The position numbers were made by a program, and so were the translations under genes. A stretch of DNA of 64,000 nucleotides from Confluentibacter lentus (GTDB taxonomy: Bacteria > Bacteroidota > Bacteroidia > Flavobacteriales > Flavobacteriaceae), in the NCBI RefSeq assembly GCF_002806995.1, contig NZ_NIHE01000006.1:124001-188000 (forward strand). Reading direction: 5' to 3'. Shown here piece by piece: positions 1 to 64,000 of this stretch; the first letter of the stretch is position 1, and every line of letters starts with the position of its first letter. The notes under the pieces are model-generated. The model did not search any database. It worked only from the letters and a program-made list of their open reading frames with translations, and was not told the origin of the DNA.

Positions 1-144
1 TTTTCTAAAGAAGCTATCACATTATTACAGAATTACGATTGGACTGGTAATATCAGGGAATTGCGGAATGTTATTGAACGCTTAATTATATTAGGCGGTA
101 ATGAAGTTAGTGAAAATGACGTGAAATTATTCGCTTCAAAATAA
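1..144 (+). CDS. Sigma-54-dependent transcriptional regulator, C-terminal end (partial)
   Basis: The window opens inside this gene. The 47 visible residues contain the signature WTGNIRELRNVIERL, the end of the AAA+ sigma-54 interaction domain of NtrC-family activators. These proteins use ATP to remodel RNA polymerase carrying sigma-54. The protein stops about 15 residues later (NDVKLFASK, then TAA), so the Fis-type helix-turn-helix that normally follows is absent. From family knowledge, such truncated activators (for example FlgR of Helicobacter) can act without a DNA-binding domain. The N-terminal receiver or sensor part lies outside the window. A strong hairpin follows the stop directly. 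The family is confident; the target genes cannot be inferred. Confidence 0.85.
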   Translation, partial: FSKEAITLLQNYDWTGNIRELRNVIERLIILGGNEVSENDVKLFASK

Positions 145-147
145 AAC

Positions 148-180
148 AAGCTCCTTAAAATAAACACTTTAAGGAGCTTT
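148..180. terminator. Bidirectional terminator hairpin
   Basis: A perfect 12-bp stem, AAGCTCCTTAAA at 148-159 and TTTAAGGAGCTT at 168-179, has an 8-nt loop and A/T tracts on both sides. It lies between the convergent sigma-54 regulator and the exported coiled-coil gene and can end both transcripts. Confidence 0.8.
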
Positions 181-201
181 GGTTTTTATATAATGCAAAA
201 A

Positions 202-948
202 TTATTTGTCACATGAATTTAATTGTGCTAAATAATTTGATGTTAATCCTTTTAAGCTATTTAGATAATAGGATTTAATTTCATCAACGCTTTTTTGAGA
301 CACATCTGTAGTTTTATCATCAAGTTTTATGGGTTCATGGGCACAATTACAGACTTTTAGGGCATTATTATAACTTTCAATGTTTGATGAAATCGCACTT
401 TTATAAGAATTAATCATTTGCTCTTTTTTCAGTTTTAATTCCATATCATTTTGTTCAGCCAATTTCACTTTAATTTCTTCTGCTCTGCGCTTTAATTCTT
501 CTTGTTGCTGTTTTAATTTTTCTTGCTCCATTTGCAAAGAAAACAACTGGTCGGAACCATTACTTACTTGAATATCTTTCGTAGGAATGGTACATTTGTC
601 AAGTTCGGTAACACTTTGTTGAGCAATATCCCTTGCTCTTTTAACAAAAAAACGCCCATCTTCATAAGTTTCGGCGGTTTCCACTTTAGCTAAAAGCTGA
701 GCAGCTTCAAAAGCCAAATCGAAAGCAGTGTCACAACCGCATTCTTTTAATTTTTTCTTGGAACGCTCAAACACTTCTAAAGATCTATTAGCGTAATATT
801 TTAAATGGGATATATTGTTGGAATTATATGAAGATTTAGCATGGGAATACGCGTAAATCAAATCCGAATTAGCATCATCACAAGCTGTTTGTCCATAAAA
901 GACCAAAGAAGATAATGCAAAGCATAAAAAAAGGTAATGTTTTTCCAT
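202..948 (-). CDS. Exported coiled-coil protein of unknown function
   Basis: A 248-residue protein with an N-terminal signal peptide (MEKHYLFLCFALSSLVFYGQ, cleavage probably near residue 20). I chose the ATG at 948 because the reading frame upstream adds a hydrophilic stretch before the signal and overlaps a TATATTTG promoter element at 982-989. The mature part has an all-helical N-terminal half with Cys pairs (CGC, CNC) and an uninterrupted Gln/Glu/Lys-rich coiled coil at about residues 139-178. The regular cysteines fit a periplasmic or surface location. I do not recognise a named family. It lies convergent to the sigma-54 activator and divergent from ppk2, so it is probably monocistronic. 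Confidence 0.75.
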   Translation of the reverse strand: MEKHYLFLCFALSSLVFYGQTACDDANSDLIYAYSHAKSSYNSNNISHLKYYANRSLEVFERSKKKLKECGCDTAFDLAFEAAQLLAKVETAETYEDGRFFVKRARDIAQQSVTELDKCTIPTKDIQVSNGSDQLFSLQMEQEKLKQQQEELKRRAEEIKVKLAEQNDMELKLKKEQMINSYKSAISSNIESYNNALKVCNCAHEPIKLDDKTTDVSQKSVDEIKSYYLNSLKGLTSNYLAQLNSCDK

Positions 949-981
949 AACATTTGGTGTTAAGTTAATAAGTAGGTGGGT

Positions 982-989
982 CAAATATA
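982..989 (-). promoter_or_regulatory. Bacteroidota -7 promoter element
   Basis: TATATTTG on the minus strand, a full match to the Bacteroidota TAnnTTTG element, 33 nt upstream of the chosen ATG at 948. No clear -33 TTG was seen at the expected distance. Confidence 0.5.
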
Positions 990-1074
990 TTAAAACCCTA
1001 ATTAATAAGAATGTAGTTCGTCGAATATATGATTTTAGTATATTTAGGAGATATAATCAAACAAATAACAAAAT

Positions 1075-1941
1075 ATGGAGCCTATAAACATAAACGATTT
1101 TAAAATCACCTCAAGTATATCGATAAAGAATGCACAAACAAAAATGGTAATAGACAATGCTGATAAAGACATTGAGGATATAAGAAAAAAGCTTGGCGAT
1201 ATTCAAGATACGATGTATGCGCATGGAAAATATGCCGTTTTAGTTTGTTTACAAGGTATGGATACAGCAGGAAAAGACAGTTTAATAAGGGAAGTCTTTA
1301 AAGATTTTAATGCCAGAGGTGTTGTGGTGCATAGTTTTAAAGTCCCTACGGAGTTAGAATTAAGACATGATTATTTATGGCGTCACGCGGTAGCATTGCC
1401 AGAACGAGGTAAGTTTAGTGTTTTTAATAGAACCCATTATGAAAATGTATTGGTTACACGGGTGCATCCTGGTTATATTTTAGGTGAAAATATTCCAACA
1501 GTAAATTCGGTTGAAGATGTAAATGATACTTTTTGGGATAAACGTTTTGAACAAATAAATAATTTTGAAAAGCACATTGCCGAAAATGGAACCATCATTT
1601 TTAAGTTCTTTTTAAATCTTTCAAAAGACGAGCAGCGCGATAGGTTGTTAAGGCGTCTGGATAAAAAAGAAAAAAACTGGAAGTTTTCACCAGGCGATTT
1701 AAAAGAACGAAAACTTTGGGATGAATATCAAAAATACTACGAAGATGCCATTAACAGAACCACAAAACCACATGCGCCTTGGTATAATATCCCAGCAGAT
1801 GATAAAGATTCCGCGCGCTATATTGTTGCCAAAATCATGTACGATACCTTAAAGGAATTTACCGACATTAGAGAACCGGAGTTGGATGACGATATTAAGG
1901 AAAACCTAAAAATGTATAAAGAGCAGTTAGAGAATGAGTAA
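1075..1941 (+). CDS. ppk2: Polyphosphate kinase 2 family protein
   Basis: A 288-residue PPK2, a P-loop phosphotransferase that uses inorganic polyphosphate to phosphorylate nucleotides. The Walker A motif GMDTAGKDS is at residues 61-69 and the Walker B-like FNRTHYE motif is at about 117-123, followed by the conserved VTRVHPG. The lid region contains RLLRRLDKKEKNWKF and the C-terminus has the family's WYNIPADDK. The length is normal for a single-domain enzyme. The FNRTHYE form resembles class III enzymes that accept AMP and ADP, but substrate class is an inference. A TATATTTA promoter-like element lies at 1039-1046, and a strong terminator follows, so the gene is probably monocistronic. Confidence 0.9.
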   Translation: MEPININDFKITSSISIKNAQTKMVIDNADKDIEDIRKKLGDIQDTMYAHGKYAVLVCLQGMDTAGKDSLIREVFKDFNARGVVVHSFKVPTELELRHDYLWRHAVALPERGKFSVFNRTHYENVLVTRVHPGYILGENIPTVNSVEDVNDTFWDKRFEQINNFEKHIAENGTIIFKFFLNLSKDEQRDRLLRRLDKKEKNWKFSPGDLKERKLWDEYQKYYEDAINRTTKPHAPWYNIPADDKDSARYIVAKIMYDTLKEFTDIREPELDDDIKENLKMYKEQLENE

Positions 1942-2014
1942 ATTTTAAATGTTTTGAAGCTTTTATAGACTTGTTAATTAAGATTGTATTAAAAATAATC
2001 ACACGAAATTTTAT

Positions 2015-2046
2015 AAAAAATGCCCAACAAACGTTGGGCATTTTTT
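2015..2046. terminator. Bidirectional terminator between ppk2 and lysA
   Basis: An 8-bp GC-containing stem, TGCCCAAC (2021-2028) and GTTGGGCA (2033-2040), with loop AAAC, is flanked by A6 and T6. It serves the two convergent genes. Confidence 0.9.
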
Positions 2047-2067
2047 ATAACTAAGATTTAATACGAT

Positions 2068-3303
2068 TTATTTAACCAATTGTTTTTCCTTTTTTGGAGC
2101 AAAATCAATGGCTATTTGATTGTTTAAAATATCTTCAAACGTTTCTCTTTTTCGAATAAGATGGGCTTTGTTATTATACCATAATACTTCGGCTGGTTTA
2201 AAACGTGAGTTATAATTGCTTGCCATGGAGAAACAATATGCTCCAGCATTTTTAAAACACAAAATATCACCATCATTAATTTCATTGATACGTCTGTTAT
2301 TTCCGAATGTGTCCGTTTCACAGATATAACCAACTACCGTATAGAATCGTTCACGGCCTTCTGGGTTTGAAATATTGATGATGTCATGATGGGAACCATA
2401 AAACATGGGTCTGATCAAATGGTTAAATCCAGAATCCACTTGTGCAAACACCGTCGATGTGGTTTGTTTAACGGAATTCACCTGAGCTAAAAAGTAACCA
2501 GATTCACTTACCAAAAATTTACCTGGTTCAAAAGCTAACGTAAGGTCTTTGCCATACTCTTTGCAGAAATCATTGAATTTATCAGATAATTTTTGTCCCA
2601 ATTCTTCAATATTGGTTTCAATATCGCCAGCTTTGTAAGGCACTTTAAAACCAGAACCGAAATCTATAAACTCTAAATTTTTAAATTGTTTAGCCGTTTC
2701 AAACAAAATTTCACTAGCATATAAAAATACATCAATATCCAAAATATCACTACCAGTGTGCATATGAATACCATTGATATTCATTTTAGTATTTTCTATA
2801 ATACGCAGCAAATGTGGAATTTGATGTATGGAAATCCCGAATTTAGAGTCGATATGTCCAACTGAAATATTGCTATTTCCACCAGCCATTACGTGCGGAT
2901 TTATACGAATACAAACAGGTGTTTTAGGGTGTTTGGTTCCAAATTGTTCTAAAATAGACAAGTTGTCTATGTTAATTTGTACACCGAGTTTGGCTGCTTC
3001 TTCTATTTCATGCAATGACACACCATTTGGCGTAAAAATAATTTGTTGGGGTTTAAAACCAGCAGCCAAACCAAGTTGAACTTCTTGCATAGAAACGGTA
3101 TCTATACCAGAACCAAGCGTATTAAAAAACTTTAATATCGAAATATTTGATAATGCTTTGACAGCATAATTTATTTTTAATTTTTTAACCGATTTAAAAG
3201 CACTTGTTAATCGTTTATATTGTGATTCAATTTTTTCTGCATCGTAAATATAAATTGGGCTTCCAAATTCTTGTGCTATTTTCAGCAACTGACCTTTTTC
3301 CAT
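2068..3303 (-). CDS. lysA: Diaminopimelate decarboxylase
   Basis: A 411-residue PLP-dependent fold III decarboxylase that converts meso-diaminopimelate to L-lysine, the last step of lysine synthesis. The PLP lysine is in NYAVKALSN near residue 49. Further family motifs are GIHMHTGSD, DFGSGFKVPY, EPGKFLVSESG (PLP phosphate binding) and the CETDTFGN active-site loop. I start at the ATG at 3303 because a TATCTTTG promoter element at 3323-3330 lies inside the possible upstream extension of the frame. dapD, an earlier enzyme of the same pathway, is 24 kb away at 26940. The gene stands alone between a terminator and the divergent sucC. Confidence 0.95.
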   Translation of the reverse strand: MEKGQLLKIAQEFGSPIYIYDAEKIESQYKRLTSAFKSVKKLKINYAVKALSNISILKFFNTLGSGIDTVSMQEVQLGLAAGFKPQQIIFTPNGVSLHEIEEAAKLGVQINIDNLSILEQFGTKHPKTPVCIRINPHVMAGGNSNISVGHIDSKFGISIHQIPHLLRIIENTKMNINGIHMHTGSDILDIDVFLYASEILFETAKQFKNLEFIDFGSGFKVPYKAGDIETNIEELGQKLSDKFNDFCKEYGKDLTLAFEPGKFLVSESGYFLAQVNSVKQTTSTVFAQVDSGFNHLIRPMFYGSHHDIINISNPEGRERFYTVVGYICETDTFGNNRRINEINDGDILCFKNAGAYCFSMASNYNSRFKPAEVLWYNNKAHLIRKRETFEDILNNQIAIDFAPKKEKQLVK

Positions 3304-3322
3304 AGTCTTTATTAATTTTCCG

Positions 3323-3330
3323 CAAAGATA
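3323..3330 (-). promoter_or_regulatory. -7 promoter element of lysA
   Basis: TATCTTTG followed by C on the minus strand, 19 nt from the lysA ATG. It decides the start at 3303 against an upstream in-frame codon at 3345. Confidence 0.6.
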
Positions 3331-3470
3331 TTTTTTTACTTCCAATAAAAAATAAATAAATAAAAAATTTTACAAATTAAACAAATTGTTAATTATTTAA
3401 CAATTTAAAAAAGTATATAGTTAAATGAGCATTCGCAAATAAAATGTTAGTGTAATTAATTGGTATTATT

Positions 3471-3478
3471 TACATTTG
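3471..3478 (+). promoter_or_regulatory. -7 promoter element of sucC
   Basis: TACATTTG followed by C, 27 nt before the sucC ATG. A TTAG about 20 nt upstream (3447-3450) is a weak -33 candidate. Confidence 0.6.
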
Positions 3479-3505
3479 CCTTTCTTAAAAAAGATTAAGC
3501 AAGTT

Positions 3506-4699
3506 ATGAATTTACACGAATATCAAGGTAAACAGATTTTAAGCAGTTTTGGAGTAAGAATTCAGAGAGGAATTGTTGCCCAAAACGCAAAAGAAGCAGT
3601 AACTGCTGCAAAAGAACTAACTGCAGAAACAGGCACAAGTTGGCATGTTATAAAAGCGCAAATTCACGCTGGAGGCCGGGGTAAAGGTGGCGGAGTTAAG
3701 CTTGCTAAAAATATAAATGAGGTAGAAGAGATTGCTGGAAAAATTATTGGCATGAATTTAATCACACCTCAAACGTCAGCCGAAGGCAAAAAAGTACACC
3801 AAGTGTTGGTTGCCGAAGATGTTTATTATCCAGGAGAAAGTGAAACCAGTGAGTTTTATATGTCCGTTTTATTAAATAGAGGTACTGGCAGAAATATGAT
3901 CATGTATTCTACCGAAGGTGGTATGGATATTGAAACCGTAGCAGAGCACACACCACATTTAATATTTACTGAAGAGATTGATCCTTCAGTTGGATTATTG
4001 CCATTTCAAGCTAGACGTATTGCCTTTAATTTAGGATTGTCTGGAAATGCTTTTAAAGAAATGACCAAGTTTGTTACTAATCTTTATACAGCTTACATAA
4101 AATCTGATGCGTCATTATTTGAAATCAATCCAGTTTTAAAAACCAGTGATAATTTAATTTTAGCGGTGGATGCTAAAGTGACCATTGATGATAATGCGCT
4201 TTACAGGCACAAAGATTATTTGGATTTACGTGATTTACGTGAAGAAAACGCCATTGAAGTTGAAGCTAAAGAAGTGGGATTGAATTATGTTGATCTTGAC
4301 GGAAACGTTGGTTGTATGGTTAACGGAGCAGGTTTGGCTATGGCGACGATGGATTTGATTAAACAAGCAGGGGGTGAGCCAGCAAACTTTTTAGATGTTG
4401 GTGGTACTGCCGATGCCGCTCGTGTGGAAGCTGCCTTTAAAATCATCTTGAAAGATCCAGCAGTAAAAGCCATTCTTATTAATATTTTTGGAGGTATTGT
4501 ACGTTGCGATCGTGTAGCTCAAGGTGTTATTGATGCTTATAAAAATATGGGGACTATTAATGTGCCTATTATAGTACGTTTACAAGGAACCAATGCAGAT
4601 ATTGCAAAACAATTAATAGATAACTCTGGTTTGGCAGTATTGAGTGCTACCGAATTTCAAGAAGCTGCAGATAAAGTTCAAAAAGTATTGGCGCAATAA
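3506..4699 (+). CDS. sucC: Succinyl-CoA ligase (ADP-forming) subunit beta
   Basis: A 397-residue ATP-grasp subunit that with SucD converts succinyl-CoA, ADP and phosphate to succinate, CoA and ATP in the TCA cycle. It starts with [12 protein letters not shown], the typical N-terminus. The nucleotide-binding [12 protein letters not shown] loop is at about residues 54-65, and the C-terminal CoA-ligase domain shows [14 protein letters not shown] and [12 protein letters not shown] further upstream (3476) is in frame but overlaps the promoter element, so ATG 3506 is preferred. sucD is not adjacent, so the two subunits are encoded apart in this genome. A strong terminator follows. Confidence 0.96.
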
Positions 4700-4718
4700 C
4701 GTTTTTACTTAAAGTTAA

Positions 4719-4749
4719 AAAAAGAGCAACGTTATTCGTTGCTCTTTTT
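4719..4749. terminator. Bidirectional terminator sucC / DUF1456 gene
   Basis: A 13-bp stem, AAAAAGAGCAACG (4719-4731) and CGTTGCTCTTTTT (4737-4749), with a 5-nt loop. The stop codon of the convergent minus-strand gene (4732-4734) lies in the loop. Confidence 0.9.
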
Positions 4750-5097
4750 GTTTGTTTTAGAGTGTAATAAGCTTTTCTTTTTTACAAACTTATTTTGTGT
4801 CGCTTTCGAGGAAGCTTCGACTTGTTGTGTTTCTCCAGTTTTGGAATTTTTATTTTTTTCTTTGTTGGAATTTTTCTCTGGCATGGGTCCTCTTAAGTGA
4901 ATAACCAAACCATTTAAAAAATTCCTTAGAATTTGGTCGCCACATTCCACATATTTAGGATGATCTTCTTTTCTAAAAAAAGCTCCTAGTTCACTTGTTG
5001 ATATTCTAAAATCTACCAACATTAAAATGGCAACAATATCATCATCACGAAGCTTTAAAGCCACTCGTAATTTTTTCAAAATATCATTATTTGTCAT
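4732..5097 (-). CDS. DUF1456 (YehS-like) family protein
   Basis: A 121-residue cytoplasmic protein. Residues 1-70 match the DUF1456 pattern (TNNDILKKLRVALKLRDDDI, FRKEDHPKYVECGDQILRNFLNGL). Escherichia coli YehS has two such units in about 156 residues. Here only one is present, followed by a lysine- and serine-rich tail of about 45 residues that looks disordered and basic. The function of the family is unknown. The basic tail could suggest nucleic-acid contact, but this is only an inference. A TATCTTTA element at 5172-5179 could be its promoter, giving a leader of roughly 65-70 nt. Confidence 0.75.
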   Translation of the reverse strand: MTNNDILKKLRVALKLRDDDIVAILMLVDFRISTSELGAFFRKEDHPKYVECGDQILRNFLNGLVIHLRGPMPEKNSNKEKNKNSKTGETQQVEASSKATQNKFVKKKSLLHSKTNKKSNE

Positions 5098-5455
5098 ACT
5101 ACTTATTTATATGTGCATTTCATCGATTCCTCTCAGCAACGCATGTATTTCTAGCGTTTTTTAATTTTTTGTAAAGATACTTTAATTTTTTGTGCCTAAA
5201 ATTAAAAAATTGATATTTAAAAAATAATTTAATTAATTGATTATCAAGTATTTATATATTAAAATTATATCTATTTATGCATCGTATCTTAGTGAAATCC
5301 AGCAGTTTTTTAGTTTTAAATTTTCATTTTTGAGATGAAATAAATAAAATCCCCGACCAAGTACGAACCACTTTTCGACAAGCTACAAAATATCCCCGAT
5401 TATAAAATGGCACTTCGTTGTACCTTTATATTGTTAATAAATAATCCCTCGGACT
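5098..5455. other. 358-bp divergent intergenic region, very AT-rich
   Basis: No convincing ORF or RNA gene is seen. The minus-strand promoter candidate TATCTTTA is at 5172-5179. On the plus-strand side there are three loosely related motifs, TCCCCGA at 5350-5356 and 5393-5399 and TCCCTCGG at 5445-5452, spaced about 43 and 52 nt. A weak TACCTTTA at 5421-5428 could be a -7 element for the gene at 5456. Confidence 0.4.
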
Positions 5456-5857
5456 ATGATAAATCGAGTAGAAAAATTAAGTCTTCTTTCAGAAATGATA
5501 GCTTTTGCTAAATATGATAAAGACATAAAGAATATAGAATATAACTTTTTATTGGGAGTTGCTAGACAATTGGAAATTTCTCGTGAAGATTTTGATTATT
5601 TAATTGATCACCCAATAACCTATACGCACTTAAAGTCTCACAGTGAGCGTATTGTACAATTTCATCGTTTAGTTTTATTGATGAATATTGATGAAGATAG
5701 TTCATCAAAAGGTGCTATTAAATTATATAACTTCGGATTGAGAATGGGTTTAAGTCACGAATCTATCAGCAAGGTTTTATATTTAATGGAAAGTTTTCCT
5801 AATAAAATAGTGCCGCCAGATGTTTTGATAGATATATTTAAAACACAATATAATTAA
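5456..5857 (+). CDS. Conserved helical protein, possibly TerB-like
   Basis: A 133-residue, predicted all-helical cytoplasmic protein. The opening (EKLSLLSEMIAFAKYDKDI) and a following helix pair with acidic residues resemble the TerB fold (tellurite-resistance protein B-like), where a DxD-type acidic cluster sits between helices. The match is by general pattern only, and no catalytic motif is visible. It lies convergent to uvrB, separated by a shared terminator. I would leave the function as unknown. Confidence 0.6.
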   Translation: MINRVEKLSLLSEMIAFAKYDKDIKNIEYNFLLGVARQLEISREDFDYLIDHPITYTHLKSHSERIVQFHRLVLLMNIDEDSSSKGAIKLYNFGLRMGLSHESISKVLYLMESFPNKIVPPDVLIDIFKTQYN

Positions 5858-5895
5858 AATTCGGCTAAGTTTTAATTGATTAACCTTATGGTTAT

Positions 5896-5930
5896 AGAAA
5901 AGCTAAAAGTTTTAAACTTTTAGCTTTTCT
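5896..5930. terminator. Bidirectional terminator, near-perfect palindrome
   Basis: A 17-bp inverted repeat, AGAAAAGCTAAAAGTTT (5896-5912) and its complement (5914-5930). It ends the gene at 5456 and, on the other strand, uvrB, whose stop codon lies within it. Confidence 0.85.
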
Positions 5931-7915
5931 AGTTTATCTTGGTAACCTTTAATTTCATCCCTTAGTTTTGCCGCCACAATAAAATCCAATGCCTTAGCGG
6001 CTTCTTCCATAAGTTTTCTTTTTTCTCGAATTCTCTTTTCTAATTCTGGCTTACTCAAATAATTGCTTTCAGGTTCCGCAGCTTTTCTAGCCTCTAGTTC
6101 ATAGCTATATGTACTAATGGAATTTTTTGTTAAAGCATTATCTAAACTTTTATTTAATGCTTTAGGAACTAGATTGTGTTCTGTGTTGTAAGCTATTTGT
6201 TTTTCGCGTCTATAATTGGTTTCATCAATGGTCTTTTGCATGCTATTGGTCATTTTATCGGCATACATAATGGCTTTGCCATTTAAGTTTCTAGCCGCTC
6301 TACCAACTGTTTGGGTCAATGAACGCGCCGAACGTAAAAAGCCTTCTTTATCGGCATCTAAAATGGCAACTAGTGATACTTCTGGTAAATCCAAGCCTTC
6401 CCGTAATAAGTTGACACCGACTAACACATCAAACAAGCCTTTACGTAAATCTTGCATGATTTCAACACGCTCTAAAGTATCCACATCACTATGGATATAA
6501 CGGCAGCGGATTTGAATTCTGTCTAAATATTTAGTCAGTTCTTCAGCCATGCGTTTCGTGAGTGTTGTCACCAATGTTCGCTCATCTTTTTCAACACGAA
6601 GCTGAATTTCCTCAATTAAATCGTCTATTTGGTTCAAACTTGGACGAACCTCAATGATAGGATCTAATAATCCTGTCGGACGAATTAACTGTTCAATATA
6701 AACACCATCCGTTTTTTGTAATTCGTAATCAGCAGGCGTTGCACTTACATAAATAACTTGGTTTTGCAGAGCTTCAAATTCTTCAAATTTAAGTGGACGA
6801 TTATCCATGGCGGCGGGTAATCTAAAACCATATTCCACCAAATTTTCTTTTCTGCTTCTATCTCCACCATACATGGCATGGACTTGGGAGATAGTGACAT
6901 GGCTTTCATCAATCACCATTAAAAAATCATCGGGGAAATAATCCAATAAGCAGAATGGTCGAGTGCCAGGCAAACGTCCATCTAAGTACCTCGAATAATT
7001 TTCAATACCAGAACAATAACCTAATTCCCTAATCATTTCCAAATCAAATTCGGTGCGTTCTTTTAAACGTTTGGCTTCTAAATGTTTCCCGATTTTCTTG
7101 AAATAATCATGTTGTTTTACCAAATCATCTTGAATTTCCTTGATAGCACCTTGTAAAACATCTGGAGATGTCACAAACATATTGGCGGGATAAATATTCA
7201 ATCGGTCATATTTTTCAATAACACGATTGGTTTCAATATTAAAAGATTCTATATCTTCAATTTCGTCACCAAAGAAGTGAATTCTAAAGGCATCATCTGC
7301 ATAACTTGGAAAGATATCAACGGTATCGCCTTTTATTCTGAAATTACCATGATTAAATTCGCTTTCCGTTCTGGAATATAGACTTTGAACGAGTTGATGC
7401 AGCAATTTGGTTCGAGAAATCACTTGATCCCGTTCTAAAGTAATCACGTTTTTTTGAAATTCCACAGGGTTACCAATACCATATAAACATGAAACCGATG
7501 CAACTACCAATACATCACGCCTTCCAGAAAGCAGGGAAGAAGTAGTACTTAAGCGCATTTTTTCAATCTCTTCATTGATTGATAAATCTTTTTCTATATA
7601 AACACCTGAAACAGGAATATAAGCTTCAGGTTGGTAGTAATCGTAATAAGAGACGAAGTATTCTACTGCATTATTAGGAAAAAATTGTTTGAATTCTGAA
7701 TATAATTGAGCAGCTAAAGTTTTGTTATGGGCTAAAACCAGAGTGGGTTTTTGCACTTCTTGGATCACGTTGGCGACGGTAAATGTTTTACCAGAACCTG
7801 TTACGCCAAGCAAGGTTTGATATCTTTCATGACTGTTTATACCATTAACAAGTTGTTTAATGGCTTGAGGCTGGTCTCCCGTAGGTTTAAATTCTGATTC
7901 GACTTTAAATTGCAT
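5912..7915 (-). CDS. uvrB: Excinuclease ABC subunit B
   Basis: A 667-residue UvrB, the DNA-damage-verifying helicase-like subunit of nucleotide excision repair, which receives DNA from UvrA and recruits UvrC. Visible features are Walker A GVTGSGKT (about 38-45), the damage-probing beta-hairpin region YYDYYQPEAYIP (about 91-102), the DESH box VIDESHVT (about 336), helicase motifs V and VI (LLREGLDLPEVSLV, QTVGRAARN), and the C-terminal UVR motif (about 630-665) that binds UvrC. Length and ends are normal. A TAATTTTG element lies only 4 nt upstream of the ATG, so the mRNA may have almost no leader. Confidence 0.98.
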   Translation of the reverse strand: MQFKVESEFKPTGDQPQAIKQLVNGINSHERYQTLLGVTGSGKTFTVANVIQEVQKPTLVLAHNKTLAAQLYSEFKQFFPNNAVEYFVSYYDYYQPEAYIPVSGVYIEKDLSINEEIEKMRLSTTSSLLSGRRDVLVVASVSCLYGIGNPVEFQKNVITLERDQVISRTKLLHQLVQSLYSRTESEFNHGNFRIKGDTVDIFPSYADDAFRIHFFGDEIEDIESFNIETNRVIEKYDRLNIYPANMFVTSPDVLQGAIKEIQDDLVKQHDYFKKIGKHLEAKRLKERTEFDLEMIRELGYCSGIENYSRYLDGRLPGTRPFCLLDYFPDDFLMVIDESHVTISQVHAMYGGDRSRKENLVEYGFRLPAAMDNRPLKFEEFEALQNQVIYVSATPADYELQKTDGVYIEQLIRPTGLLDPIIEVRPSLNQIDDLIEEIQLRVEKDERTLVTTLTKRMAEELTKYLDRIQIRCRYIHSDVDTLERVEIMQDLRKGLFDVLVGVNLLREGLDLPEVSLVAILDADKEGFLRSARSLTQTVGRAARNLNGKAIMYADKMTNSMQKTIDETNYRREKQIAYNTEHNLVPKALNKSLDNALTKNSISTYSYELEARKAAEPESNYLSKPELEKRIREKRKLMEEAAKALDFIVAAKLRDEIKGYQDKLEKLKV

Positions 7916-7919
7916 ATTG

Positions 7920-7927
7920 CAAAATTA
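7920..7927 (-). promoter_or_regulatory. Candidate -7 element of uvrB
   Basis: TAATTTTG followed by C on the minus strand, ending 4 nt before the uvrB ATG. If used, transcription would start at or within a few bases of the start codon. Confidence 0.45.
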
Positions 7928-7942
7928 AGCAAAATAAGTATG

Positions 7943-10900
7943 TTATCGCTTTAAAGCAAAGTGGCCTTTTATGGTAAATGCATTACCTTGTTGAATAATA
8001 TTTGCAACAAACCAATAATCATCCGCGGGCATGTTGTAGCCATTATAAGTACCATCCCAACCTGTAGAAAAATCAGGTAAAGTCTTTAAAAGTTTGCCAT
8101 ATCTATCATAAATATATACCACAGTTCCCGGTAATTGTCTATTATCAACAACATGCCATGTGTCAAAATAACCGTCATTATTAGGGGTTACAAATTTAGG
8201 AATATCAAAAACGGTCACTTCTTGAGAAATATCTTCGCAACCATTTAAGTCCCTTACAGTAACTGTATGCGTACCAAGTGTTACATTATCAAATGTATTT
8301 GAAGTTTGCGGTTCACCACCATCTAAAATAAAAACATAATCACCAATACCACTAACATCTACGGTAATACTATTAGGGTCGGCAAAATTAACAGTTGTTG
8401 TAAAATTGATATCAGCTATAGAAGATTCAATAACCGAAAACGGTTTTGTAAACTCACAAGTAGGAGCATTTGTGTAAGGTCTTGTTACGGTTACCCAATA
8501 ATTACCAATATCACCCATACCTAATTCTATTTGTGGCGTGGTTTCTCCAGTAGACCATAAATAGGTGTCAGTTGGATTTCCTGTTTCAGCATCTATAACT
8601 AAAGGTAAATCGTTTAAACATAAAGTAATCACGTTTTCAACAGGTACTACAGGTAGTGGATTTACAAAAACGTTAAATTGTGTGATGTCATAGCAACCGG
8701 TATTATTATTTTCTAATCTGGCGTAAATAATGTCTCCATTAATTGCGGGGTGTAAATTATTTACGGCATTAATTCCTGCTTCGGCATTTGCTAGATTGGT
8801 GTGATAAGTAATTGTGTAAGCCGTTTGATTTTGAGTGCCCAAAATAGCGTTATTATTTTGCGCCAAATCGAATGTAAAGATGCCATCATAATTATCATCA
8901 CATTCAACTAAATCTTGTGGTGTACTGGCAATAGGATTTGGATTGATTTGCAAGTTAAAAGAGGTTGTAATAAAACATCCTGTGTTAATATCTGAAAGTC
9001 TGACAAAAATAATATGGTTGTTAGATGTGTAATTGAATGTATTTCCGATTGGTGCCACGTTATTATCAGCATCGGCTTGCGAATTGTGATAAGATATATT
9101 AGCAATGCTAGGATTATTCAATAGCATTTGATTTACTAGTGATAAATCATAAGTATCCGTATTATTATCACATATCTGAATGGTTCCAACGTTATTAAAA
9201 GTTGGTGGTAAATCAACTATTAAATCTAAAGGAATTATAGTAAAACAATTGGTAATGGTGTTGGTTACTTTGATGTAAACGGTTTTGGAGCCTGAAACGT
9301 AATTTGTTGGATTAGGAATGGCAAGCGCATTATCCAAAGCGTCATCTTGATTGATGTCATCAAAATTTTCAAAATAATGTACGGTGATGGTTTGTATTCT
9401 ATCTAGATTTTGGTAATCAGCATTATCAAGATTGAAAACAGCGATGCCATCCAAACGATCCGTATATGTATCACAAACTTCTAGCGGATTTGCATCTGTT
9501 AGATTTGGTGAAGGCACAATGTTAATACCTAACTCATCAAAAACCACGCATTGTGTATCGGTACTTTGAATTCTAATGTACAAGGTTTGTGGATTTGTAG
9601 CATTTGTATATTGAAGAGGTAGCGCGCCTATACCATTTTGTGCATCAGCAGATGTTAAATGAAAGGTTACGTTCAAATTATTTGGGTCAGGTGAACCTTG
9701 TCTAATTTCCGTTATTTTTTCGCTTAAATAGAAAAGATGTTCTTCATCATTGCTTCTGTCATCACATTGAAAGTAATCTTCAAAAGCCGTATTGTATATA
9801 GGATTGGAAGACACTCTGATAGTGAATGAACTCGTTCCGAAGCAACTCGAATCCGTTGTGTTTTCTACCCTAACGTAAATAGTTTGTGTGGGTGATGTGT
9901 TAAAGTAATCATTGTTTTTATCAATGGCATTGACTAAATTTCCATTTAGTGCATCGGTTTCATTTTCAAAATAATAAACCTCTTTTCCTGTTTGTCCGTT
10001 TAATATTTCGACATCCTTATCAGATAAAATAAAGGCTTCTGTTTGATCGGTATCATCTTCACAAACTTGCATGATTCCTATGGTAGGAAAAACAGGAAGG
10101 GTGTTTACTATAATTTCCAGAGGAACTACTTTATAGCAAGGCGTTATGGTACTTTCTACCCTAATGTAAACGGTTTGGGTTGAAGCATTAAAAGCGATTC
10201 TTTCTGCATTTGAAAGCGGATTTGTATTGGCTTCTGCATCTGTAATGGAATTGAAAAAATCAATATTCAGACCAGTGGTACTTGGCACAACTTCTGGTAT
10301 TGAAGAATCAAGATTTACTATTGAAAATCCATCTTGGTCATTATCACAGATAATAATTGGACTAGGAATTGCAGCTTCAGGAGCTTGAATGATTTGAATA
10401 TCAAAACTAGAAACTGTAGAGCAGCCTGTTTCAACATTTTCTATACGTACCCATATAGTTTCAGTTCCATTTACCGAGTAAAAAGGTGGGTGTTGATTAA
10501 AATTTGTATCAGCGTCATTCTCTGTCGGAAAATAATTTACTATAAAATCTGTGTTGCCATTTGTTATAATGTCATCAAACGAAGATAAATCAACCGTGAT
10601 AGTACCGTCTGTAACATCACTATCATTGTCACAATAGGTTAAAGGCGCTGTAGGATTAAATAGCAAGATTGGGTTTACTATAAGTCTAATTGAAGCGACT
10701 TCTTCACAAATACCATTATTAATTCTCAAATAAAGCGTTTTTGGGGTTGTATTACTAACATTGTATAAAGCGTTTTTGGGAATTGGATTGATGTTGTTAT
10801 CCCTATCGTTTTCAGAATCAAAAAATGTGATAGAAATATTATCTAAGTCATTGGCAACATATGTTTCAACAGTATTTAAGTTAAATCCAATAATACCACC

Positions 10901-12841
10901 ACTTCCTTCAGTATCGCATAACGCATAATCCTCAATAGCAGTTCCTGTCAGTAACAAATTGGAATGTGCTTGTATGGGCACAATGGTGAAGCACCCAGTT
11001 GAATCATCTTGGATACGTACGTAAACACCTTGGACATTTGGTTGAATATTAGCATAATTTGTTGGATCTAAAATAGGATTCGAGCCAGATTCAGCATCAG
11101 AAAAAGTTTCATAAAAAGAGCTAGTTACTCCAGTTAAACCATTTAAGATATCAGCCAATACTTGGGTTAGATCAAAGGTTGCAAAGCCATCCATGTCAGT
11201 ATCACAAGCGTCAATAAATTGTGTGTCGGTAATTACCAATGGGCTTATGTCCATATTTATATCCAAAGTTGTGGTATTAACACAGCCAGTTTGCGTACTA
11301 AAAACCCTAACATAAACCCGATCTGTTGGTGTGGTACTGTTTATAAAAGTTGATATTGGGTTATTTCCAGAATTGGCATCGGGTTGATTATAATGATATG
11401 AGACTATTAAGTTGCTTTGTCCTCCAGTTATTTCATCATCTTTTTCAGTTAAATCTATAATACTAAAGCCATCGGGTAATGAGTCACTATCACATGCAGA
11501 CAATGGTGTTGGAGGTATTATATTAGGAATTGGATTGACTATTAAGTTAAAAGTTGTAAAACCCAAACAACCAGTATCAGTATCTTCTATTCTAACATAT
11601 ATTGGCTGTGGACTCGTCGTATTTTGAATAGGAGCTGTTATACTTCCAATATTGTTTCTTGCATCGGCATCAGATAAATGGTAAGAATATATATAGTTTG
11701 CAAAAGGAATATTATTTTCGATATCTGTATTTTTATTTGAGAGATCGAATGTTTCAAAACCATTCCCACCTATATCGTCACATAATTCAAAAGTAGAAAT
11801 AGGATTGATGTTTTCTTCGGTATTTAAGGTTACGATAATCTCATCCTCTTCAACACAGGTATTACTTCCTAATGGTACAGAAACTTCAACTTTATAAGTG
11901 CCATTTTGGACAACATTAAGTGTTGGATTTGTTTGCCCAATAATTTCGTTATTATTTAAAAACCATTTATAGCTGGCTGATGGATTTTGGATATCTGCAT
12001 TCAGTAAGGTAGAACCAGAACAAGTGGCAATATCATCACCTAAATTTAAAATATTGAAACTGCCACCTTCTATGAATACAGCCGAATCAAAATTTTGATC
12101 AGAATTATCGGCGATTACTAATTTTATATGGTATTGTACATAAGGAATTATAGTGGCAGATGCCGTTAATACAGTTGTTCTTCCTTCATAATTAGTATCG
12201 CCTATGTTGTAACCATCAAAATACTGTTCGTTAACAGCGGGACAATTAGGACCTAGTTGCGGATGTATAGTTCCAGTATTTACTGGTGTTGAAGTGTTTG
12301 GTATTAAAGCTATATTTTGATAGGGGACGGCACTTCCTGTTGGTTTTATTAAAAAAGCAAAACCATCGGAAAACTGACAAGAATTAATGCCTTCATATTC
12401 TTCTGAAGCCAATAAATAATTAAATTGAAGTTGGTTAGAGGTAGATATAATATCAAATTCAATAGATGTTGCATTGAGGCTATTGCTAACTCCTAAAGCA
12501 GCTTCTAAATCAGGGTCAGATCCCCAAGCGGTAGAACCTTCACTAAGTGTTGGTGTTATTAAAGAATTTCCAGCTGATAAGGCATTGCCCGTGGATAACA
12601 TAATACCATTTTCAAACGGGAAATTAGAACTGCCTCTAGTAAATTGCCCATAACTGGAAAAACCATAGCTACTGCCATTTATAGATGAGGTTATATTGGT
12701 CACTTCAACGCAACCATTAATAAGATTGTTTAGTATTAAATCTTGTAAGCTAACAGAATTATTGACATTGATTTTTTGAGCAGATGCTACAGTTACACTA
12801 CAAATTAGCATAGCAATAAAGTAATGTAAATTTCTGTTCAT
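7943..12841 (-). CDS. Giant secreted repeat protein with choice-of-anchor L and type B T9SS sorting domain
   Basis: A 1632-residue surface protein. I start at ATG 12841 (MNRNLHYFIAMLICSVTVASA, a clean signal peptide); in-frame codons further upstream would place charged residues before it. Domains in order: signal peptide; choice-of-anchor L-like domain (about 25-270: NGIMLSTGNAL, FNYLLASEEYEG, DGFAFLIKP); an Ig-like segment; eleven degenerate repeats of about 95 residues (about 345-1397), each opening with CD and ending in YVRVEN...TGCF...VNPxP; two Ig/PKD-like segments; and the C-terminal 'gliding motility-associated' type B sorting domain (KFVTPNNDGYFDTW, IYDRYGKLLK, GWDGTYNG, DDYWF, KGHFALKR). 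It is exported by Sec and then the type IX system. An adhesin role is inferred from architecture. Confidence 0.9.
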   Translation of the reverse strand: MNRNLHYFIAMLICSVTVASAQKINVNNSVSLQDLILNNLINGCVEVTNITSSINGSSYGFSSYGQFTRGSSNFPFENGIMLSTGNALSAGNSLITPTLSEGSTAWGSDPDLEAALGVSNSLNATSIEFDIISTSNQLQFNYLLASEEYEGINSCQFSDGFAFLIKPTGSAVPYQNIALIPNTSTPVNTGTIHPQLGPNCPAVNEQYFDGYNIGDTNYEGRTTVLTASATIIPYVQYHIKLVIADNSDQNFDSAVFIEGGSFNILNLGDDIATCSGSTLLNADIQNPSASYKWFLNNNEIIGQTNPTLNVVQNGTYKVEVSVPLGSNTCVEEDEIIVTLNTEENINPISTFELCDDIGGNGFETFDLSNKNTDIENNIPFANYIYSYHLSDADARNNIGSITAPIQNTTSPQPIYVRIEDTDTGCLGFTTFNLIVNPIPNIIPPTPLSACDSDSLPDGFSIIDLTEKDDEITGGQSNLIVSYHYNQPDANSGNNPISTFINSTTPTDRVYVRVFSTQTGCVNTTTLDINMDISPLVITDTQFIDACDTDMDGFATFDLTQVLADILNGLTGVTSSFYETFSDAESGSNPILDPTNYANIQPNVQGVYVRIQDDSTGCFTIVPIQAHSNLLLTGTAIEDYALCDTEGSGGIIGFNLNTVETYVANDLDNISITFFDSENDRDNNINPIPKNALYNVSNTTPKTLYLRINNGICEEVASIRLIVNPILLFNPTAPLTYCDNDSDVTDGTITVDLSSFDDIITNGNTDFIVNYFPTENDADTNFNQHPPFYSVNGTETIWVRIENVETGCSTVSSFDIQIIQAPEAAIPSPIIICDNDQDGFSIVNLDSSIPEVVPSTTGLNIDFFNSITDAEANTNPLSNAERIAFNASTQTVYIRVESTITPCYKVVPLEIIVNTLPVFPTIGIMQVCEDDTDQTEAFILSDKDVEILNGQTGKEVYYFENETDALNGNLVNAIDKNNDYFNTSPTQTIYVRVENTTDSSCFGTSSFTIRVSSNPIYNTAFEDYFQCDDRSNDEEHLFYLSEKITEIRQGSPDPNNLNVTFHLTSADAQNGIGALPLQYTNATNPQTLYIRIQSTDTQCVVFDELGINIVPSPNLTDANPLEVCDTYTDRLDGIAVFNLDNADYQNLDRIQTITVHYFENFDDINQDDALDNALAIPNPTNYVSGSKTVYIKVTNTITNCFTIIPLDLIVDLPPTFNNVGTIQICDNNTDTYDLSLVNQMLLNNPSIANISYHNSQADADNNVAPIGNTFNYTSNNHIIFVRLSDINTGCFITTSFNLQINPNPIASTPQDLVECDDNYDGIFTFDLAQNNNAILGTQNQTAYTITYHTNLANAEAGINAVNNLHPAINGDIIYARLENNNTGCYDITQFNVFVNPLPVVPVENVITLCLNDLPLVIDAETGNPTDTYLWSTGETTPQIELGMGDIGNYWVTVTRPYTNAPTCEFTKPFSVIESSIADINFTTTVNFADPNSITVDVSGIGDYVFILDGGEPQTSNTFDNVTLGTHTVTVRDLNGCEDISQEVTVFDIPKFVTPNNDGYFDTWHVVDNRQLPGTVVYIYDRYGKLLKTLPDFSTGWDGTYNGYNMPADDYWFVANIIQQGNAFTIKGHFALKR
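8651..11809 (-). repeat. Eleven tandem ~95-residue protein repeats
   Basis: This is the coding-level repeat array inside the adhesin. Each unit starts with a CD(x)D(x)DG(F) motif, has a central DA(x)xxxNPI-type motif, then (Q)T(I)YVRVEN, TGC, and ends at VNPxP. The units are diverged in DNA, so this is an old array rather than a recent expansion. The neighbouring gene carries two further units of the same type. Confidence 0.8.
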
Positions 12842-12966
12842 TTTTGCTTTATTTGGGTAAAACTTTTTAGCCATCAATTTTGTGGTGAAAGTAGATATAA
12901 TTAAGATTAAACGCAAAAAAAAGCGATAAAATACATTTTATATCTCTTAATGATTTAAAATGTTAA

Positions 12967-15690
12967 TTAATTCTTTAACGTAAAATGATTTTTAAACACA
13001 CGTCCGTCTTGAAGTTTTACTGAAAACCAATAATCATCAGAGGGTAACCTTTGTCCATTAAATTTGCCATCCCAGCCTTCACTTAAAGGATCCAATTGTT
13101 TAATTAATTTTCCAAACCGATCATAAATCGTAATATTCGTATTTGGTTGAAACATATCTGATACCCCAATTATTTGCCATTTATCATTGACACCGTCATT
13201 ATTTGGAGTGAAAAATTTTGGATAACCAATGACAGAAACCTGGCTATCAACAACCCCACAATCATTTTCTACATCTTTAACATATACAGTATAGATACCT
13301 GGGTATATATTCTCGAAAACATTACTATCCTGATAAGGTTTGTAAACATTATTTCCAGAATCGTATAACGCATAATTATAAATACCTTCACCAGTTACCA
13401 AAACGGTAATAGTATTGTTCTCGGTTACATCTTCTACTTTAATGTCTTTGAATGTGGCTATATTTGAAGACTCTACTGTAATCGTCCTAGTCTTACTGCA
13501 ACCATTAATTTTGCTGGTTACTGTTACTGTGTAATCACCAACAGCATTTACTAAGGTTTGGTAGCTTGTATCTCCATTAGACCAAAGAAACGTGTAATTA
13601 TTTGGGTTGTCATCTATAAGTCCCGCATCAAGGGTAATGTATTCTGGAGATTTGTTTAAACAATAATAATCAACACCTGTTAGCTCTATATTGGGCAATC
13701 TATTTACAATTAAGCCAACTTCACTAATACCATAACAAGCATTTGAATTTTCTACTCGTGCGAAAATGGTTTGTGCATAAGGTTGCTTATTTATATAACT
13801 TACTCCTAATTTGTTAATTTCTAAAAGCGCATCTTCATAAGTTTCATAATATGATATATCTAGGTCGATGTTTGGAATGCCATTTAATATTTCGGTATTG
13901 GCATCATTTAAATTAAAAACATGTAACCCGTCTTCAACGCCATCATCATCACAAACAGGAGTTAAAACCGTATTATTGACATCGGTTAAGCTGACGGTTA
14001 ATGTCAATTCCGAAAAAGAGAAACAGTCGGTATCCACATTCGTTGCTTTAACATAAATGATTTGCGGATTAGAACTATTTTTATAAGAATGACCATCAAT
14101 TTCCATAGTCCCAGCTATATCAGTAAAAAAAGTATAAACTAAAGTGGCGCCCAAATAAGGCTCCTTATAAGCTTCATACAGATTAAAAGCTGTAATGCCA
14201 TCTTTTAATCCATCTTCATCACATTGAATTAATGTTTTGTCTTCAACGGTTGGGTTTGGATTAAAAAGCACATAAGCTTGCCCTTCTATTTCACAATCAC
14301 CATTATTAGGATTTATTAGGACTTCATAATGTCCGCTAGATGTCACCGTTAAATCAAACGTATTGTTAGGTAAGACTATATTATCTTTTGTCCAAGTGTA
14401 AGTGGCACCTGATATATTTTCAGAAGTCAGTTGGTATGAATCACCATCGCAAAGTGCTAAACTAATATCACTTTTTCCATTTTTTATGATATCAATTTGC
14501 GTATTGAATAATGATTGAATAAAAGGAGGAAGCCCTTGGGATGATTGGTTTGGCGACAGATTGATAGCGTTATGTTGATAATTACAAGCTGTACCAACTT
14601 CATTAGGATTTCTTATAACACCTAAATAAGGTAAACCAACTTGATACGTAGCCGTTAAAGCTCTATAGATTCTCCCATCGGGACCTAATTGTAAACCACC
14701 TCTATATAATTGTCTGTCATCAATAATGACTTGTGAAGTTTGTATGTTAGCTTGTGTTAAATCAAACTGCGCTAAAGAAGAACGATGGTTTGTAGGGTCA
14801 TCATCTAAATCAAAGCTATTGCTCTGAAAAGCATTAGAGGAATGCACATATAACAATTGACTGTTAGGAGAGAATTCTAAACCATAAGGGAAATTATTTT
14901 GTGAATTTATTGAGAGGCTGATTGCATTAGACACGATACCGGTGGCTGTATCAAAATCATATAAGAATAATCTATCTGCTGTAGAAGAATTGAAAATATT
15001 CGATGTAAAATTAGCGCAAGCCATCTTTGTGCCATCAGGAGACAGTTTTAAATAACCTCGAGGGTCTGTTATACTAATGGGGAAAGTTGATTTTACTGAA
15101 TTGCTGTTTACGCCATTTACACTAACCTCAAAAGCATGGAAGGTATTATAGCTATCTGTATTTCCGTCAGCAGAAGCAAACGAAACGACCCACATGGATT
15201 TGGAAATGCAGTCTTTTAAAACGGCGGTTATTTTTTCTGAACTAACGTTTAAAAGTCTTGTGTTGTAATCGGTAACTGCTCCTAATCCATTGTTTAAAGT
15301 AATATCAACTACCGAATAGTGCAATCCCGTGTTATTAAATTGGGAACCAACAGTGAATACGTAATAAATATTGGAATCATCTGGTTTTGGGACTATAATG
15401 GCAGATTGTGTGCTAGAACTATCGCCTAATAAACCTCCAGCCATAACGCCATGATTTTTATTCCAAATGGTCGTTCCATCCGTGTAAAATAATAAATTAC
15501 CAGTATCATCGGAAATAGACGTACAACCTTCGTAGGTAATAAGCGAACCATCATCTAAAGATGTAATTGTGCTGTTGGCTTGATTGAATTTTATACCTGC
15601 ACCAAATCCGAAATACCAATTAGCAGCTTCACTTTGCGCAAATAGGTTTATGCTTAAAAAACAGACTATGAGGGATAATAAATATTTCAT
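12967..15690 (-). CDS. Secreted beta-propeller protein with type B T9SS sorting domain
   Basis: A 907-residue secreted protein. The signal peptide is MKYLLSLIVCFLSINLFAQ. Residues about 20-400 look like a WD40/Kelch-like propeller (NWYFGFGAGIKF, LLFYTDG, YYVFTVG, LKLSPDGTKMACAN, YGLEFSPNSQLLYV, LQLGPDGRIYRAL). An Ig/PKD-like domain follows, then two CD...TGC repeats of the same type as in the downstream adhesin (about 480-690), another PKD-like domain, and a C-terminal type B sorting domain (FFTPNNDGVNDKW, YDRFGKLIKQL, GWDGKFNGQRLP, FKNHFTLKN). It has its own TATCTTTA promoter-like element at 15711-15718. Gap to the adhesin is 125 nt, so co-expression is possible but not shown. Confidence 0.9.
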   Translation of the reverse strand: MKYLLSLIVCFLSINLFAQSEAANWYFGFGAGIKFNQANSTITSLDDGSLITYEGCTSISDDTGNLLFYTDGTTIWNKNHGVMAGGLLGDSSSTQSAIIVPKPDDSNIYYVFTVGSQFNNTGLHYSVVDITLNNGLGAVTDYNTRLLNVSSEKITAVLKDCISKSMWVVSFASADGNTDSYNTFHAFEVSVNGVNSNSVKSTFPISITDPRGYLKLSPDGTKMACANFTSNIFNSSTADRLFLYDFDTATGIVSNAISLSINSQNNFPYGLEFSPNSQLLYVHSSNAFQSNSFDLDDDPTNHRSSLAQFDLTQANIQTSQVIIDDRQLYRGGLQLGPDGRIYRALTATYQVGLPYLGVIRNPNEVGTACNYQHNAINLSPNQSSQGLPPFIQSLFNTQIDIIKNGKSDISLALCDGDSYQLTSENISGATYTWTKDNIVLPNNTFDLTVTSSGHYEVLINPNNGDCEIEGQAYVLFNPNPTVEDKTLIQCDEDGLKDGITAFNLYEAYKEPYLGATLVYTFFTDIAGTMEIDGHSYKNSSNPQIIYVKATNVDTDCFSFSELTLTVSLTDVNNTVLTPVCDDDGVEDGLHVFNLNDANTEILNGIPNIDLDISYYETYEDALLEINKLGVSYINKQPYAQTIFARVENSNACYGISEVGLIVNRLPNIELTGVDYYCLNKSPEYITLDAGLIDDNPNNYTFLWSNGDTSYQTLVNAVGDYTVTVTSKINGCSKTRTITVESSNIATFKDIKVEDVTENNTITVLVTGEGIYNYALYDSGNNVYKPYQDSNVFENIYPGIYTVYVKDVENDCGVVDSQVSVIGYPKFFTPNNDGVNDKWQIIGVSDMFQPNTNITIYDRFGKLIKQLDPLSEGWDGKFNGQRLPSDDYWFSVKLQDGRVFKNHFTLKN

Positions 15691-15718
15691 CTTTAATTGG
15701 CAACTGCCTTTAAAGATA

Positions 15719-16549
15719 TTATAAATCCCTTTTCTTCAATAATAAATACGATAAAAATATGAATAGGGCAGTCCAACCAACTACAATGGCAATTTCGTAC
15801 CAATGTATGGCATAATCGAAATTAAATTTTTCACCAATTTGATTGGCAACTGATTGTACAGCACTCAAGCGTGTAAAAGGTTCCTTAATTAAATTGGACA
15901 TCGCATTAAGAGGGAAAAACTGCATGATAGTACTGGCAATATCTGGATTGGTATTCCATCTTAATACACCAAATATAATGCCCTCGACAAATTGCCAAAC
16001 AAAAAGAAACCCAAGTGCAAAAGCAGAACGTTTGACCAAAATGCCTAAAAATAAGCAAAACGAGAAAAACCCAACCAGCTTTATAAAAAAGGCTATAAGA
16101 TATTCTAAGTCAGAGAAAATAATGCTTAATTCAGTATAACTTGAAAAAATCAATCCTAAAATTAAGGACACTATAAAAAGAAATATAGTTGACGCTAGTG
16201 ATAATAATACAACGGTATAAAATTTAGATAAAATGAATTCCTTTTTGCTTAATCCGTCAATCAGATTTTGTTTTAAGGTTTTATTGCTATATTCATTGGA
16301 CATCATAGATACAATAACAATCGCAAGAAATAACTTAAAAAGCGCAGAAATGTAGCTATTAAAATGCCATACATACGGAAAATTAAAAATACCCATTTCA
16401 GCTAAATGGAATTGTATGGGGCCAATATCAAACTTAATGGCAGCCACCAAAGCAATAGAGGTCAATAAAACAAAGTAGGTAATAATTAAAATTTTACTAG
16501 ACCTGCTATGTTTTAGTTTATGTAATTCTATATTTAGTAATCTGTACAT
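15719..16549 (-). CDS. ABC-2 type transporter permease
   Basis: A 276-residue integral membrane protein with about six hydrophobic segments (for example ILIITYFVLLTSIALVAA, FLAIVIVSMMSN, FLFIVSLILGLIF). A cytosolic stretch after the second segment (NEYSNKTLKQNLIDGLSK) is typical of ABC-2 permeases of the BcrB/NosY type. It starts 1 nt after the stop of the ATPase gene, so the two form one operon and one exporter. The substrate is unknown; related pairs handle peptides, antibiotics or membrane-stress functions. Confidence 0.85.
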   Translation of the reverse strand: MYRLLNIELHKLKHSRSSKILIITYFVLLTSIALVAAIKFDIGPIQFHLAEMGIFNFPYVWHFNSYISALFKLFLAIVIVSMMSNEYSNKTLKQNLIDGLSKKEFILSKFYTVVLLSLASTIFLFIVSLILGLIFSSYTELSIIFSDLEYLIAFFIKLVGFFSFCLFLGILVKRSAFALGFLFVWQFVEGIIFGVLRWNTNPDIASTIMQFFPLNAMSNLIKEPFTRLSAVQSVANQIGEKFNFDYAIHWYEIAIVVGWTALFIFLSYLLLKKRDL

Positions 16550-16550
16550 G

Positions 16551-17447
16551 TTATTGGTTGTTGGTTAATGTTAAAAATTGCTCTTCCAAACTTTCTTTAC
16601 GTTGAACAAGATGTGTTAAAACAATCCCTTTTTCAAAAAGCAATGTGTTTAATGTTTCAGATTTTAATGGCTCATTCAAAAAAGCAGTAACCAGTTGTTC
16701 TGTAACCTTGATATTTCCGAAGTAAGGAAGATTTTCAAGAACTTTCACCAACGCTTCCATATCATTACATTTCAATTCAAAAAAACCATGACTGGAAATC
16801 ATTTCATCAACTCTACCAGAGTAGAGGTTCACTCCTTTACGTAAAACCACGACATGCGAACATACTTTTTCAACTTCATCCAGTAGATGGGACGCTAATA
16901 AAATGGTAGTTCCTTCACTAGCAATTTTTTTAATTATTTCCCTAATTTGATGAATACCTTGCGGATCCAGTCCGTTGGTAGGTTCATCCAATATTAAAAT
17001 TTCCGGGTCGTTTAATAGGGCAGAGGCGATGGCTAAACGCTGTTTCATCCCTAAGGAATAGGTGCTGAATTTACTATCTTTTCGTTCTAATAGTCCGACA
17101 ATCTCAAGCTTTTCTTCTATTTTGCTTTCATTAACGCCTTTAATTTTGCATACCAATTTTAAATTTTGTTCAGCAGTCATGTAAGGGTAAAAATTAGGAC
17201 GTTCTATAATAGCGCCTACTTTTTTTAAAGCATCATGCGTGGTGGTATTACCATCAAACCATTTAAAATCGCCCGACGTTTTATTCACTACATTCAAAAC
17301 AATACCGAGGGTAGTCGATTTTCCACTACCATTTGGTCCTAAAATACCATAGACATTGCCTTTATTTATGGTGAAGGATAAATCGTTGACGGCCGTTAAA
17401 TAGCCAAATTTTTTGGTGAGATTGCTAATGGTTAGTATAGAATCCAA
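16551..17447 (-). CDS. ABC transporter ATP-binding protein
   Basis: A 298-residue ATPase of the BcrA/CcmA class that drives the permease encoded directly downstream. Walker A GPNGSGKS is at about residues 37-44, the signature LGMKQRLAIASALL at about 133-146, Walker B ILILDEPTNG at about 150-159, followed by the switch histidine in LLASHLLDEVE. The C-terminal 80 residues form the accessory domain of this class. Promoter element TACTTTTG is at 17505-17512. Confidence 0.92.
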   Translation of the reverse strand: MDSILTISNLTKKFGYLTAVNDLSFTINKGNVYGILGPNGSGKSTTLGIVLNVVNKTSGDFKWFDGNTTTHDALKKVGAIIERPNFYPYMTAEQNLKLVCKIKGVNESKIEEKLEIVGLLERKDSKFSTYSLGMKQRLAIASALLNDPEILILDEPTNGLDPQGIHQIREIIKKIASEGTTILLASHLLDEVEKVCSHVVVLRKGVNLYSGRVDEMISSHGFFELKCNDMEALVKVLENLPYFGNIKVTEQLVTAFLNEPLKSETLNTLLFEKGIVLTHLVQRKESLEEQFLTLTNNQ

Positions 17448-17473
17448 AATATATTATTTTTAAACTGATGAAT

Positions 17474-17487
17474 CCGATGACTATCGG
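17474..17487. repeat. Short palindrome CCGAT-GACT-ATCGG
   Basis: A 5-bp inverted repeat with a 4-nt loop in the divergent gap between the ABC ATPase gene and the kinase-fold gene. It resembles short dispersed palindromes of flavobacterial intergenic regions. It lies downstream of the ATPase promoter, so it would be in that transcript's leader. Confidence 0.4.
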
Positions 17488-17504
17488 GGCAGTTAGGTTA
17501 GTTA

Positions 17505-17512
17505 CAAAAGTA
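17505..17512 (-). promoter_or_regulatory. -7 promoter element of the ABC exporter operon
   Basis: TACTTTTG on the minus strand, 57 nt upstream of the ATPase ATG. Confidence 0.5.
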
Positions 17513-17558
17513 TGACGATAGTTAGTATATTTTGTTACAAGGGTATTTTAAAAAGCAT

Positions 17559-17566
17559 TAAATTTG
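17559..17566 (+). promoter_or_regulatory. -7 promoter element of the gene at 17582
   Basis: TAAATTTG, 15 nt before ATG 17582. The alternative TTG start at 17564 lies inside this element, which argues for the ATG. Confidence 0.5.
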
Positions 17567-17581
17567 AGTCATATAACTAGT

Positions 17582-18640
17582 ATGGAAGATTTAAAGATTT
17601 CAAAGAAAAAACCATCATACCCTATAAACTCTAAATTACACCAGTATCTTACAGAGTATAATAGGAACATAAAAATGCCCATTTTTTATGATGATTTAAA
17701 ACGTTTTCAAGGTTCTGTAGCTGTTTATGATAAGGAAGATAATGATACGCTGTGGGTTCGAGTTTATTATAATGAGTTTGACAGAAAGGAAATCGATTTA
17801 TCATTAAAAAAAGTATATACCATTTTACATTCCGATGGTAATGAAAACACGATTCCCTTCTTAAATGTGGATGCTATTGATTATTGCACCTTTGGGAATT
17901 CCAATCCGTTCAGAATAAAAATCAGAAATATTTTAAATGATAATTACACGTATTTTTATGTGAAAACGGCTGATGCCTCGCGCATTTATGGTTTGGAACT
18001 GGAGCACATGTTATCGCCTTATAATCTAAATTTTTTGGTGAGCAACGCCACATTGATTGAAGAACATATTGCAGGAATTCCAGGCGATGTTTTTATAAAG
18101 GATATGTTGCCACATTGTACTAAAAGTGAAAAATCACAAATTGCGAAAGAGTTTGTTAAGTTTAACGAACGCTGTATGATACGCCTTTTGGGCGATATGC
18201 GTTCGTACAATTATGTGATTGTGCCAACTCACGATTTTGATCATGTAGTATATAAACTGCGGGCGATTGATTTCGACCAGCAATCTTACGAAGGAAAGTT
18301 TAATATTTACAGACCTCAGTTTTTTAAGGAAAACTTTAAAATGGTAGAATTGGTTCAAGAATGTTTTGAACGACTTTCCATAGATCAATATAAAATTGAA
18401 GAGCGTTCTATTTTGGTAAAACGTTTAAAAAGTTTTCACGGAAGAATTGATGAATTGATAACTTGTATGGCTGAAGATGTGATTTCTAAACCAGAAAATA
18501 TTGATTTATTAAAAGGTAAAATCTATGAATACACTCAAGATGAAAAATTTATGAAATGTAAATCTATGGGAGAAATTCTTAAAAATGCATTAGAGTTTTT
18601 AACGAACAATTACGAAAATGTCAATCCGAAAGGGTTTTGA
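17582..18640 (+). CDS. Unknown protein with a divergent kinase-like fold
   Basis: A 352-residue cytoplasmic protein with no signal or membrane segment. I do not recognise a named family, but the middle part has the order of motifs of protein kinase-like/aminoglycoside phosphotransferase folds: a hinge-like LIEEHIAGIPG (about 158-168), then LLGDMRSYNYVIV (about 202-214), which aligns with the catalytic loop HGDLHxxNxlv, then KLRAIDFDQ (about 225-233) in the place of the metal-binding DFG/DFD. The catalytic His is replaced by Leu, while Asp and Asn are kept. The N-terminal 150 residues would hold the small lobe. It stands alone, convergent with the gene at 18652 (11-nt gap). A kinase or pseudokinase role is inference. 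Confidence 0.65.
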   Translation: MEDLKISKKKPSYPINSKLHQYLTEYNRNIKMPIFYDDLKRFQGSVAVYDKEDNDTLWVRVYYNEFDRKEIDLSLKKVYTILHSDGNENTIPFLNVDAIDYCTFGNSNPFRIKIRNILNDNYTYFYVKTADASRIYGLELEHMLSPYNLNFLVSNATLIEEHIAGIPGDVFIKDMLPHCTKSEKSQIAKEFVKFNERCMIRLLGDMRSYNYVIVPTHDFDHVVYKLRAIDFDQQSYEGKFNIYRPQFFKENFKMVELVQECFERLSIDQYKIEERSILVKRLKSFHGRIDELITCMAEDVISKPENIDLLKGKIYEYTQDEKFMKCKSMGEILKNALEFLTNNYENVNPKGF

Positions 18641-18651
18641 TGAATTGAAAG

Positions 18652-19167
18652 TTAATTCCAATTTTCATCAAAATCCAGATTTTCATAATCATCTATATCT
18701 AAATCGTCTTCAAATTCATCAAAATCATCATCAAAGTCTTCAGCTTCAAATAATTTTTGTGGCGCGTCATCGGGTACTTGACCTTTTACAAACATAATGT
18801 TAGGATAGGTGACGCCTTGTGATGGTTCTACAATTTCAGCTAATTCCACAAAGAACGTCCACATACTAAAGAAATCGTATACGTAAATGAGTTTCGGACT
18901 TATTTCATGAACCACATCATTAATAACGGTCTCGCTCATTAATCGTGCAGAATTATCATCGCTTAAATCGAATAAAGAGATTTCTTCACCTTGTTCCCAT
19001 CTGTCGTCACTGATGTAAAATGACGCCATTTCTGTGCCGTCAAAGCCAAAAGATTGGGTTATAATATTGTGTAAATCTTCAAGGGTACCGGTTTCGCTAA
19101 TTTCTAAATCTCGAAACACATCATCGTCCGTATCATTATCAAGAATGACTCTAAATCTGTAAATCAT
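18652..19167 (-). CDS. Plasmid pRiA4b ORF-3-like (IS1096 passenger TnpR-type) family protein
   Basis: A 171-residue acidic protein. The start (YRFRVILDNDTDDDVFRDLEI), the central FGFDGTEMASFYISDDRWEQG and the later KLIYVYDFFSMWTFFVEL match the pRiA4b ORF-3-like domain, a small fold found in many bacteria outside any transposon. The last 30 residues are almost all Asp/Glu/Phe. Despite its database-style name there is no sign of a mobile element here. Its function is unknown. Promoter TATCTTTG lies at 19185-19192. Confidence 0.8.
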   Translation of the reverse strand: MIYRFRVILDNDTDDDVFRDLEISETGTLEDLHNIITQSFGFDGTEMASFYISDDRWEQGEEISLFDLSDDNSARLMSETVINDVVHEISPKLIYVYDFFSMWTFFVELAEIVEPSQGVTYPNIMFVKGQVPDDAPQKLFEAEDFDDDFDEFEDDLDIDDYENLDFDENWN

Positions 19168-19184
19168 AGTTTTTGGTTGAGTTG

Positions 19185-19192
19185 CAAAGATA
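19185..19192 (-). promoter_or_regulatory. -7 promoter element of the gene at 18652
   Basis: TATCTTTG followed by C on the minus strand, 17 nt before the ATG at 19167. Confidence 0.55.
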
Positions 19193-19203
19193 CTATCTGA
19201 AAT

Positions 19204-20244
19204 TTAAATTACTTTGGCATTTGTGTTTTTTTTAGAATGACATTCCATCATAATATAAAATTGGATACCAAATAAAATAGATGCAATTACCAAATGAAGC
19301 GTTTGTGTTGAAAAGGGGAAATTGAAATAATACATCAAAATACCAGTAAAAATTTCAAAAATAATCAGCATCAAAACAGCATTGATTTTTTTATAACCTA
19401 ATTGCAGTTTTTCATTCAAGTACACAAGCCAAGCCGTTGTAATAATTACTAATACTGATAAGGTACGATGAATATAAAAACTCAATTCTGGAGTTTCCAA
19501 CCATAAAGATTTCACATAGCCAACCGATTTTACTTGTTCGTCCACATACTGGCGTACTTGTGTGCCTAAAACAACTTGAACTAACGTGAGCATGGTGGCA
19601 AAAATCATCACATACTTAAAAGTGGGATTATAATTGAACGATTTAATATTTGATTTCGATTTAAAAATGATGACGAGCATTATGGCTACAATCAATAAAG
19701 CCATGACCATATGAATGGTGATTTTTAAAGGTGATAAATTAGAATCTACCACTGTTTTTCCAAGCCAAGCTTGAAATCCCATCCCAAAAACGACTAAAAC
19801 TGAAAGTATGGTGATGATTTTTTTCTTTTTCCAAAAACTAACAGATGTAATTGCTAGAAATAGAGTTGCCAATCCAGATATAGCACCAAACAAGCGGTTG
19901 ATATATTCTACCCAAGTGTGTATGGGGTTAAAAACGGCATAATCGTGTTTTGTGTAAGGTTCCCAATTGTTGGCTTCAAAATTTTCTGAAGATTGGAAAT
20001 TTGATTTCGCAACTACAAGCGTTTCATTTTTAATAATTACCACACCTTTTTTATACTCATGATGGGGTTGAAACTCCAATTGCGATTGTTCAGTTGGAGG
20101 GATATAGTAGCCAAAACATTTAGGCCAATCGGGACAACCCATGCCGCTGCCAGTCATTCGGACTACGGCACCAGCAATGATGACTAAGTAAATGAGAACA
20201 AGCGTGATTTTGGCTGTTTTTGTGAAATTAATATTTAAGTTCAA
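19204..20244 (-). CDS. ctaA: Heme A synthase (COX15/CtaA family)
   Basis: A 346-residue membrane protein that oxidises heme O to heme A for cytochrome c oxidase. The N-terminus has the family motif VVRMTGSGMGCPDWPKCFGY, and about eight membrane segments follow. Four candidate heme-ligand histidines sit in PIHTWVEYINRLFG, ITIHMVMALL, FYIHRTLSV and TLHLVIAS. The frame has no ATG near its beginning. The only reasonable start is a TTG at 20244, and a stop codon lies just upstream. That TTG lies at the edge of a short direct-repeat array (20241-20285), so the original start region may have been altered by the repeat. Confidence 0.92.
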   Translation of the reverse strand: MNLNINFTKTAKITLVLIYLVIIAGAVVRMTGSGMGCPDWPKCFGYYIPPTEQSQLEFQPHHEYKKGVVIIKNETLVVAKSNFQSSENFEANNWEPYTKHDYAVFNPIHTWVEYINRLFGAISGLATLFLAITSVSFWKKKKIITILSVLVVFGMGFQAWLGKTVVDSNLSPLKITIHMVMALLIVAIMLVIIFKSKSNIKSFNYNPTFKYVMIFATMLTLVQVVLGTQVRQYVDEQVKSVGYVKSLWLETPELSFYIHRTLSVLVIITTAWLVYLNEKLQLGYKKINAVLMLIIFEIFTGILMYYFNFPFSTQTLHLVIASILFGIQFYIMMECHSKKNTNAKVI

Positions 20245-20285
20245 GGTTCAAAGTTTAAGGTTCAAAGTTCGAGGTTTAAAGTTGA
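20241..20285. repeat. Direct repeats of TTCAAAGTT / AGGTTCAAAG
   Basis: About three and a half imperfect copies of an 11-14-nt unit (TCAAGGTTCAAAGTTTAAGG, then TTCAAAGTTCGAGG, then TTTAAAGTTGA). The array begins on the TTG start codon of ctaA and fills most of the gap to the CCA gene. Confidence 0.6.
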
Positions 20286-20300
20286 GTAAGCATTTTAATT

Positions 20301-21743
20301 TCAACTTTTAGTTTTCCCCTTCGGGGGATTAAGGGGGCTTAATCCCAATCGTTTTCCTTCTTTCAGCATCAATTGAAATGCTGCTTCATATTCGTTCGGG
20401 ATATCACCTTCTAAAATAGCTTCTTTGATGGTTTCTTTAATGATGCCAATTTCCTTAGAAGGTTTTAAATTAAAGGTTTCCATGATTTCTTCACCAGAAA
20501 TGGGCGGTTGGAAATTTCGAACATGGTCCCGTTCTTCAACTTCAATGATTTTTTCACGTACAATCTTGAAATTCTGATGGTATTTATTGAATTTCTTAGG
20601 ATTCTTTGTGGTAATATCAGCTTCGCAAAGTATCATTAAATCATCCACAAAATCACCTGCATCAAAAACCAATCTACGGACGGCAGAGTCTGTGACTTCC
20701 TCATTAGCCAAAACGATGGGTCGAGAACTCATCAATACCATTTTTTGAACGAACTTCATTTTTTCATTCATGGGCATTTTCAACCTTTTGAATAAATGAA
20801 ATACCATTTTTGAACCCATAAATTCATGTCCATGAAAGGTCCAGCCAATTTTCTTATTGAATTTTTTTGTTGGTGCCTTCCCAATATCATGCAATAATGC
20901 TGCCCAACGCAACCAGAGATTATTGGTATTTTTTGAGATATTATCAACTACTTCCAGTGTGTGATAAAAATTATCTTTATGGCGTTGACCTTCAACTTCG
21001 TCTATACCTTTTAAGGCGGTTAATTCCGGTAAGATATAATCCAATAATCCAGTTTGTTCCAATAAAAGAAAACCAACAGAAGGCGTGCTACTTTCAAGAA
21101 TTTTATTGAGTTCAACAACAATACGTTCGTTCGTAATGATTTTAATACGTTCCTTGTTTTTTGAAATGGATTTTAAAGACGCATCTTCAATTTTAAAATC
21201 GAGCTGCGTTGCAAAACGAATGGCGCGCATCATTCGCAATGGGTCGTCACTATAAGTAATATCCGGATTTAAAGGTGTGCGGATGATTTTGTTTTTTAAA
21301 TCATCCAAACCGTTAAATGGGTCTAATAAATCACCAAATTTGCTTTCAGACAAATTTAAAGCAAAGGCATTGATGGTGAAATCACGACGGTTTTGGTCAT
21401 CTTCCAAGGTGCCATTTTCAACATTCGGATTTCTACTATTTTCATTATAAGATTCTTTACGAGCGCCCACAAATTCAATGTCAATGTCATCATAATGAAT
21501 CATAGCAGTTCCATAGGTTTTAAAAACCTGAACTTTTGTCTTTTTAGGTAGATTTTTAGCGACTTTTTCGGCTAGTTTAATACCATCTCCAACGGTCACA
21601 ATGTCAATGTCTTTGGCATCACCACGGCTTAAAATAAAATCGCGCACAAAACCACCTATCACATAGGCTTCAAGTTCTAGCTCTTTAGCAGATTGTGATA
21701 TGATTTTGAATATGGGGTGGTGTAATGCTTCTTTGTAATTCAT
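20301..21743 (-). CDS. cca: CCA tRNA nucleotidyltransferase with C-terminal HD domain
   Basis: A 480-residue class II nucleotidyltransferase that adds or repairs the 3' CCA of tRNA. The N-terminal head shows [11 protein letters not shown] and the catalytic DAKDIDIV, then [13 protein letters not shown] and the nucleotide-template motif [13 protein letters not shown]. An HD domain is visible at [17 protein letters not shown] start at ATG 21743; the codon before it is a TTG. The last ten residues ([12 protein letters not shown] region) are encoded by a G/C-tract palindrome (20316-20345) and do not look like part of the enzyme. The repeat seems to have replaced the original stop region. Confidence 0.95.
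20316..20345. repeat. G/C-tract palindrome inside the end of cca
   Basis: CCCC-TTC-GGGG (20316-20327) overlaps a second stem, GGATTAAG (20326-20333) and CTTAATCC (20338-20345) with a GGGG loop. It encodes the LNPPKG tail of the CCA-adding enzyme and may also act as a transcript end. Confidence 0.6.
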
Positions 21744-21748
21744 CAATT

Positions 21749-21812
21749 AAATTTCAATAATCAAATTCCAAATTCCAACCTAGATTGTATTGGAATTTGG
21801 TTCTTGAAATTT
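21749..21812. repeat. Nested palindrome in the tsaC-cca gap
   Basis: Outer arms AAATTTCAA (21749-21757) and TTGAAATTT (21804-21812) enclose inner arms CCAAATTCCAA (21768-21778) and TTGGAATTTGG (21790-21800). It fills the gap almost completely and can fold as one long hairpin. It could end tsaC transcription or stabilise the mRNA. Confidence 0.6.
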
Positions 21813-21818
21813 GAGTTT

Positions 21819-22379
21819 TTATGCCCTTATTACCTTAACTTGTCCATCATTACCCAATTTAATAATGGATGATGGTTTGTCGCAAATTTTTTCGTGATGC
21901 AAATTTACAACATAGTCCACACCTTTTAAAACCTCGGGAGCTATTTCTTTGAATGATTTTGGGGTTGGTTGACCGCTTAAATTTGCTGAAGTTGAAACAA
22001 TGGCTCCGTTAAACCGTCTCAATAATTGAAAACAAAAATCATCATTTGGGATTCTGATGGCAATGGTTTTGTCTTCGGCTATCAGGTTTTCTGCTAAATT
22101 TTGAGCATCGTCGTAAATAATGGTAATAGGATTGTCCGCTACATCTAAAATATTAAAAGCAACTTCTGGAATTTTCTTCACATATTTTTTAAGCATTCTG
22201 TCATCAGCAACCAAGCAAATAAGAGCTTTGCTATCTTCCCGTTGTTTTAATTCATATACTTTTTTTACGGCTTCTGTGTTGCTGGCATCACAGCCAATAC
22301 CCCAAACGGTATCGGTTGGGTAGAGTATGAGTCCACCTTGTTTTAAGGTTTGCAGTGCGTTGTTTATTTCGGTTTGCAT
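21819..22379 (-). CDS. tsaC: L-threonylcarbamoyladenylate synthase
   Basis: A 186-residue YrdC/TsaC-type enzyme. It makes threonylcarbamoyl-AMP from threonine, bicarbonate and ATP, the first step of the t6A37 modification of ANN-decoding tRNAs. The N-terminal GGLILYPTDTVWGIGCDA, the KQREDSKALICLV segment and the AIRIPNDDFC / IVSTSANLSGQPTP motifs are typical. It is the single-domain form without the Sua5 C-terminal domain. It starts 12 nt after the GT4 gene's stop, so it may be co-transcribed with it, and it precedes cca, another tRNA-maturation gene. Confidence 0.95.
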   Translation of the reverse strand: MQTEINNALQTLKQGGLILYPTDTVWGIGCDASNTEAVKKVYELKQREDSKALICLVADDRMLKKYVKKIPEVAFNILDVADNPITIIYDDAQNLAENLIAEDKTIAIRIPNDDFCFQLLRRFNGAIVSTSANLSGQPTPKSFKEIAPEVLKGVDYVVNLHHEKICDKPSSIIKLGNDGQVKVIRA

Positions 22380-22391
22380 GTAAAGCTATAT

Positions 22392-23459
22392 TTAAATTTC
22401 ACTAAATATTATTTCTAATTTTTCTATATTTTTTGCCCATGAGAAATTAGTGGAAAAGTAATGATTTCCTTGTTTTGCAATTTTTATTCTATACTCATCA
22501 TCCTTCAAAAAGAGTTCTATTTTTTCAATGATATCATTGATGTTTTCTGTTTTGATGGCTAAACCTGTTTCATTGTTTATTAAATAATCCTTGTGGCCAC
22601 CAATATGAGTTGCTATTAAAGCACATCCACATGATAATGCTTCGCAAGGAGGAAGCGCAAAACCTTCTTGAATACTTGTGGTCAAATAAATGGCATGAGA
22701 ATTATATACTTCCGATAAATTTTCCGGTTGATGATGATAATTAAAGTTTTTGGGAAAGTCAATTGGCTTTTTTGGAGTTCCAAACATAGAAATAACAACC
22801 GAAGGATATGCTTCCTTAATTTTAATTAAAGCAGTTATACCGTAAGAAGTTCCTTTCCTTTTTTCATTTGAGTACAGCATTAAAATGGATGGTTTGCGCT
22901 TTCCAATATCATTTTTTACACAAAAAACAGAATCATCAATAGCGTTAAAAATGGTATATGTTTTTTTTACTGATTTCGGACTAACGATATCATACAAATA
23001 AGACGCTATAACAACATTAGTTGTATTTGGTAAAGAATAGGATTGTAAAAGTTTATCCTCATGACCTTTCCAGTTTTCATAATCTTGAATGAGGTTGATT
23101 TTTTTTCCTTTTTCATTCTTTAATTTATCAACTTCTAAAGCAGTCGCCCACCAAGTGGAGATGATGAAATCAGCATCAGATATATAGTCGTCTGAAACCT
23201 TTTTAATATTAAAAGATTTTATATTAGGATTCAATTTAAACCATTTAGGACGACTTGTCTTTCGCAATTTGTGTAAAATAGCTCTTATAAAATAGGGTTT
23301 TTTATATTTAGTATAAGAAGTGTTTAAAGAATGATATATTTGTACATCGTATCCTTTTTCGGCTAAAAGATTAGCGTAAGTATACATGACTTTAGGACCA
23401 CCATTTGGACGTTTTGTTGGAAAAGGTAATATAAAATTAATTTTTTTTGAATGACCCAT
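22392..23459 (-). CDS. Glycosyltransferase family 4 protein
   Basis: A 355-residue GT-B glycosyltransferase. The N-terminal domain opens with a GGP loop (PTKRPNGGPKVMYTYANLLA), and the C-terminal nucleotide-sugar domain has the family signature EGFALPPCEALSCGCALIAT with the conserved E-x7-E pair (about residues 275-283). No membrane segment. It lies at the edge of a glycan cluster and is divergent from the DUF5672 gene. The donor and acceptor are unknown; transfer onto lipopolysaccharide or a surface glycan is likely from context. Confidence 0.88.
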   Translation of the reverse strand: MGHSKKINFILPFPTKRPNGGPKVMYTYANLLAEKGYDVQIYHSLNTSYTKYKKPYFIRAILHKLRKTSRPKWFKLNPNIKSFNIKKVSDDYISDADFIISTWWATALEVDKLKNEKGKKINLIQDYENWKGHEDKLLQSYSLPNTTNVVIASYLYDIVSPKSVKKTYTIFNAIDDSVFCVKNDIGKRKPSILMLYSNEKRKGTSYGITALIKIKEAYPSVVISMFGTPKKPIDFPKNFNYHHQPENLSEVYNSHAIYLTTSIQEGFALPPCEALSCGCALIATHIGGHKDYLINNETGLAIKTENINDIIEKIELFLKDDEYRIKIAKQGNHYFSTNFSWAKNIEKLEIIFSEI

Positions 23460-23557
23460 TTACAAGAAATTTACATTCAATGATAATACTTAATTTCAAT
23501 ACATCCAAACTGAAAAACAGACAAATGATTCTAGAACCTATAAAATAAAAAAAGCGT

Positions 23558-24334
23558 ATGCAAGAAAAATTGGTAACCATAATCATACCAATATACAAAG
23601 TGAATCTTTCTAAGACAGAACAAATGTCTTTAAATCAATGCATAAAAGTGTTAGGTGATTTTGATATTGTTTTTGTTCAACCAGAAAAACTAGATAGTTC
23701 AAGCATAAATTTTGAAGGTAAAATAAGAACTGAATTTTTCCCAGATTATTATTTTGAAAATGTCTTTGGTTATAATCGATTGATGTTGTCAGAAGATTTT
23801 TATCAACGTTTTTTAGATTATAAATATATGTTGATTTATCAATTAGATGCGTTTGTTTTTAAAAATGAATTGAAAGCATGGTGCGATAAAGAGTATGATT
23901 ATATAGGAGCGCCATGGATTGCTTCTCCAAACACACCACAAAAAAAAATACTAGGATTGTTCGATTCTAAAAGAAAAAAAGAACGACGAAAAATATTCTT
24001 TAAGGTTGGTAATGGTGGATTTTCATTGAGAAATATATCCAAAAGCTTTAAAATAGCACAAGAAATGAAGGATGATATTGAAACCAATTTAAAACGAGAT
24101 AAAAAGGATTTTTATATTATGGAAGATGTTTTTTGGTCTATAATAGTGCCGAAACATTATCCTGATTTTAGAATACCAGAATATAAAGAAGCCTTAGGTT
24201 TTGCGATGGATAGAAAGCCTGATTTGGCTATAAAACTAAATAAGAATATGCTTCCTTTTGGCTGTCATGGTATTGATAAACCAAAAGTTGAAACATTTTG
24301 GAAAGATATTTTGACTTCAAATTATTTAGGTTAA
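23558..24334 (+). CDS. DUF5672 family protein, probable glycosyltransferase
   Basis: A 258-residue protein matching DUF5672 by its layout: VTIIIPIYK at the start, a conserved FGYNRLMLSEDFYQRFLDYKYMLIYQLDAFVF segment (written here as key residues Y-N, Y and QLDAFVF) with a DxD-like LDAF, then the WCDKEYDYIGAPW motif and a NGGFSLRN motif like the one in GT-A type sugar transferases. The family is found in glycan clusters and is thought to be a glycosyltransferase; the activity is inferred. Only 21 nt separate it from the InaA-like kinase gene, so the two are co-transcribed. Confidence 0.78.
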   Translation: MQEKLVTIIIPIYKVNLSKTEQMSLNQCIKVLGDFDIVFVQPEKLDSSSINFEGKIRTEFFPDYYFENVFGYNRLMLSEDFYQRFLDYKYMLIYQLDAFVFKNELKAWCDKEYDYIGAPWIASPNTPQKKILGLFDSKRKKERRKIFFKVGNGGFSLRNISKSFKIAQEMKDDIETNLKRDKKDFYIMEDVFWSIIVPKHYPDFRIPEYKEALGFAMDRKPDLAIKLNKNMLPFGCHGIDKPKVETFWKDILTSNYLG

Positions 24335-24355
24335 AAATTTATTAGATAGTATAAA

Positions 24356-25123
24356 ATGAAGAAACATATTGAAATAAATACACCTTTTAAAAATGATAGT
24401 CAATTTTTTAATCATATTATTTTAAATTATGATGTTGAAGGTGAAAACTATGGCAATCAAGATCGTAATTCATTAAAATTATTTCAGTTTAAGGAGATGA
24501 CAGTTAATGTGAAATCCTTTAAGATCCCCAATATTTTCAATCAAATCGCTTATAAATTTTTTAGAAAAAGTAAAGCCCAACGTTCTTTTGAATATGCCAA
24601 TAAATTAAAGGAATTACATATCGGCACACCACAACCTATCGCATATTACGAGTTTACAACGCCTTTTTTATTTAAAAAAAGCTATTATGTAAGTGAGCAT
24701 TTGGATTACGATTTAACCTATAGGGAATTAACAACGGATTTAAATTATCCAAATCACGAAAATATATTACGGGCTTTTACCAGATTTACATTTGAACTGC
24801 ACGAAAAGGACATCCTTTTTTTGGACCATTCCCCAGGAAATACCTTGATTCAATTAAATAGCGGCGATTATAAATTTTATTTAGTGGATTTAAATAGAAT
24901 GAATTTTGGCAAACTAGATTTTGAAACTAGAATTAAAAATTTCTCCAGGCTAACCATTCATAAGTCCATGGTTGAAGTTATGAGCAATGAATATGCAAAA
25001 TGCACTGGTTATGATTACGAAAAAGTATTTAATTTAATGTGGCAGGAAACGGAAGCTTTTCAAGAACGGTTTTATAGAAAAAAGCGTTTAAAAAAGAAGC
25101 TTAAGTTTTGGAAGAAAGATTAA
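24356..25123 (+). CDS. InaA/WaaP-like lipopolysaccharide kinase family protein
   Basis: A 255-residue kinase-fold protein of the Kdo/WaaP (lipopolysaccharide kinase InaA) group. Key features are a Lys in MTVNVKSFK (about 48-56), the hinge-like YYVSEHLDYDL (about 110-120), the catalytic loop LDHSPGNTLIQ (about 156-166, with Asp and Asn in place) and VDLNRMNF (about 177-184) in the DFG position. The C-terminus is strongly basic (KKRLKKKLKFWKKD), fitting a membrane-surface role. It probably phosphorylates a core sugar of the lipopolysaccharide. Its stop overlaps the stop of the convergent GT2 gene by 4 nt. Confidence 0.82.
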   Translation: MKKHIEINTPFKNDSQFFNHIILNYDVEGENYGNQDRNSLKLFQFKEMTVNVKSFKIPNIFNQIAYKFFRKSKAQRSFEYANKLKELHIGTPQPIAYYEFTTPFLFKKSYYVSEHLDYDLTYRELTTDLNYPNHENILRAFTRFTFELHEKDILFLDHSPGNTLIQLNSGDYKFYLVDLNRMNFGKLDFETRIKNFSRLTIHKSMVEVMSNEYAKCTGYDYEKVFNLMWQETEAFQERFYRKKRLKKKLKFWKKD

Positions 25124-25875
25124 TCCCTCTCTTTTCTTAACAACCAAAGCTTAACATAGCGCATGAATACCACATAGCCTTGAATGTAACCAATGGTTAA
25201 GCCAACAACGCCATCTCTAAAGCCGCTTTGTACAATGTAATGTTTAAAAAAGCCCCAAAAAGGTTTTATGAGGAAATGATAAGGTGTTAAGATACCTGTT
25301 TTTTTATCGTAGTCTTTCGCTTGCCAAGAGGCGTATGTGTTCATTTTGTCAATATACTTATCGAGCGAGATATAGGTATTATGGTAAAGTTTGTTTTTTA
25401 ATTTTCCAACTGGGCCATCGGCAATAATTTCTTCATGCACGTGTTTATCTTCGTATTTGCAAACATCACGTCTAAACAGTCTGATTACTTTGTCGTTTCT
25501 CCAGCCGCTATAATGAACACGTTCTCCCATAAAATGGTTCATTCTTCCAATCCAATATGCTACTATATTCGGGTCTGGATTTTTAAGAATGCCTAGAACT
25601 TCAACTTTTAGTTCAGGCGTCACACGCTCATCGGCATCAAGAAGTAAAATCCATTCGTGTGTTGCTTGGGGAATCGCCCAATTTTTTTGAGATGATGGAT
25701 AATCAAACGGTCTTCTAATTACTTTTGTTGCCAGTTTTTCAGCGAGTTCAAACGTGCCGTCGGAGCTAAAACTATCAACCACTAAAATTTCATCGGCAAA
25801 ATTCACCGAAGCAATAACAGCTTCTATATTATGAATTTCGTTCCCAACTGGAATAATAGCAGTGAGTTTTTTCAT
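25120..25875 (-). CDS. Glycosyltransferase family 2 protein (WaaE/KdtX-like)
   Basis: A 251-residue GT-A enzyme. The start KLTAIIPVGNEIHNIEAVIAS, the DSFSSDGTFELA loop and the DxD-type LLLDADERVTPEL motif place it in GT2. The later VHYSGWRNDKVIRLFRRD, HVHEEI and the C-terminal amphipathic or membrane-associated region match WaaE/KdtX-type core glucosyltransferases. Its ATG overlaps the stop of the upstream GT9 gene by 4 nt (25872-25875), so translation is coupled. It is the last gene of the dapD-GT9-GT2 operon. Confidence 0.88.
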   Translation of the reverse strand: MKKLTAIIPVGNEIHNIEAVIASVNFADEILVVDSFSSDGTFELAEKLATKVIRRPFDYPSSQKNWAIPQATHEWILLLDADERVTPELKVEVLGILKNPDPNIVAYWIGRMNHFMGERVHYSGWRNDKVIRLFRRDVCKYEDKHVHEEIIADGPVGKLKNKLYHNTYISLDKYIDKMNTYASWQAKDYDKKTGILTPYHFLIKPFWGFFKHYIVQSGFRDGVVGLTIGYIQGYVVFMRYVKLWLLRKERD

Positions 25876-26939
25876 TTTTTGGTAATAGTATTTAAAAACG
25901 TTTTTAATGCTTCTAAAAAGTATGAAGGCTTAAATTCTTTATATAAAGTTAAGGCTTCTTTTTTTGCTTTTTTTCCTTCTTGGTTGCGAAAAAATTCAGG
26001 TTTAAAATCTATTAAATGAACGGACGTGTTTTTTTCGTCTTCAAACGACGCCCAAATTTTCTTTTCAATCCAAGGAGAAAAAATGGTAAAGGTTGGTATG
26101 TTTAGCGCTTTTGCCATATTGACTGCGCCACCTTCATTGCCAATCAGCGCATCGCAGTAAGAAGTCAGTGATAGAAACTCACGAAGATTATTGCCAAAAA
26201 CGGACATATAAATATGCTTTTGCGTGTCTGGTTTACATAAATTGAACACAGCTTCAGCCTCTTCAATTTGCTTCGGAATGTAATTGAACAAAATTTGTGC
26301 ATCGGTTTCTTCCACTATAAAATCAATCACATTCGCCATATATTCCAAAGGATATGTTTTGTCTTTTCCACTTCCTAAAACACTCATCATGAAAATAGGT
26401 TTGGATAGATTTATATTTGATTCCGTTAGCAGTTGTTTGGCCTTATCTTTTTCGGAATCCGTTAAATATATTTTCGGTTTGATGGTATTTTTTGAAAGTG
26501 AAACATCAATCGGTTCCAATAATTGCAATCGGTTTTCAATAGCCAAACCAGCCACAGTGGTTGATTCACTCTTGTATTTAATGGGATGTGTATAAATAAA
26601 AGAAGAATACGATTTATATTTTGAAATTTTTATGTTGGCACCACTAAGAGCAGTTATCAAGTTGCTCGATAATTTGCTGTAGGCATCAATAACCATATCG
26701 AATTTTTGTTTTCGGATGGCTTTGGCAAGCTTGAGTAATTTTATTTTGCTTGTCTCCATTTCTGGAGTGAAAATAATAAAATGATCTATAAATGGATTGT
26801 TTTGAACAACAGGAAAGGTGTGTTCGTTGATTAAATAATGTAATGCAGCATTTGGATATTTTAAGCGAAGTGCTTCAAACAGAATACTGCTTGTAAGCAC
26901 ATCGCCAATCATTTTTTGCTGTATGACTAGAATTTTCAT
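25872..26939 (-). CDS. Glycosyltransferase family 9 (heptosyltransferase-like)
   Basis: A 355-residue GT-B enzyme of the WaaC/WaaF family that adds heptose-type sugars to the lipopolysaccharide inner core. The start MKILVIQQKMIGDVLTSSIL is typical (here QQKMIGDVL in place of R-x-x-x-LGD-L). The C-terminal part has PIFMMSVLGSGKDKTYPLEYMA and the conserved CDALIGNEGGAVNMAKAL nucleotide-binding motif followed by FSPW. It starts on the base directly after the dapD stop, so it is in one operon with dapD. Confidence 0.88.
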   Translation of the reverse strand: MKILVIQQKMIGDVLTSSILFEALRLKYPNAALHYLINEHTFPVVQNNPFIDHFIIFTPEMETSKIKLLKLAKAIRKQKFDMVIDAYSKLSSNLITALSGANIKISKYKSYSSFIYTHPIKYKSESTTVAGLAIENRLQLLEPIDVSLSKNTIKPKIYLTDSEKDKAKQLLTESNINLSKPIFMMSVLGSGKDKTYPLEYMANVIDFIVEETDAQILFNYIPKQIEEAEAVFNLCKPDTQKHIYMSVFGNNLREFLSLTSYCDALIGNEGGAVNMAKALNIPTFTIFSPWIEKKIWASFEDEKNTSVHLIDFKPEFFRNQEGKKAKKEALTLYKEFKPSYFLEALKTFLNTITKK

Positions 26940-27755
26940 TTACACTGCTACACCGTTTTCACGAAGCGCATTATTTAAAGAGGTTTTCTTATCGGTACTT
27001 TCTTTACGTTTCCCAATGATTAATGCACAAGGCACCTGATATTCTCCAGCGGCAAATTTTTTGGTATAACTTCCAGGGATGACTACCGAGCGTGCTGGCA
27101 CCTTCCCAATCATTTCAACAGGTGTATCTCCAGTAACGTCAATTATTTTAGTACTCATAGTCAACACCACATTCGCGCCTAAAACGGCTTCAGTTTCCAC
27201 ATGCACACCTTCAACAACAATGCAACGTGAGCCAACAAACACATTATCTTCAATAATAACGGGAGCTGCTTGTAAAGGTTCCAGTACCCCACCAATGCCA
27301 ACGCCACCAGATAAATGCACATGTTTTCCAATTTGCGCACAACTACCAACAGTCGCCCACGTGTCTACCATCGTACCTTCATCAACATAAGCACCTATGT
27401 TCACAAAGCTCGGCATCAAAATAGTCCCTTTTGAAATATAAGCGCCATAACGAGCCACGGCATGCGGAACCACACGAATGCCTTTTTCAGCATAACCTGT
27501 TTTTAAAGGAATTTTATCATGAAATTCTAACGGACCAGCTTCTAAAGTTTCCATTTTCTGAATAGGAAAATATAAAACAACGGCTTTTTTTACCCATTCA
27601 TTCACTAGCCATCCTCCAGAAATCGGTTCTGCAACTCTTAAAGTTCCTGAATCCAATAGAGAAATCACTTTTCTAATAGCGGTAGTGGTTGTTTCTTCTT
27701 GTAAAAGGGCTCTGTTTTCCCAAGCTTGTTCAATGGTTTTTTGTAATTCTGTCAT
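26940..27755 (-). CDS. dapD: 2,3,4,5-tetrahydropyridine-2,6-dicarboxylate N-succinyltransferase
   Basis: A 271-residue trimeric acyltransferase that uses succinyl-CoA in the succinylase branch of lysine/diaminopimelate synthesis. The N-terminal helical domain is followed by a left-handed beta-helix with hexapeptide repeats (VVPHAVARYGAYISKGTILM, GAYVDEGTMVDTWATVGSCA, GGVLEPLQAAPVIIEDNVFV). I chose the ATG at 27755 (MTELQKTIEQAWENR), since the longer frame to 27839 runs through the TATATTTG promoter. The gene is first in an operon with two glycosyltransferases, so cell-wall precursor supply and envelope glycan genes share one transcript. Confidence 0.96.
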   Translation of the reverse strand: MTELQKTIEQAWENRALLQEETTTTAIRKVISLLDSGTLRVAEPISGGWLVNEWVKKAVVLYFPIQKMETLEAGPLEFHDKIPLKTGYAEKGIRVVPHAVARYGAYISKGTILMPSFVNIGAYVDEGTMVDTWATVGSCAQIGKHVHLSGGVGIGGVLEPLQAAPVIIEDNVFVGSRCIVVEGVHVETEAVLGANVVLTMSTKIIDVTGDTPVEMIGKVPARSVVIPGSYTKKFAAGEYQVPCALIIGKRKESTDKKTSLNNALRENGVAV

Positions 27756-27773
27756 TTGTAATATTATTTTGGG

Positions 27774-27781
27774 CAAATATA
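27774..27781 (-). promoter_or_regulatory. -7 promoter element of the dapD operon
   Basis: TATATTTG followed by C on the minus strand, 18 nt before the dapD ATG. It lies inside the frame's upstream extension and so supports the start at 27755. Confidence 0.6.
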
Positions 27782-28054
27782 ATAGGTATGATTTAAAAAA
27801 GGGAAAAGAAATGGGTTTAATATGAATTCTAAAATCCATTTTTCAACAGGTCGTTTAACGGAAATTTTGCAATAAAAGCAAGGTCATTTTTCCTTTGAAA
27901 TAAAAAAATAAATCGATTAAATACATTTTGGCGGTTTTTAATCTCTAAAATCATGCATTTTATCTATTTATCGATAAAAATTTGCCGCTCCACTACTAAT
28001 CGAAAATACAGCCGCTTATAACTAATAAATTGTGTTTGAGCTTTATAGTGACCA
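27782..28054. other. Divergent intergenic region between dapD and the small exported protein
   Basis: The gene-free gap is 332 bp in all (27756-28087). Outside the two promoter elements it is AT-rich with homopolymer runs, and I see no ORF, RNA gene or strong hairpin. Confidence 0.5.
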
Positions 28055-28062
28055 TATATTTG
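28055..28062 (+). promoter_or_regulatory. -7 promoter element of the gene at 28088
   Basis: TATATTTG followed by C, 25 nt before the ATG. A TTTG at 28035-28038 is a -33 candidate with a spacer of 16 nt, shorter than usual. Confidence 0.55.
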
Positions 28063-28087
28063 CTTCATCATTATAACCCAAATCAAA

Positions 28088-28378
28088 ATGAAAACAAATT
28101 ACATCTTATTAATTTTATTACTTACTTTCTCTTTCGCAAGTGCACAAGAAAATGCTGAAGTTAAAAAAATTGAATCTACTGTAATGGTTTCTCAAAATAA
28201 TGAAGACGTTACTTTAAATGTTACTGCTACTGAAACAGTATCAACAATTAAAGAAGATGTTACCACTGAGGCTACTATAGCTCGTAACAGCGACATTAAA
28301 ATTTACTTAAACCGTTTAAGAAACGTTGAAAATATTGATTTGTTATTTCCTAAAATAAATAAAACTGTAAAAGCTTAA
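28088..28378 (+). CDS. Small exported protein of unknown function
   Basis: A 96-residue protein with a clear signal peptide (MKTNYILLILLLTFSFASAQ), leaving about 76 mature residues. The mature part is Thr/Val-rich with alternating polarity (VTLNVTATETVSTIKEDV), ending in IKIYLNRLRNVENIDLLFP. There are no cysteines and no T9SS sorting domain, so it is probably periplasmic. The gene has its own promoter and terminator, which suggests it is expressed as a single unit. I recognise no family. Confidence 0.7.
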   Translation: MKTNYILLILLLTFSFASAQENAEVKKIESTVMVSQNNEDVTLNVTATETVSTIKEDVTTEATIARNSDIKIYLNRLRNVENIDLLFPKINKTVKA

Positions 28379-28414
28379 TATCTAAAAATATTAATAATAA
28401 GGCTAAGTGTTAAG

Positions 28415-28444
28415 AAAGGTTGTCCAAAAAGACAGCCTTTTTTT
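28415..28444 (+). terminator. Terminator after the small exported protein gene
   Basis: Stem AAAGGTTGTC (28415-28424) and GACAGCCTTT (28431-28440) with one G-T wobble and a CAAAAA loop, followed by a T tract. Confidence 0.85.
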
Positions 28445-28454
28445 ATTTATTGTA

Positions 28455-28462
28455 TATTTTTG
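28455..28462 (+). promoter_or_regulatory. -7 promoter element of ruvX
   Basis: TATTTTTG followed by C, 13 nt before the ATG at 28476. It lies inside the frame's upstream extension, which argues for the short start. Confidence 0.6.
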
Positions 28463-28475
28463 CAAAAACATTTAT

Positions 28476-28886
28476 ATGCCTAGAATTTTAGCAATTGATT
28501 ATGGTTTAAAAAGAACCGGAATAGCTGTAACAGATGAATTGCAGATTATCGCTTCTGGTTTAACTACCGTTGCTACACAAGATATATTTGTTTTTTTAAA
28601 AGATTATACCGCAAAAGAAAACGTAGAATTATTTTTGGTAGGAGAGCCAAAGCAAATGGATAATACAGCTTCTGAAAGTGAAGTATTGATAATTCCTTTT
28701 ATAAATCGGTTAGTACAGGAATTCCCCAACATCCTTGTGAAACGTGTTGATGAGCGGTTTACTTCAAAAATGGCATTTCAAACCATGATTGATAGTGGAT
28801 TGAAAAAAAATCAAAGAAAAAATAAGGCACTTATTGATGAAATTAGCGCGACACTTATTTTACAAAGCTATTTATATTCAAAATAA
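28476..28886 (+). CDS. ruvX: Putative pre-16S rRNA nuclease / Holliday junction resolvase-like YqgF
   Basis: A 136-residue RNase H-fold protein. The start MPRILAIDYGLKRTGIAVTD carries the first catalytic Asp, LFLVGEPKQMDNTAS the middle motif, and VKRVDERFTSKMA and the C-terminal IDEISATLILQSYL the later acidic residues. YqgF proteins process the 5' end of 16S rRNA, and a junction-resolvase role was proposed earlier. The start at 28476 follows a promoter element. It precedes def, with which it may be partly co-transcribed although def has its own promoter motif. Confidence 0.94.
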   Translation: MPRILAIDYGLKRTGIAVTDELQIIASGLTTVATQDIFVFLKDYTAKENVELFLVGEPKQMDNTASESEVLIIPFINRLVQEFPNILVKRVDERFTSKMAFQTMIDSGLKKNQRKNKALIDEISATLILQSYLYSK

Positions 28887-28942
28887 TTTCCGTTAAGAAG
28901 ACATTTTCAAACGCAAAAATTTCAATTGAAAAGTAAGAATTG

Positions 28943-28950
28943 TATTTTTG
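28943..28950 (+). promoter_or_regulatory. -7 promoter element of def
   Basis: TATTTTTG followed by C, 23 nt before the def ATG. Confidence 0.55.
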
Positions 28951-28973
28951 CTCCCAATAATTCAAATAAAACG

Positions 28974-29561
28974 ATGATATTACCAATTGTAGCCTATGGC
29001 GACCCGGTTTTAAAAAAGAAAGCTGAAGATATCTCTAAAGATTATCCGAATCTCGATGCACTTTTAATAAACATGTTTGAAACCATGTATAATGCTTTTG
29101 GTGTTGGCTTGGCTGCTCCGCAAATCGGACTTCCTATTCGTTTGTTTTTGGTTGATACGGCACCTTTTTCTGATGAAGATTTAAGTGAAGAAGAGCAAAT
29201 GAAATTAAAAGTATTTAAACGTGTTTTTATCAATGCTAAAATATTGAATGAAGAAGGGCAGGAATGGGCGTTTAATGAAGGGTGTTTAAGCATTCCCGAT
29301 GTTAGGGAAGATGTTTTAAGAAAACCTATAATTACAGTTGAATATTTTGATGAAAATTTCAAAAAGCATACAGAAGTATTTGACGGATTGATAGCTAGGG
29401 TTATCCAACATGAATACGATCATATTGAAGGTGTGTTGTTTACCGATAAATTATCTGGTTTAAAAAAACGATTGATTAAAGGAAAACTTAATAAAATATC
29501 AAAAGGTGAGATTGACGTTGATTACAGAATGCGATTTCCCAATGCAAAAAAGAAGCGATAA
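28974..29561 (+). CDS. def: Peptide deformylase
   Basis: A 195-residue metalloenzyme that removes the N-formyl group from new proteins. The three family motifs are present: GVGLAAPQIG, EGCLSIP (metal Cys) and QHEYDHIEG (two metal His and the catalytic Glu). I start at ATG 28974 (MILPIVAYGDPVL), because the upstream extension to 28926 spans the promoter element. It is followed after 54 nt by the DUF5606 gene. Confidence 0.96.
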   Translation: MILPIVAYGDPVLKKKAEDISKDYPNLDALLINMFETMYNAFGVGLAAPQIGLPIRLFLVDTAPFSDEDLSEEEQMKLKVFKRVFINAKILNEEGQEWAFNEGCLSIPDVREDVLRKPIITVEYFDENFKKHTEVFDGLIARVIQHEYDHIEGVLFTDKLSGLKKRLIKGKLNKISKGEIDVDYRMRFPNAKKKR

Positions 29562-29615
29562 TATTTGTAAAACAACTATAAAGAAATGATATTTGCCACC
29601 CTTTAAAACCAATTT

Positions 29616-30047
29616 ATGAGCTTAGAAAAAATATTATCAATTACTGGAAAACCAGGTTTATATAAATTATTAGCACAAACCCGTGGTGGATTTGTAGCAG
29701 AATCACTATTGGATAAAAAGAAAATAACCGTAAACGTTAGGCAAAATGTGAGCGTTTTAAGTGAAATAGCTATTTATACCTTAACGGAAGAAGTGCCTTT
29801 AAAAAAGGTTCTTAATACCATAAAAGAAAAAGAAAACGGGCAACCAACCACAGTTACTGCTAAAGACAGCAATGATAAACTTGAAGAATATTTCTTTAAT
29901 ATATTACCAGAATATGATGAAGATAGGGTGTATGTTAGTGATATAAAGAAGATTATACAATGGTATAATTTATTGCAACAACACGATTTATTGGATTTTT
30001 CAGAAGTTGTTGAAAAGCCAAAATCCGAAACCGATGAAGAAGAATAA
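29616..30047 (+). CDS. DUF5606 family protein
   Basis: A 143-residue cytoplasmic protein. Its first ~45 residues (MSLEKILSITGKPGLYKLLA, then GGFVAESLLDKK) and the later LPEYDEDRVYVSDIKKIIQWYN match the DUF5606 domain, widespread in Bacteroidota and often next to def. The function is unknown. The start matches the family. A GATATTTG near-match to the -7 element is at 29588-29595. Confidence 0.85.
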   Translation: MSLEKILSITGKPGLYKLLAQTRGGFVAESLLDKKKITVNVRQNVSVLSEIAIYTLTEEVPLKKVLNTIKEKENGQPTTVTAKDSNDKLEEYFFNILPEYDEDRVYVSDIKKIIQWYNLLQQHDLLDFSEVVEKPKSETDEEE

Positions 30048-30053
30048 AATCAT

Positions 30054-30083
30054 AAAAAAACCTCCAATTTTGGAGGTTTTTTT
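30054..30083. terminator. Bidirectional terminator DUF5606 / DUF349
   Basis: Stem AAAAAAACCTCCA (30054-30066) and TGGAGGTTTTTTT (30071-30083) with loop ATTT, between two convergent genes. Confidence 0.9.
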
Positions 30084-30085
30084 AT

Positions 30086-32056
30086 TTAATATAGTTCTTT
30101 TATTTTGCTTAACTTTTTCTTCCAAAGTTTTAATTCGTCTTTATGGTTTTCAATATTTTTAAGAACTTCTTTAACTACTGGATTGGTATCATCAACATTA
30201 GTGAAAAACTGCAAATTATTTTCCAATTGATTGATTTGACCTTTAATATCATCAATTTTCTTACTGATGAATGAACGTTCGTTATCAAGATTTTTGTTAT
30301 TATCAGAGTTATTTAAGTCTTCCAATTTATTTTCAAATCGAATCATTTCCAACTCGTCCTTATCCATTTTTAAGTTAGAAAACAGCTCATCCAATATTTT
30401 AGAATATTTACCTTCAACGTATCGTTTGTCGTTTGGCACTTTACCAATAGCGTTCCATTGGTTTGTATACTCTTTAATGGTTTCTAGATCTTTTTCTTTA
30501 TCCTTAGTAAGTTTTAAAGATTTTAAAACCTCTAATAATTCTTGTTTTTTATTGAAGGCATCTAGACTTTCTTTGTTTTCAGCATTTTTGTTGGCGTGAA
30601 GTCTATCAAAAAAATGATTACAGGCCGCCTTAAATTCATTCCAAATTTTATCGCTGTCTTTTCTGGGAACATGGCCAACTTTTTTCCAATCATTTTGGAT
30701 TTTTTTCATTAAAGCCGTGGTCACTTCAATATCATCACTATCCTTATTGTCTTCAGCTATTTTTATAAGCTCTAATTTTTTCTGAAGGTTGGTGAATTGG
30801 TCTTTTTTTAGCCCTTTATAGAAGGTATTTTTTTGTCTGTTAAACGTTCTAACAGCCGCTTTGAATTTAGCCCAAGTAGATTCATTAACTTTTATTGGTA
30901 CTTTACCAGCATTAAAAAAATCGTTCCTTAAAGTTTCAATAGCCTTAATTTTATTTTGCCAGGCACCATGCGATTTGGTTTCTTGATTATTTATCTCATT
31001 GATTTTATTAATAATATCCAGTTTTATATCCAGATTTTTCTCGTAACTTTTATCAATTTCTTGATAATATGCCTGACGTTTATCATTAATGATTTTTGTA
31101 GCGGATTTAAAACGTTCCCAAATGGCTTCTCGGTGTTCTCTGTCTACAGGTCCTAATTCTTCCTTCCACATTTTATGGAGCTCTTGAAGTTCTCTAAAAG
31201 CCCGCATAACATCGGTGTCTTGTGCCAATTCTTCTGCACGTTCAATAATTTTTACTTTCTGTTCTAAATTATGTTTGAAGTCTAAATCACGTAAATCCCT
31301 ATTTAAATGTAGAAAATCATAAAACATTTCAACATGATGGTGGTAACTATTCCAAGCATTGTTGTATTTATCTCTAGGAATAGGACCAGTATTTCTCCAT
31401 CGTTCTTGAAGTTCTTTAAAATGTTTATAAGTTGTATTAATGTTTTCTTCTACATTAATTAAACCTTTTATTTCTTCTATAATTTCAAGTTTATTTGCTA
31501 AATTTTGTTTAAGGTTTAGATCTAGATTTTTACGGTGTTCATGTAATTTATTTCTATATTCTTTATAAGCATTTGTAAACTGTTTTTGGAATGGAGATGT
31601 GTAATAAAAATCTATTTCATTGCCTCCATCACTTATAAAGTCTGCCTTTTTTTCTTCCAATAAATCGTTAAACCGTGAGTTGAATTCAATTTTAATGGTG
31701 TCAACTTGCTTTTTTATTGCTTGAACTTTTTCGCTTTTTACTAATCTTTCAAGTTCAGTGGCCAGCGCTTCTAACGACATTTTGTCGTATTCCTTAAATT
31801 CTATGGTATGTCTGTCTTTATTTCCTTCGTCTTCTGAATCTTCAGCATTAGAATCATCTATCTCATTCAAAAGTTCATCATGCCCATCTGATTCCTTGCT
31901 TTCATTAGGTGTATCCTCTGCAGGCGAGGTTTCAATATTTTGTAAATTTGAAGATACCTCTTCAGTTTTTATAGCGTCATCATCATTATTAGAATGAATT
32001 ATTTGTCTATTTTTTTTCGGTCCGTCTGCATTTTGCAGGTTATCTATCTCTGACAT
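30086..32056 (-). CDS. DUF349 repeat protein
   Basis: A 656-residue, highly charged, helical protein. Residues 1-90 are acidic and low-complexity. After that five DUF349 units can be read, each around a G(P/K/H)(I/V)P...W..F/Y pattern (RNTGPIPRDKYNNAWNSY, EELGPVDREHREAIWERF, NAGKVPIKVNESTWAKFKA, KVGHVPRKDSDKIWNEFKA and a degenerate GKVPNDKRYVEGKY). A C-terminal coiled coil closes the protein. It has no signal peptide, so it is cytosolic. The role is unknown. Confidence 0.88.
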   Translation of the reverse strand: MSEIDNLQNADGPKKNRQIIHSNNDDDAIKTEEVSSNLQNIETSPAEDTPNESKESDGHDELLNEIDDSNAEDSEDEGNKDRHTIEFKEYDKMSLEALATELERLVKSEKVQAIKKQVDTIKIEFNSRFNDLLEEKKADFISDGGNEIDFYYTSPFQKQFTNAYKEYRNKLHEHRKNLDLNLKQNLANKLEIIEEIKGLINVEENINTTYKHFKELQERWRNTGPIPRDKYNNAWNSYHHHVEMFYDFLHLNRDLRDLDFKHNLEQKVKIIERAEELAQDTDVMRAFRELQELHKMWKEELGPVDREHREAIWERFKSATKIINDKRQAYYQEIDKSYEKNLDIKLDIINKINEINNQETKSHGAWQNKIKAIETLRNDFFNAGKVPIKVNESTWAKFKAAVRTFNRQKNTFYKGLKKDQFTNLQKKLELIKIAEDNKDSDDIEVTTALMKKIQNDWKKVGHVPRKDSDKIWNEFKAACNHFFDRLHANKNAENKESLDAFNKKQELLEVLKSLKLTKDKEKDLETIKEYTNQWNAIGKVPNDKRYVEGKYSKILDELFSNLKMDKDELEMIRFENKLEDLNNSDNNKNLDNERSFISKKIDDIKGQINQLENNLQFFTNVDDTNPVVKEVLKNIENHKDELKLWKKKLSKIKELY

Positions 32057-32169
32057 TTTAATAAATGTTTAGGTTCAAATGAATATGTTTTGTGTTTAAA
32101 GATACTAACAAGTGCAGTATTTACAAAAAGGAGACGGACTTTTCTTTTATGTACTGAAAGACATTCTTG

Positions 32170-32907
32170 CTATAAATTCCAAATAGACCATGATTTTTCA
32201 GCTTGTAATTCCAACATTTTTAAACCATTTATGGTTATTGCATTATGTTCTTTTCCAAGTTTCAGGAATTTTGTTTCCAAAGGATTGTATATTAAATCAT
32301 ACATAATATGCTTTTCAGTAATACCTTCATATGGAATATTTGGACAATTTTCAACGTTAGGAAATGTACCCAATGGTGTGCAGTTTATAATAATATCGAA
32401 CTCCTTTATGATGGTTTCATTGAGGTTGTCATAAGTAAGATGGACATCTTTTGATGTGGTTCTAGATACAAAGTTATATTCTATTTTTAGCTCATTAAGC
32501 ACATAGGCAATCGCTTTACTGGCGCCACCAGTACCAAGAATCAATGCTTTTCTATGGTGCGGTTTAAGTAAATGCTTAATGGATTTTTTAAAACCATAGC
32601 AGTCAGTATTATAGCCCACGAGTTTACCATTTTTTTTAATTTTAATGGTATTAACGGCTCCAATGGCTTTTGCTTTTTTATCGATTTTGTCTAAAAAAGG
32701 CATGACGGCTTGCTTGTATGGAATGGTGACATTTAAACCTTTTAATCCATTGGTGTTTTTTATTATGGAAGGGAATACTGAAATATCTTCAATATCAAAA
32801 TTGTCATAGATAACATCTGAAATTCCTTCTTTTTCAAACTTTAGTTTAAAATAGTTTCTTGAGAACGAATAAGAGATGTTTTTTCCTAAAAGACCTAATT
32901 TATGCAT
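32170..32907 (-). CDS. aroE: Shikimate dehydrogenase
   Basis: A 245-residue NADPH-dependent enzyme reducing 3-dehydroshikimate in aromatic amino-acid synthesis. The motifs are SYSFSRNYF (substrate serines), LNVTIPYK with the catalytic Lys, GAVNTI, GYNTDCYGF with the catalytic Asp, GTGGASKA (nucleotide) and INCTPLGT. I start at 32907 (MHKLGLLG), which overlaps the upstream DUF368 gene by 8 nt and suggests translational coupling. A second in-frame ATG at 32931 would increase the overlap. It is the last gene of the block that contains both DUF368 genes. Confidence 0.95.
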   Translation of the reverse strand: MHKLGLLGKNISYSFSRNYFKLKFEKEGISDVIYDNFDIEDISVFPSIIKNTNGLKGLNVTIPYKQAVMPFLDKIDKKAKAIGAVNTIKIKKNGKLVGYNTDCYGFKKSIKHLLKPHHRKALILGTGGASKAIAYVLNELKIEYNFVSRTTSKDVHLTYDNLNETIIKEFDIIINCTPLGTFPNVENCPNIPYEGITEKHIMYDLIYNPLETKFLKLGKEHNAITINGLKMLELQAEKSWSIWNL

Positions 32908-33919
32908 GTGTTTTTCTGGTTTTTTGTGCATATATTTCGAGCGCTAGAACAATAGCGATGCCAAGACATATAAATAAAATAGCGTAAAAAGTTTCTAAGT
33001 TTATTTCTGGAATAAAACGTTTAAAATTTTCTACTACTTTTTCTCCTCTAGAATCGTATATAAAAGCGCCGTCATTGGTTAGTTTATATATGGTTTCTTT
33101 CCATGGCCAAACAACACCTAAAGAGCCTACTATAAATCCGATGATAGATGAAAGTGTGATATTTTTATAATGCTTTAAAATATAGCTTAATATATGGGAA
33201 AAAGTGACTAAACCCGTTATAGAACCTAAGGTAAAAACAGCTAATACTTTCAGCATTCTAATGCGTTCAGGGTTGTTTACAAAGTTTAGGTTACCTCCTA
33301 AAACGTCATAGAATGTATCAAACAAAGCGTTTACCGAATCAACTAAAAGTAATACATAATTCCCTAATAGAATGAGTATAAATGATCCAGAAAAACCTGG
33401 TAGTGTCATCCCAGAAACACTAATAATACCACAAAAAAACACAAACCATAAGTTGTCATTTTCTTTTGCAGGATTTAAAAAACTAATTCCTATTCCTAAT
33501 GTAATGCCAATGGCTAAGGATGTATATGTTTTAAAATTCCAATCCCTAAAATCTTTATTAATGTAGTATATAGAACCTATAATCATTCCGAAGAAAACAC
33601 TCCAAACATATAGTTCGTAATGTTTAATTAAATAATCCAAAACTAATGAGACACTAAAGTAACTGATAATCATTCCAGAAAACAAAAGCACTATAAAACG
33701 ACCATTTATGTAATTATAAAAACTTTTAAAACGTCCGTTAATCAATAATTTAAATGCTTTACCATTTACTTTTTTAAGCGAGTATATAAATTCTTCGTAA
33801 AAACCAGCAACAAACGCCACTACACCACCAGAAATACCAGGAACTTTATTGGCTGCGCCCATTCCAATCCCTTTTAGGATAAGAAACATTTTGTCCTTAA
33901 GTGTTCTGGTACTTTCCAT
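32900..33919 (-). CDS. DUF368 membrane protein (PopT-type undecaprenyl phosphate translocase), copy 2
   Basis: A 339-residue multi-pass membrane protein. The two inverted-repeat-like signature loops of DUF368 are present: GMGAANKVPGISGGVVAF near the N-terminus and GMTLPGFSGSFILILLG in the middle. DUF368 (PopT) proteins have been shown to recycle undecaprenyl phosphate across the membrane for cell-envelope synthesis. The ATG overlaps the stop of the other DUF368 gene by 1 nt (TAATG). It differs from its neighbour by a longer C-terminal part (IPEINLETFYAILFICLG), so it is a diverged paralogue. Confidence 0.88.
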   Translation of the reverse strand: MESTRTLKDKMFLILKGIGMGAANKVPGISGGVVAFVAGFYEEFIYSLKKVNGKAFKLLINGRFKSFYNYINGRFIVLLFSGMIISYFSVSLVLDYLIKHYELYVWSVFFGMIIGSIYYINKDFRDWNFKTYTSLAIGITLGIGISFLNPAKENDNLWFVFFCGIISVSGMTLPGFSGSFILILLGNYVLLLVDSVNALFDTFYDVLGGNLNFVNNPERIRMLKVLAVFTLGSITGLVTFSHILSYILKHYKNITLSSIIGFIVGSLGVVWPWKETIYKLTNDGAFIYDSRGEKVVENFKRFIPEINLETFYAILFICLGIAIVLALEIYAQKTRKTHA

Positions 33920-34839
33920 TACTGTTTTTTCGAGCCTATTTTTTCTAAAATAAAAATACTTAAAAATCCAATAATCATTAAAATAGTAGCTACTAGTAAC
34001 TGACTATCGCCATCAAAAGAAAAAGGAGAAACGCTTTCTTGAAGTAATGGTTCATTAATCCCTTTAGAGTTTGTATACCACGTTATTGTTTCCTTCCATG
34101 GCCAAACTTTGTTTAGTGATCCGAAGATAAACCCCGTAAGAAGTGCCAAAGTTATATTGTGGTAGTTTTTAAACAGCCATTTTAAAGCATGGCTAAAACT
34201 TAGTAATCCCACAACAGCTCCAGCAATAAATATTAAAAGTTTCTTAATATCAATATCATGAATGGCATCACTTATTGTTTTATAAGCTCCTAGAATAATC
34301 AATATAAAAGAACCTGAAATTCCAGGTAAGATCATGGCGCAAATAGCTATGGCTCCGGCAAAAAACAAGAATAATAAACTGTCATTGGCAGCCATGACTG
34401 GAAGTATGCTAATATAAAAAGCGATACCAGCACCAATTATTAAAGCTATAATGGTGGGCAAATCCCATTTAGTGATTTGTTTCCCAACGAAATAAATACT
34501 AGCTACAATGAGCCCGAAAAAGAATGACCAAATAAGAATGGGATGATATTCTAAAAGATATTTAGCAAGTTTCATGAATGATATGTAGCTAATAACAATA
34601 CCAGACAGAAGAGCAAGGACAAAATTACCATTAGCTTCTTTCCAAAAAGCAGCTATGCCTTTTTTAAAAAGTGTTTTAAAAAGAGAGGGTTTTATATTGC
34701 TAATCGTGGAGATTAACTCTTCATAAATTCCAGAAATAAAAGCGATGGTTCCACCGGAAATGCCTGGTATGGCATCTGCCGCACCCATTGCCAATCCTTT
34801 AAGAGTAATGATCAGATAGTCTGAAAAACGTCTTTGCAT
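33919..34839 (-). CDS. DUF368 membrane protein (PopT-type undecaprenyl phosphate translocase), copy 1
   Basis: A 306-residue membrane protein of the same family. Signature loops are AMGAADAIPGISGGTIAF at the start and CAMILPGISGSFILIILG in the middle. It precedes copy 2 in a translationally coupled pair, and follows the TPR gene after 52 nt. The two copies align over their full length but share few long identical stretches, so the duplication is old. Whether they form a heteromer or have different substrates is unknown. Confidence 0.88.
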   Translation of the reverse strand: MQRRFSDYLIITLKGLAMGAADAIPGISGGTIAFISGIYEELISTISNIKPSLFKTLFKKGIAAFWKEANGNFVLALLSGIVISYISFMKLAKYLLEYHPILIWSFFFGLIVASIYFVGKQITKWDLPTIIALIIGAGIAFYISILPVMAANDSLLFLFFAGAIAICAMILPGISGSFILIILGAYKTISDAIHDIDIKKLLIFIAGAVVGLLSFSHALKWLFKNYHNITLALLTGFIFGSLNKVWPWKETITWYTNSKGINEPLLQESVSPFSFDGDSQLLVATILMIIGFLSIFILEKIGSKKQ

Positions 34840-34891
34840 ATATTGATTTTAAAGCTAAAACCAAAGGTATACAATTTAGGTTAACGTTTTA

Positions 34892-36280
34892 TTATTGATT
34901 TGCTTTTAGTAAATCTTTAACTTGTACTTTGTTTATAATTTCAGGAAAGAGTTCGTCTAAAATAAAGGTATAATCTTCATTGTATCTCAAACCGTTTTTT
35001 AGATGAAAAGCACCTTTGTCGGACTCATTCAAAGTAAAGTACAATCCTGCTAAACGGTATTCTATTTCGGCATTTTCAGGATAAAAGTCAACTGCCTGTT
35101 CAAAATTATAAATAGCCGCTTGGGGTTCGCCAAGTTTTATTAAAAGATCACCACGTGAGAGCCAAGTATTCAATTCGTAATTACCCAATTCCAAAGTCTT
35201 TTTGTAACCACGTTCTGCCTCTTCGTAAAAGCCTAAGCGTTGGTTTATTTGGGAATATAATTTCCAATATATAACGTGCTCTGCATCAATATTAATGGCT
35301 TTATTAATGAAATATAGTGCACGTTGATAGTTTCTTTTTTTGATGTAAAATCTGGTAATGGCAATCCACCCTTTATCCAGAGAAGGGTCTTGGTGCAAGG
35401 TTTTTTCGTAAAACTGAATGGCCATGTCGGTATTATTCAATTTTTCGTAACATGTTCCTATACGAAGTAAGGCATAGGGGGTAGGGTCATCTAATTTGAG
35501 TGTTATGGAATAGCTTTCAATGGCATCTTCAAAACGTTTTAATTTCTCTAAAACTTTACCCCTTTCAATATAGGCTCCAACAAACATATCATCAGAAATG
35601 ATTGCGAAATCATAAGAAGCTAATGCTTTTTTATATTTTTTAAGCTCAAAATATTGTTTCCCCAACTGGTGCCAAGCGACTTCACAATAAGGGTTTTTAT
35701 CTAAAAACATATTGAGGTATTCAATACATTCTTCTGTTTGGTTCAAAAAGTCAAAACAATATACCACATTATACAGTGCTGAGTAATCTTCAAAATCCTC
35801 TTCCAAACACTTCATGAAATACACTTTGGCATCTTCATATTCATCTAAAAATAAATATTCCATACCAATAAGTGAATAAACATCTACAACATCATCTGTA
35901 AGCTCTAGTGCCTTTTTAAGCACATCTATGGCTTGTAAATGATCGTCTTTCTTTGAAAAGATATTTGCTTTTTGAATATAGATTTCTTCGTTATTGGGTT
36001 CTAAGATATAAAGTTCGTTTAATAGCTCATCTGCTTGAATGAGCTTATCTTCAAACACATAGATTTCAACTTTGAATAGTTTTAAATTTATTGATGCGGG
36101 ATGTTGTTCTAAGCCTAATTTTATGGCTTTTTTAGCTAGCGCTATTTTTCCTTCGTTGAGATAGTGGTGAATGATGTTTTCAAATTCTTCGGAATCGAAG
36201 AACAAAACATGGTTTGTTTTCAACATCGATTCAAACTTGGTTAGCGGCAAATTGTTGTTGTCATCATGACTAAACTCCAT
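34892..36280 (-). CDS. Tetratricopeptide repeat protein
   Basis: A 462-residue soluble protein made almost entirely of TPR units (for example ALASYDFAIISDDMFVGAYI, AIQFYEKTLHQDPSLDKGWI, AIYNFEQAVDFYPENAEIEY). At least ten units can be read, with the A/G8-Y11-A20-P32 pattern. There is no signal peptide. I use ATG 36280; the longer frame starts at a GTG. It lies first in a minus-strand block with the two DUF368 genes and aroE. TPR proteins serve as scaffolds; its partner is unknown. Confidence 0.88.
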   Translation of the reverse strand: MEFSHDDNNNLPLTKFESMLKTNHVLFFDSEEFENIIHHYLNEGKIALAKKAIKLGLEQHPASINLKLFKVEIYVFEDKLIQADELLNELYILEPNNEEIYIQKANIFSKKDDHLQAIDVLKKALELTDDVVDVYSLIGMEYLFLDEYEDAKVYFMKCLEEDFEDYSALYNVVYCFDFLNQTEECIEYLNMFLDKNPYCEVAWHQLGKQYFELKKYKKALASYDFAIISDDMFVGAYIERGKVLEKLKRFEDAIESYSITLKLDDPTPYALLRIGTCYEKLNNTDMAIQFYEKTLHQDPSLDKGWIAITRFYIKKRNYQRALYFINKAINIDAEHVIYWKLYSQINQRLGFYEEAERGYKKTLELGNYELNTWLSRGDLLIKLGEPQAAIYNFEQAVDFYPENAEIEYRLAGLYFTLNESDKGAFHLKNGLRYNEDYTFILDELFPEIINKVQVKDLLKANQ

Positions 36281-36427
36281 AAGCACATTTGTAAGTGTTC
36301 TTCATCAATAAATTTAAGGCTTGAATCGAATTTTTTATAAAAAATAAGTAAATGTTTTTAACAAAGTAATGAACACTATGTTTATAATATGTTTTCTTTT
36401 GATATTCAGAAAGTTGAATGAAGTCTT

Positions 36428-37609
36428 TTAATGTTGAATAGTGTTTAAAACATCCAGAATGATGTTACATCCTTTGATTATTTCCTCATTTGATATGGTT
36501 AAAGGCGGCGTAATTCGTACGGCCTTGGGTTCAAAAAGCAACCAAAACAATATCAAACCAAGGTCTTGACATTTAAGAATGATGGTATTTGTGATGTCCG
36601 CCGAAGGTGTTATTAAAGCCAACATCAATCCTTTTCCTCTAATTTCTAAAATAAGCGGATGTACCAAAAGTTTTCGAATCAGTTGTTCTTTTTCTAAAGC
36701 CAGTGGCATCAAATCACTTTCCGTAATTTCTTTTAAAGTAGCCAATGCAGAAGCCGCAATAAGTGGATGGCCACCAAATGTAGTGATATGGCCTAATTTA
36801 GGGTTTTCTGAAAGCAAATCCATTAATTTAGCAGATGCTGTAAAGGCGCCAATGGGCATGCCGCCACCCAAGCCTTTGCCGGTTACTAAAATATCTGGAA
36901 TGCAATTGTAATGTTCAAAACCAAACAATTTTCCTGTTCTACCAATGCCAGGTTGAATTTCATCTAAAATCAGGAGTGCTCCAACTTCGCTGCAACGCTG
37001 TCTGACCTTCTCTAAATATCCATTGATGGATTCCACAAAGCCAGCACTTCCTTGAATGGTTTCTAATATGATACAAGCCGTTTTTGTGGTGATATGGTTT
37101 AAATCATCTTCGTTATTAAAACTTATAAACCTCACATCTGGTAATAAGGGTCTAAATGCTTGTTTGCGCTCCTCATATCCCATAACACTTAATGAACCCA
37201 TAGTATTACCATGGTAGGCATTGTGTGCCGAAATTATTTCACTTCTGCCAGTAGCTCGTTTTGCAAGTTTTAAAGCGCCTTCAATAGCTTCCGTACCAGA
37301 ATTAGTTAAATAGGTTTTTTCTAAAGGATAGGGCAGGTGTTTAGCAAGCAATTTTGTGAGTTCTACGGCTGGTTTTTGAATGTACTCACCATAAACCATG
37401 ACGTGCAAATACTTGTCTGCTTGTTCTTTAATGGCATTAATGACTTTAGGATGATTGTGCCCCAAAGGTGTAGCCGATACGCCAGCTACAAAATCTAAAT
37501 AGGCTTTATTATTGGTGTCGTATATGTAAGAACCATTGGCATGGGAAATTTCCATTGCCAATGGGTGAGTCGTTGTTTGAGCTTGGTATTTAAAAAAATC
37601 TGATTTCAT
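36428..37609 (-). CDS. Class III aminotransferase (acetylornithine/ornithine-type)
   Basis: A 393-residue PLP enzyme of fold type I. Family motifs are YLTNSGTEAIEGALKLA (PLP phosphate), AYHGNTMGSLS, LLILDEIQPGIGRTGKLF (PLP Asp) and TGKGLGGGMPIGAF with the Schiff-base Lys. Substrate loop residues do not clearly separate acetylornithine, ornithine or 4-aminobutyrate activity. Its ATG overlaps the last base of ostA by 1 nt (TAATG), so it is coupled to the lipopolysaccharide-transport-type protein. This linkage is a typical flavobacterial arrangement, but its reason is unknown. Confidence 0.88.
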   Translation of the reverse strand: MKSDFFKYQAQTTTHPLAMEISHANGSYIYDTNNKAYLDFVAGVSATPLGHNHPKVINAIKEQADKYLHVMVYGEYIQKPAVELTKLLAKHLPYPLEKTYLTNSGTEAIEGALKLAKRATGRSEIISAHNAYHGNTMGSLSVMGYEERKQAFRPLLPDVRFISFNNEDDLNHITTKTACIILETIQGSAGFVESINGYLEKVRQRCSEVGALLILDEIQPGIGRTGKLFGFEHYNCIPDILVTGKGLGGGMPIGAFTASAKLMDLLSENPKLGHITTFGGHPLIAASALATLKEITESDLMPLALEKEQLIRKLLVHPLILEIRGKGLMLALITPSADITNTIILKCQDLGLILFWLLFEPKAVRITPPLTISNEEIIKGCNIILDVLNTIQH

Positions 37610-39411
37610 TATTTCTGACCGCCAACTGAATCGTTTGCCGGGGTAATGAGTTGGTTTTCTTCTTTGTCTTTTACGCTTTGCGGTAAATTTCTAGATGCTT
37701 TTGGGTCTTGGCCCTTATCTGTTTTTTTACTTGCGGCATCGGCTTGTTCAATACGTTCTAGCATTTCTTCATCAAAAAAGTCTTCTTGCGGAACATAGTC
37801 ATCTAGGCCTTTAATAACAGGTAACACTAGGGGCGGGTCGTCCTTAAATAAATCTTCAACACTTCTGGGACGTTCTTCATCGCGCCAATCAAAACCCTTT
37901 AAAAATTTTTCGTTATCTGGGAATTGAGATTCAGGATATACTTTGCCGTCGGGATTATTGAGTTCAATTACTTCATCTATTTCCTTATTAGAAATCTTTA
38001 TGTTGATAGAACCTGATTTTACTTTTTTGATCCCAATCAATTCTTCATCATCATTCCTTAAATAATAAATAGACTGGGCGTTTTTAATAATATCAATATT
38101 ATACAACTCATTATTATCATCAAACAAGCCTATAAGTTTCTGTCCATTAATTTGATTATAGCCCGTACCAATAGAGTCTTTACTTATAATAAAAGCATTA
38201 TTAAAGACAATGAGGGAATCTAATTTCTCTGCTTTAGTATCGGATATTAAATGAATAGTGTCACCAGTCATTTGGTTTTCTATATTCCAAAGAATGGGCT
38301 TTAGCTTTACTGAAAATGCTTCATTTTGTGCGCCTTTAGATATATTTATAAGCTGGGTAAGTCCTGTTTCTTGATTCATATGAATGGAATCTGCTTTTCC
38401 GCTCATATCCGATTTATAAAGTTTTACATTCCTGAAAACCCTTGTAATACGCTTTTCTGGTTTGCCAGTTACCATCAATGTATCACCGTGTATATAAATA
38501 GAATCATTTTCTTGAACCGTAATAGCGTAGGCGCGTTTTGTTATGAATACAGAATCTTTTGCCTTAAAAACCTCGGCATAATGGCCTTTTACAATGCTGT
38601 TATTTAAAGTATCTGTTACTTTAATATTGTTGGTTGCCGAAGCAAAACTGATGTTATTATCAAAATACAAACTATCGCCTTTAATTTCTCGATTATCATA
38701 ATCAATTTTAGCATTCTTCATGGCATAACCAATTTTGGTTTTGGTATCATAAAAGCCTTTTTCACAATAGGTTTTGCTTTCTTCGGTGACGATGGTTGAA
38801 GGCCCAAAAAGATAAGCCTGACCAGTATCTGAATAAAAATCGAAATAATTAGAGTTAATCGTCGCGTCCTTATTTACTAATACGACATCTTGCACGAACT
38901 TATATTTTTTAAGGTTCATGTAGTATCTACCTATTTTACTGGTAATGGTTCCAGAAGTATCTTTTACAACCGTTCCACCATTTCTGTAAAACGCTTCTTG
39001 TTTTAAGCGGTCGAAATACAAGGTGTCTGTTGTAATGGTAGAACTTGGGTCTTTCAATGTAACATCGCCACTGGCAAATGCTAATTGTGTTAACCCGCTA
39101 TATTCTATGTATTTTGATGTCATGGTGATGGTGTCACCTTGTACCATTCTCACATTACCATAAGCCTCAATAAAATTTTCGTTACTATATTGTATAGCTC
39201 TGTCACACCACAGATTAATATTTTCATGAAGGATATGAACCTGTTGGGAATCATCTCTAGTCAAAATTTTTGCTCCAGGATATTTAGCCTCATTCCAGTT
39301 AATCCTTCCTGAATACAGAATTTCGATTTGTTTTTTTTCTTGGGCATATCCATATATGGAAGCTGCTAAAAAAAAGACTACAAGAATATAAAAAGGCTTT
39401 ATTACTTTCAA
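37609..39411 (-). CDS. OstA/LptA-like lipopolysaccharide transport protein
   Basis: A 600-residue exported protein. The N-terminus LKVIKPFYILVVFFLAASIYGYAQ is a signal peptide. The mature part is rich in OstA-type beta-strand repeats (NVRMVQGDTITMTSKYIEYS, ASGDVTLKDPSSTITTDTLY), as in LptA/LptD N-terminal domains that bind lipid A in the periplasm. No ATG is found near the signal; I use TTG 39411, 18 nt after a full TATTTTTG promoter element, and the longer frame to 39564 would run into purA. The C-terminal ~90 residues are acidic and low complexity. Inferred role: lipopolysaccharide transport. It is coupled to the following aminotransferase gene. Confidence 0.82.
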   Translation of the reverse strand: MKVIKPFYILVVFFLAASIYGYAQEKKQIEILYSGRINWNEAKYPGAKILTRDDSQQVHILHENINLWCDRAIQYSNENFIEAYGNVRMVQGDTITMTSKYIEYSGLTQLAFASGDVTLKDPSSTITTDTLYFDRLKQEAFYRNGGTVVKDTSGTITSKIGRYYMNLKKYKFVQDVVLVNKDATINSNYFDFYSDTGQAYLFGPSTIVTEESKTYCEKGFYDTKTKIGYAMKNAKIDYDNREIKGDSLYFDNNISFASATNNIKVTDTLNNSIVKGHYAEVFKAKDSVFITKRAYAITVQENDSIYIHGDTLMVTGKPEKRITRVFRNVKLYKSDMSGKADSIHMNQETGLTQLINISKGAQNEAFSVKLKPILWNIENQMTGDTIHLISDTKAEKLDSLIVFNNAFIISKDSIGTGYNQINGQKLIGLFDDNNELYNIDIIKNAQSIYYLRNDDEELIGIKKVKSGSINIKISNKEIDEVIELNNPDGKVYPESQFPDNEKFLKGFDWRDEERPRSVEDLFKDDPPLVLPVIKGLDDYVPQEDFFDEEMLERIEQADAASKKTDKGQDPKASRNLPQSVKDKEENQLITPANDSVGGQK

Positions 39412-39428
39412 ACTGAAATTATTTGTCG

Positions 39429-39436
39429 CAAAAATA
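39429..39436 (-). promoter_or_regulatory. -7 promoter element of the ostA-like gene
   Basis: TATTTTTG followed by C on the minus strand, directly downstream of the purA terminator and 17 nt before the TTG start. Confidence 0.6.
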
Positions 39437-39463
39437 ACGATTAATATGATGTTTAAGTATAAT

Positions 39464-39499
39464 GAAAAGAAAAACGCTTCAAAATAATTTGAAGCGTTT
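39464..39499 (-). terminator. purA terminator
   Basis: A perfect 12-bp stem, AAACGCTTCAAA (39472-39483) and TTTGAAGCGTTT (39488-39499) with loop ATAA; on the minus strand it is followed by TTCTTTTC. It separates purA from the ostA-like transcript. Confidence 0.85.
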
Positions 39500-39520
39500 G
39501 AATTATAAAATTGAATAGGT

Positions 39521-40792
39521 CTACCTAAAAATAGTTTGTTTTCTGTCAGGTCCAACAGAAACAATGGTGATTGGAACTTCCAATTCTTTTTCTAAAAATT
39601 CTATATAATCATTTAATGCTTTTGGAAGTTGTGAATCTTCAGACATGGCTGTTAAATCTTCTTGCCATCCACTAACTTCCGTGTAAATAGGTTCTACATT
39701 CTCGGGCTCAATATTATAAGGGAAATGATGAATTATCTCGCCTTTGTATTTGTAAGCTGTACATACTTTTAAGGTTTTAAAGCCAGAAAGCACATCGCCT
39801 TTCATCATCATTAATTGGGTAACCCCATTCACTTGGCAGGCATATTTTAAAGCGACTAAGTCCAGCCAACCGCAACGTCTTGGACGACCTGTTGTTGCTC
39901 CAAATTCTTGACCTACACGACCCATAGTGGCACCATCTTCATCAAATAATTCTGTTGGGAAAGGACCAGAACCCACACGAGTGGTGTATGCTTTAAAGAT
40001 ACCGAATACCTCACCGATTTGGTTTGGTGCTACACCTAGTCCTGTGCAAGCGCCTGCAGCTGTGGTATTGCTTGATGTTACGTATGGATACGTTCCAAAA
40101 TCAATGTCCAATAATGAGCCTTGGGCGCCCTCAGCCAATATGGTTTTACCAGCTTTTTGTGCTTGATGAATATATTCTTCCGAATCAATAAATTTTAAAG
40201 ATTTTAAAATATCAATGGCTTTAAAAAATTCTATTTCTAATTCTTCTAAATCATATTCAATCTTTGCATCATAAAAAGCTATCATCGATTCATGCTTATC
40301 GGCCAACGTTCTATAACGTTCTTTCCAATCGCTTAATTCCAAATCGCCTACACGAATACCATTTCTACCGGTTTTATCCATATAAGTAGGACCAATACCT
40401 TTTAGGGTTGAGCCAATTTTAGCTTTTCCTTTGGAGGCTTCACTGGCAGCGTCAAGTAAGCGGTGTGTTGGTAATATAATATGTGCTTTACGGGAAATTA
40501 GCAGGGATTTTCTATAGTCTATGTTTTGCTCTTCAAGTTTTTTTAATTCACCCTTAAAAATAACAGGATCTATTACCACGCCATTTCCCACTAAATTCAT
40601 AGCATCATCATGAAAAATACCTGATGGAATGGTGTGTAAAACATGTTTTTTTCCATTGAAAACTAAGGTGTGTCCTGCATTTGGGCCACCTTGAAAACGA
40701 GCAATGATGTTGTATTTGGATGTCAGTACGTCAACAATCTTTCCTTTGCCTTCGTCTCCCCATTGTAATCCTAGTAGTAAATCTACCGCCAT
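39521..40792 (-). CDS. purA: Adenylosuccinate synthetase
   Basis: A 423-residue GTP-dependent enzyme joining IMP and aspartate, the first committed step to AMP. The GTP-binding loop QWGDEGKGKIVD is at the N-terminus, then GPNAGHT, KGIGPTYMDKTGRNGIR, EGAQGSLLDIDFGTYPYVTSS and ATTGRPRRCGW. Length is normal for the family. It follows fur after 21 nt and relA/spoT before that, so a purine enzyme that (p)ppGpp is known to inhibit in other bacteria sits in the same run as the (p)ppGpp synthetase gene. A strong terminator ends the run. Confidence 0.97.
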   Translation of the reverse strand: MAVDLLLGLQWGDEGKGKIVDVLTSKYNIIARFQGGPNAGHTLVFNGKKHVLHTIPSGIFHDDAMNLVGNGVVIDPVIFKGELKKLEEQNIDYRKSLLISRKAHIILPTHRLLDAASEASKGKAKIGSTLKGIGPTYMDKTGRNGIRVGDLELSDWKERYRTLADKHESMIAFYDAKIEYDLEELEIEFFKAIDILKSLKFIDSEEYIHQAQKAGKTILAEGAQGSLLDIDFGTYPYVTSSNTTAAGACTGLGVAPNQIGEVFGIFKAYTTRVGSGPFPTELFDEDGATMGRVGQEFGATTGRPRRCGWLDLVALKYACQVNGVTQLMMMKGDVLSGFKTLKVCTAYKYKGEIIHHFPYNIEPENVEPIYTEVSGWQEDLTAMSEDSQLPKALNDYIEFLEKELEVPITIVSVGPDRKQTIFR

Positions 40793-40813
40793 TGTAAAAT
40801 ATATATTTAAAGA

Positions 40814-41281
40814 TTATTTATCCTGATTGCTTTCAGGAGATTTTCTGGTTCCGTAAAAATAAAGCGAGTGTGTATTGATCTCGATATCGAAAACCTCTTC
40901 TATTGTTTTTTTTATTGATTGAATTCTTGGATCGCAAAATTCGATAACTTCACCGGTGTCCGTTAGAATGACATGATCGTGTTGCCTATCAAAATATGAT
41001 TTTTCGTAATGTGCCTGATTTTGGCCGAATTGATGTTTCCTAACCAAACCACATTCTAGAAGTAATTCTATGGTATTGTATAGAGTAGCACGAGACACGC
41101 GATACTTTTTGTTTTTCATATTTAGATATAGGGATTCTATATCGAAATGCTCTTCGCTGTTATAAATTTCTTGTAAAATAGCATAGCGTTCAGGTGTTTT
41201 ACGATGCCCTTTATTCTCTAAAAAGCTTGTAAAAACACTCTTAACGATGTCTTGATTTTTTGTGTCTGTTGGTAAACTCAT
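40814..41281 (-). CDS. Fur-family transcriptional regulator
   Basis: A 155-residue winged-helix regulator of the Fur family ([18 protein letters not shown], recognition region [18 protein letters not shown]). The metal-binding His/Glu set is kept ([24 protein letters not shown]), but the structural-zinc CxxC that usually follows HDH is replaced by LTDT, and the second CxxC is also absent. Only two cysteines remain (LLECG, EFCDP). Its targets may be iron, peroxide or zinc genes; I cannot tell which. A TAAATTTG promoter sits in the 26-nt gap after relA/spoT, so it can be transcribed independently. Confidence 0.85.
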
Positions 41282-41292
41282 AATTGCAAATG

Positions 41293-41300
41293 CAAATTTA
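41293..41300 (-). promoter_or_regulatory. -7 promoter element of the fur-like gene
   Basis: TAAATTTG followed by C on the minus strand, 11 nt before the ATG and within the 26-nt gap behind relA/spoT. Confidence 0.55.
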
Positions 41301-41307
41301 CACTTTT

Positions 41308-43527
41308 TTACACTCTATAGACCTTATCGATGCCATTAATTTTTTTAAGCATTTCTACAACCTTTTTCAAAATGGTATTGTTATTTACAATAAGGTTTAT
41401 TTTTCCAGAAAAGAGGCCATCATTTGTTTCAAAGCTAAGACTTTTCATGTTTACATGCATATTCTCTGAAATGATTTTGGTCACTTCATTTACCAATCCC
41501 ATATGGTCTATTCCAGAAATCATAATATATGCTGAAAATTCTTGACGGTTAGAGTCTACCCATTTTGCAGGCATAATTCTATAAGCATAGTTAGATTGTA
41601 AACTTAAGGCATTCGGGCAATTTTTTTTATGCACTTTAATACCTTCACTAACTGTTACAAACGCAAAAACCTCATCGCCTGGAATTGGGTTACAGCAAGT
41701 TGATAATTTGTAATCAAGTTTTTCATCTTCTTTTCCAAAAACCAATGAATCGTAATTGACCGTGACGTCATCTTTCTCTAATTCTTCTTTGGGGATGTTT
41801 GTTTTGCGTGTAATCTTATTTTTTAAAAAGCTCATTAAAGCATTGCTTCTGGATGAGGCAAACTCTTTAAGCATCACATTGTCAATAGAACCAATCCCTA
41901 CACGATAAAAAAGATCTAAACTTGTTTTAAGTTTAAAGTATCGAACCATTTCGTTGATACTATTCTCATTTAACGTTATTTTAAGCTGTCGTAACTTTCT
42001 TCTTAAAACCTCTTTGCCTTCTTCGCCAATGATTTTTCTGTCTTCTTTTAAAGCTGATTTTATTTTTGCTCTAGCTCTGGCCGTAGTGGCATAATCTAAC
42101 CAATTGGCATTTGGTTTGGCATTATCTGAAGTTAATATATCCACTTGATCGCCACTTTCCAATACATGGCTAAGCGGTACTAACTTGCCATTTACTTTGG
42201 CACCACGGGTTTTCATGCCAACTTCTGTATGGATATTAAAAGCAAAATCCAGTGGTGTAGCACCTTTTGGCAACGATTTTAATTCGCCCTTTGGCGTAAA
42301 AACAAATATTTCTTTGGAATATAAATTGAGTTTAAATTGTTCCACAAAGTCTACCGCATTCGTCTCTGGATTTTCGAGGGCTTCTTGAAGTCTATTAATC
42401 CAGCTTTCGAGATTATCTTCTTTTTCGGTATCTTGTTTGTACTTATAATGTGCTGCATAGCCTTTTTCAGCAATTTCATTCATGCGCTCACTACGTATCT
42501 GTACTTCAACCCATCGTCCTTTAGGCCCCATAACCGTAATGTGCAAGGCTTCATAACCTGTAGATTTTGGTGAAGAAATCCAATCGCGAAGGCGCACAGG
42601 ATTTGGTCTAAAATGATCGGTTACTATGGAATATATTTTCCATGCCAAGAATTTTTCGGTAGTTTCATCACTCTTATAAATGATTCTAATAGCAAATTTG
42701 TCATATACTTCATCAAAAGAAACCCCTTGTTTGATCATTTTTCGTCTTATGGAAAAAATGGATTTTGGACGGCCTTTTATGGTGTATTCTAATTTTTCTT
42801 TATCCAATGATTTTTTTATGACATCACTAAACTCTTTGATATATAGGTCTTGTTCTTCCTTACTTTCTTTTGTTTTGAAAAGGATGTCATTATAAGTATC
42901 TGGTTCTAAATATTTTAAACCCAAATCTTCGAGTTCTGTTTTTATGTTGTAAAGCCCGATTCTATGTGCTAAAGGGGCATAAATATACATGGTTTCTGAT
43001 GCGATTTTGATTTGTTTGTCCTCTCGCATCGAGTCCATGGTTTGCATATTGTGGAGTCTATCTGCAATTTTGATGATGATGACGCGTACATCATCATTCA
43101 TGGTAAGAAGCATTTTTCGGAAGTTTTCAGCTTGTAGCGACACATCCATATCTTGCTCTTTGCTTAACGACGAAATTTTGGTAAGTCCACTAACAATTTT
43201 AGCAACGGTTTCCCCAAAAAGACTTTCAATATCTTCTATGTCATAATCTGGACTATCTTCTACAACATCATGAAGTAAGGCAGCAGCAATGGATGTTGCG
43301 TCCAAACCAATTTCTTGGGCAACAATTTTTGCAACAGCAATTGGATGAAATATATAAGCTTCACCAGATTTTCTGCGTTGGTTTTTATGTCCGTCAACTG
43401 CAATCTCAAAAGCCTTTCGTATTAATTTTTTATCATCATCCGTTAGTGTGGTATAGCTAACGCTCAATAACTCTTTGTAGGCTTTGGTAATGGCAGCATT
43501 TTCTTTTTCTATGTCTTCCTCTGTCAT
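41308..43527 (-). CDS. spoT: Bifunctional (p)ppGpp synthetase/hydrolase (RelA/SpoT)
   Basis: A 739-residue Rel protein with, in order, the HD hydrolase domain ([11 protein letters not shown] near residue 85-95), the nucleotidyltransferase synthetase domain ([55 protein letters not shown]), TGS ([29 protein letters not shown]) and a C-terminal ACT domain ([22 protein letters not shown]). Both catalytic domains keep their key residues, so it probably both makes and degrades (p)ppGpp. It is separated from rdgB by 71 nt and precedes fur and purA. Confidence 0.96.
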
Positions 43528-43598
43528 AGACTAAAAGTAGTGTAAAGAATATTAACTAACAACTCGCTTTTTTGTTTTTTATAATTTAATTTTAAGTT

Positions 43599-44171
43599 CT
43601 AGGAATTTAAAAACGCAATTAGCTGAGAAACGGCTTTGCCACGATGGCCAATCGTGTTTTTAAGTTTTAAATCCATTTCGGCAAATGTTTTTTGGTATCC
43701 ATTAGGTTTGAAAATGGGGTCGTAGCCAAAACCATTTTTTCCTTGTTTTTCATTGGTTATTTCACCTTCACAAATACCTGTAAATATATGTTGTTGATTG
43801 TTAAGTTCTAATGCAATAACGGTTTTAAAATGAGCGCTTCTATTTTGGCAATCTTTTAAAGCATTTAGCAATGCATTCATATTATCTTCCGCATTTCGTT
43901 GTTCGCCAGCATAGCGCGCTGAGTAAATTCCAGGTTCACCGTTTAAGGCGTCAACTTCCAGTCCTGTATCGTCTGCAAAACAATCATAACCATAGTGGGT
44001 TTTTATGAATTCTGCTTTTTGTATGGCATTGCCTTTTATGGAATTTTGGGTTTCGGGAATCTCCTCATAGCACCCAATATCTTCTAAACTTAATAGTTTA
44101 ATGTGTTGTGGAATTAATTCTTGTACTTCTTTTATTTTGTTGGGATTATTTGTGGCAAAAACGAGTTGCAT
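43599..44171 (-). CDS. rdgB: XTP/dITP diphosphohydrolase (RdgB/HAM1)
   Basis: A 190-residue pyrophosphatase that removes non-canonical purine nucleoside triphosphates (ITP, dITP, XTP) from the pool. The start MQLVFATNNPNKIKEVQEL, the core ADDTGLEVDALNGEPGIYSARYAG and the GKNGFGYDPIF and TIGHRGKAV motifs are all present. It has its own TAATTTTG promoter and leads the purine/alarmone run. Confidence 0.96.
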   Translation of the reverse strand: MQLVFATNNPNKIKEVQELIPQHIKLLSLEDIGCYEEIPETQNSIKGNAIQKAEFIKTHYGYDCFADDTGLEVDALNGEPGIYSARYAGEQRNAEDNMNALLNALKDCQNRSAHFKTVIALELNNQQHIFTGICEGEITNEKQGKNGFGYDPIFKPNGYQKTFAEMDLKLKNTIGHRGKAVSQLIAFLNS

Positions 44172-44187
44172 ATATTTAATTTTTTAC

Positions 44188-44195
44188 CAAAATTA
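44188..44195 (-). promoter_or_regulatory. -7 promoter element of rdgB
   Basis: TAATTTTG on the minus strand, 16 nt before the rdgB ATG. Confidence 0.55.
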
Positions 44196-44247
44196 AGACA
44201 ATCAAAAAAATAGATTAATTTAGTTTTCATTATTTTAACATTAATAT

Positions 44248-44616
44248 ATGAAAGGACTTTTAACCATTGTGCTTTTAGTGATAAGCAATACGTTTATGGT
44301 AATGGCTTGGTACGGCCATTTAAAATTTGCCGAGTGGAAGTGGTTCAACAAATTAGGGTTGGTAGCCATCATATTAATCAGTTGGTTTATAGCTTTGTTT
44401 GAATATGCTTTTCAGGTGCCTGCGAATAAAATAGGGTTTAAAGCAAACGGAGGCCCTTTTTCACTTCTTCAATTAAAATTGTTGCAAGAAGTTATAACGC
44501 TGGTGGTTTTTGCCATTTTCACACTCATTTTTTTTAAAACAGAAACTTTTAAGACCAATCACATCATTGCCTTTATTTTCTTGATTTTAGCGGTTTACTT
44601 TATGTTTAAGAAATGA
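44248..44616 (+). CDS. DUF486 / DMT-superfamily membrane protein
   Basis: A 122-residue small membrane protein with about four segments (LLTIVLLVISNTFMVMAWYG, LVAIILISWFIALFEYAFQV, VITLVVFAIFTLIFF, IIAFIFLILAVYFMF). The FEYAFQVPANKIGF motif and the total length match DUF486, a single-repeat member of the drug/metabolite transporter superfamily. Substrate unknown. It lies divergent from rdgB. Confidence 0.85.
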   Translation: MKGLLTIVLLVISNTFMVMAWYGHLKFAEWKWFNKLGLVAIILISWFIALFEYAFQVPANKIGFKANGGPFSLLQLKLLQEVITLVVFAIFTLIFFKTETFKTNHIIAFIFLILAVYFMFKK

Positions 44617-44719
44617 AGTTATGCAAATATTTATGTTTTTTTTATGATGAATGTTAGTTTAAAATAGTTGTAAAAAATGTAATTTCCCTTTATAAATAAA
44701 TTAAATAAAACATTAAGTT

Positions 44720-45019
44720 ATGATTGTAAATTTTGAATATGTTGGTGTTGATGTAAGTGAAACGTTATCAGCATTCACTGAAGAAAAATTGAGGAAATTA
44801 TTTGATAGATATGAGTTTTTGATAAGTGCTACGGTGTATTTCAAGCAAGACGAAAATCAGCATGAAACAGGTAAGATTTGTAATATCGAGCTAAGTTTGC
44901 CAGGGCCAAGAATTTTTGCCTCATCAAGCGAACAAAATTTTGAAGTATCAGTGAGAGAAACTATCAGTGATTTAGAACGTCAATTAAAAAAGAGAAAAGA
45001 AGTTTATAAAACGCATTAA
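44720..45019 (+). CDS. hpf: Ribosome hibernation-promoting factor, short form
   Basis: A 99-residue HPF/YfiA-type protein that binds in the 30S decoding region during slow growth. The pattern VNFEYVGVDVSETLSAFTEE, a long amphipathic helix (SVRETISDLERQLKKRKEVYK) and the absence of the extra C-terminal dimerisation domain define the short form. It is separated from the convergent rlmH by 17 nt. Confidence 0.88.
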   Translation: MIVNFEYVGVDVSETLSAFTEEKLRKLFDRYEFLISATVYFKQDENQHETGKICNIELSLPGPRIFASSSEQNFEVSVRETISDLERQLKKRKEVYKTH

Positions 45020-45036
45020 ATCAATTAATAATTATT

Positions 45037-45510
45037 TTACCTGTGGTGATAGGGTTCATTCTTTAAAATAGTAAATCCTCGATACAGTTGTTCAATAAAA
45101 AATAAGCGAATCATTTGATGGGAAAATGTCATTTTAGAAAGTGATAGTTTCCCATTTGATTTGTTATAAACATCATCCGAAAATCCATAAGGTCCACCAA
45201 TAACAAACACCAATTGTTTGATGCCAGAATTCATTTGTTTCTGTAAATATTCAGAAAAGGCTAAAGAATCATATTGTTTGCCGTTTTCATCCAAAAGAAC
45301 CAATACATCGGTATTATTTATCTTTTCTAATATAAGTTCCCCTTCTTTTTGTTTTTGCTGACTCTCACTTAAATTCTTAGCGTTTTTTATATCTGGAATA
45401 ATATCCAACTGAAAATTAATATAAAAGGATAAACGTTTAGCATAACCCTCTATTAAAGATTTCAATTCTTTGTCATCTGTTTTCCCAATTGCAAGCAGCT
45501 TAATAGTCAT
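45037..45510 (-). CDS. rlmH: 23S rRNA (pseudouridine1915-N3)-methyltransferase
   Basis: A 157-residue SPOUT methyltransferase that acts on pseudouridine 1915 of helix 69 in assembled 70S ribosomes. The C-terminal knot motifs LVFVIGGPYGFSDDVY and LSLSKMTFSHQMIRLFFIEQLYRG and the ending KNEPYHHR are diagnostic. A TAATTTTG element ends 4 nt before the ATG, so the mRNA may be nearly leaderless. Its neighbour hpf also acts on ribosomes. Confidence 0.96.
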   Translation of the reverse strand: MTIKLLAIGKTDDKELKSLIEGYAKRLSFYINFQLDIIPDIKNAKNLSESQQKQKEGELILEKINNTDVLVLLDENGKQYDSLAFSEYLQKQMNSGIKQLVFVIGGPYGFSDDVYNKSNGKLSLSKMTFSHQMIRLFFIEQLYRGFTILKNEPYHHR

Positions 45511-45514
45511 ATGG

Positions 45515-45522
45515 CAAAATTA
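45515..45522 (-). promoter_or_regulatory. Candidate -7 element of rlmH
   Basis: TAATTTTG followed by C on the minus strand, ending 4 nt before the ATG, the same geometry as in uvrB. Confidence 0.45.
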
Positions 45523-45633
45523 GCATTTACTATTTATGAATAATGGATTTAAATTAAAGAAAAATACAAAATTCATAATTGCAAAATTTCAATTAGCCAA
45601 TCAATTTCTTATTTTAGCGCAAACTTTCTAAAA

Positions 45634-46494
45634 ATGATAACCAAAGAACAATTTGAATACGAAATTGAATTAATAATTTCTAATGCTATACGAGAAGATG
45701 TAGGTGACGGCGATCATAGCTCTTTAGCATGTATTCCTGAAGCTGCAAGAGGAAAAGCGAAACTTTTAGTTAAGGACAAGGGGATTATAGCGGGGGTTAA
45801 CTATGCCAAACGCGTTTTTGCTTATGTGGATAAAACCTTGAAAGTAGATATTATTATTGAAGACGGCTCTGAAGTTACTTATGGCGATGTCGTTTTATAT
45901 GTTGAAGGGTCGCCACAATCTATATTAAAGTGTGAGCGTACCGTTTTAAATGGTATGCAGCGTATGAGTGCTATTGCTACGAAAACTAGAAGGTTTGCCG
46001 ATTTGTTAAAAGGCACTAAAACACGAATTTTAGACACTAGAAAAACAACACCAGGCATCAGAATGCTTGAAAAATGGGCTGTAAAGATTGGTGGGGGCGA
46101 AAATCATAGGTTTGGGTTGTTTGATATGATTATGCTTAAAGACAATCATATAGATTTTGCGGGTGGTATTACAAGGGCTATTGAAATGACAAAGGAATAT
46201 CTTAATGAAACAGGTAAAGATTTAAAAATCATGGTAGAAGCCAGAGACTTAACAGAGGTTAAAGAGATATTACAAAATGATGGTGTTTATAGGATTTTAA
46301 TTGATAATTTTGATTACGAAGACACCAAAAAAGCCGTGAAATTGATTGGTGATAAATGTTTAACAGAATCTTCAGGAAACATTAATGAAGAAACCATTAG
46401 GCATTATGCCGAGTGTGGCGTAAATTATATCTCATGTGGAGCGCTAACACATTCTGTATATAATATGGATTTAAGCTTAAAAGCTATAAAATAA
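45634..46494 (+). CDS. nadC: Nicotinate-nucleotide diphosphorylase (carboxylating)
   Basis: A 286-residue quinolinate phosphoribosyltransferase converting quinolinate and PRPP to nicotinate mononucleotide in NAD synthesis. Motifs are ERTVLNGMQRMSAIATKT, ILDTRKTTPGIRMLEKWAV, GGGENHRFGLFDMIMLKDNHI (PRPP and acid binding) and ESSGNINEETI. A TATTTTAG near-match to the -7 element lies at 45610-45617, 16 nt before the ATG. nadA and nadB are not in the window. Confidence 0.96.
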   Translation: MITKEQFEYEIELIISNAIREDVGDGDHSSLACIPEAARGKAKLLVKDKGIIAGVNYAKRVFAYVDKTLKVDIIIEDGSEVTYGDVVLYVEGSPQSILKCERTVLNGMQRMSAIATKTRRFADLLKGTKTRILDTRKTTPGIRMLEKWAVKIGGGENHRFGLFDMIMLKDNHIDFAGGITRAIEMTKEYLNETGKDLKIMVEARDLTEVKEILQNDGVYRILIDNFDYEDTKKAVKLIGDKCLTESSGNINEETIRHYAECGVNYISCGALTHSVYNMDLSLKAIK

Positions 46495-46551
46495 CTTTTA
46501 AAGATCTAATAGTTTAATGAGTTGTAGAGGTTATAGAACTCTTTATTTTAA

Positions 46552-46559
46552 TAACTTTG
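46552..46559 (+). promoter_or_regulatory. -7 promoter element of the yihY-priA operon
   Basis: TAACTTTG followed by C, 25 nt before the ATG at 46585. Confidence 0.5.
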
Positions 46560-46584
46560 CTTTAAACCCTTATGCAAATTATTA

Positions 46585-47523
46585 ATGACCAAACCACTTG
46601 AGGACAAGTTAGCTAAAATTCCTGTTTTAAATGTATTGGTTCGTTTTTTTAAACGATTTAAATTACCAGGTCTTGAAGGATTGTCTTTTTATGATTTATT
46701 GGAATTATATGTCACTGGTATTGTAAAAGGAGCTTTAACAACCAGAGCAAGTGCTATTGCTTTTAGCTTTTTTATGGCACTGTTTCCTTTCTTGTTGTTT
46801 ATTCTTATAATTATACCCTATGTGCCCATCGATGATTTTAAAATCGATTTTTTAAAATTTTTAGAATCGTATTTACCGGCTAGTACTTCAGATTTTTTCT
46901 TTGAAAACATTTTTGAAAACATAGACCAATCGCAAAGGGGTGGATTGCTGTCTTCTGTTTTTATTTTATCTATTGCTTTAATGGCAAACGGCGTGAGTGC
47001 CTTGTTTTCTGGTTTTGAAAATTCATATCACAGTCATATTTCAAGAAATATATTCCGACAATATTTATATGCTTTGAGTATTGCCTTGATATTGTCATTT
47101 TTGTTCATTATAATGATCGTGTTCTTGGGGTATTTTCAAATTTATGTCGTTGAAAAATTATTATTAAGCATTAATGATGGTTACGACGAAAAGGCTCAAT
47201 TAGTATTTTGGACCAATGCGGTAAAATATGTATTTTCAATTATCATGGTTTATTTAGCTACTGCAACATTGTATTATTTTGGAACCAGAGAAGGGAAAGA
47301 TTCTAAATTCTTTTCCGTAGGCGCACTTTTTACAACAATTCTTGTGGCGCTTTTATCGTTTTTATTTGGTGTTTACATTGACAACTTCAGTAATTATAAT
47401 AAACTATATGGTTCTATTGGAGCGCTTTTAATTTTAATGTTTTACCTATGGCTCAATGCGAATGTCTTGCTTTTGGGCTACGAATTAAATGTGTCTTTAA
47501 ACCGACTTAGAAAAAGGAAATAG
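46585..47523 (+). CDS. YihY/virulence factor BrkB family membrane protein
   Basis: A 312-residue protein with about six membrane segments after a short cytosolic N-terminus. The family motifs are ASAIAFSFFMALFPFLLFIL, the loop SVFILSIALMANGVSALFSGFENSY and the C-terminal GSIGALLILMFYLWLNANVLLLGYELN. The family was once annotated as RNase BN by mistake; its role in the membrane is unknown. The priA start is 2 nt after its stop, so the two are one transcription unit. Confidence 0.88.
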   Translation: MTKPLEDKLAKIPVLNVLVRFFKRFKLPGLEGLSFYDLLELYVTGIVKGALTTRASAIAFSFFMALFPFLLFILIIIPYVPIDDFKIDFLKFLESYLPASTSDFFFENIFENIDQSQRGGLLSSVFILSIALMANGVSALFSGFENSYHSHISRNIFRQYLYALSIALILSFLFIIMIVFLGYFQIYVVEKLLLSINDGYDEKAQLVFWTNAVKYVFSIIMVYLATATLYYFGTREGKDSKFFSVGALFTTILVALLSFLFGVYIDNFSNYNKLYGSIGALLILMFYLWLNANVLLLGYELNVSLNRLRKRK

Positions 47524-47525
47524 CC

Positions 47526-49979
47526 ATGCCACATTTTATTGATGTTATCATTCCTATTCCACTTCAAAAACTGTTTACTTACAGTATTACAAAAGCGGAA
47601 GCAGACTTTTTGAAAATAGGTATGCGCGTGTCCGTTCCTTTTGGTAAGTCAAAAATTTACACAGGGATTGTTTACAATATACATAACGATGCACCAACTG
47701 CTTATGAGGCGAAAGAGATTCACCAAATTTTGGATGATTCACCCATTGTCAATCAAAAGCAGTTGCAATTATGGCATTGGATTGCCGATTATTATATGTG
47801 TACGTTGGGCGATGTGATGAGAGCGGCTTTGCCAAATGCTTTTATTTTAGAAAGCGAAACCATCATTAGTAAAAATAATATCAAAGAAATTGATGAATCT
47901 ACTTTAAAAGATGATGAATTTCTGGTTTATGAAGCTTTACACCATCAATCTTCATTAAAAATCCATGATCTCGTTGATATTCTTGACAAGAAGAATGTTT
48001 TGCCTGTTATCAATGGATTGTTGGAAAAAAACGCCATTCAGTTAGATGAAGAGGTTTATGAAAAGTATATTCCTAAGTTGGTGCGTTATGTGAAGTTGCA
48101 TACAAATTTCTCTTCGGAAGCAACACTTCATAAATTATTGGATGATTTGAATAATGCACCGAAACAGCGTCAAGTCATTATGACCTTCTTTTCTATTTCG
48201 GCTAAAACGAAAAAACCAGTAAAAGTATCCGATTTATCTAAGGAAAGTGATGCGTCTCCAGTCATTATAAAATCGTTAATAGATAAGGGTATTTTAGAAG
48301 AATACTATATTCAAATGGATAGAATCCAATATTCTGGTGATGCCAACGAAGATTCAAAAAACTTAAACGATTATCAAACCATTGCATTAAAAGAAATTAA
48401 AGAATCTTTTGCAACTCATAATATTACCTTGCTTCATGGTGTCACGTCTTCCGGAAAAACAGAAGTGTATGTGAAGCTTATTGAAGAAGCCTTGCAAAAA
48501 GGCAAACAAGTTTTATATTTATTACCAGAAATTGCTTTAACTACGCAATTAATTACCCGTTTACAGAATTATTTTGGCGAACAGGTGTCTGTTTTCCATT
48601 CAAGATATTCCGCCCACGAACGTGTTGAGGTTTGGAACAATGTTTTGAAAAATGCCGCGCAAGCGCAAATCGTTCTCGGAGCGCGTTCTTCCATATTTTT
48701 GCCATTTAATAATTTAGGATTGATTATAGTGGACGAAGAGCACGAGCAATCCTTCAAACAATTTGATCCGGCACCACGTTATCATGCACGCGATACGGCT
48801 GTAGTTTTGGCAAATATCCATCGAGCTAAAACATTATTGGGTTCCGCCACGCCAAGTCTGGAAAGTTATTATAATGCCCAACAAAATAAGTATGGTTTGG
48901 TTGAAATCAACCAACGCTATAATAACGTGTTAATGCCAGATATTGAATTGGTAGATATTAAGGATAAGCACAAGCGTAAATTGATGAAAGGACATTTTAG
49001 CGACCGACTCATTGAAGAAATGGCCGATGCTTTAAAGAATGGGCAACAAATCATATTATTTCAAAATCGGCGCGGGTTTTCGCCCATTGTGGAATGCAAT
49101 ACCTGCGGCCATGCACCTCAATGTTCGAATTGCGATGTAAGTTTAACCTATCATCAATATAGAGACCAATTGCGCTGCCATTATTGTGGTTATATGACGC
49201 CGATGATGAAAACGTGTATGTCTTGCGGTAGTCCAGATTTGGATAGTAAAGGTTTTGGAACCGAACAAATTGAAGAAGAAGTAAAAGCCTTGTTTCCAGA
49301 TTATAAAGTCGCCCGCATGGATTTAGATACCACCCGTGGTAAATATGGCTACGAAAAAATAATAACGGCTTTTGAACAATTGGAAGTTGATATTTTGGTC
49401 GGTACACAAATGCTTACTAAAGGTTTGGATTTTAGGAATGTTAAGTTGGTTGCCGTTATGAACGCGGATAATTTATTGAACTTTCCCGATTTTAGGGCGC
49501 ACGAACGTAGTTTTCAATTGATGATGCAAGTATCGGGTAGGGCTGGGCGCACCGAGGTTAGGGGCAAAGTATTGATTCAAACGTATAATCCGTACCATGC
49601 TATTTTACAACAAGTTTCCAATAATGATTATTTGGGTATGTTTAATGAGCAAATGAACGAACGGCACAATTTTAAATATCCACCCGTTTATAAGCAAATT
49701 AAAATCACATTAAAGCATAAAGATTACACAAAAGTAGATTCCGCAGGCATTTGGTTGGCAAAATCATTGAGGCAGGTTTTCGGTGATTATGTTCTCGGAC
49801 CCGAATCGCCACCTATATCCCGTATAAGAAATCAGTTTTACAAAAACATTTTAGTGAAAATTCCAAAAAAGCAATCCTTATCAAAAACAAAAGAAGCCGT
49901 TATTAAGATTAATAACAGCTTCTTAAGTATTAAAGATTTTCGGTCAGTTAAGTTGATTTTAAATGTTGATAACTTTTAA
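47526..49979 (+). CDS. priA: Primosomal protein N' (replication restart helicase PriA)
   Basis: An 817-residue 3'-5' helicase that reloads the replisome on stalled forks. The N-terminal 3'-DNA-binding domain (FIDVIIPIPLQKLFTYSI) is followed by a helicase core with Walker A GVTSSGKTE and the DEEH box IIVDEEHEQ, a zinc-binding Cys cluster (CNTCGHAPQCSNCDVSLTYH, then CHYCG and CMSCG) and motif VI (QVSGRAGR). It begins 2 nt after yihY and ends before a two-hairpin intergenic element. Confidence 0.97.
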   Translation: MPHFIDVIIPIPLQKLFTYSITKAEADFLKIGMRVSVPFGKSKIYTGIVYNIHNDAPTAYEAKEIHQILDDSPIVNQKQLQLWHWIADYYMCTLGDVMRAALPNAFILESETIISKNNIKEIDESTLKDDEFLVYEALHHQSSLKIHDLVDILDKKNVLPVINGLLEKNAIQLDEEVYEKYIPKLVRYVKLHTNFSSEATLHKLLDDLNNAPKQRQVIMTFFSISAKTKKPVKVSDLSKESDASPVIIKSLIDKGILEEYYIQMDRIQYSGDANEDSKNLNDYQTIALKEIKESFATHNITLLHGVTSSGKTEVYVKLIEEALQKGKQVLYLLPEIALTTQLITRLQNYFGEQVSVFHSRYSAHERVEVWNNVLKNAAQAQIVLGARSSIFLPFNNLGLIIVDEEHEQSFKQFDPAPRYHARDTAVVLANIHRAKTLLGSATPSLESYYNAQQNKYGLVEINQRYNNVLMPDIELVDIKDKHKRKLMKGHFSDRLIEEMADALKNGQQIILFQNRRGFSPIVECNTCGHAPQCSNCDVSLTYHQYRDQLRCHYCGYMTPMMKTCMSCGSPDLDSKGFGTEQIEEEVKALFPDYKVARMDLDTTRGKYGYEKIITAFEQLEVDILVGTQMLTKGLDFRNVKLVAVMNADNLLNFPDFRAHERSFQLMMQVSGRAGRTEVRGKVLIQTYNPYHAILQQVSNNDYLGMFNEQMNERHNFKYPPVYKQIKITLKHKDYTKVDSAGIWLAKSLRQVFGDYVLGPESPPISRIRNQFYKNILVKIPKKQSLSKTKEAVIKINNSFLSIKDFRSVKLILNVDNF

Positions 49980-49994
49980 CGACATTTCAATTAT

Positions 49995-50070
49995 GTCATT
50001 CTGAATTCATTTCAGAATCCCAATATTTTATTAATAATGTTATGAGAAACTGAAATAAGTTCAGTTTGAC
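49995..50070. repeat. Two-hairpin REP-like palindromic element
   Basis: The left arm is GTCATTCTGAATTCATTTCAGAATC (49995-50019, key stem TTCTGAA/TTCAGAA) and the right arm spans 50043-50070 (stem AACTGAA/TTCAGTT). The reverse complement of the right arm matches the left arm at about 20 of 27 positions, and the differences compensate within each stem. It lies between the convergent priA and LytTR genes, where it can also act as a bidirectional terminator. Confidence 0.65.
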
Positions 50071-50082
50071 CCAAACATTACA

Positions 50083-50778
50083 TTAAATATTATTCAAAGC
50101 ATCAACAAGTTGTGTCTTTTTATTTCTACTTAAAGGAATTTCGTAAGCGCCCACTTCAACATTTTTACTGTTGAATCTATCAATCTTATCCAGATTAACA
50201 ATATAAGATTTGTGGATTCTTAAAAACTTACCTTCAGGCAATTCAGATTCAAAAGATTTCATGGTCGATAATACCACAAGGCTGCTGTCTTCAGTTACCA
50301 ATTTCACATAATCGCCAAGAGCTTCAATCCACTTAATGTCTTTAATATAGACCTTACGTTTTTTAAGATTGCTTTTTACAAAGATGTGTTCACCTTCCTC
50401 TTCGTTAAAGTCCTGAATTAATTTGTGTTGCTCTAAAGCTTTCTCAACAGCAACATTAAAACGTTCTCTAGTGATAGGTTTGTGTAAGTAATCGGTAGCG
50501 TCATAGTTAAATGCTTTAAAAGCATATTCTGTTTTACCGGTTACAAAAATAATTTGGGGTTTGTTGTTCAATACGTCTAAAAGTTCAAATCCATTCAATA
50601 CTGGCATTTCAATATCCAGAAAAATTAAATCAACTTGATGCGTATTTAGACCATTTTTAGTCTCTAGCGCGCTACTGTACTCTGCTATTAAGTTGAGATT
50701 GGGGTGATTCTCTACTAGCTTAACAATTGAGAGCCTTTGTATCGCTGAGTCGTCTACTACTACACAGTTTAAAGTCAT
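50083..50778 (-). CDS. LytTR-type response regulator
   Basis: A 231-residue two-component response regulator. The receiver domain (residues 1-115) has the acidic pair VVDDSA, the phospho-acceptor DLIFLDIEMPVL and the conserved Lys in YLHKPI. Residues 130-231 form a LytTR DNA-binding domain (FVKSNLKKRKVYIKDIKWIE, LPEGKFLRIHKSYIVNLDKI). No histidine kinase gene is adjacent, so the partner is encoded elsewhere. LytTR regulators in Bacteroidota often act on envelope, motility or nutrient genes; no target can be proposed here. It lies divergent from the ribosomal protein operon. Confidence 0.94.
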   Translation of the reverse strand: MTLNCVVVDDSAIQRLSIVKLVENHPNLNLIAEYSSALETKNGLNTHQVDLIFLDIEMPVLNGFELLDVLNNKPQIIFVTGKTEYAFKAFNYDATDYLHKPITRERFNVAVEKALEQHKLIQDFNEEEGEHIFVKSNLKKRKVYIKDIKWIEALGDYVKLVTEDSSLVVLSTMKSFESELPEGKFLRIHKSYIVNLDKIDRFNSKNVEVGAYEIPLSRNKKTQLVDALNNI

Positions 50779-50936
50779 AACATTATGATATTTCGGTTAA
50801 GATATCGACAATAGTACAAAAAATTCGGCTAAAAACCAAAAAACATCGTTAAACTGTTTAATTTAACATTATTTTAACATTTAATTCCCGTATCAAATAT
50901 ACTATTATTTTTGTTGTTTTATATTAAGATAATAAC

Positions 50937-50944
50937 TATTTTTG
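50937..50944 (+). promoter_or_regulatory. -7 promoter element of the rpsF operon
   Basis: TATTTTTG followed by C, with a TTG at 50914-50916 giving a 20-nt spacer, close to the Bacteroidota TTG-N19-TAnnTTTG consensus. It lies 31 nt before the rpsF ATG. A second TATTTTTG at 50906-50913 may be an alternative. Confidence 0.65.
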
Positions 50945-50975
50945 CACCCATTTATTAACAATAAATAGAATTTAT

Positions 50976-51314
50976 ATGAATCATTATGAAACTGTTTTCA
51001 TCTTAAATCCCGTTTTATCTGAAGACCAGATAAAGGAAACAGTACAGAAATACGAAGATTTTCTTGTTTCTAACGGCGCTAAGATGGTATCAAAAGAAGA
51101 TTGGGGGCTTAAAAAATTAGCGTACCCAATTCAAAACAAAAAAAGTGGTTTTTATCACTTATTTGAGTACACTGTTGCCGGTGAGGTAATTGGTCAATTA
51201 GAAGTAGAGTTTAGACGTGACGAGCGTTTTATGCGTTATTTAACTGTAGCGTTAGATAAACATGCTATTTCTTGGGCAGAGAGAAGGCGAGATAAACTTA
51301 AACAAAAAGCTTAA
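50976..51314 (+). CDS. rpsF: 30S ribosomal protein S6
   Basis: A 112-residue S6, which binds the central domain of 16S rRNA together with S18. [40 protein letters not shown] and [14 protein letters not shown] are typical of the family. It is the first gene of the operon rpsF-rpsR-rplI (2- and 12-nt gaps). There is no ssb or priB between the genes. Confidence 0.97.
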
Positions 51315-51316
51315 TT

Positions 51317-51616
51317 ATGTCAACATCAATAGAACAACAATCTAAAGGTAAAAAAGACGGAGAAATTAGATATCTAACCCCGTTGAACATTGAAACCAAC
51401 AAAACTAAAAAGTATTGTCGTTTCAAAAAATCTGGTATTAAATACATAGATTATAAAGACCCAGATTTCTTATTGAAATTTGTAAATGAGCAAGGTAAAA
51501 TTTTACCAAGACGTTTAACAGGAACTTCGTTAAAGTTTCAAAGAAAAGTATCTGTTGCCGTAAAAAGAGCACGTCACTTAGCTTTGATGCCTTATGTAGC
51601 GGATTTATTAAAATAA
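51317..51616 (+). CDS. rpsR: 30S ribosomal protein S18
   Basis: A 99-residue S18. The family core ([20 protein letters not shown], then [31 protein letters not shown], given by key residues RRLTGT, Q and [10 protein letters not shown]) is complete. The N-terminal ~25 residues are a flexible extension. It starts 2 nt after rpsF and is followed 12 nt later by rplI. Confidence 0.97.
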
Positions 51617-51628
51617 AATAGCATAACT

Positions 51629-52075
51629 ATGGAACTTATATTAAAACAAGACGTTGAAAATTTAGGATTTAAAGACGATGTTGTAACAGTTAAGAACGGT
51701 TATGGTAGAAACTTTTTAATTCCTCAAGGACAAGCTGTTATGGCTACAGCTTCTGCTAAAAAAGTATTGGCAGAAAACCTTAAGCAAAGAGCTTATAAAG
51801 AAAAGAAAATTATTGATGAAGCAACTAAAATTGCTGATGCTTTAAAAGCATTAGAAATTAAAATAGCTGCTAAAGTTGGTTCAGGAGACAAATTATTTGG
51901 ATCTGTTGGAAACATCGATTTAGCTGAAGCTTTAGAAAAAGAAGGTCATTCAATTGATAAAAAATTCATCACGGTTGCAACCATTAAACGTACAGGTAAA
52001 TACAATGCCGTCATACGTTTGCACAGAGCGGTAACTGTAGATCTACCTTTCGAGGTTGTTGCACAAGCAAACTAA
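51629..52075 (+). CDS. rplI: 50S ribosomal protein L9
   Basis: A 148-residue L9 with the N-terminal RNA-binding domain (MELILKQDVENLGFKDDVVT, GYGRNFLIPQGQA), the long connecting helix and the C-terminal domain (GSGDKLFGSVGNIDLAEAL). L9 helps keep the translational reading frame. It ends the operon and is followed by a terminator. Confidence 0.97.
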   Translation: MELILKQDVENLGFKDDVVTVKNGYGRNFLIPQGQAVMATASAKKVLAENLKQRAYKEKKIIDEATKIADALKALEIKIAAKVGSGDKLFGSVGNIDLAEALEKEGHSIDKKFITVATIKRTGKYNAVIRLHRAVTVDLPFEVVAQAN

Positions 52076-52093
52076 TTTTTTATAACATATTTT

Positions 52094-52123
52094 AAAAGCC
52101 TCAACTGTGTTGGGGCTTTTTTT
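52094..52123 (+). terminator. Terminator of the rpsF-rpsR-rplI operon
   Basis: Stem AAAAGCCTCAAC (52094-52105) and GTTGGGGCTTTT (52109-52120) with one T-G wobble and a 3-nt loop, then a T tract. Confidence 0.88.
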
Positions 52124-52128
52124 ATGAG

Positions 52129-52148
52129 ATTTCCGCCTTCGCGGAAAT
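52129..52148. repeat. Palindrome ATTTCCGC-CTTC-GCGGAAAT
   Basis: A perfect 8-bp inverted repeat with loop CTTC, directly after the L9 terminator. Its last bases overlap an ATG at 52147 that is in frame with the DUF6495 gene. Confidence 0.7.
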
Positions 52149-52164
52149 GAAAAATCGATTTTTG

Positions 52165-52632
52165 ATGAAGTACACAAGACTTACTAAGGAACAATTTGAG
52201 GAACTACACCAAGAGTTCATTAATTTTTTGGCAACGCAATCTGTCACCGCTGATGAATGGAAGAATTTAAAGGAAAACCGACCAGAATTAGCCGAAATGG
52301 AACTGGATGTTTTTAGCGATTTAATTTGGGAAGGCGCTTTAAATGCTGCTAAATATTTAGAGCACATATCGCCAAACCAAATGCATTTATTCAGTTTGAA
52401 TGATGAAAATATGCATCTTATTGGCATAAAGGTGAAGAATGATAAAGACATTACCGCCACCGAAGGCTATAATTGGCTGCGGGAGAATTTGATGCATGAC
52501 GATGTGGAGTTTTTGCAAGCTAAAAAAGAGTATAGCGATGATAAAAACCTGGATAAATTTAAACTCATCCAACAAGGTGCGGTGATTACCAAAGGCGACT
52601 TGTTTAGGTATTTTGATAAGTTGATAAATTAA
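52165..52632 (+). CDS. DUF6495 family protein
   Basis: A 155-residue acidic soluble protein. The pattern MKYTRLTKEQFEELHQEFIN, ADEWKNLKENRPELAEMELD, FSDLIWEGALN and the C-terminal FKLIQQGAVITKGDLFRYF matches DUF6495, a flavobacterial family of unknown function. I prefer ATG 52165 because it starts with the family's conserved MKYTRLTKEQ. The in-frame ATG at 52147 would be inside the palindrome and add six extra residues. The gene is bounded on both sides by palindromic intergenic elements. Confidence 0.85.
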   Translation: MKYTRLTKEQFEELHQEFINFLATQSVTADEWKNLKENRPELAEMELDVFSDLIWEGALNAAKYLEHISPNQMHLFSLNDENMHLIGIKVKNDKDITATEGYNWLRENLMHDDVEFLQAKKEYSDDKNLDKFKLIQQGAVITKGDLFRYFDKLIN

Positions 52633-52979
52633 TCGTCATTGCAGGAGGAACGACTGAAGCAATCTGTGAAATCCTAGTTACCCATAAAGAGATTGCTTCG
52701 TGCCTCGCAAAGACGGTAATTTAGCAACTATATTACCATAATTCCGTTTCAATTTAAAAGATTACTTCGCTTTTTTTAATTAAAAAGCTCGCAATGACGT
52801 TTTCATTATTATTTTTGTCACACTGAGCGCAGTCGATGTGCGTTTTGTCATTCCTGTGCAAGCAGGAATCCATTTAAACTAATATTTTTGTTTCCTCACC
52901 ATACAATAACATCAGTAATAGTATGATGCGGACTGACTTTATAACTAAAAAAGATACCTGCTTTCGCAGGTAGTTAAAT
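52633..52979. repeat. 347-bp mosaic of REP-like palindromic elements upstream of hisS
   Basis: No ORF of note. Recognisable units: GTCATTGCAGGAGGAACGAC with GATTGCTTCGTGCCTCGCAA (inverted ends, 52635-52714); a variant right end split by an AT palindrome (52770-52799, ending GCTCGCAATGACG); a TGTCACACTGAGCGCAGTCG unit (about 52816-52842); a GTCATTCCTG...CAGGAAT hairpin (52847-52871); and TACCTGC-TTTC-GCAGGTA (52955-52972), 7 nt before the hisS ATG. Units of this kind are common dispersed repeats in flavobacterial genomes by general experience. Confidence 0.65.
52955..52972. repeat. Palindrome TACCTGC-TTTC-GCAGGTA in the hisS leader
   Basis: A perfect 7-bp stem with a TTTC loop, ending 7 nt before the hisS ATG. 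It would lie over the ribosome-binding region in the mRNA. Confidence 0.7.
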
Positions 52980-54650
52980 ATGGCTCAAAAACCAAGCATC
53001 CCAAAAGGAACCCGAGATTTTAATCCGGAACAGGTCGCAAAACGCAACTATATTTTTAATACCATTCGTGGTGTTTTTGAAACGTTCGGATTTCAACCTA
53101 TTGAAACACCAAGTTTTGAAAACTCGGAGACTTTAATGGGTAAATATGGTGATGAGGGTGATAGATTGATTTTTAACATTTTAAATTCTGGGGAATTTTT
53201 AAGAAGTTTTAATGATAATTTAATAAAGACTATTAAAACCGCTATTCACAATTTAGGAATAGGAATGCGTGAGGATAAAAATTTTGACTTAATGAAATTT
53301 GAATCAAATTTCATTGCAAAATTTCCAAATATATTAAAATCATTGAAGGACGTAAAGTTTGATGAGAACATTATTAATCTTGAAAACTTGACAAATGACA
53401 TATGGTTTAGGATTAATCAAATAGTTTTAAAGCATGAAAATCTAAAGGCAAGATTGCTTAAGGAAGATAATGACAATTTAACGGTATTAACTAATATTGT
53501 ATTTGGTGATTTTTATTTTAATTTTGGAAATAAATATGTAGGTAATTATATCTCAGAAAAAGCCCTCCGCTACGACCTAACGGTCCCATTCGCCCGTTAC
53601 GTTGTACAACACCAAAACGAGATTGAGTTTCCATTCAAGCGTTACCAAATACAACCTGTTTGGCGTGCCGATAGACCACAAAAAGGACGTTTTAGGGAGT
53701 TTTACCAATGTGATGCCGATGTGGTGGGAAGTGATTCGTTATGGCAGGAGGTGGAGTTTATTCAATTATATGACACTGTTTTTTCAGCATTAAAACTAGA
53801 TGGTGTTACCATTAAAATCAATAACCGTAAAATTTTGTCTGGTATTGCCGAAGTTATTGGCGCTTCTGATAAATTAATCGATTTTACGGTGGCTTTAGAT
53901 AAACTCGATAAAATAGGCGAGGAGAAGGTAAAAGAAGAGATGTTTTCCAAAGGTATTTCTGAAGTTGGGATTTCTAAATTACAGCCCTTATTTACCTTAT
54001 CGGGTTCTTTTGAATCGCAAATAGAATCTTTAAAATCCATTTTATCATCTTCCGAAGAAGGCAAAAAAGGGATTGACGAATTAGCGTTTATAAATTCAGC
54101 TATTACCGAATTAGGATTAACAACAGCCACTTTGCAGTTGGATGTGACGTTGGCACGTGGATTAAATTATTATACAGGCGCTATTTTTGAAGTCGCAGCT
54201 CCAAAACACGTGCAAATGGGCTCCATTGGGGGCGGTGGACGCTATGATGACCTAACTGGTATTTTCGGATTAGCTAATGTCAGTGGTGTGGGAATTAGTT
54301 TCGGATTGGATCGTATTTACTTGGTATTGGAGGAATTGGGCTTGTTTCCCGAAACCGTCACCAAAAGCATTGATGTATTATTTATAAATTTTGGCGATAA
54401 AGAAGCCTTATTCAGTTTAAAAGCCATCAAGCAATTACGATTACAAGGCATTCATGCCGAATTATACCCTGATGCTGCCAAAATGAAAAAGCAAATGGCA
54501 CATGCCGATAAGCGTGCGATTCCGTTTGTGGTCTTGGTAGGCGAGGAGGAAGTGAATTCCAACACCTATACTTTAAAAAATATGGTTTCAGGAAAACAAT
54601 CTAAAGTATCACTTCAAGACTTGATTTTAGAAATAAAAAAAGAGTCCTAA
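52980..54650 (+). CDS. hisS: Histidine--tRNA ligase with an unusual ~100-residue insertion
   Basis: A 556-residue class II synthetase; the flavobacterial norm is about 455-460. Around the insertion all core motifs are normal: GTRDFNPEQ and [15 protein letters not shown] (motif 1 region), [13 protein letters not shown], motif 2 [20 protein letters not shown], then the histidine motif [25 protein letters not shown] and motif 3 [12 protein letters not shown], and the anticodon-binding domain. Between NILNSGEFL (residue ~73) and [10 protein letters not shown] (~191) there are ~115 residues where the family normally has a short variable loop. Start codon and end are as in the family. The gene is preceded by a mosaic of palindromic repeats and followed by a hairpin. 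Confidence 0.93.
53202..53550 (+). other. Low-GC insertion segment inside hisS
   Basis: Codes for about residues 75-190 of HisRS, a helical, Lys/Asn/Ile/Phe-rich stretch ([45 protein letters not shown]). My count gives 80 G+C in 330 nt (53221-53550), about 24%, against 56 in 120 (53581-53700), about 47%, downstream and about 36% upstream. The frame is fully open, so the segment is translated. I recognise no domain in it. Confidence 0.75.
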
Positions 54651-54667
54651 AAATTAATTTAGGACTC
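54642..54667 (-). terminator. Terminator hairpin for the minus-strand surface protein gene
   Basis: Stem GAGTCCTAAA (54642-54651) and TTTAGGACTC (54658-54667). On the minus strand it is followed by a run of seven T, so it ends the surface gene at 54730. The T run is antisense to the last codons of hisS (KKES). Confidence 0.7.
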
Positions 54668-54729
54668 CCCAATTAAGCGGTTATGTAAATAGCAGATTTG
54701 GGGTCTACTTGTCAACAAAAAATAACCAC

Positions 54730-57700
54730 TTATTGTATCAATACTTTTTTAGAAAACTTACCATATTCGGTAGTTAACTGTATAATATATGCCCCTGTTG
54801 CTATTTGACTGGCCTTATATTCTAAATAATTTTTGTTTGTTTCTGTATCGAACTTGAACATGGATTGTCCAAGAATATTAAACATCTCTACAGATTTAAT
54901 TAATTTTAAATCGGAATTATCCACTACGATGCTCTTCTTATCATTTGAAAAATAGACATTAATTTCATGGTCTTTAACAGTGTCTACAGTCAATGTCTGT
55001 GCTTTAGAAAAGGTGATTTCAAATCGGTTTAAATATTCACCTGTATTTAAAAATACATTATATTTTCCCTCTCTTAAATTGTGATATATACCTAATTCTT
55101 TATCATGTAAATAAATATTAATATTATCAGGCACATTTTCCAATTTATCAATGATGATATTATTATTACCATCTTTTTTCGTATGAATACCAAGTGGTAA
55201 TATGGTGCTGTCATCAATGGCATCAATACCTTGTATGCTATGTTTGTTAGTATCAATCATCCAATACATATCATCTGCTTGAGTGTCTATATAAAGCGCA
55301 TCAAATCCCCAATCTTTTCCTAGCGTAGCTCTAGTGTCTACGGTTGCTAAAATCTGTCTATGCAAAGAGCCCACAGAGTTAAAGCCTATTCGGAATTTCA
55401 TTCTAGTGTCTTCAGATTTCTTGTTAGCGGATATTTTACCATTTTTAGAATTACTCGATTTTATGAATAGGGAATTAGCACCATCTTCTTTTTCAAATGC
55501 ACGCTGACCATTATTAAATTTTATGGTTCCCGTAGTTTCGGCTGTGACAAAAAATCCTTGACCTACCGGAATATAACGTCCTGGGATTTTTGTAGGTGTA
55601 CCTGCCGATGATACATCTGGGTCACTCGTGCCAATTGCTGCTGCTGGTACACCACCAGAAAGAGAATATGTGGCATATCCACCTTGATATTCTCTCAAAA
55701 TGTGTGAGCCACCGCCCCAATGTTCCCAAAAATAAAGTGTGCCAGTTGTGGAGCCAGCTCCTGCAATGGTAGGGCCATTATCTAATATGAATTGTTCCGC
55801 ATCGATAGCGGAAGCGTATGGATTTCCAACTAAATAGTCATTACCACTGTTAATGTTTAAGGTAATATCACCATTATTTGGTTTTCCTCGTAATATATAA
55901 TTTTGCTCAGTTGTTATAGAGCCTGTTCCAGGACCTTTCATAGTGAATCCTTCGCCAGAAAGAAGTGTTCCCGTACTGCGAACATGTTGCCATTTTGAAT
56001 AGTTTCCAGATAATTGATTGCTGAATTTCCATATCCAATAATCGGCAATTCTTAATGGTGACGCCGTACCGTTATAGCCAGAGGTATTAAAGCCAACATT
56101 GGTAAAGATATCGGTTACTTTGTAATTGTTATTGTTTGTGGAATTATTAGTCTTTCCAACGGGAGATGACCAGTAATTATAAGTAAATGTATCTGCCGTA
56201 CCTTGTTGGTCTTTTTCTAAAGCACCGGAACTTGTGGGATCCAATGTACTGTCCATGCCTTGAACTAATTGGGAATCGCCTTCCAAATCAATTAAGCCAT
56301 CCAGTTTGAGGTACCAACTTACATTTAGTTCAGAATCATTCAATACGCTAAAAGTTATTGGATTTGATCCAGCATCTAGTTGGTCTACAAATAATCCTAA
56401 GTGTTTTTGATTGGCATTGAAGGTTACATTATTATGGGTTACTTTAACAATAGACCAATCGTAAGTAACAGCATCATCACCGCAAACACCATTTGAAGGT
56501 ACAGCAACGGCTACTGGTAAACTTCCACTTTGTTGTGTGATGAATGGAAGCGGAGCAGTTTGCACATCAATAATTTTTGTATTGTATATTCTAGCACCAG
56601 AGGACACATCTACGCTTGCCGTTGTTAAATCGTCTATAATGTTGTCTTTATAAGTATCCATGCGGAAGTATCTCACTAATGATGACCAATTTAAAGGAGT
56701 TGAGACATTGGTAGTATAGTTGTAATCGTTGATGTCTTTTGGAATGATACGGCCTCTTACAATACCTGAGTTATCTTCTATTTCCTGATATATCATTTTA
56801 TGTAACTCATCACTTGATAATGCTTTGCTGAAGACTCTAACCTCATCCATAAATCCTTTAAAAAACTTGCTGTTCGTGTCTGGTTGCCTTCCCAATGAAA
56901 AGCTTGATGCATCCGCATTTAAAGGGCCCGAACTGGTTGTAGTCATGGCAACTTCTCGCCCGTTTATATACAATTTAAAAAAACCACCCAAACAATCGCA
57001 ACTAAATGTTGCGGCTAGATGAATCCATTGGTTTGTGGTTAAAGGCGTATTGTGGGAGATGGTATATCCATCTGCATAAGCTGTTACGCTTTTATTTGAA
57101 TTAAGTTGTATATAAAATTGATTCTGCCCAATAATAACCTGATTACCGGTAGCCGTTGGGTCTATTTTTATCCAACCCATTATAGTCGCCTCATTCCAAC
57201 CATTTATAATTGGAGGTTCTTCAGCATAATCATTTCTTCCATCAAAATAAAGATGTAATTTTCTGTCTAAATCTCTTGGAGATCCAAAAGCGTTGTCGTC
57301 TGTATCAAACAAATCGACAATACCATCTCTATCCGTGTCAGCTGTATCATCAATAGTACCATCATTATTTGCGTCTAAATTGCCGTAAAGTGTATGTGAG
57401 ATATCAAATGTAGATCCATTAGATGTTACATCCATATAATCGGGTATGCCATCGTTATCAGTGTCTTTAACATAATGGTGCCAGCCTGGCCCCGTAGATC
57501 CTTGGTTTTTATTCCCATAAGCCGTAGAAAATGTGCCTCCGTTATAATAATCATAAATATCTAGAATACCATCTGTAAAATATTCTAAAATGCCATCGGA
57601 GTTAATGTCTGTTTGTCTAACAGCATCAGTGTCAATTCCATCACCAACACCATCGCCATTAATATCACCATCACCATTTTGATAGGTTGCATTGGCTGTA

Positions 57701-59667
57701 TTTCCAGCTCCAGATTCATCAACATCAAAAATAGTATCATTATCGCTATCTAAATCCAAATAATTTGGGGTTCCATCCAAGTCTGTATCTAATACAATAT
57801 GTCCTTCACTTAAATCGTGCATACCATTGCCATTGGCATCACTCCAAGACGTAACACCTGTTAATGTTGCTGTTCCTTCACTGTAATTACCTAAACCTGC
57901 TTCAACCACATCTGGAATTCCATCATTGTCCGAGTCTAAATCAAAAACATCGGCAACACCATCGTTATCGGTATCGCAAAGGGTCTGAGAAATAACAATA
58001 TCATCAATAGCCAAATCATTTCCTAAGCCACCAATTTCATTATTAATAAAATATACATAAAATTCACTAACATTAAAGGTTAGGTTGGCTGAAAAATTAT
58101 GCCAACTTCCAGCTGGGTCTCCATTGATTGAAGGTGGAATATCTCCAGTTAAAATGGTTGCTAACAGATTATTATTAACATCCCTAAATTCTACTTTAAT
58201 ATTTGGTCGAAGTCTGGTTGCTATGTTTGGCGCTGCTTGTGTATCTAAATTTAAAACCCAGAAACTGTAAGTAACGGGTATGTTAGGTAATGCTCCCACT
58301 ATGCTTGCTGTATAAAATATGCCAGGCTCGTAAGAGGCATTAAACATGGCCATTCTACCGTTATTATCGCCAGAAGTGTGATCCTCACCAGTATACCACA
58401 ATCCATCTGCCCAACTGGCAACTTCGTTGTTTGGTGTTTGGTTAATGCCATCTCCATTAGCTGCTTTATGGTATACTACATATTCACCATCATTTAAGTC
58501 GATACCTCCAAGAGATGGACAACTTGCGGTTCCATCTTCGTAACAATAGGTGGTTTCAGCATCGTAGGTAGTGTTGATGGTTGTTCTCGTATTTCCTTCT
58601 CCAAAAGTCTCATTTAAAAATTTGTAGTTTATTGATTTTGATATGGATGAAGTTTGACAAGCCAGCTCTTCTTCGAAATCTAATATGCCATCATTATCAT
58701 CATCCACATCAAGATTATCAAAAACGTTATCACCATCGCTATCAAAAAAATTTTGTTCAGAACGCGCTTGTATATTGAATTGATATGCTGACTCATTAGA
58801 ATCATTATTATTAATGGTTATTGTAGATGTTTTTGTTCCTAAGGTGAGGGAAAGAAATTTTATCGTGAATGTGGTACTTCCACCAATAGCAATTGGAGAC
58901 GATGGCGAACTTGTAATGATAAAATCGGTGGTATTTGACAGTACCACACTCGAAATTATTAAATCAGCTGTACCTAAGTTTTGTATTGTAAATGTTCTAG
59001 AAATTTCGATACCCTCATTGGCAGTCGTAAAATTAGTAAAATCGATGTTAGATGGGGTAATGTCTCCATTAGGTATTGCAAAGGTGTTCCCAGTGACGTT
59101 TATTTCGGGAGACGGTGGGTAACCTGTAATGGTTACATTGTCTATATATACATCATCAGTAGTCTGATTACCACTAGACCTGAATCTAAATCTGGAGTTT
59201 GCAGTAAATGTATAAACGGTAGTACTAGCTATGGCTATTTGATTAAGATAATTTGTATTGAGGTTGAAGTTTGTCCCTCTTACATATTGCGCTATTGGTG
59301 TAGCATGCCAAGTTGTACCACCATTACTGGAATATTCTATAAAAAAACCTTCTCCATTGGAATAACCTGCTGCTCTAAAGTCGAATTTAATCTCAACAGA
59401 ACCATAACTAGTAAGGTCAATATTGTTTGTAAAGGTTATTGAAGTTGCCGTATTTGATTGAAGATTAACCGAATTAGCTCCCCCACCGGTTATTCTAGAG
59501 CTCGTGTCAAGAATACAATTAGTGCCACCATCATTCCAAATAGTAAATGGAAATGTGCCTCCTTCAAAAGTTTCGGTATTTATTACCGTTTGAGAATGTG
59601 AAATGAGAGATAATAATATACTAGCCAATAGTATACTAAACCTATGCGGGATAGTAAAGTTTTTCAT
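54730..59667 (-). CDS. Secreted multidomain protein: choice-of-anchor D-like, TSP3 repeats, LamG, type A T9SS sorting domain
   Basis: A 1645-residue surface protein. In order: signal peptide (MKNFTIPHRFSILLASILLSLISHSQ); a jelly-roll-like domain (about 30-185, ending DDVYIDNVTITG); an Ig-like choice-of-anchor D segment (about 188-300, TFTIQNLGTADLII); calcium-binding thrombospondin type 3 repeats (about 308-335 and 565-800: DSDNDGIPD, DTDNDGIPDYMD); a second jelly-roll-like domain between them; a LamG/concanavalin-like domain (about 800-960: LYFDGRNDY, GFMDEVRVFSKAL); a beta-rich region with SxGxLxxGEGFTMKGPG; and a type A sorting domain (about 1560-1645, SVEMFNILGQSMF...GAYIIQLTTEYGKFSKKVLIQ). 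It is exported by the type IX system. The function is likely adhesion or glycan binding, by inference. It is a paralogue of the neighbour at 59842. Confidence 0.9.
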   Translation of the reverse strand: MKNFTIPHRFSILLASILLSLISHSQTVINTETFEGGTFPFTIWNDGGTNCILDTSSRITGGGANSVNLQSNTATSITFTNNIDLTSYGSVEIKFDFRAAGYSNGEGFFIEYSSNGGTTWHATPIAQYVRGTNFNLNTNYLNQIAIASTTVYTFTANSRFRFRSSGNQTTDDVYIDNVTITGYPPSPEINVTGNTFAIPNGDITPSNIDFTNFTTANEGIEISRTFTIQNLGTADLIISSVVLSNTTDFIITSSPSSPIAIGGSTTFTIKFLSLTLGTKTSTITINNNDSNESAYQFNIQARSEQNFFDSDGDNVFDNLDVDDDNDGILDFEEELACQTSSISKSINYKFLNETFGEGNTRTTINTTYDAETTYCYEDGTASCPSLGGIDLNDGEYVVYHKAANGDGINQTPNNEVASWADGLWYTGEDHTSGDNNGRMAMFNASYEPGIFYTASIVGALPNIPVTYSFWVLNLDTQAAPNIATRLRPNIKVEFRDVNNNLLATILTGDIPPSINGDPAGSWHNFSANLTFNVSEFYVYFINNEIGGLGNDLAIDDIVISQTLCDTDNDGVADVFDLDSDNDGIPDVVEAGLGNYSEGTATLTGVTSWSDANGNGMHDLSEGHIVLDTDLDGTPNYLDLDSDNDTIFDVDESGAGNTANATYQNGDGDINGDGVGDGIDTDAVRQTDINSDGILEYFTDGILDIYDYYNGGTFSTAYGNKNQGSTGPGWHHYVKDTDNDGIPDYMDVTSNGSTFDISHTLYGNLDANNDGTIDDTADTDRDGIVDLFDTDDNAFGSPRDLDRKLHLYFDGRNDYAEEPPIINGWNEATIMGWIKIDPTATGNQVIIGQNQFYIQLNSNKSVTAYADGYTISHNTPLTTNQWIHLAATFSCDCLGGFFKLYINGREVAMTTTSSGPLNADASSFSLGRQPDTNSKFFKGFMDEVRVFSKALSSDELHKMIYQEIEDNSGIVRGRIIPKDINDYNYTTNVSTPLNWSSLVRYFRMDTYKDNIIDDLTTASVDVSSGARIYNTKIIDVQTAPLPFITQQSGSLPVAVAVPSNGVCGDDAVTYDWSIVKVTHNNVTFNANQKHLGLFVDQLDAGSNPITFSVLNDSELNVSWYLKLDGLIDLEGDSQLVQGMDSTLDPTSSGALEKDQQGTADTFTYNYWSSPVGKTNNSTNNNNYKVTDIFTNVGFNTSGYNGTASPLRIADYWIWKFSNQLSGNYSKWQHVRSTGTLLSGEGFTMKGPGTGSITTEQNYILRGKPNNGDITLNINSGNDYLVGNPYASAIDAEQFILDNGPTIAGAGSTTGTLYFWEHWGGGSHILREYQGGYATYSLSGGVPAAAIGTSDPDVSSAGTPTKIPGRYIPVGQGFFVTAETTGTIKFNNGQRAFEKEDGANSLFIKSSNSKNGKISANKKSEDTRMKFRIGFNSVGSLHRQILATVDTRATLGKDWGFDALYIDTQADDMYWMIDTNKHSIQGIDAIDDSTILPLGIHTKKDGNNNIIIDKLENVPDNINIYLHDKELGIYHNLREGKYNVFLNTGEYLNRFEITFSKAQTLTVDTVKDHEINVYFSNDKKSIVVDNSDLKLIKSVEMFNILGQSMFKFDTETNKNYLEYKASQIATGAYIIQLTTEYGKFSKKVLIQ

Positions 59668-59841
59668 AAGTAGGTTATTTAGTTTGGGACTAAATCTTTT
59701 ATTTACTCAAATAAATGTGGCTAATATAATATTTTTTTTTAATATATCCGATAAAATACTAAAAAATACGATAAAGTGTTTTTTTTGGTAAAGTTATAAG
59801 TAAACAATAAGTTTGTGGTTTTCTATTCCGGCAACAATAAC

Positions 59842-62800
59842 TTATTTTATTAATACTTTTTTTGAAAACGACCCTTCTGGTGTTTGTATTTTAATGAGAT
59901 AAACGCCTGTACTCATCTTATTTGTCTCGTATTCCATATAATCTTTGTTAGTGTTCTCACTAAATTTATTAATGGTTTGACCAAGTAGGTTTATTATTTC
60001 CACTGATTTAATCTGTTTTAAGGTTGGATTATGAATAACAATATTCCCTTTTTCATTGGAAAAATATACCTGAATAGTTTTGTTTACAATGTCATCGGTA
60101 TCTAATGATTGTGACTCGGAATTTTTAAACGTTATTTCAAAACGATTTATATGGCTCCCCGGTAAAAGATAAACCTCGTAATTGCTTTCTTTTAAATTAT
60201 GCTGAATGCCTAATTCTTTATCAATTAGATAGATATCCAAATCGTTAGAGATGTTTTCTAGGGCATCTAATTTAATTTTTGAGATGCCCGCCTTGTTGGT
60301 TTTAATTCCCATAGGAAGTTTTTGGGTGTCATCAAAATTATCAACACCTTGAATAACATAGTTACCATCATTAATGATCCAAAACATATCTTCTTTAAGA
60401 TCTTCAATTAATGGCGCATCGTATCCTAAATCGAATTCATTTGAGGCTTTTTCGTCAACCCCAACGGCTAGTTGTCTATGGTATCCTTTAGGAGAATCAA
60501 ACATTAATTTTATTTTTTGTCTAGTGTCAGTTTGACTTTCTTTTGTAGTTGAGTTTTTAGATTTGTCATTTTTTGGTTTTATAAATAATGAAGGATCGGA
60601 AGCTTCAGTTCTAAAATCACGTTGACTGTTTTTAAATGTTACTGTTCCACCATCATCTGCAACTACAAAAAAGCCCTGACTTACTGGAATGTATCTTTCT
60701 GCAGTTTTTCCTCCAATAGCTCCGGTGTTAGCTATTCTTGTGTCATTGGAAACAGCTACCGTGCTTGTTAATAAGTTGTATATAGCATAACCACCTTGAT
60801 ATTCAGCTAGCACATGGGTGTTACTTGCAAAATGGTCCCAAAAGTATAACGCACCGTTTATAATATTGGTTGCCGCTCTACCACCATCTCCCACACTGAT
60901 GTTATCTAAAATAAACTCATTGGCATCAATAGCAGAAGGGTAGGGATTGCCAATTAAATAATCGTTTCCTGCTGTTACTGCTAGGGTAATGTCTCCATTA
61001 TTTGGTTTGCCGTTAAATGTATAGTTTTGTTGTAATGTAATGGCGCCGCTTGTATTTGCAACACCTTTCATGGTAAAGCCTTCTCCAGCTAATAAAGTTC
61101 CTGTACTTCTTACATGTTGCCATTGCGAATACGTGTTACTGGTTCTATTAGAGTATTTCCATATCCAATAATCAGCTATGCTAATAGGTGTTACGCCAGG
61201 AGTTCCCGGGTTTCCATTATAGCCCGAAGTTAAAAAGTTTATGGTAACCGGAGCGGTCGATACAGAGCCATCTCTTAATACATTTGGCACTCTATAGCTG
61301 TTGTTGTTGGTTGTAGTGTTGCTTATACCAACTGGAGATGACCAATAATTGTAAGTAAAGAAATCCCTTGTGCCTTGTTGGTCACGTTCCAATCTACCAG
61401 AACTTGTAACGTCTAAAATACTATTGGATGTTTGTATTAATTGGGATTCTCCATCTAAATCCATAAAACCATCAAGCTTTAAGTAAAAACTGTTATAAAG
61501 TCCTTTGTTTGCTGTAATAGAAAACTCATTACCTGCATCTACAATAATACCAACGGTACCTTGGGTATTATACGTCCCATCCATAATGATATTATGTTTT
61601 ATATGAATAATAGTTGCATCTTGCGGATTATTTTGTTTAGACATGATGTCCCATTCGCTTCCATTAAGCCAGCTAGCCGTATTTGTCCAATCACCATCAG
61701 CTACAGTTTCATAAGGAAGAGGTGCTCTTTGAAAATAAATATCTTTAAAGTTATACATTCTGGCGCCTGCAACATCTAAAGTCCCTGTTTTTTTATCATC
61801 TAAAATATCATCTTGATAACCATCCATCTTATAATACTTTACCAAGTTAGTACCAATAGAAGCTGAAATATTTGTCGGAATTATTTTTCCACTGTTAAAA
61901 CCATTCAAGTCATCCAATTCTTGGTACACCATACGTTTAAGTTCGTCGGATGTTAATGCCACATTAAAAACCCTCACTTCGTCAATTTCTCCTTTGAAAT
62001 AATTGGTTCCAGAGGTCGCTTTGCCGATACTGAAATTAGAAGCGTCTGTAATACCTCCAGAAGCATCGGATGCTTCTTGTACGCCATTAATATATAGAAC
62101 CGTTTGACCTCCTTGAGTTGTAACGGCTACATGGGTCCAAACACCATCTGTTATAGCATTTGTTGAGGTTATGGTGGTGCCTTCTACCACCGCACTAATG
62201 GTATTGGTGGCATCATTAAGTCTTAAGTATAAGTCATTTTGACCGGCAATGATTTGATTGTTGCCATTCGTATTGGCGCCATCGGTTTTTATGAATGCCA
62301 TAAGTGTAGCATCACCAGAAGGAATTATATTTACATCTTCAACATAATCATTCCTTCCATCAAAATATAAGCTATAACTAGCATCTAAATTTCTAGGTGA
62401 GCCAAAAACCGTATCATCGCCATCTCTGGATGCCATGATACCATCACCATCGGCATCGGTTATATCGTCTAGAACTCCTCCGGTATTAGGTAAATGCGCA
62501 TAAATTTCTATGGTATCTATATCATAAATGCCTGTTAAGTCATTATATGGGTCTCTATAATCTGGAAGCCCATCGCCGTCAGAGTCTAAAGCATATAATG
62601 GCCCAGTACCTTGGTTATCATTGCCATAAGAATTTGTGTAGTTTGTATTTCCTTGATGGAAATCGTAAATATCCAAAATACCATCGCCATAACCTTCTAT
62701 GGAACCATCTCCGTTGGAATCTTTTTCCCTAAAGGTTTCTGATTCTGGACCGTCTCCGGTGCCATCTCCGGTAATATCCCCATCACCATTAATAAATCCT

Positions 62801-64000
62801 GGATACGGATTGTTTGAATTGAAAGTTCCAGATTCGTCAACATCAAACAAACCATCGTTGTCGCTGTCTAAATCCAAGTAGTCGGGGATACCATCACCGT
62901 CTGTATCAATAGTAGAAAGAGATTCCAAAATATCAAGCATACCATTACCATTTGCATCTGCCCAACTGGCTATGCCAGTTAAATGACCTTTGCCCTCACT
63001 TAAGCCAGCTGCCGTAGTGTTGGCTTCCACCACATCGGGGATACCATCATTATCACTATCTAAATCAAACACATCAGCAACACCATCACCATCCATGTCG
63101 CAAAGGGTTTGTCTAACTTCAATGTCATCAATAGCTAAATCGTTTCCATTTCCCCCGGGTGCATTGTTAACAAATTGCACCACGAAAGCCGTTTGAGAGG
63201 TTGTAAATTGTTGCGTAAATTGTTTCCATTGAGATACTACACATGTGTTAAATGTAGGGTCCAATGGATTGTAAGCGGGGTCATTTGGATCATTAACAGC
63301 GCCAGGGCATCTTGTAATTTCTCCAGTATTAAAGGTTGCTAAAAGAACACTTTTATCAAGGGTATAAAAGTTTACGGTAACATCGGGTTTTCTTCTGGGC
63401 AGTTCTCCTGCACTAAAACGATTATCGGCATTGTCTAGGTTTACTACCCAAAAACTATAGGTAACAGGCACATTCGCTAGTGTCCCTTTAATTTGGGTTT
63501 CATAGAAGATTCCTGGATCGTGACTTGCATTAAAAATAGCCATTCTGCCATCGGTATCTCCAGGAGTATGGTCTTGAATATCACCCCAAGCATACCAGGC
63601 CCATTGGGCAATCTCTGGTCCGTTAGGAGCTACTCCATTAGGAGCCGCAGCAATTTGAACACCATCTGTAATAAAACTTGCCACTGTATATTTACCATCT
63701 CCAACACTTCCTGCTCCTCCTCCAGCAGCACCATTTTCATAAGTATATGTAGTAGATACCGTGTATAGGGAGCTAATGCCAGTACCTCTACCTATACCGG
63801 TACCAAAGGTTTCATTTAAAAATTTGTAATCTGCTTGCGAAGCACCGTTAGATACACGACAAGCGTTTTCTTCATCAGAATCGCTAATCCCATCATTATC
63901 GTCATCAATATCCACATCATCATAAATGCCATCCCCATCACTGTCATAAAATACTTTATTGGCTTCCGCTCTTAAATTGATTTGGTAGGATGCTTCATCT
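59842..64000 (-). CDS. Paralogous secreted TSP3/LamG protein with type A T9SS sorting domain (partial, 5' end beyond window)
   Basis: The frame is open to the right edge and gives 1385 residues; the N-terminus is missing. At the edge it reads like the end of a choice-of-anchor D segment (DEASYQINLRAEANKVFYDSDGDG), matching NESAYQFNIQARSEQNFFDSDGDN in its neighbour. It then follows the neighbour domain by domain: jelly-roll, TSP3 repeats (DSDNDGIPDVVEAN, DTDGDGIPDYLDLDSDNDG), LamG (LYFDGRNDYVEDV, FKGEIDEVRVFNVAL), GEGFTMKGV and type A sorting domain (VEIINLLGQ...GVYLIKIQTPEGSFSKKVLIK). A difference is the intact WTNTASWLNGSEW segment here. The ATG at 63915 is only an internal codon. Confidence 0.88.
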   Translation of the reverse strand, partial: DEASYQINLRAEANKVFYDSDGDGIYDDVDIDDDNDGISDSDEENACRVSNGASQADYKFLNETFGTGIGRGTGISSLYTVSTTYTYENGAAGGGAGSVGDGKYTVASFITDGVQIAAAPNGVAPNGPEIAQWAWYAWGDIQDHTPGDTDGRMAIFNASHDPGIFYETQIKGTLANVPVTYSFWVVNLDNADNRFSAGELPRRKPDVTVNFYTLDKSVLLATFNTGEITRCPGAVNDPNDPAYNPLDPTFNTCVVSQWKQFTQQFTTSQTAFVVQFVNNAPGGNGNDLAIDDIEVRQTLCDMDGDGVADVFDLDSDNDGIPDVVEANTTAAGLSEGKGHLTGIASWADANGNGMLDILESLSTIDTDGDGIPDYLDLDSDNDGLFDVDESGTFNSNNPYPGFINGDGDITGDGTGDGPESETFREKDSNGDGSIEGYGDGILDIYDFHQGNTNYTNSYGNDNQGTGPLYALDSDGDGLPDYRDPYNDLTGIYDIDTIEIYAHLPNTGGVLDDITDADGDGIMASRDGDDTVFGSPRNLDASYSLYFDGRNDYVEDVNIIPSGDATLMAFIKTDGANTNGNNQIIAGQNDLYLRLNDATNTISAVVEGTTITSTNAITDGVWTHVAVTTQGGQTVLYINGVQEASDASGGITDASNFSIGKATSGTNYFKGEIDEVRVFNVALTSDELKRMVYQELDDLNGFNSGKIIPTNISASIGTNLVKYYKMDGYQDDILDDKKTGTLDVAGARMYNFKDIYFQRAPLPYETVADGDWTNTASWLNGSEWDIMSKQNNPQDATIIHIKHNIIMDGTYNTQGTVGIIVDAGNEFSITANKGLYNSFYLKLDGFMDLDGESQLIQTSNSILDVTSSGRLERDQQGTRDFFTYNYWSSPVGISNTTTNNNSYRVPNVLRDGSVSTAPVTINFLTSGYNGNPGTPGVTPISIADYWIWKYSNRTSNTYSQWQHVRSTGTLLAGEGFTMKGVANTSGAITLQQNYTFNGKPNNGDITLAVTAGNDYLIGNPYPSAIDANEFILDNISVGDGGRAATNIINGALYFWDHFASNTHVLAEYQGGYAIYNLLTSTVAVSNDTRIANTGAIGGKTAERYIPVSQGFFVVADDGGTVTFKNSQRDFRTEASDPSLFIKPKNDKSKNSTTKESQTDTRQKIKLMFDSPKGYHRQLAVGVDEKASNEFDLGYDAPLIEDLKEDMFWIINDGNYVIQGVDNFDDTQKLPMGIKTNKAGISKIKLDALENISNDLDIYLIDKELGIQHNLKESNYEVYLLPGSHINRFEITFKNSESQSLDTDDIVNKTIQVYFSNEKGNIVIHNPTLKQIKSVEIINLLGQTINKFSENTNKDYMEYETNKMSTGVYLIKIQTPEGSFSKKVLIK

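Follow-up and report, generated by a model that had tools for sequence, protein, structure and literature searches.

A linker in histidyl-tRNA synthetase varies by cassette across Bacteroidia

Aminoacyl-tRNA synthetases carry idiosyncratic insertion domains, such as the editing domain of bacterial ProRS or the CP1 domain of LeuRS, each of which forms a single family, is inherited with its enzyme and has a defined function. Swapping of domains is familiar from type I restriction HsdS, where target-recognition domains are exchanged, and from comparable polymorphic cassette loci, while Rickettsia palindromic elements are short repeats that inserted in-frame in many coding genes.

The gene for histidyl-tRNA synthetase (HisRS), hisS, bears some likeness to each of these systems. 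As with the ProRS and LeuRS domains, the insert described here is an extra domain in a catalytic-core loop of a synthetase; unlike them, many unrelated segments alternate at this site between close species, and some have been exchanged. As in HsdS, unrelated or diverged domains appear to be recombined through conserved flanks and are patchily distributed among close relatives. HsdS-type loci, however, are non-essential specificity or surface genes, whereas hisS is an essential housekeeping gene and any specificity of its inserts is putative at most. Rickettsia palindromic elements, too, are acquired in-frame segments in housekeeping genes, but the hisS inserts had no confident match outside hisS. 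Compared with an ordinary Bacteroidia HisRS, e.g. that of the solved Elizabethkingia structure 6nhi, gene and backbone are the same and both flanks align; the linker is short there, in contrast to the predicted domain of 100–170 residues here. Insertion domains of synthetases are known as such, but a literature search conducted mostly outside subscription journals listed no paper that appeared to deal with variable HisRS insertions or with an essential synthetase with swapped unrelated inserts, let alone one swapping such domains across genera.

The hisS gene and its insert in Confluentibacter lentus

The window, i.e. the whole stretch of 64,000 nt analyzed here, derives from contig NZ_NIHE01000006.1 of C. 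lentus and carries hisS at 52980..54650 on the plus strand, an ORF encoding a HisRS of 556 aa. Searching the whole 3.35-Mb genome returned it as the only HisRS match (n = 1). With 395.2 bits it exceeded the cut-off of NCBIfam TIGR00442 hisS (286.75) and belongs to that family; in Pfam, PF13393 (tRNA-synt_His) and PF03129 were matched. The alignment to 6nhi is interrupted at query residues 80/185 and resumes past the gap, and alignments to 6nhi and 3net span both sides of the insert, which is flanked by the catalytic and anticodon-binding regions. As the genome contains this sole HisRS match and a gene for tRNA-His, the enzyme is expected to charge tRNA-His. It is intact apart from the insert and probably active, and catalysis itself should be little changed. 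A paper on the histidine genes of Bacteroidota (PMC8305728) puts the average length of HisRS at 445 ± 38 residues. Convergent with hisS, the minus strand at 54730–59667 encodes a large protein with Laminin_G_3 and DUF1573-like matches and a sub-threshold match to a secretion sorting domain.

In the window, the linker from ILNSG to LRYDLT measures 124 residues, or 119 without its ISEKA tail, which is common to nearly all relatives; in most of these the corresponding lengths are 27 and 22. These values bear out the initial annotation, made from the letters and reading frames of the window, which had proposed a low-GC insertion in the HisRS catalytic domain at a place where relatives normally have a short linker. 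It had located the segment at 53202–53550. The right side of this span held, but the variable part begins further left, at ~53193, delimiting a plus-strand cassette at 53193..53549 with a GC content of 0.24. Comparison with congeners, homologues in other genera and AlphaFold2 define the encoded 119-residue insert as a member of one insert family (family A) with a predicted five-helix domain.

Upstream, the backbone up to ILNSG (52980..53192, plus strand) follows the genus and is 88–91% identical to that of two congeners (G002 and G004) at the nucleotide level over 213 nt. Downstream, the backbone (53550..53760, plus strand) starts with a motif of 11 residues and is highly conserved, with 90–100% amino acid identity in most of 150 listed matches (87% being the lowest among those listed). 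Judged by these identities and by a profile of 30-nt blocks, the two stretches might have acted as left and right recombination arms, respectively. Blocks in the flanks were mostly closer to congeners than to the Winogradskyella locus with the most similar insert (L032), and identity dipped in the 60–90 nt preceding the insert, so breakpoints may extend slightly into the flank. The right edge is sharper than the left, since GC steps from 0.24 in the insert to 0.46 downstream, compared with 0.37 upstream; the sharp right boundary noticed initially is hence confirmed. Inside the insert, an inverted repeat at 53291–53315 has perfectly matching 12-nt arms separated by a single nucleotide. Homologous inserts occupy the same site in other genomes, and long inserts are also present in single-contig assemblies (e.g. 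G183, G612, G616 and G618), which argues against chance or mis-assembly and disposes of an assembly join as the source of the segment.

AlphaFold2, supplied with six sequences, predicted the window insert to fold into a helical domain (pLDDT 89.3, pTM 0.85) of five helices, at residues 5–33, 39–56, 69–85, 88–96 and 103–131 of the modeled stretch, of which the long outer ones may form a stalk leaving the loop. A second family (family B; five sequences) was likewise predicted to be all-helical (pLDDT 84.0, pTM 0.75). The initial suggestion of an acquired extra domain gains support from the predicted fold and from the dissimilarity to congeners, yet requires the amendment that the domain is one of many unrelated alleles at the site.

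When searched alone, the segment recovered HisRS homologues but no convincing known fold or family. The family-A profile found nothing below E 0.038 among PDB sequences, and Foldseek with model A returned no hit of E <1 in PDB or viral structures. The best Z scores in VIA-align were 4.7 (A) and 5.2 (B, compared by this program only), values that have little meaning for helical bundles. In scans of Pfam, PADLOC, PHROGs and NCBIfam with 37 inserts, ten of which were rescanned singly per library, matches were scattered and each listed family hit two inserts at most. The best PADLOC and NCBIfam matches, REase_II (3.8e-5) and SMEK_N (6.7e-4), concerned one member each, both outside those ten, and are probable composition effects.

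Linker forms across Bacteroidia

The HisRS linker site varies by cassette across Bacteroidia, and the window insert is one allele among many unrelated ones; it was this class-wide recombining site, with its many alternatives, that the initial annotation had missed. Three linker states already occur among the four Confluentibacter genomes in which HisRS was matched: besides the window insert, there are 27-residue linkers in G002 and C. sediminis (G003), and a 148-residue linker from a different cluster in C. flavum (G004). The fifth congener (G001, 70% complete) had no HisRS match. As congeners possess either 27 residues or an unrelated insert, close relatives do not share the same conserved insertion, which excludes an ordinary loop specific to the lineage. 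In G002, G003 and G499 (L004, L005 and L195), the short linkers contain QLTTNNYQLLT- or LATRNSQLATS-like stretches, which resemble in-frame remnants of small repeats.

The window insert was recovered from seven of 397 genomes of the family Flavobacteriaceae at E 1e-10 or better (its own included), with identities ranging from 71% down to 28%; one further relative was 24% identical (E 0.05). All seven matches were located in HisRS and free of internal stops, and no match outside hisS reached this threshold in the same genomes, non-hisS matches starting at E 4.6e-4. At the loci read, the weak non-hisS matches that recur look like a single AsmA-like family, and some matches are kinase-like; all of these were judged to be chance. 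A search of 395 class-level genomes, few of them Flavobacteriaceae, gave a single confident match, in hisS of C. lentus itself. Among 68 Winogradskyella genomes, family B had three confident matches, each of them in hisS, and a fourth match (E 0.004) contained three stops. By strict BLAST clustering, family A has 13 members, including inserts of Yeosuana, Cellulophaga, Flavobacterium and Winogradskyella.

Frequencies were derived only from surveys of the family, the class and Winogradskyella, with one genome per species in the comparison. The 80 named loci were not used for this purpose, because they are the best 80 of 590 and lean toward full-length matches. HisRS was matched in 174 of 179 family genomes, which nearly all represent different genera; among the 150 matches listed, 11 frames spanned at least 540 aa, ten with verified inserts and one (G132) without. 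At the class level, 160 of 169 genomes had a match, and seven frames among the matches listed reached this length, five with inserts (that of C. lentus included) and two (G478 and G577) without. Inserts therefore also occur in Bacteroidia outside Flavobacteriaceae. The long open frames of G132, G478, G577 and G595 were false alarms whose linkers proved short on inspection. Outside Bacteroidia, frames among the matches listed in a phylum survey mostly measured 417–507 aa, with one frame of 669 aa in G892 and one of 524 aa in G946.

In Winogradskyella, HisRS matches were found in 64 of 68 genomes, that of G637 within a frame of 349 aa, and 15 of the 64 had verified long linkers (at least 110 residues), whose inserts fell into ten strict clusters. 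One of these carriers, G634 (75% complete, 4% contamination), has two hisS matches, one with a long and the other with a short linker (L208). Likewise, the Winogradskyella metagenome-assembled genome BWSM_122 (L086, L152) has two hisS genes with linkers of 116 and 27 residues, and its long insert is the same as that of G634. Both cases may reflect either a mixture of strains or the presence of two alleles within a single population.

Linker lengths in 178 distinct parsed hisS genes, a set enriched for long forms, were 27 aa in 125 cases, 28–35 aa in three, 36–59 aa in six, 60–99 aa in none and 100–169 aa in 44; the set leaves out seven class-level loci (L187–L190 with long inserts, and L197, L202 and L203 with linkers of ~60–65 residues), and the unparsed hisS stretches L193, L246 and L253 stand outside these counts. 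Together with L187–L190, the 44 make up 48 distinct long inserts, which formed 22 clusters at a BLAST E of 1e-4 (13, 9, 3, 2, 2, 2 and 2 members, plus 15 singletons). Looser iterative profile merging gave 16 clusters and was set aside for the strict ones, because single-sequence helical profiles may merge falsely. Comparing the family-A profile with those of families B and C detected no similarity. Several insert families are shared between genera, linking for instance Lacinutrix (L082) to Winogradskyella (L210), or L008 to L238. In all 44 inserts measured, GC was below that of the respective flanks (mean 0.246 vs. 0.366); the insert of L188, outside the measured set, has a GC content of 0.39. 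A separate class of recognizably similar linkers of 45–46 residues (NF...K..I.LP.S...; L095, L133, L141 and L156) spans Flavobacteriaceae genera, including Winogradskyella, Bizionia and Flavobacterium.

Histories of insert and backbone

The history of the segment differs from that of its flanks, and in several cases the insert has moved between genera on a backbone that stayed with its genus. For instance, L036 and L037, which belong to one genus, have backbones that are 87% identical and inserts that are 26% identical, whereas the window and L032, from different genera, have 80% identical backbones and 71% identical inserts. In Flavobacterium celericrescens and F. lacisediminis (L091 and L092), flanking DNA is 92–94% identical and the inserts fall into different clusters. 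Backbones of Winogradskyella HisRS form one clade (support 100/99). For clades chosen after the insert identities were known, AU tests on the backbone rejected the groupings that the inserts suggest, i.e. the window with L032 (p = 2e-81) and L035 with L084 and L234 (p = 2e-65), and the insert in turn rejected the Winogradskyella pair of L032 and L234 (p = 8e-17). The insert tree did not reject two other same-genus pairs, L036 with L037 (p = 0.25) and L090 with L096 (p = 0.28), and part of the descent may therefore be vertical with fast divergence.

Mosaicism within the gene was apparent in the pair L035/L084 (Cellulophaga tyrosinoxydans), in which pS in the insert core (codons 95–179) was 0.18, compared with 0.69 before and 0.64 after it (Fisher p = 3e-9); in the core, pN was 0.075 and pS 0.176. 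As the two are sisters in the backbone tree as well (69/81), they illustrate a mosaic rather than a conflict in topology. AT-rich codons alone do not account for the low pS, since the inserts of the window and L032 have a synonymous difference of 77%. Many pS contrasts obtained at an insert identity of ~25% were left out as unreliable. A synthetase gene chosen as a phylogenetic marker can hence be mosaic.

Mapped onto a tree of 48 Winogradskyella backbones, 17 of them non-short, the short, middle and long states changed at least 15 times, and at least 28 state changes were counted in a tree of 139 backbones from a set enriched for long forms; both trees are quick ones with many weak branches.

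Inserts share one open frame with HisRS and, in the pairs tested, evolve faster than their flanks under purifying selection. The dN/dS ratio was ~0.2 in the three family-A pairs for which it could be computed and 0.3–0.8 in other families, as opposed to 0.05–0.15 in flanks where dS was unsaturated. With ω below 1, no positive selection was shown, and the purifying selection could amount to no more than staying folded.

Possible causes of the variation

We give an even chance to the overall reading of the window insert as a hypervariable accessory-domain allele at a recombining site under balancing selection, most likely involved in shielding from an antagonist. In a minority of species, the usual linker of 27 residues is replaced by one of many unrelated, mostly AT-rich segments of ~100–170 residues, which would be exchanged by ordinary homologous recombination via the conserved flanks. 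That so many unrelated forms coexist with the short one would then reflect balancing (frequency-dependent) selection. As the most likely agent, we envisage an intracellular antagonist, i.e. a phage protein or toxin, that binds HisRS near the loop and is blocked, displaced or escaped from by the different domains. Polymorphism and exchange are observed; for selection by an intracellular HisRS antagonist, the arguments are about evenly poised. Our searches found neither an antagonist nor a partner gene or phage copy, so this driver is deduced solely from the pattern: an insert that is absent or replaced in closely related marine bacteria, and that moves alone between genera, is unusual for a housekeeping enzyme and suggests that HisRS is attacked or read by some component of the cell.

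Beyond this, HisRS might constitute an immunity locus, whose recombining recognition or shielding domains are kept diverse by frequency-dependent selection exerted by HisRS-targeting phages or toxins, or which serves as a trip-wire that stops histidine charging when an invader binds; we regard this as a tentative possibility that more probably fails than holds. If an antagonist does drive the variation, HisRS of this major group of bacteria would be an unrecognized phage or toxin target, with the insert alleles as ready-made reagents for finding that antagonist. HisRS-like genes were present in 16 phage and nine plasmid records (presence only). Searches of phages, plasmids and viral contigs recovered no insert copy beyond chance-level phage matches; among the latter, a tblastn match to a 'lysis regulatory protein' of a crAss-like phage (E 0.009, 63% of the query) was judged to be chance.

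The main alternative, rather unlikely yet backed by several observations, is neutral tolerance, in which a permissive surface loop receives foldable segments by recombination that drift thereafter, constrained only to fold and to spare the core. The rapid divergence of inserts, selection that is purifying and not positive, the occurrence of linkers of 40–65 residues and the finding that genomes with and without inserts can have one and the same tRNA-His all agree with such drift. However, insert families recur across genera, lengths are grouped, and at least 15 switches within one genus are many for segments of such size in an essential gene. Nor did confident insert copies turn up elsewhere, and AspRS and two neighboring genes hardly vary in length. 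Specifically, AspRS measured 585–589 aa in 60 of 66 full-strength matches from the same 68 Winogradskyella genomes (the other six being one of 367 and five of 593–614 aa; two genomes lacked a strong match), and the hisS neighbors were near-constant wherever their pattern was found, with 155–160 residues for DUF6495 (57 loci) and 147–154 for rplI (67 loci).

A regulatory or partner-binding module, which would dock HisRS to a protein or RNA or sense a metabolite in a niche-specific manner, is improbable. Two families predicted as folded domains and the purifying selection on inserts would suit such a role, but a shared partner would favor one family, as opposed to the 22 clusters and the differences between congeners. 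Moreover, in 13 neighborhoods read by eye, no gene near hisS was seen to be peculiar to insert carriers. A permease-like gene (412–413 residues) does lie near hisS in some relatives (L065, L067, L069 and L070), but its motif accompanied five long, one middle and six short linkers in the 12 of the 80 named loci (best 80 of 590) in which it was found.

That the insert contacts tRNA, compensating for changes in tRNA-His or altering its charging, had been among the initial suggestions and would suit its position, as HisRS binds tRNA and the insert lies in the catalytic domain. As a cause of the variation, this is very doubtful, since identical tRNA-His accompanies different inserts. The four Confluentibacter genomes with their three linker states have the same tRNA-His, and one tRNA-His is common to 11 of 26 Winogradskyella genomes tested, six with short linkers (in G587 judged by frame length only) and five with long inserts of three clusters.

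Finally, an initially proposed selfish in-frame element, or the remnant of an intein or intron, is highly improbable despite the AT-rich, patchy and horizontally moving nature of the insert, considering that confident copies outside hisS were absent from the genomes searched, as from a dispersed mobile repeat they should not be, that direct repeats of at least 10 nt did not flank it, that no endonuclease and no Pfam family up to E 1 was found in the insert stretch, that Rfam had no match at gathering score within 52900–54700, and that the seven confident family-A matches kept their frame.

Apart from its use as a length control, AspRS has an architecture of its own in the window's genome: an enzyme with tRNA-synt_2, GAD and OB-fold regions (L290:3261-5441, minus strand, contig C32 of G000) is preceded by a GatB/YqeY-like N-terminal domain, joined via a T/Q-rich linker, and its C-terminal part is 35–40% identical to the best Winogradskyella match.
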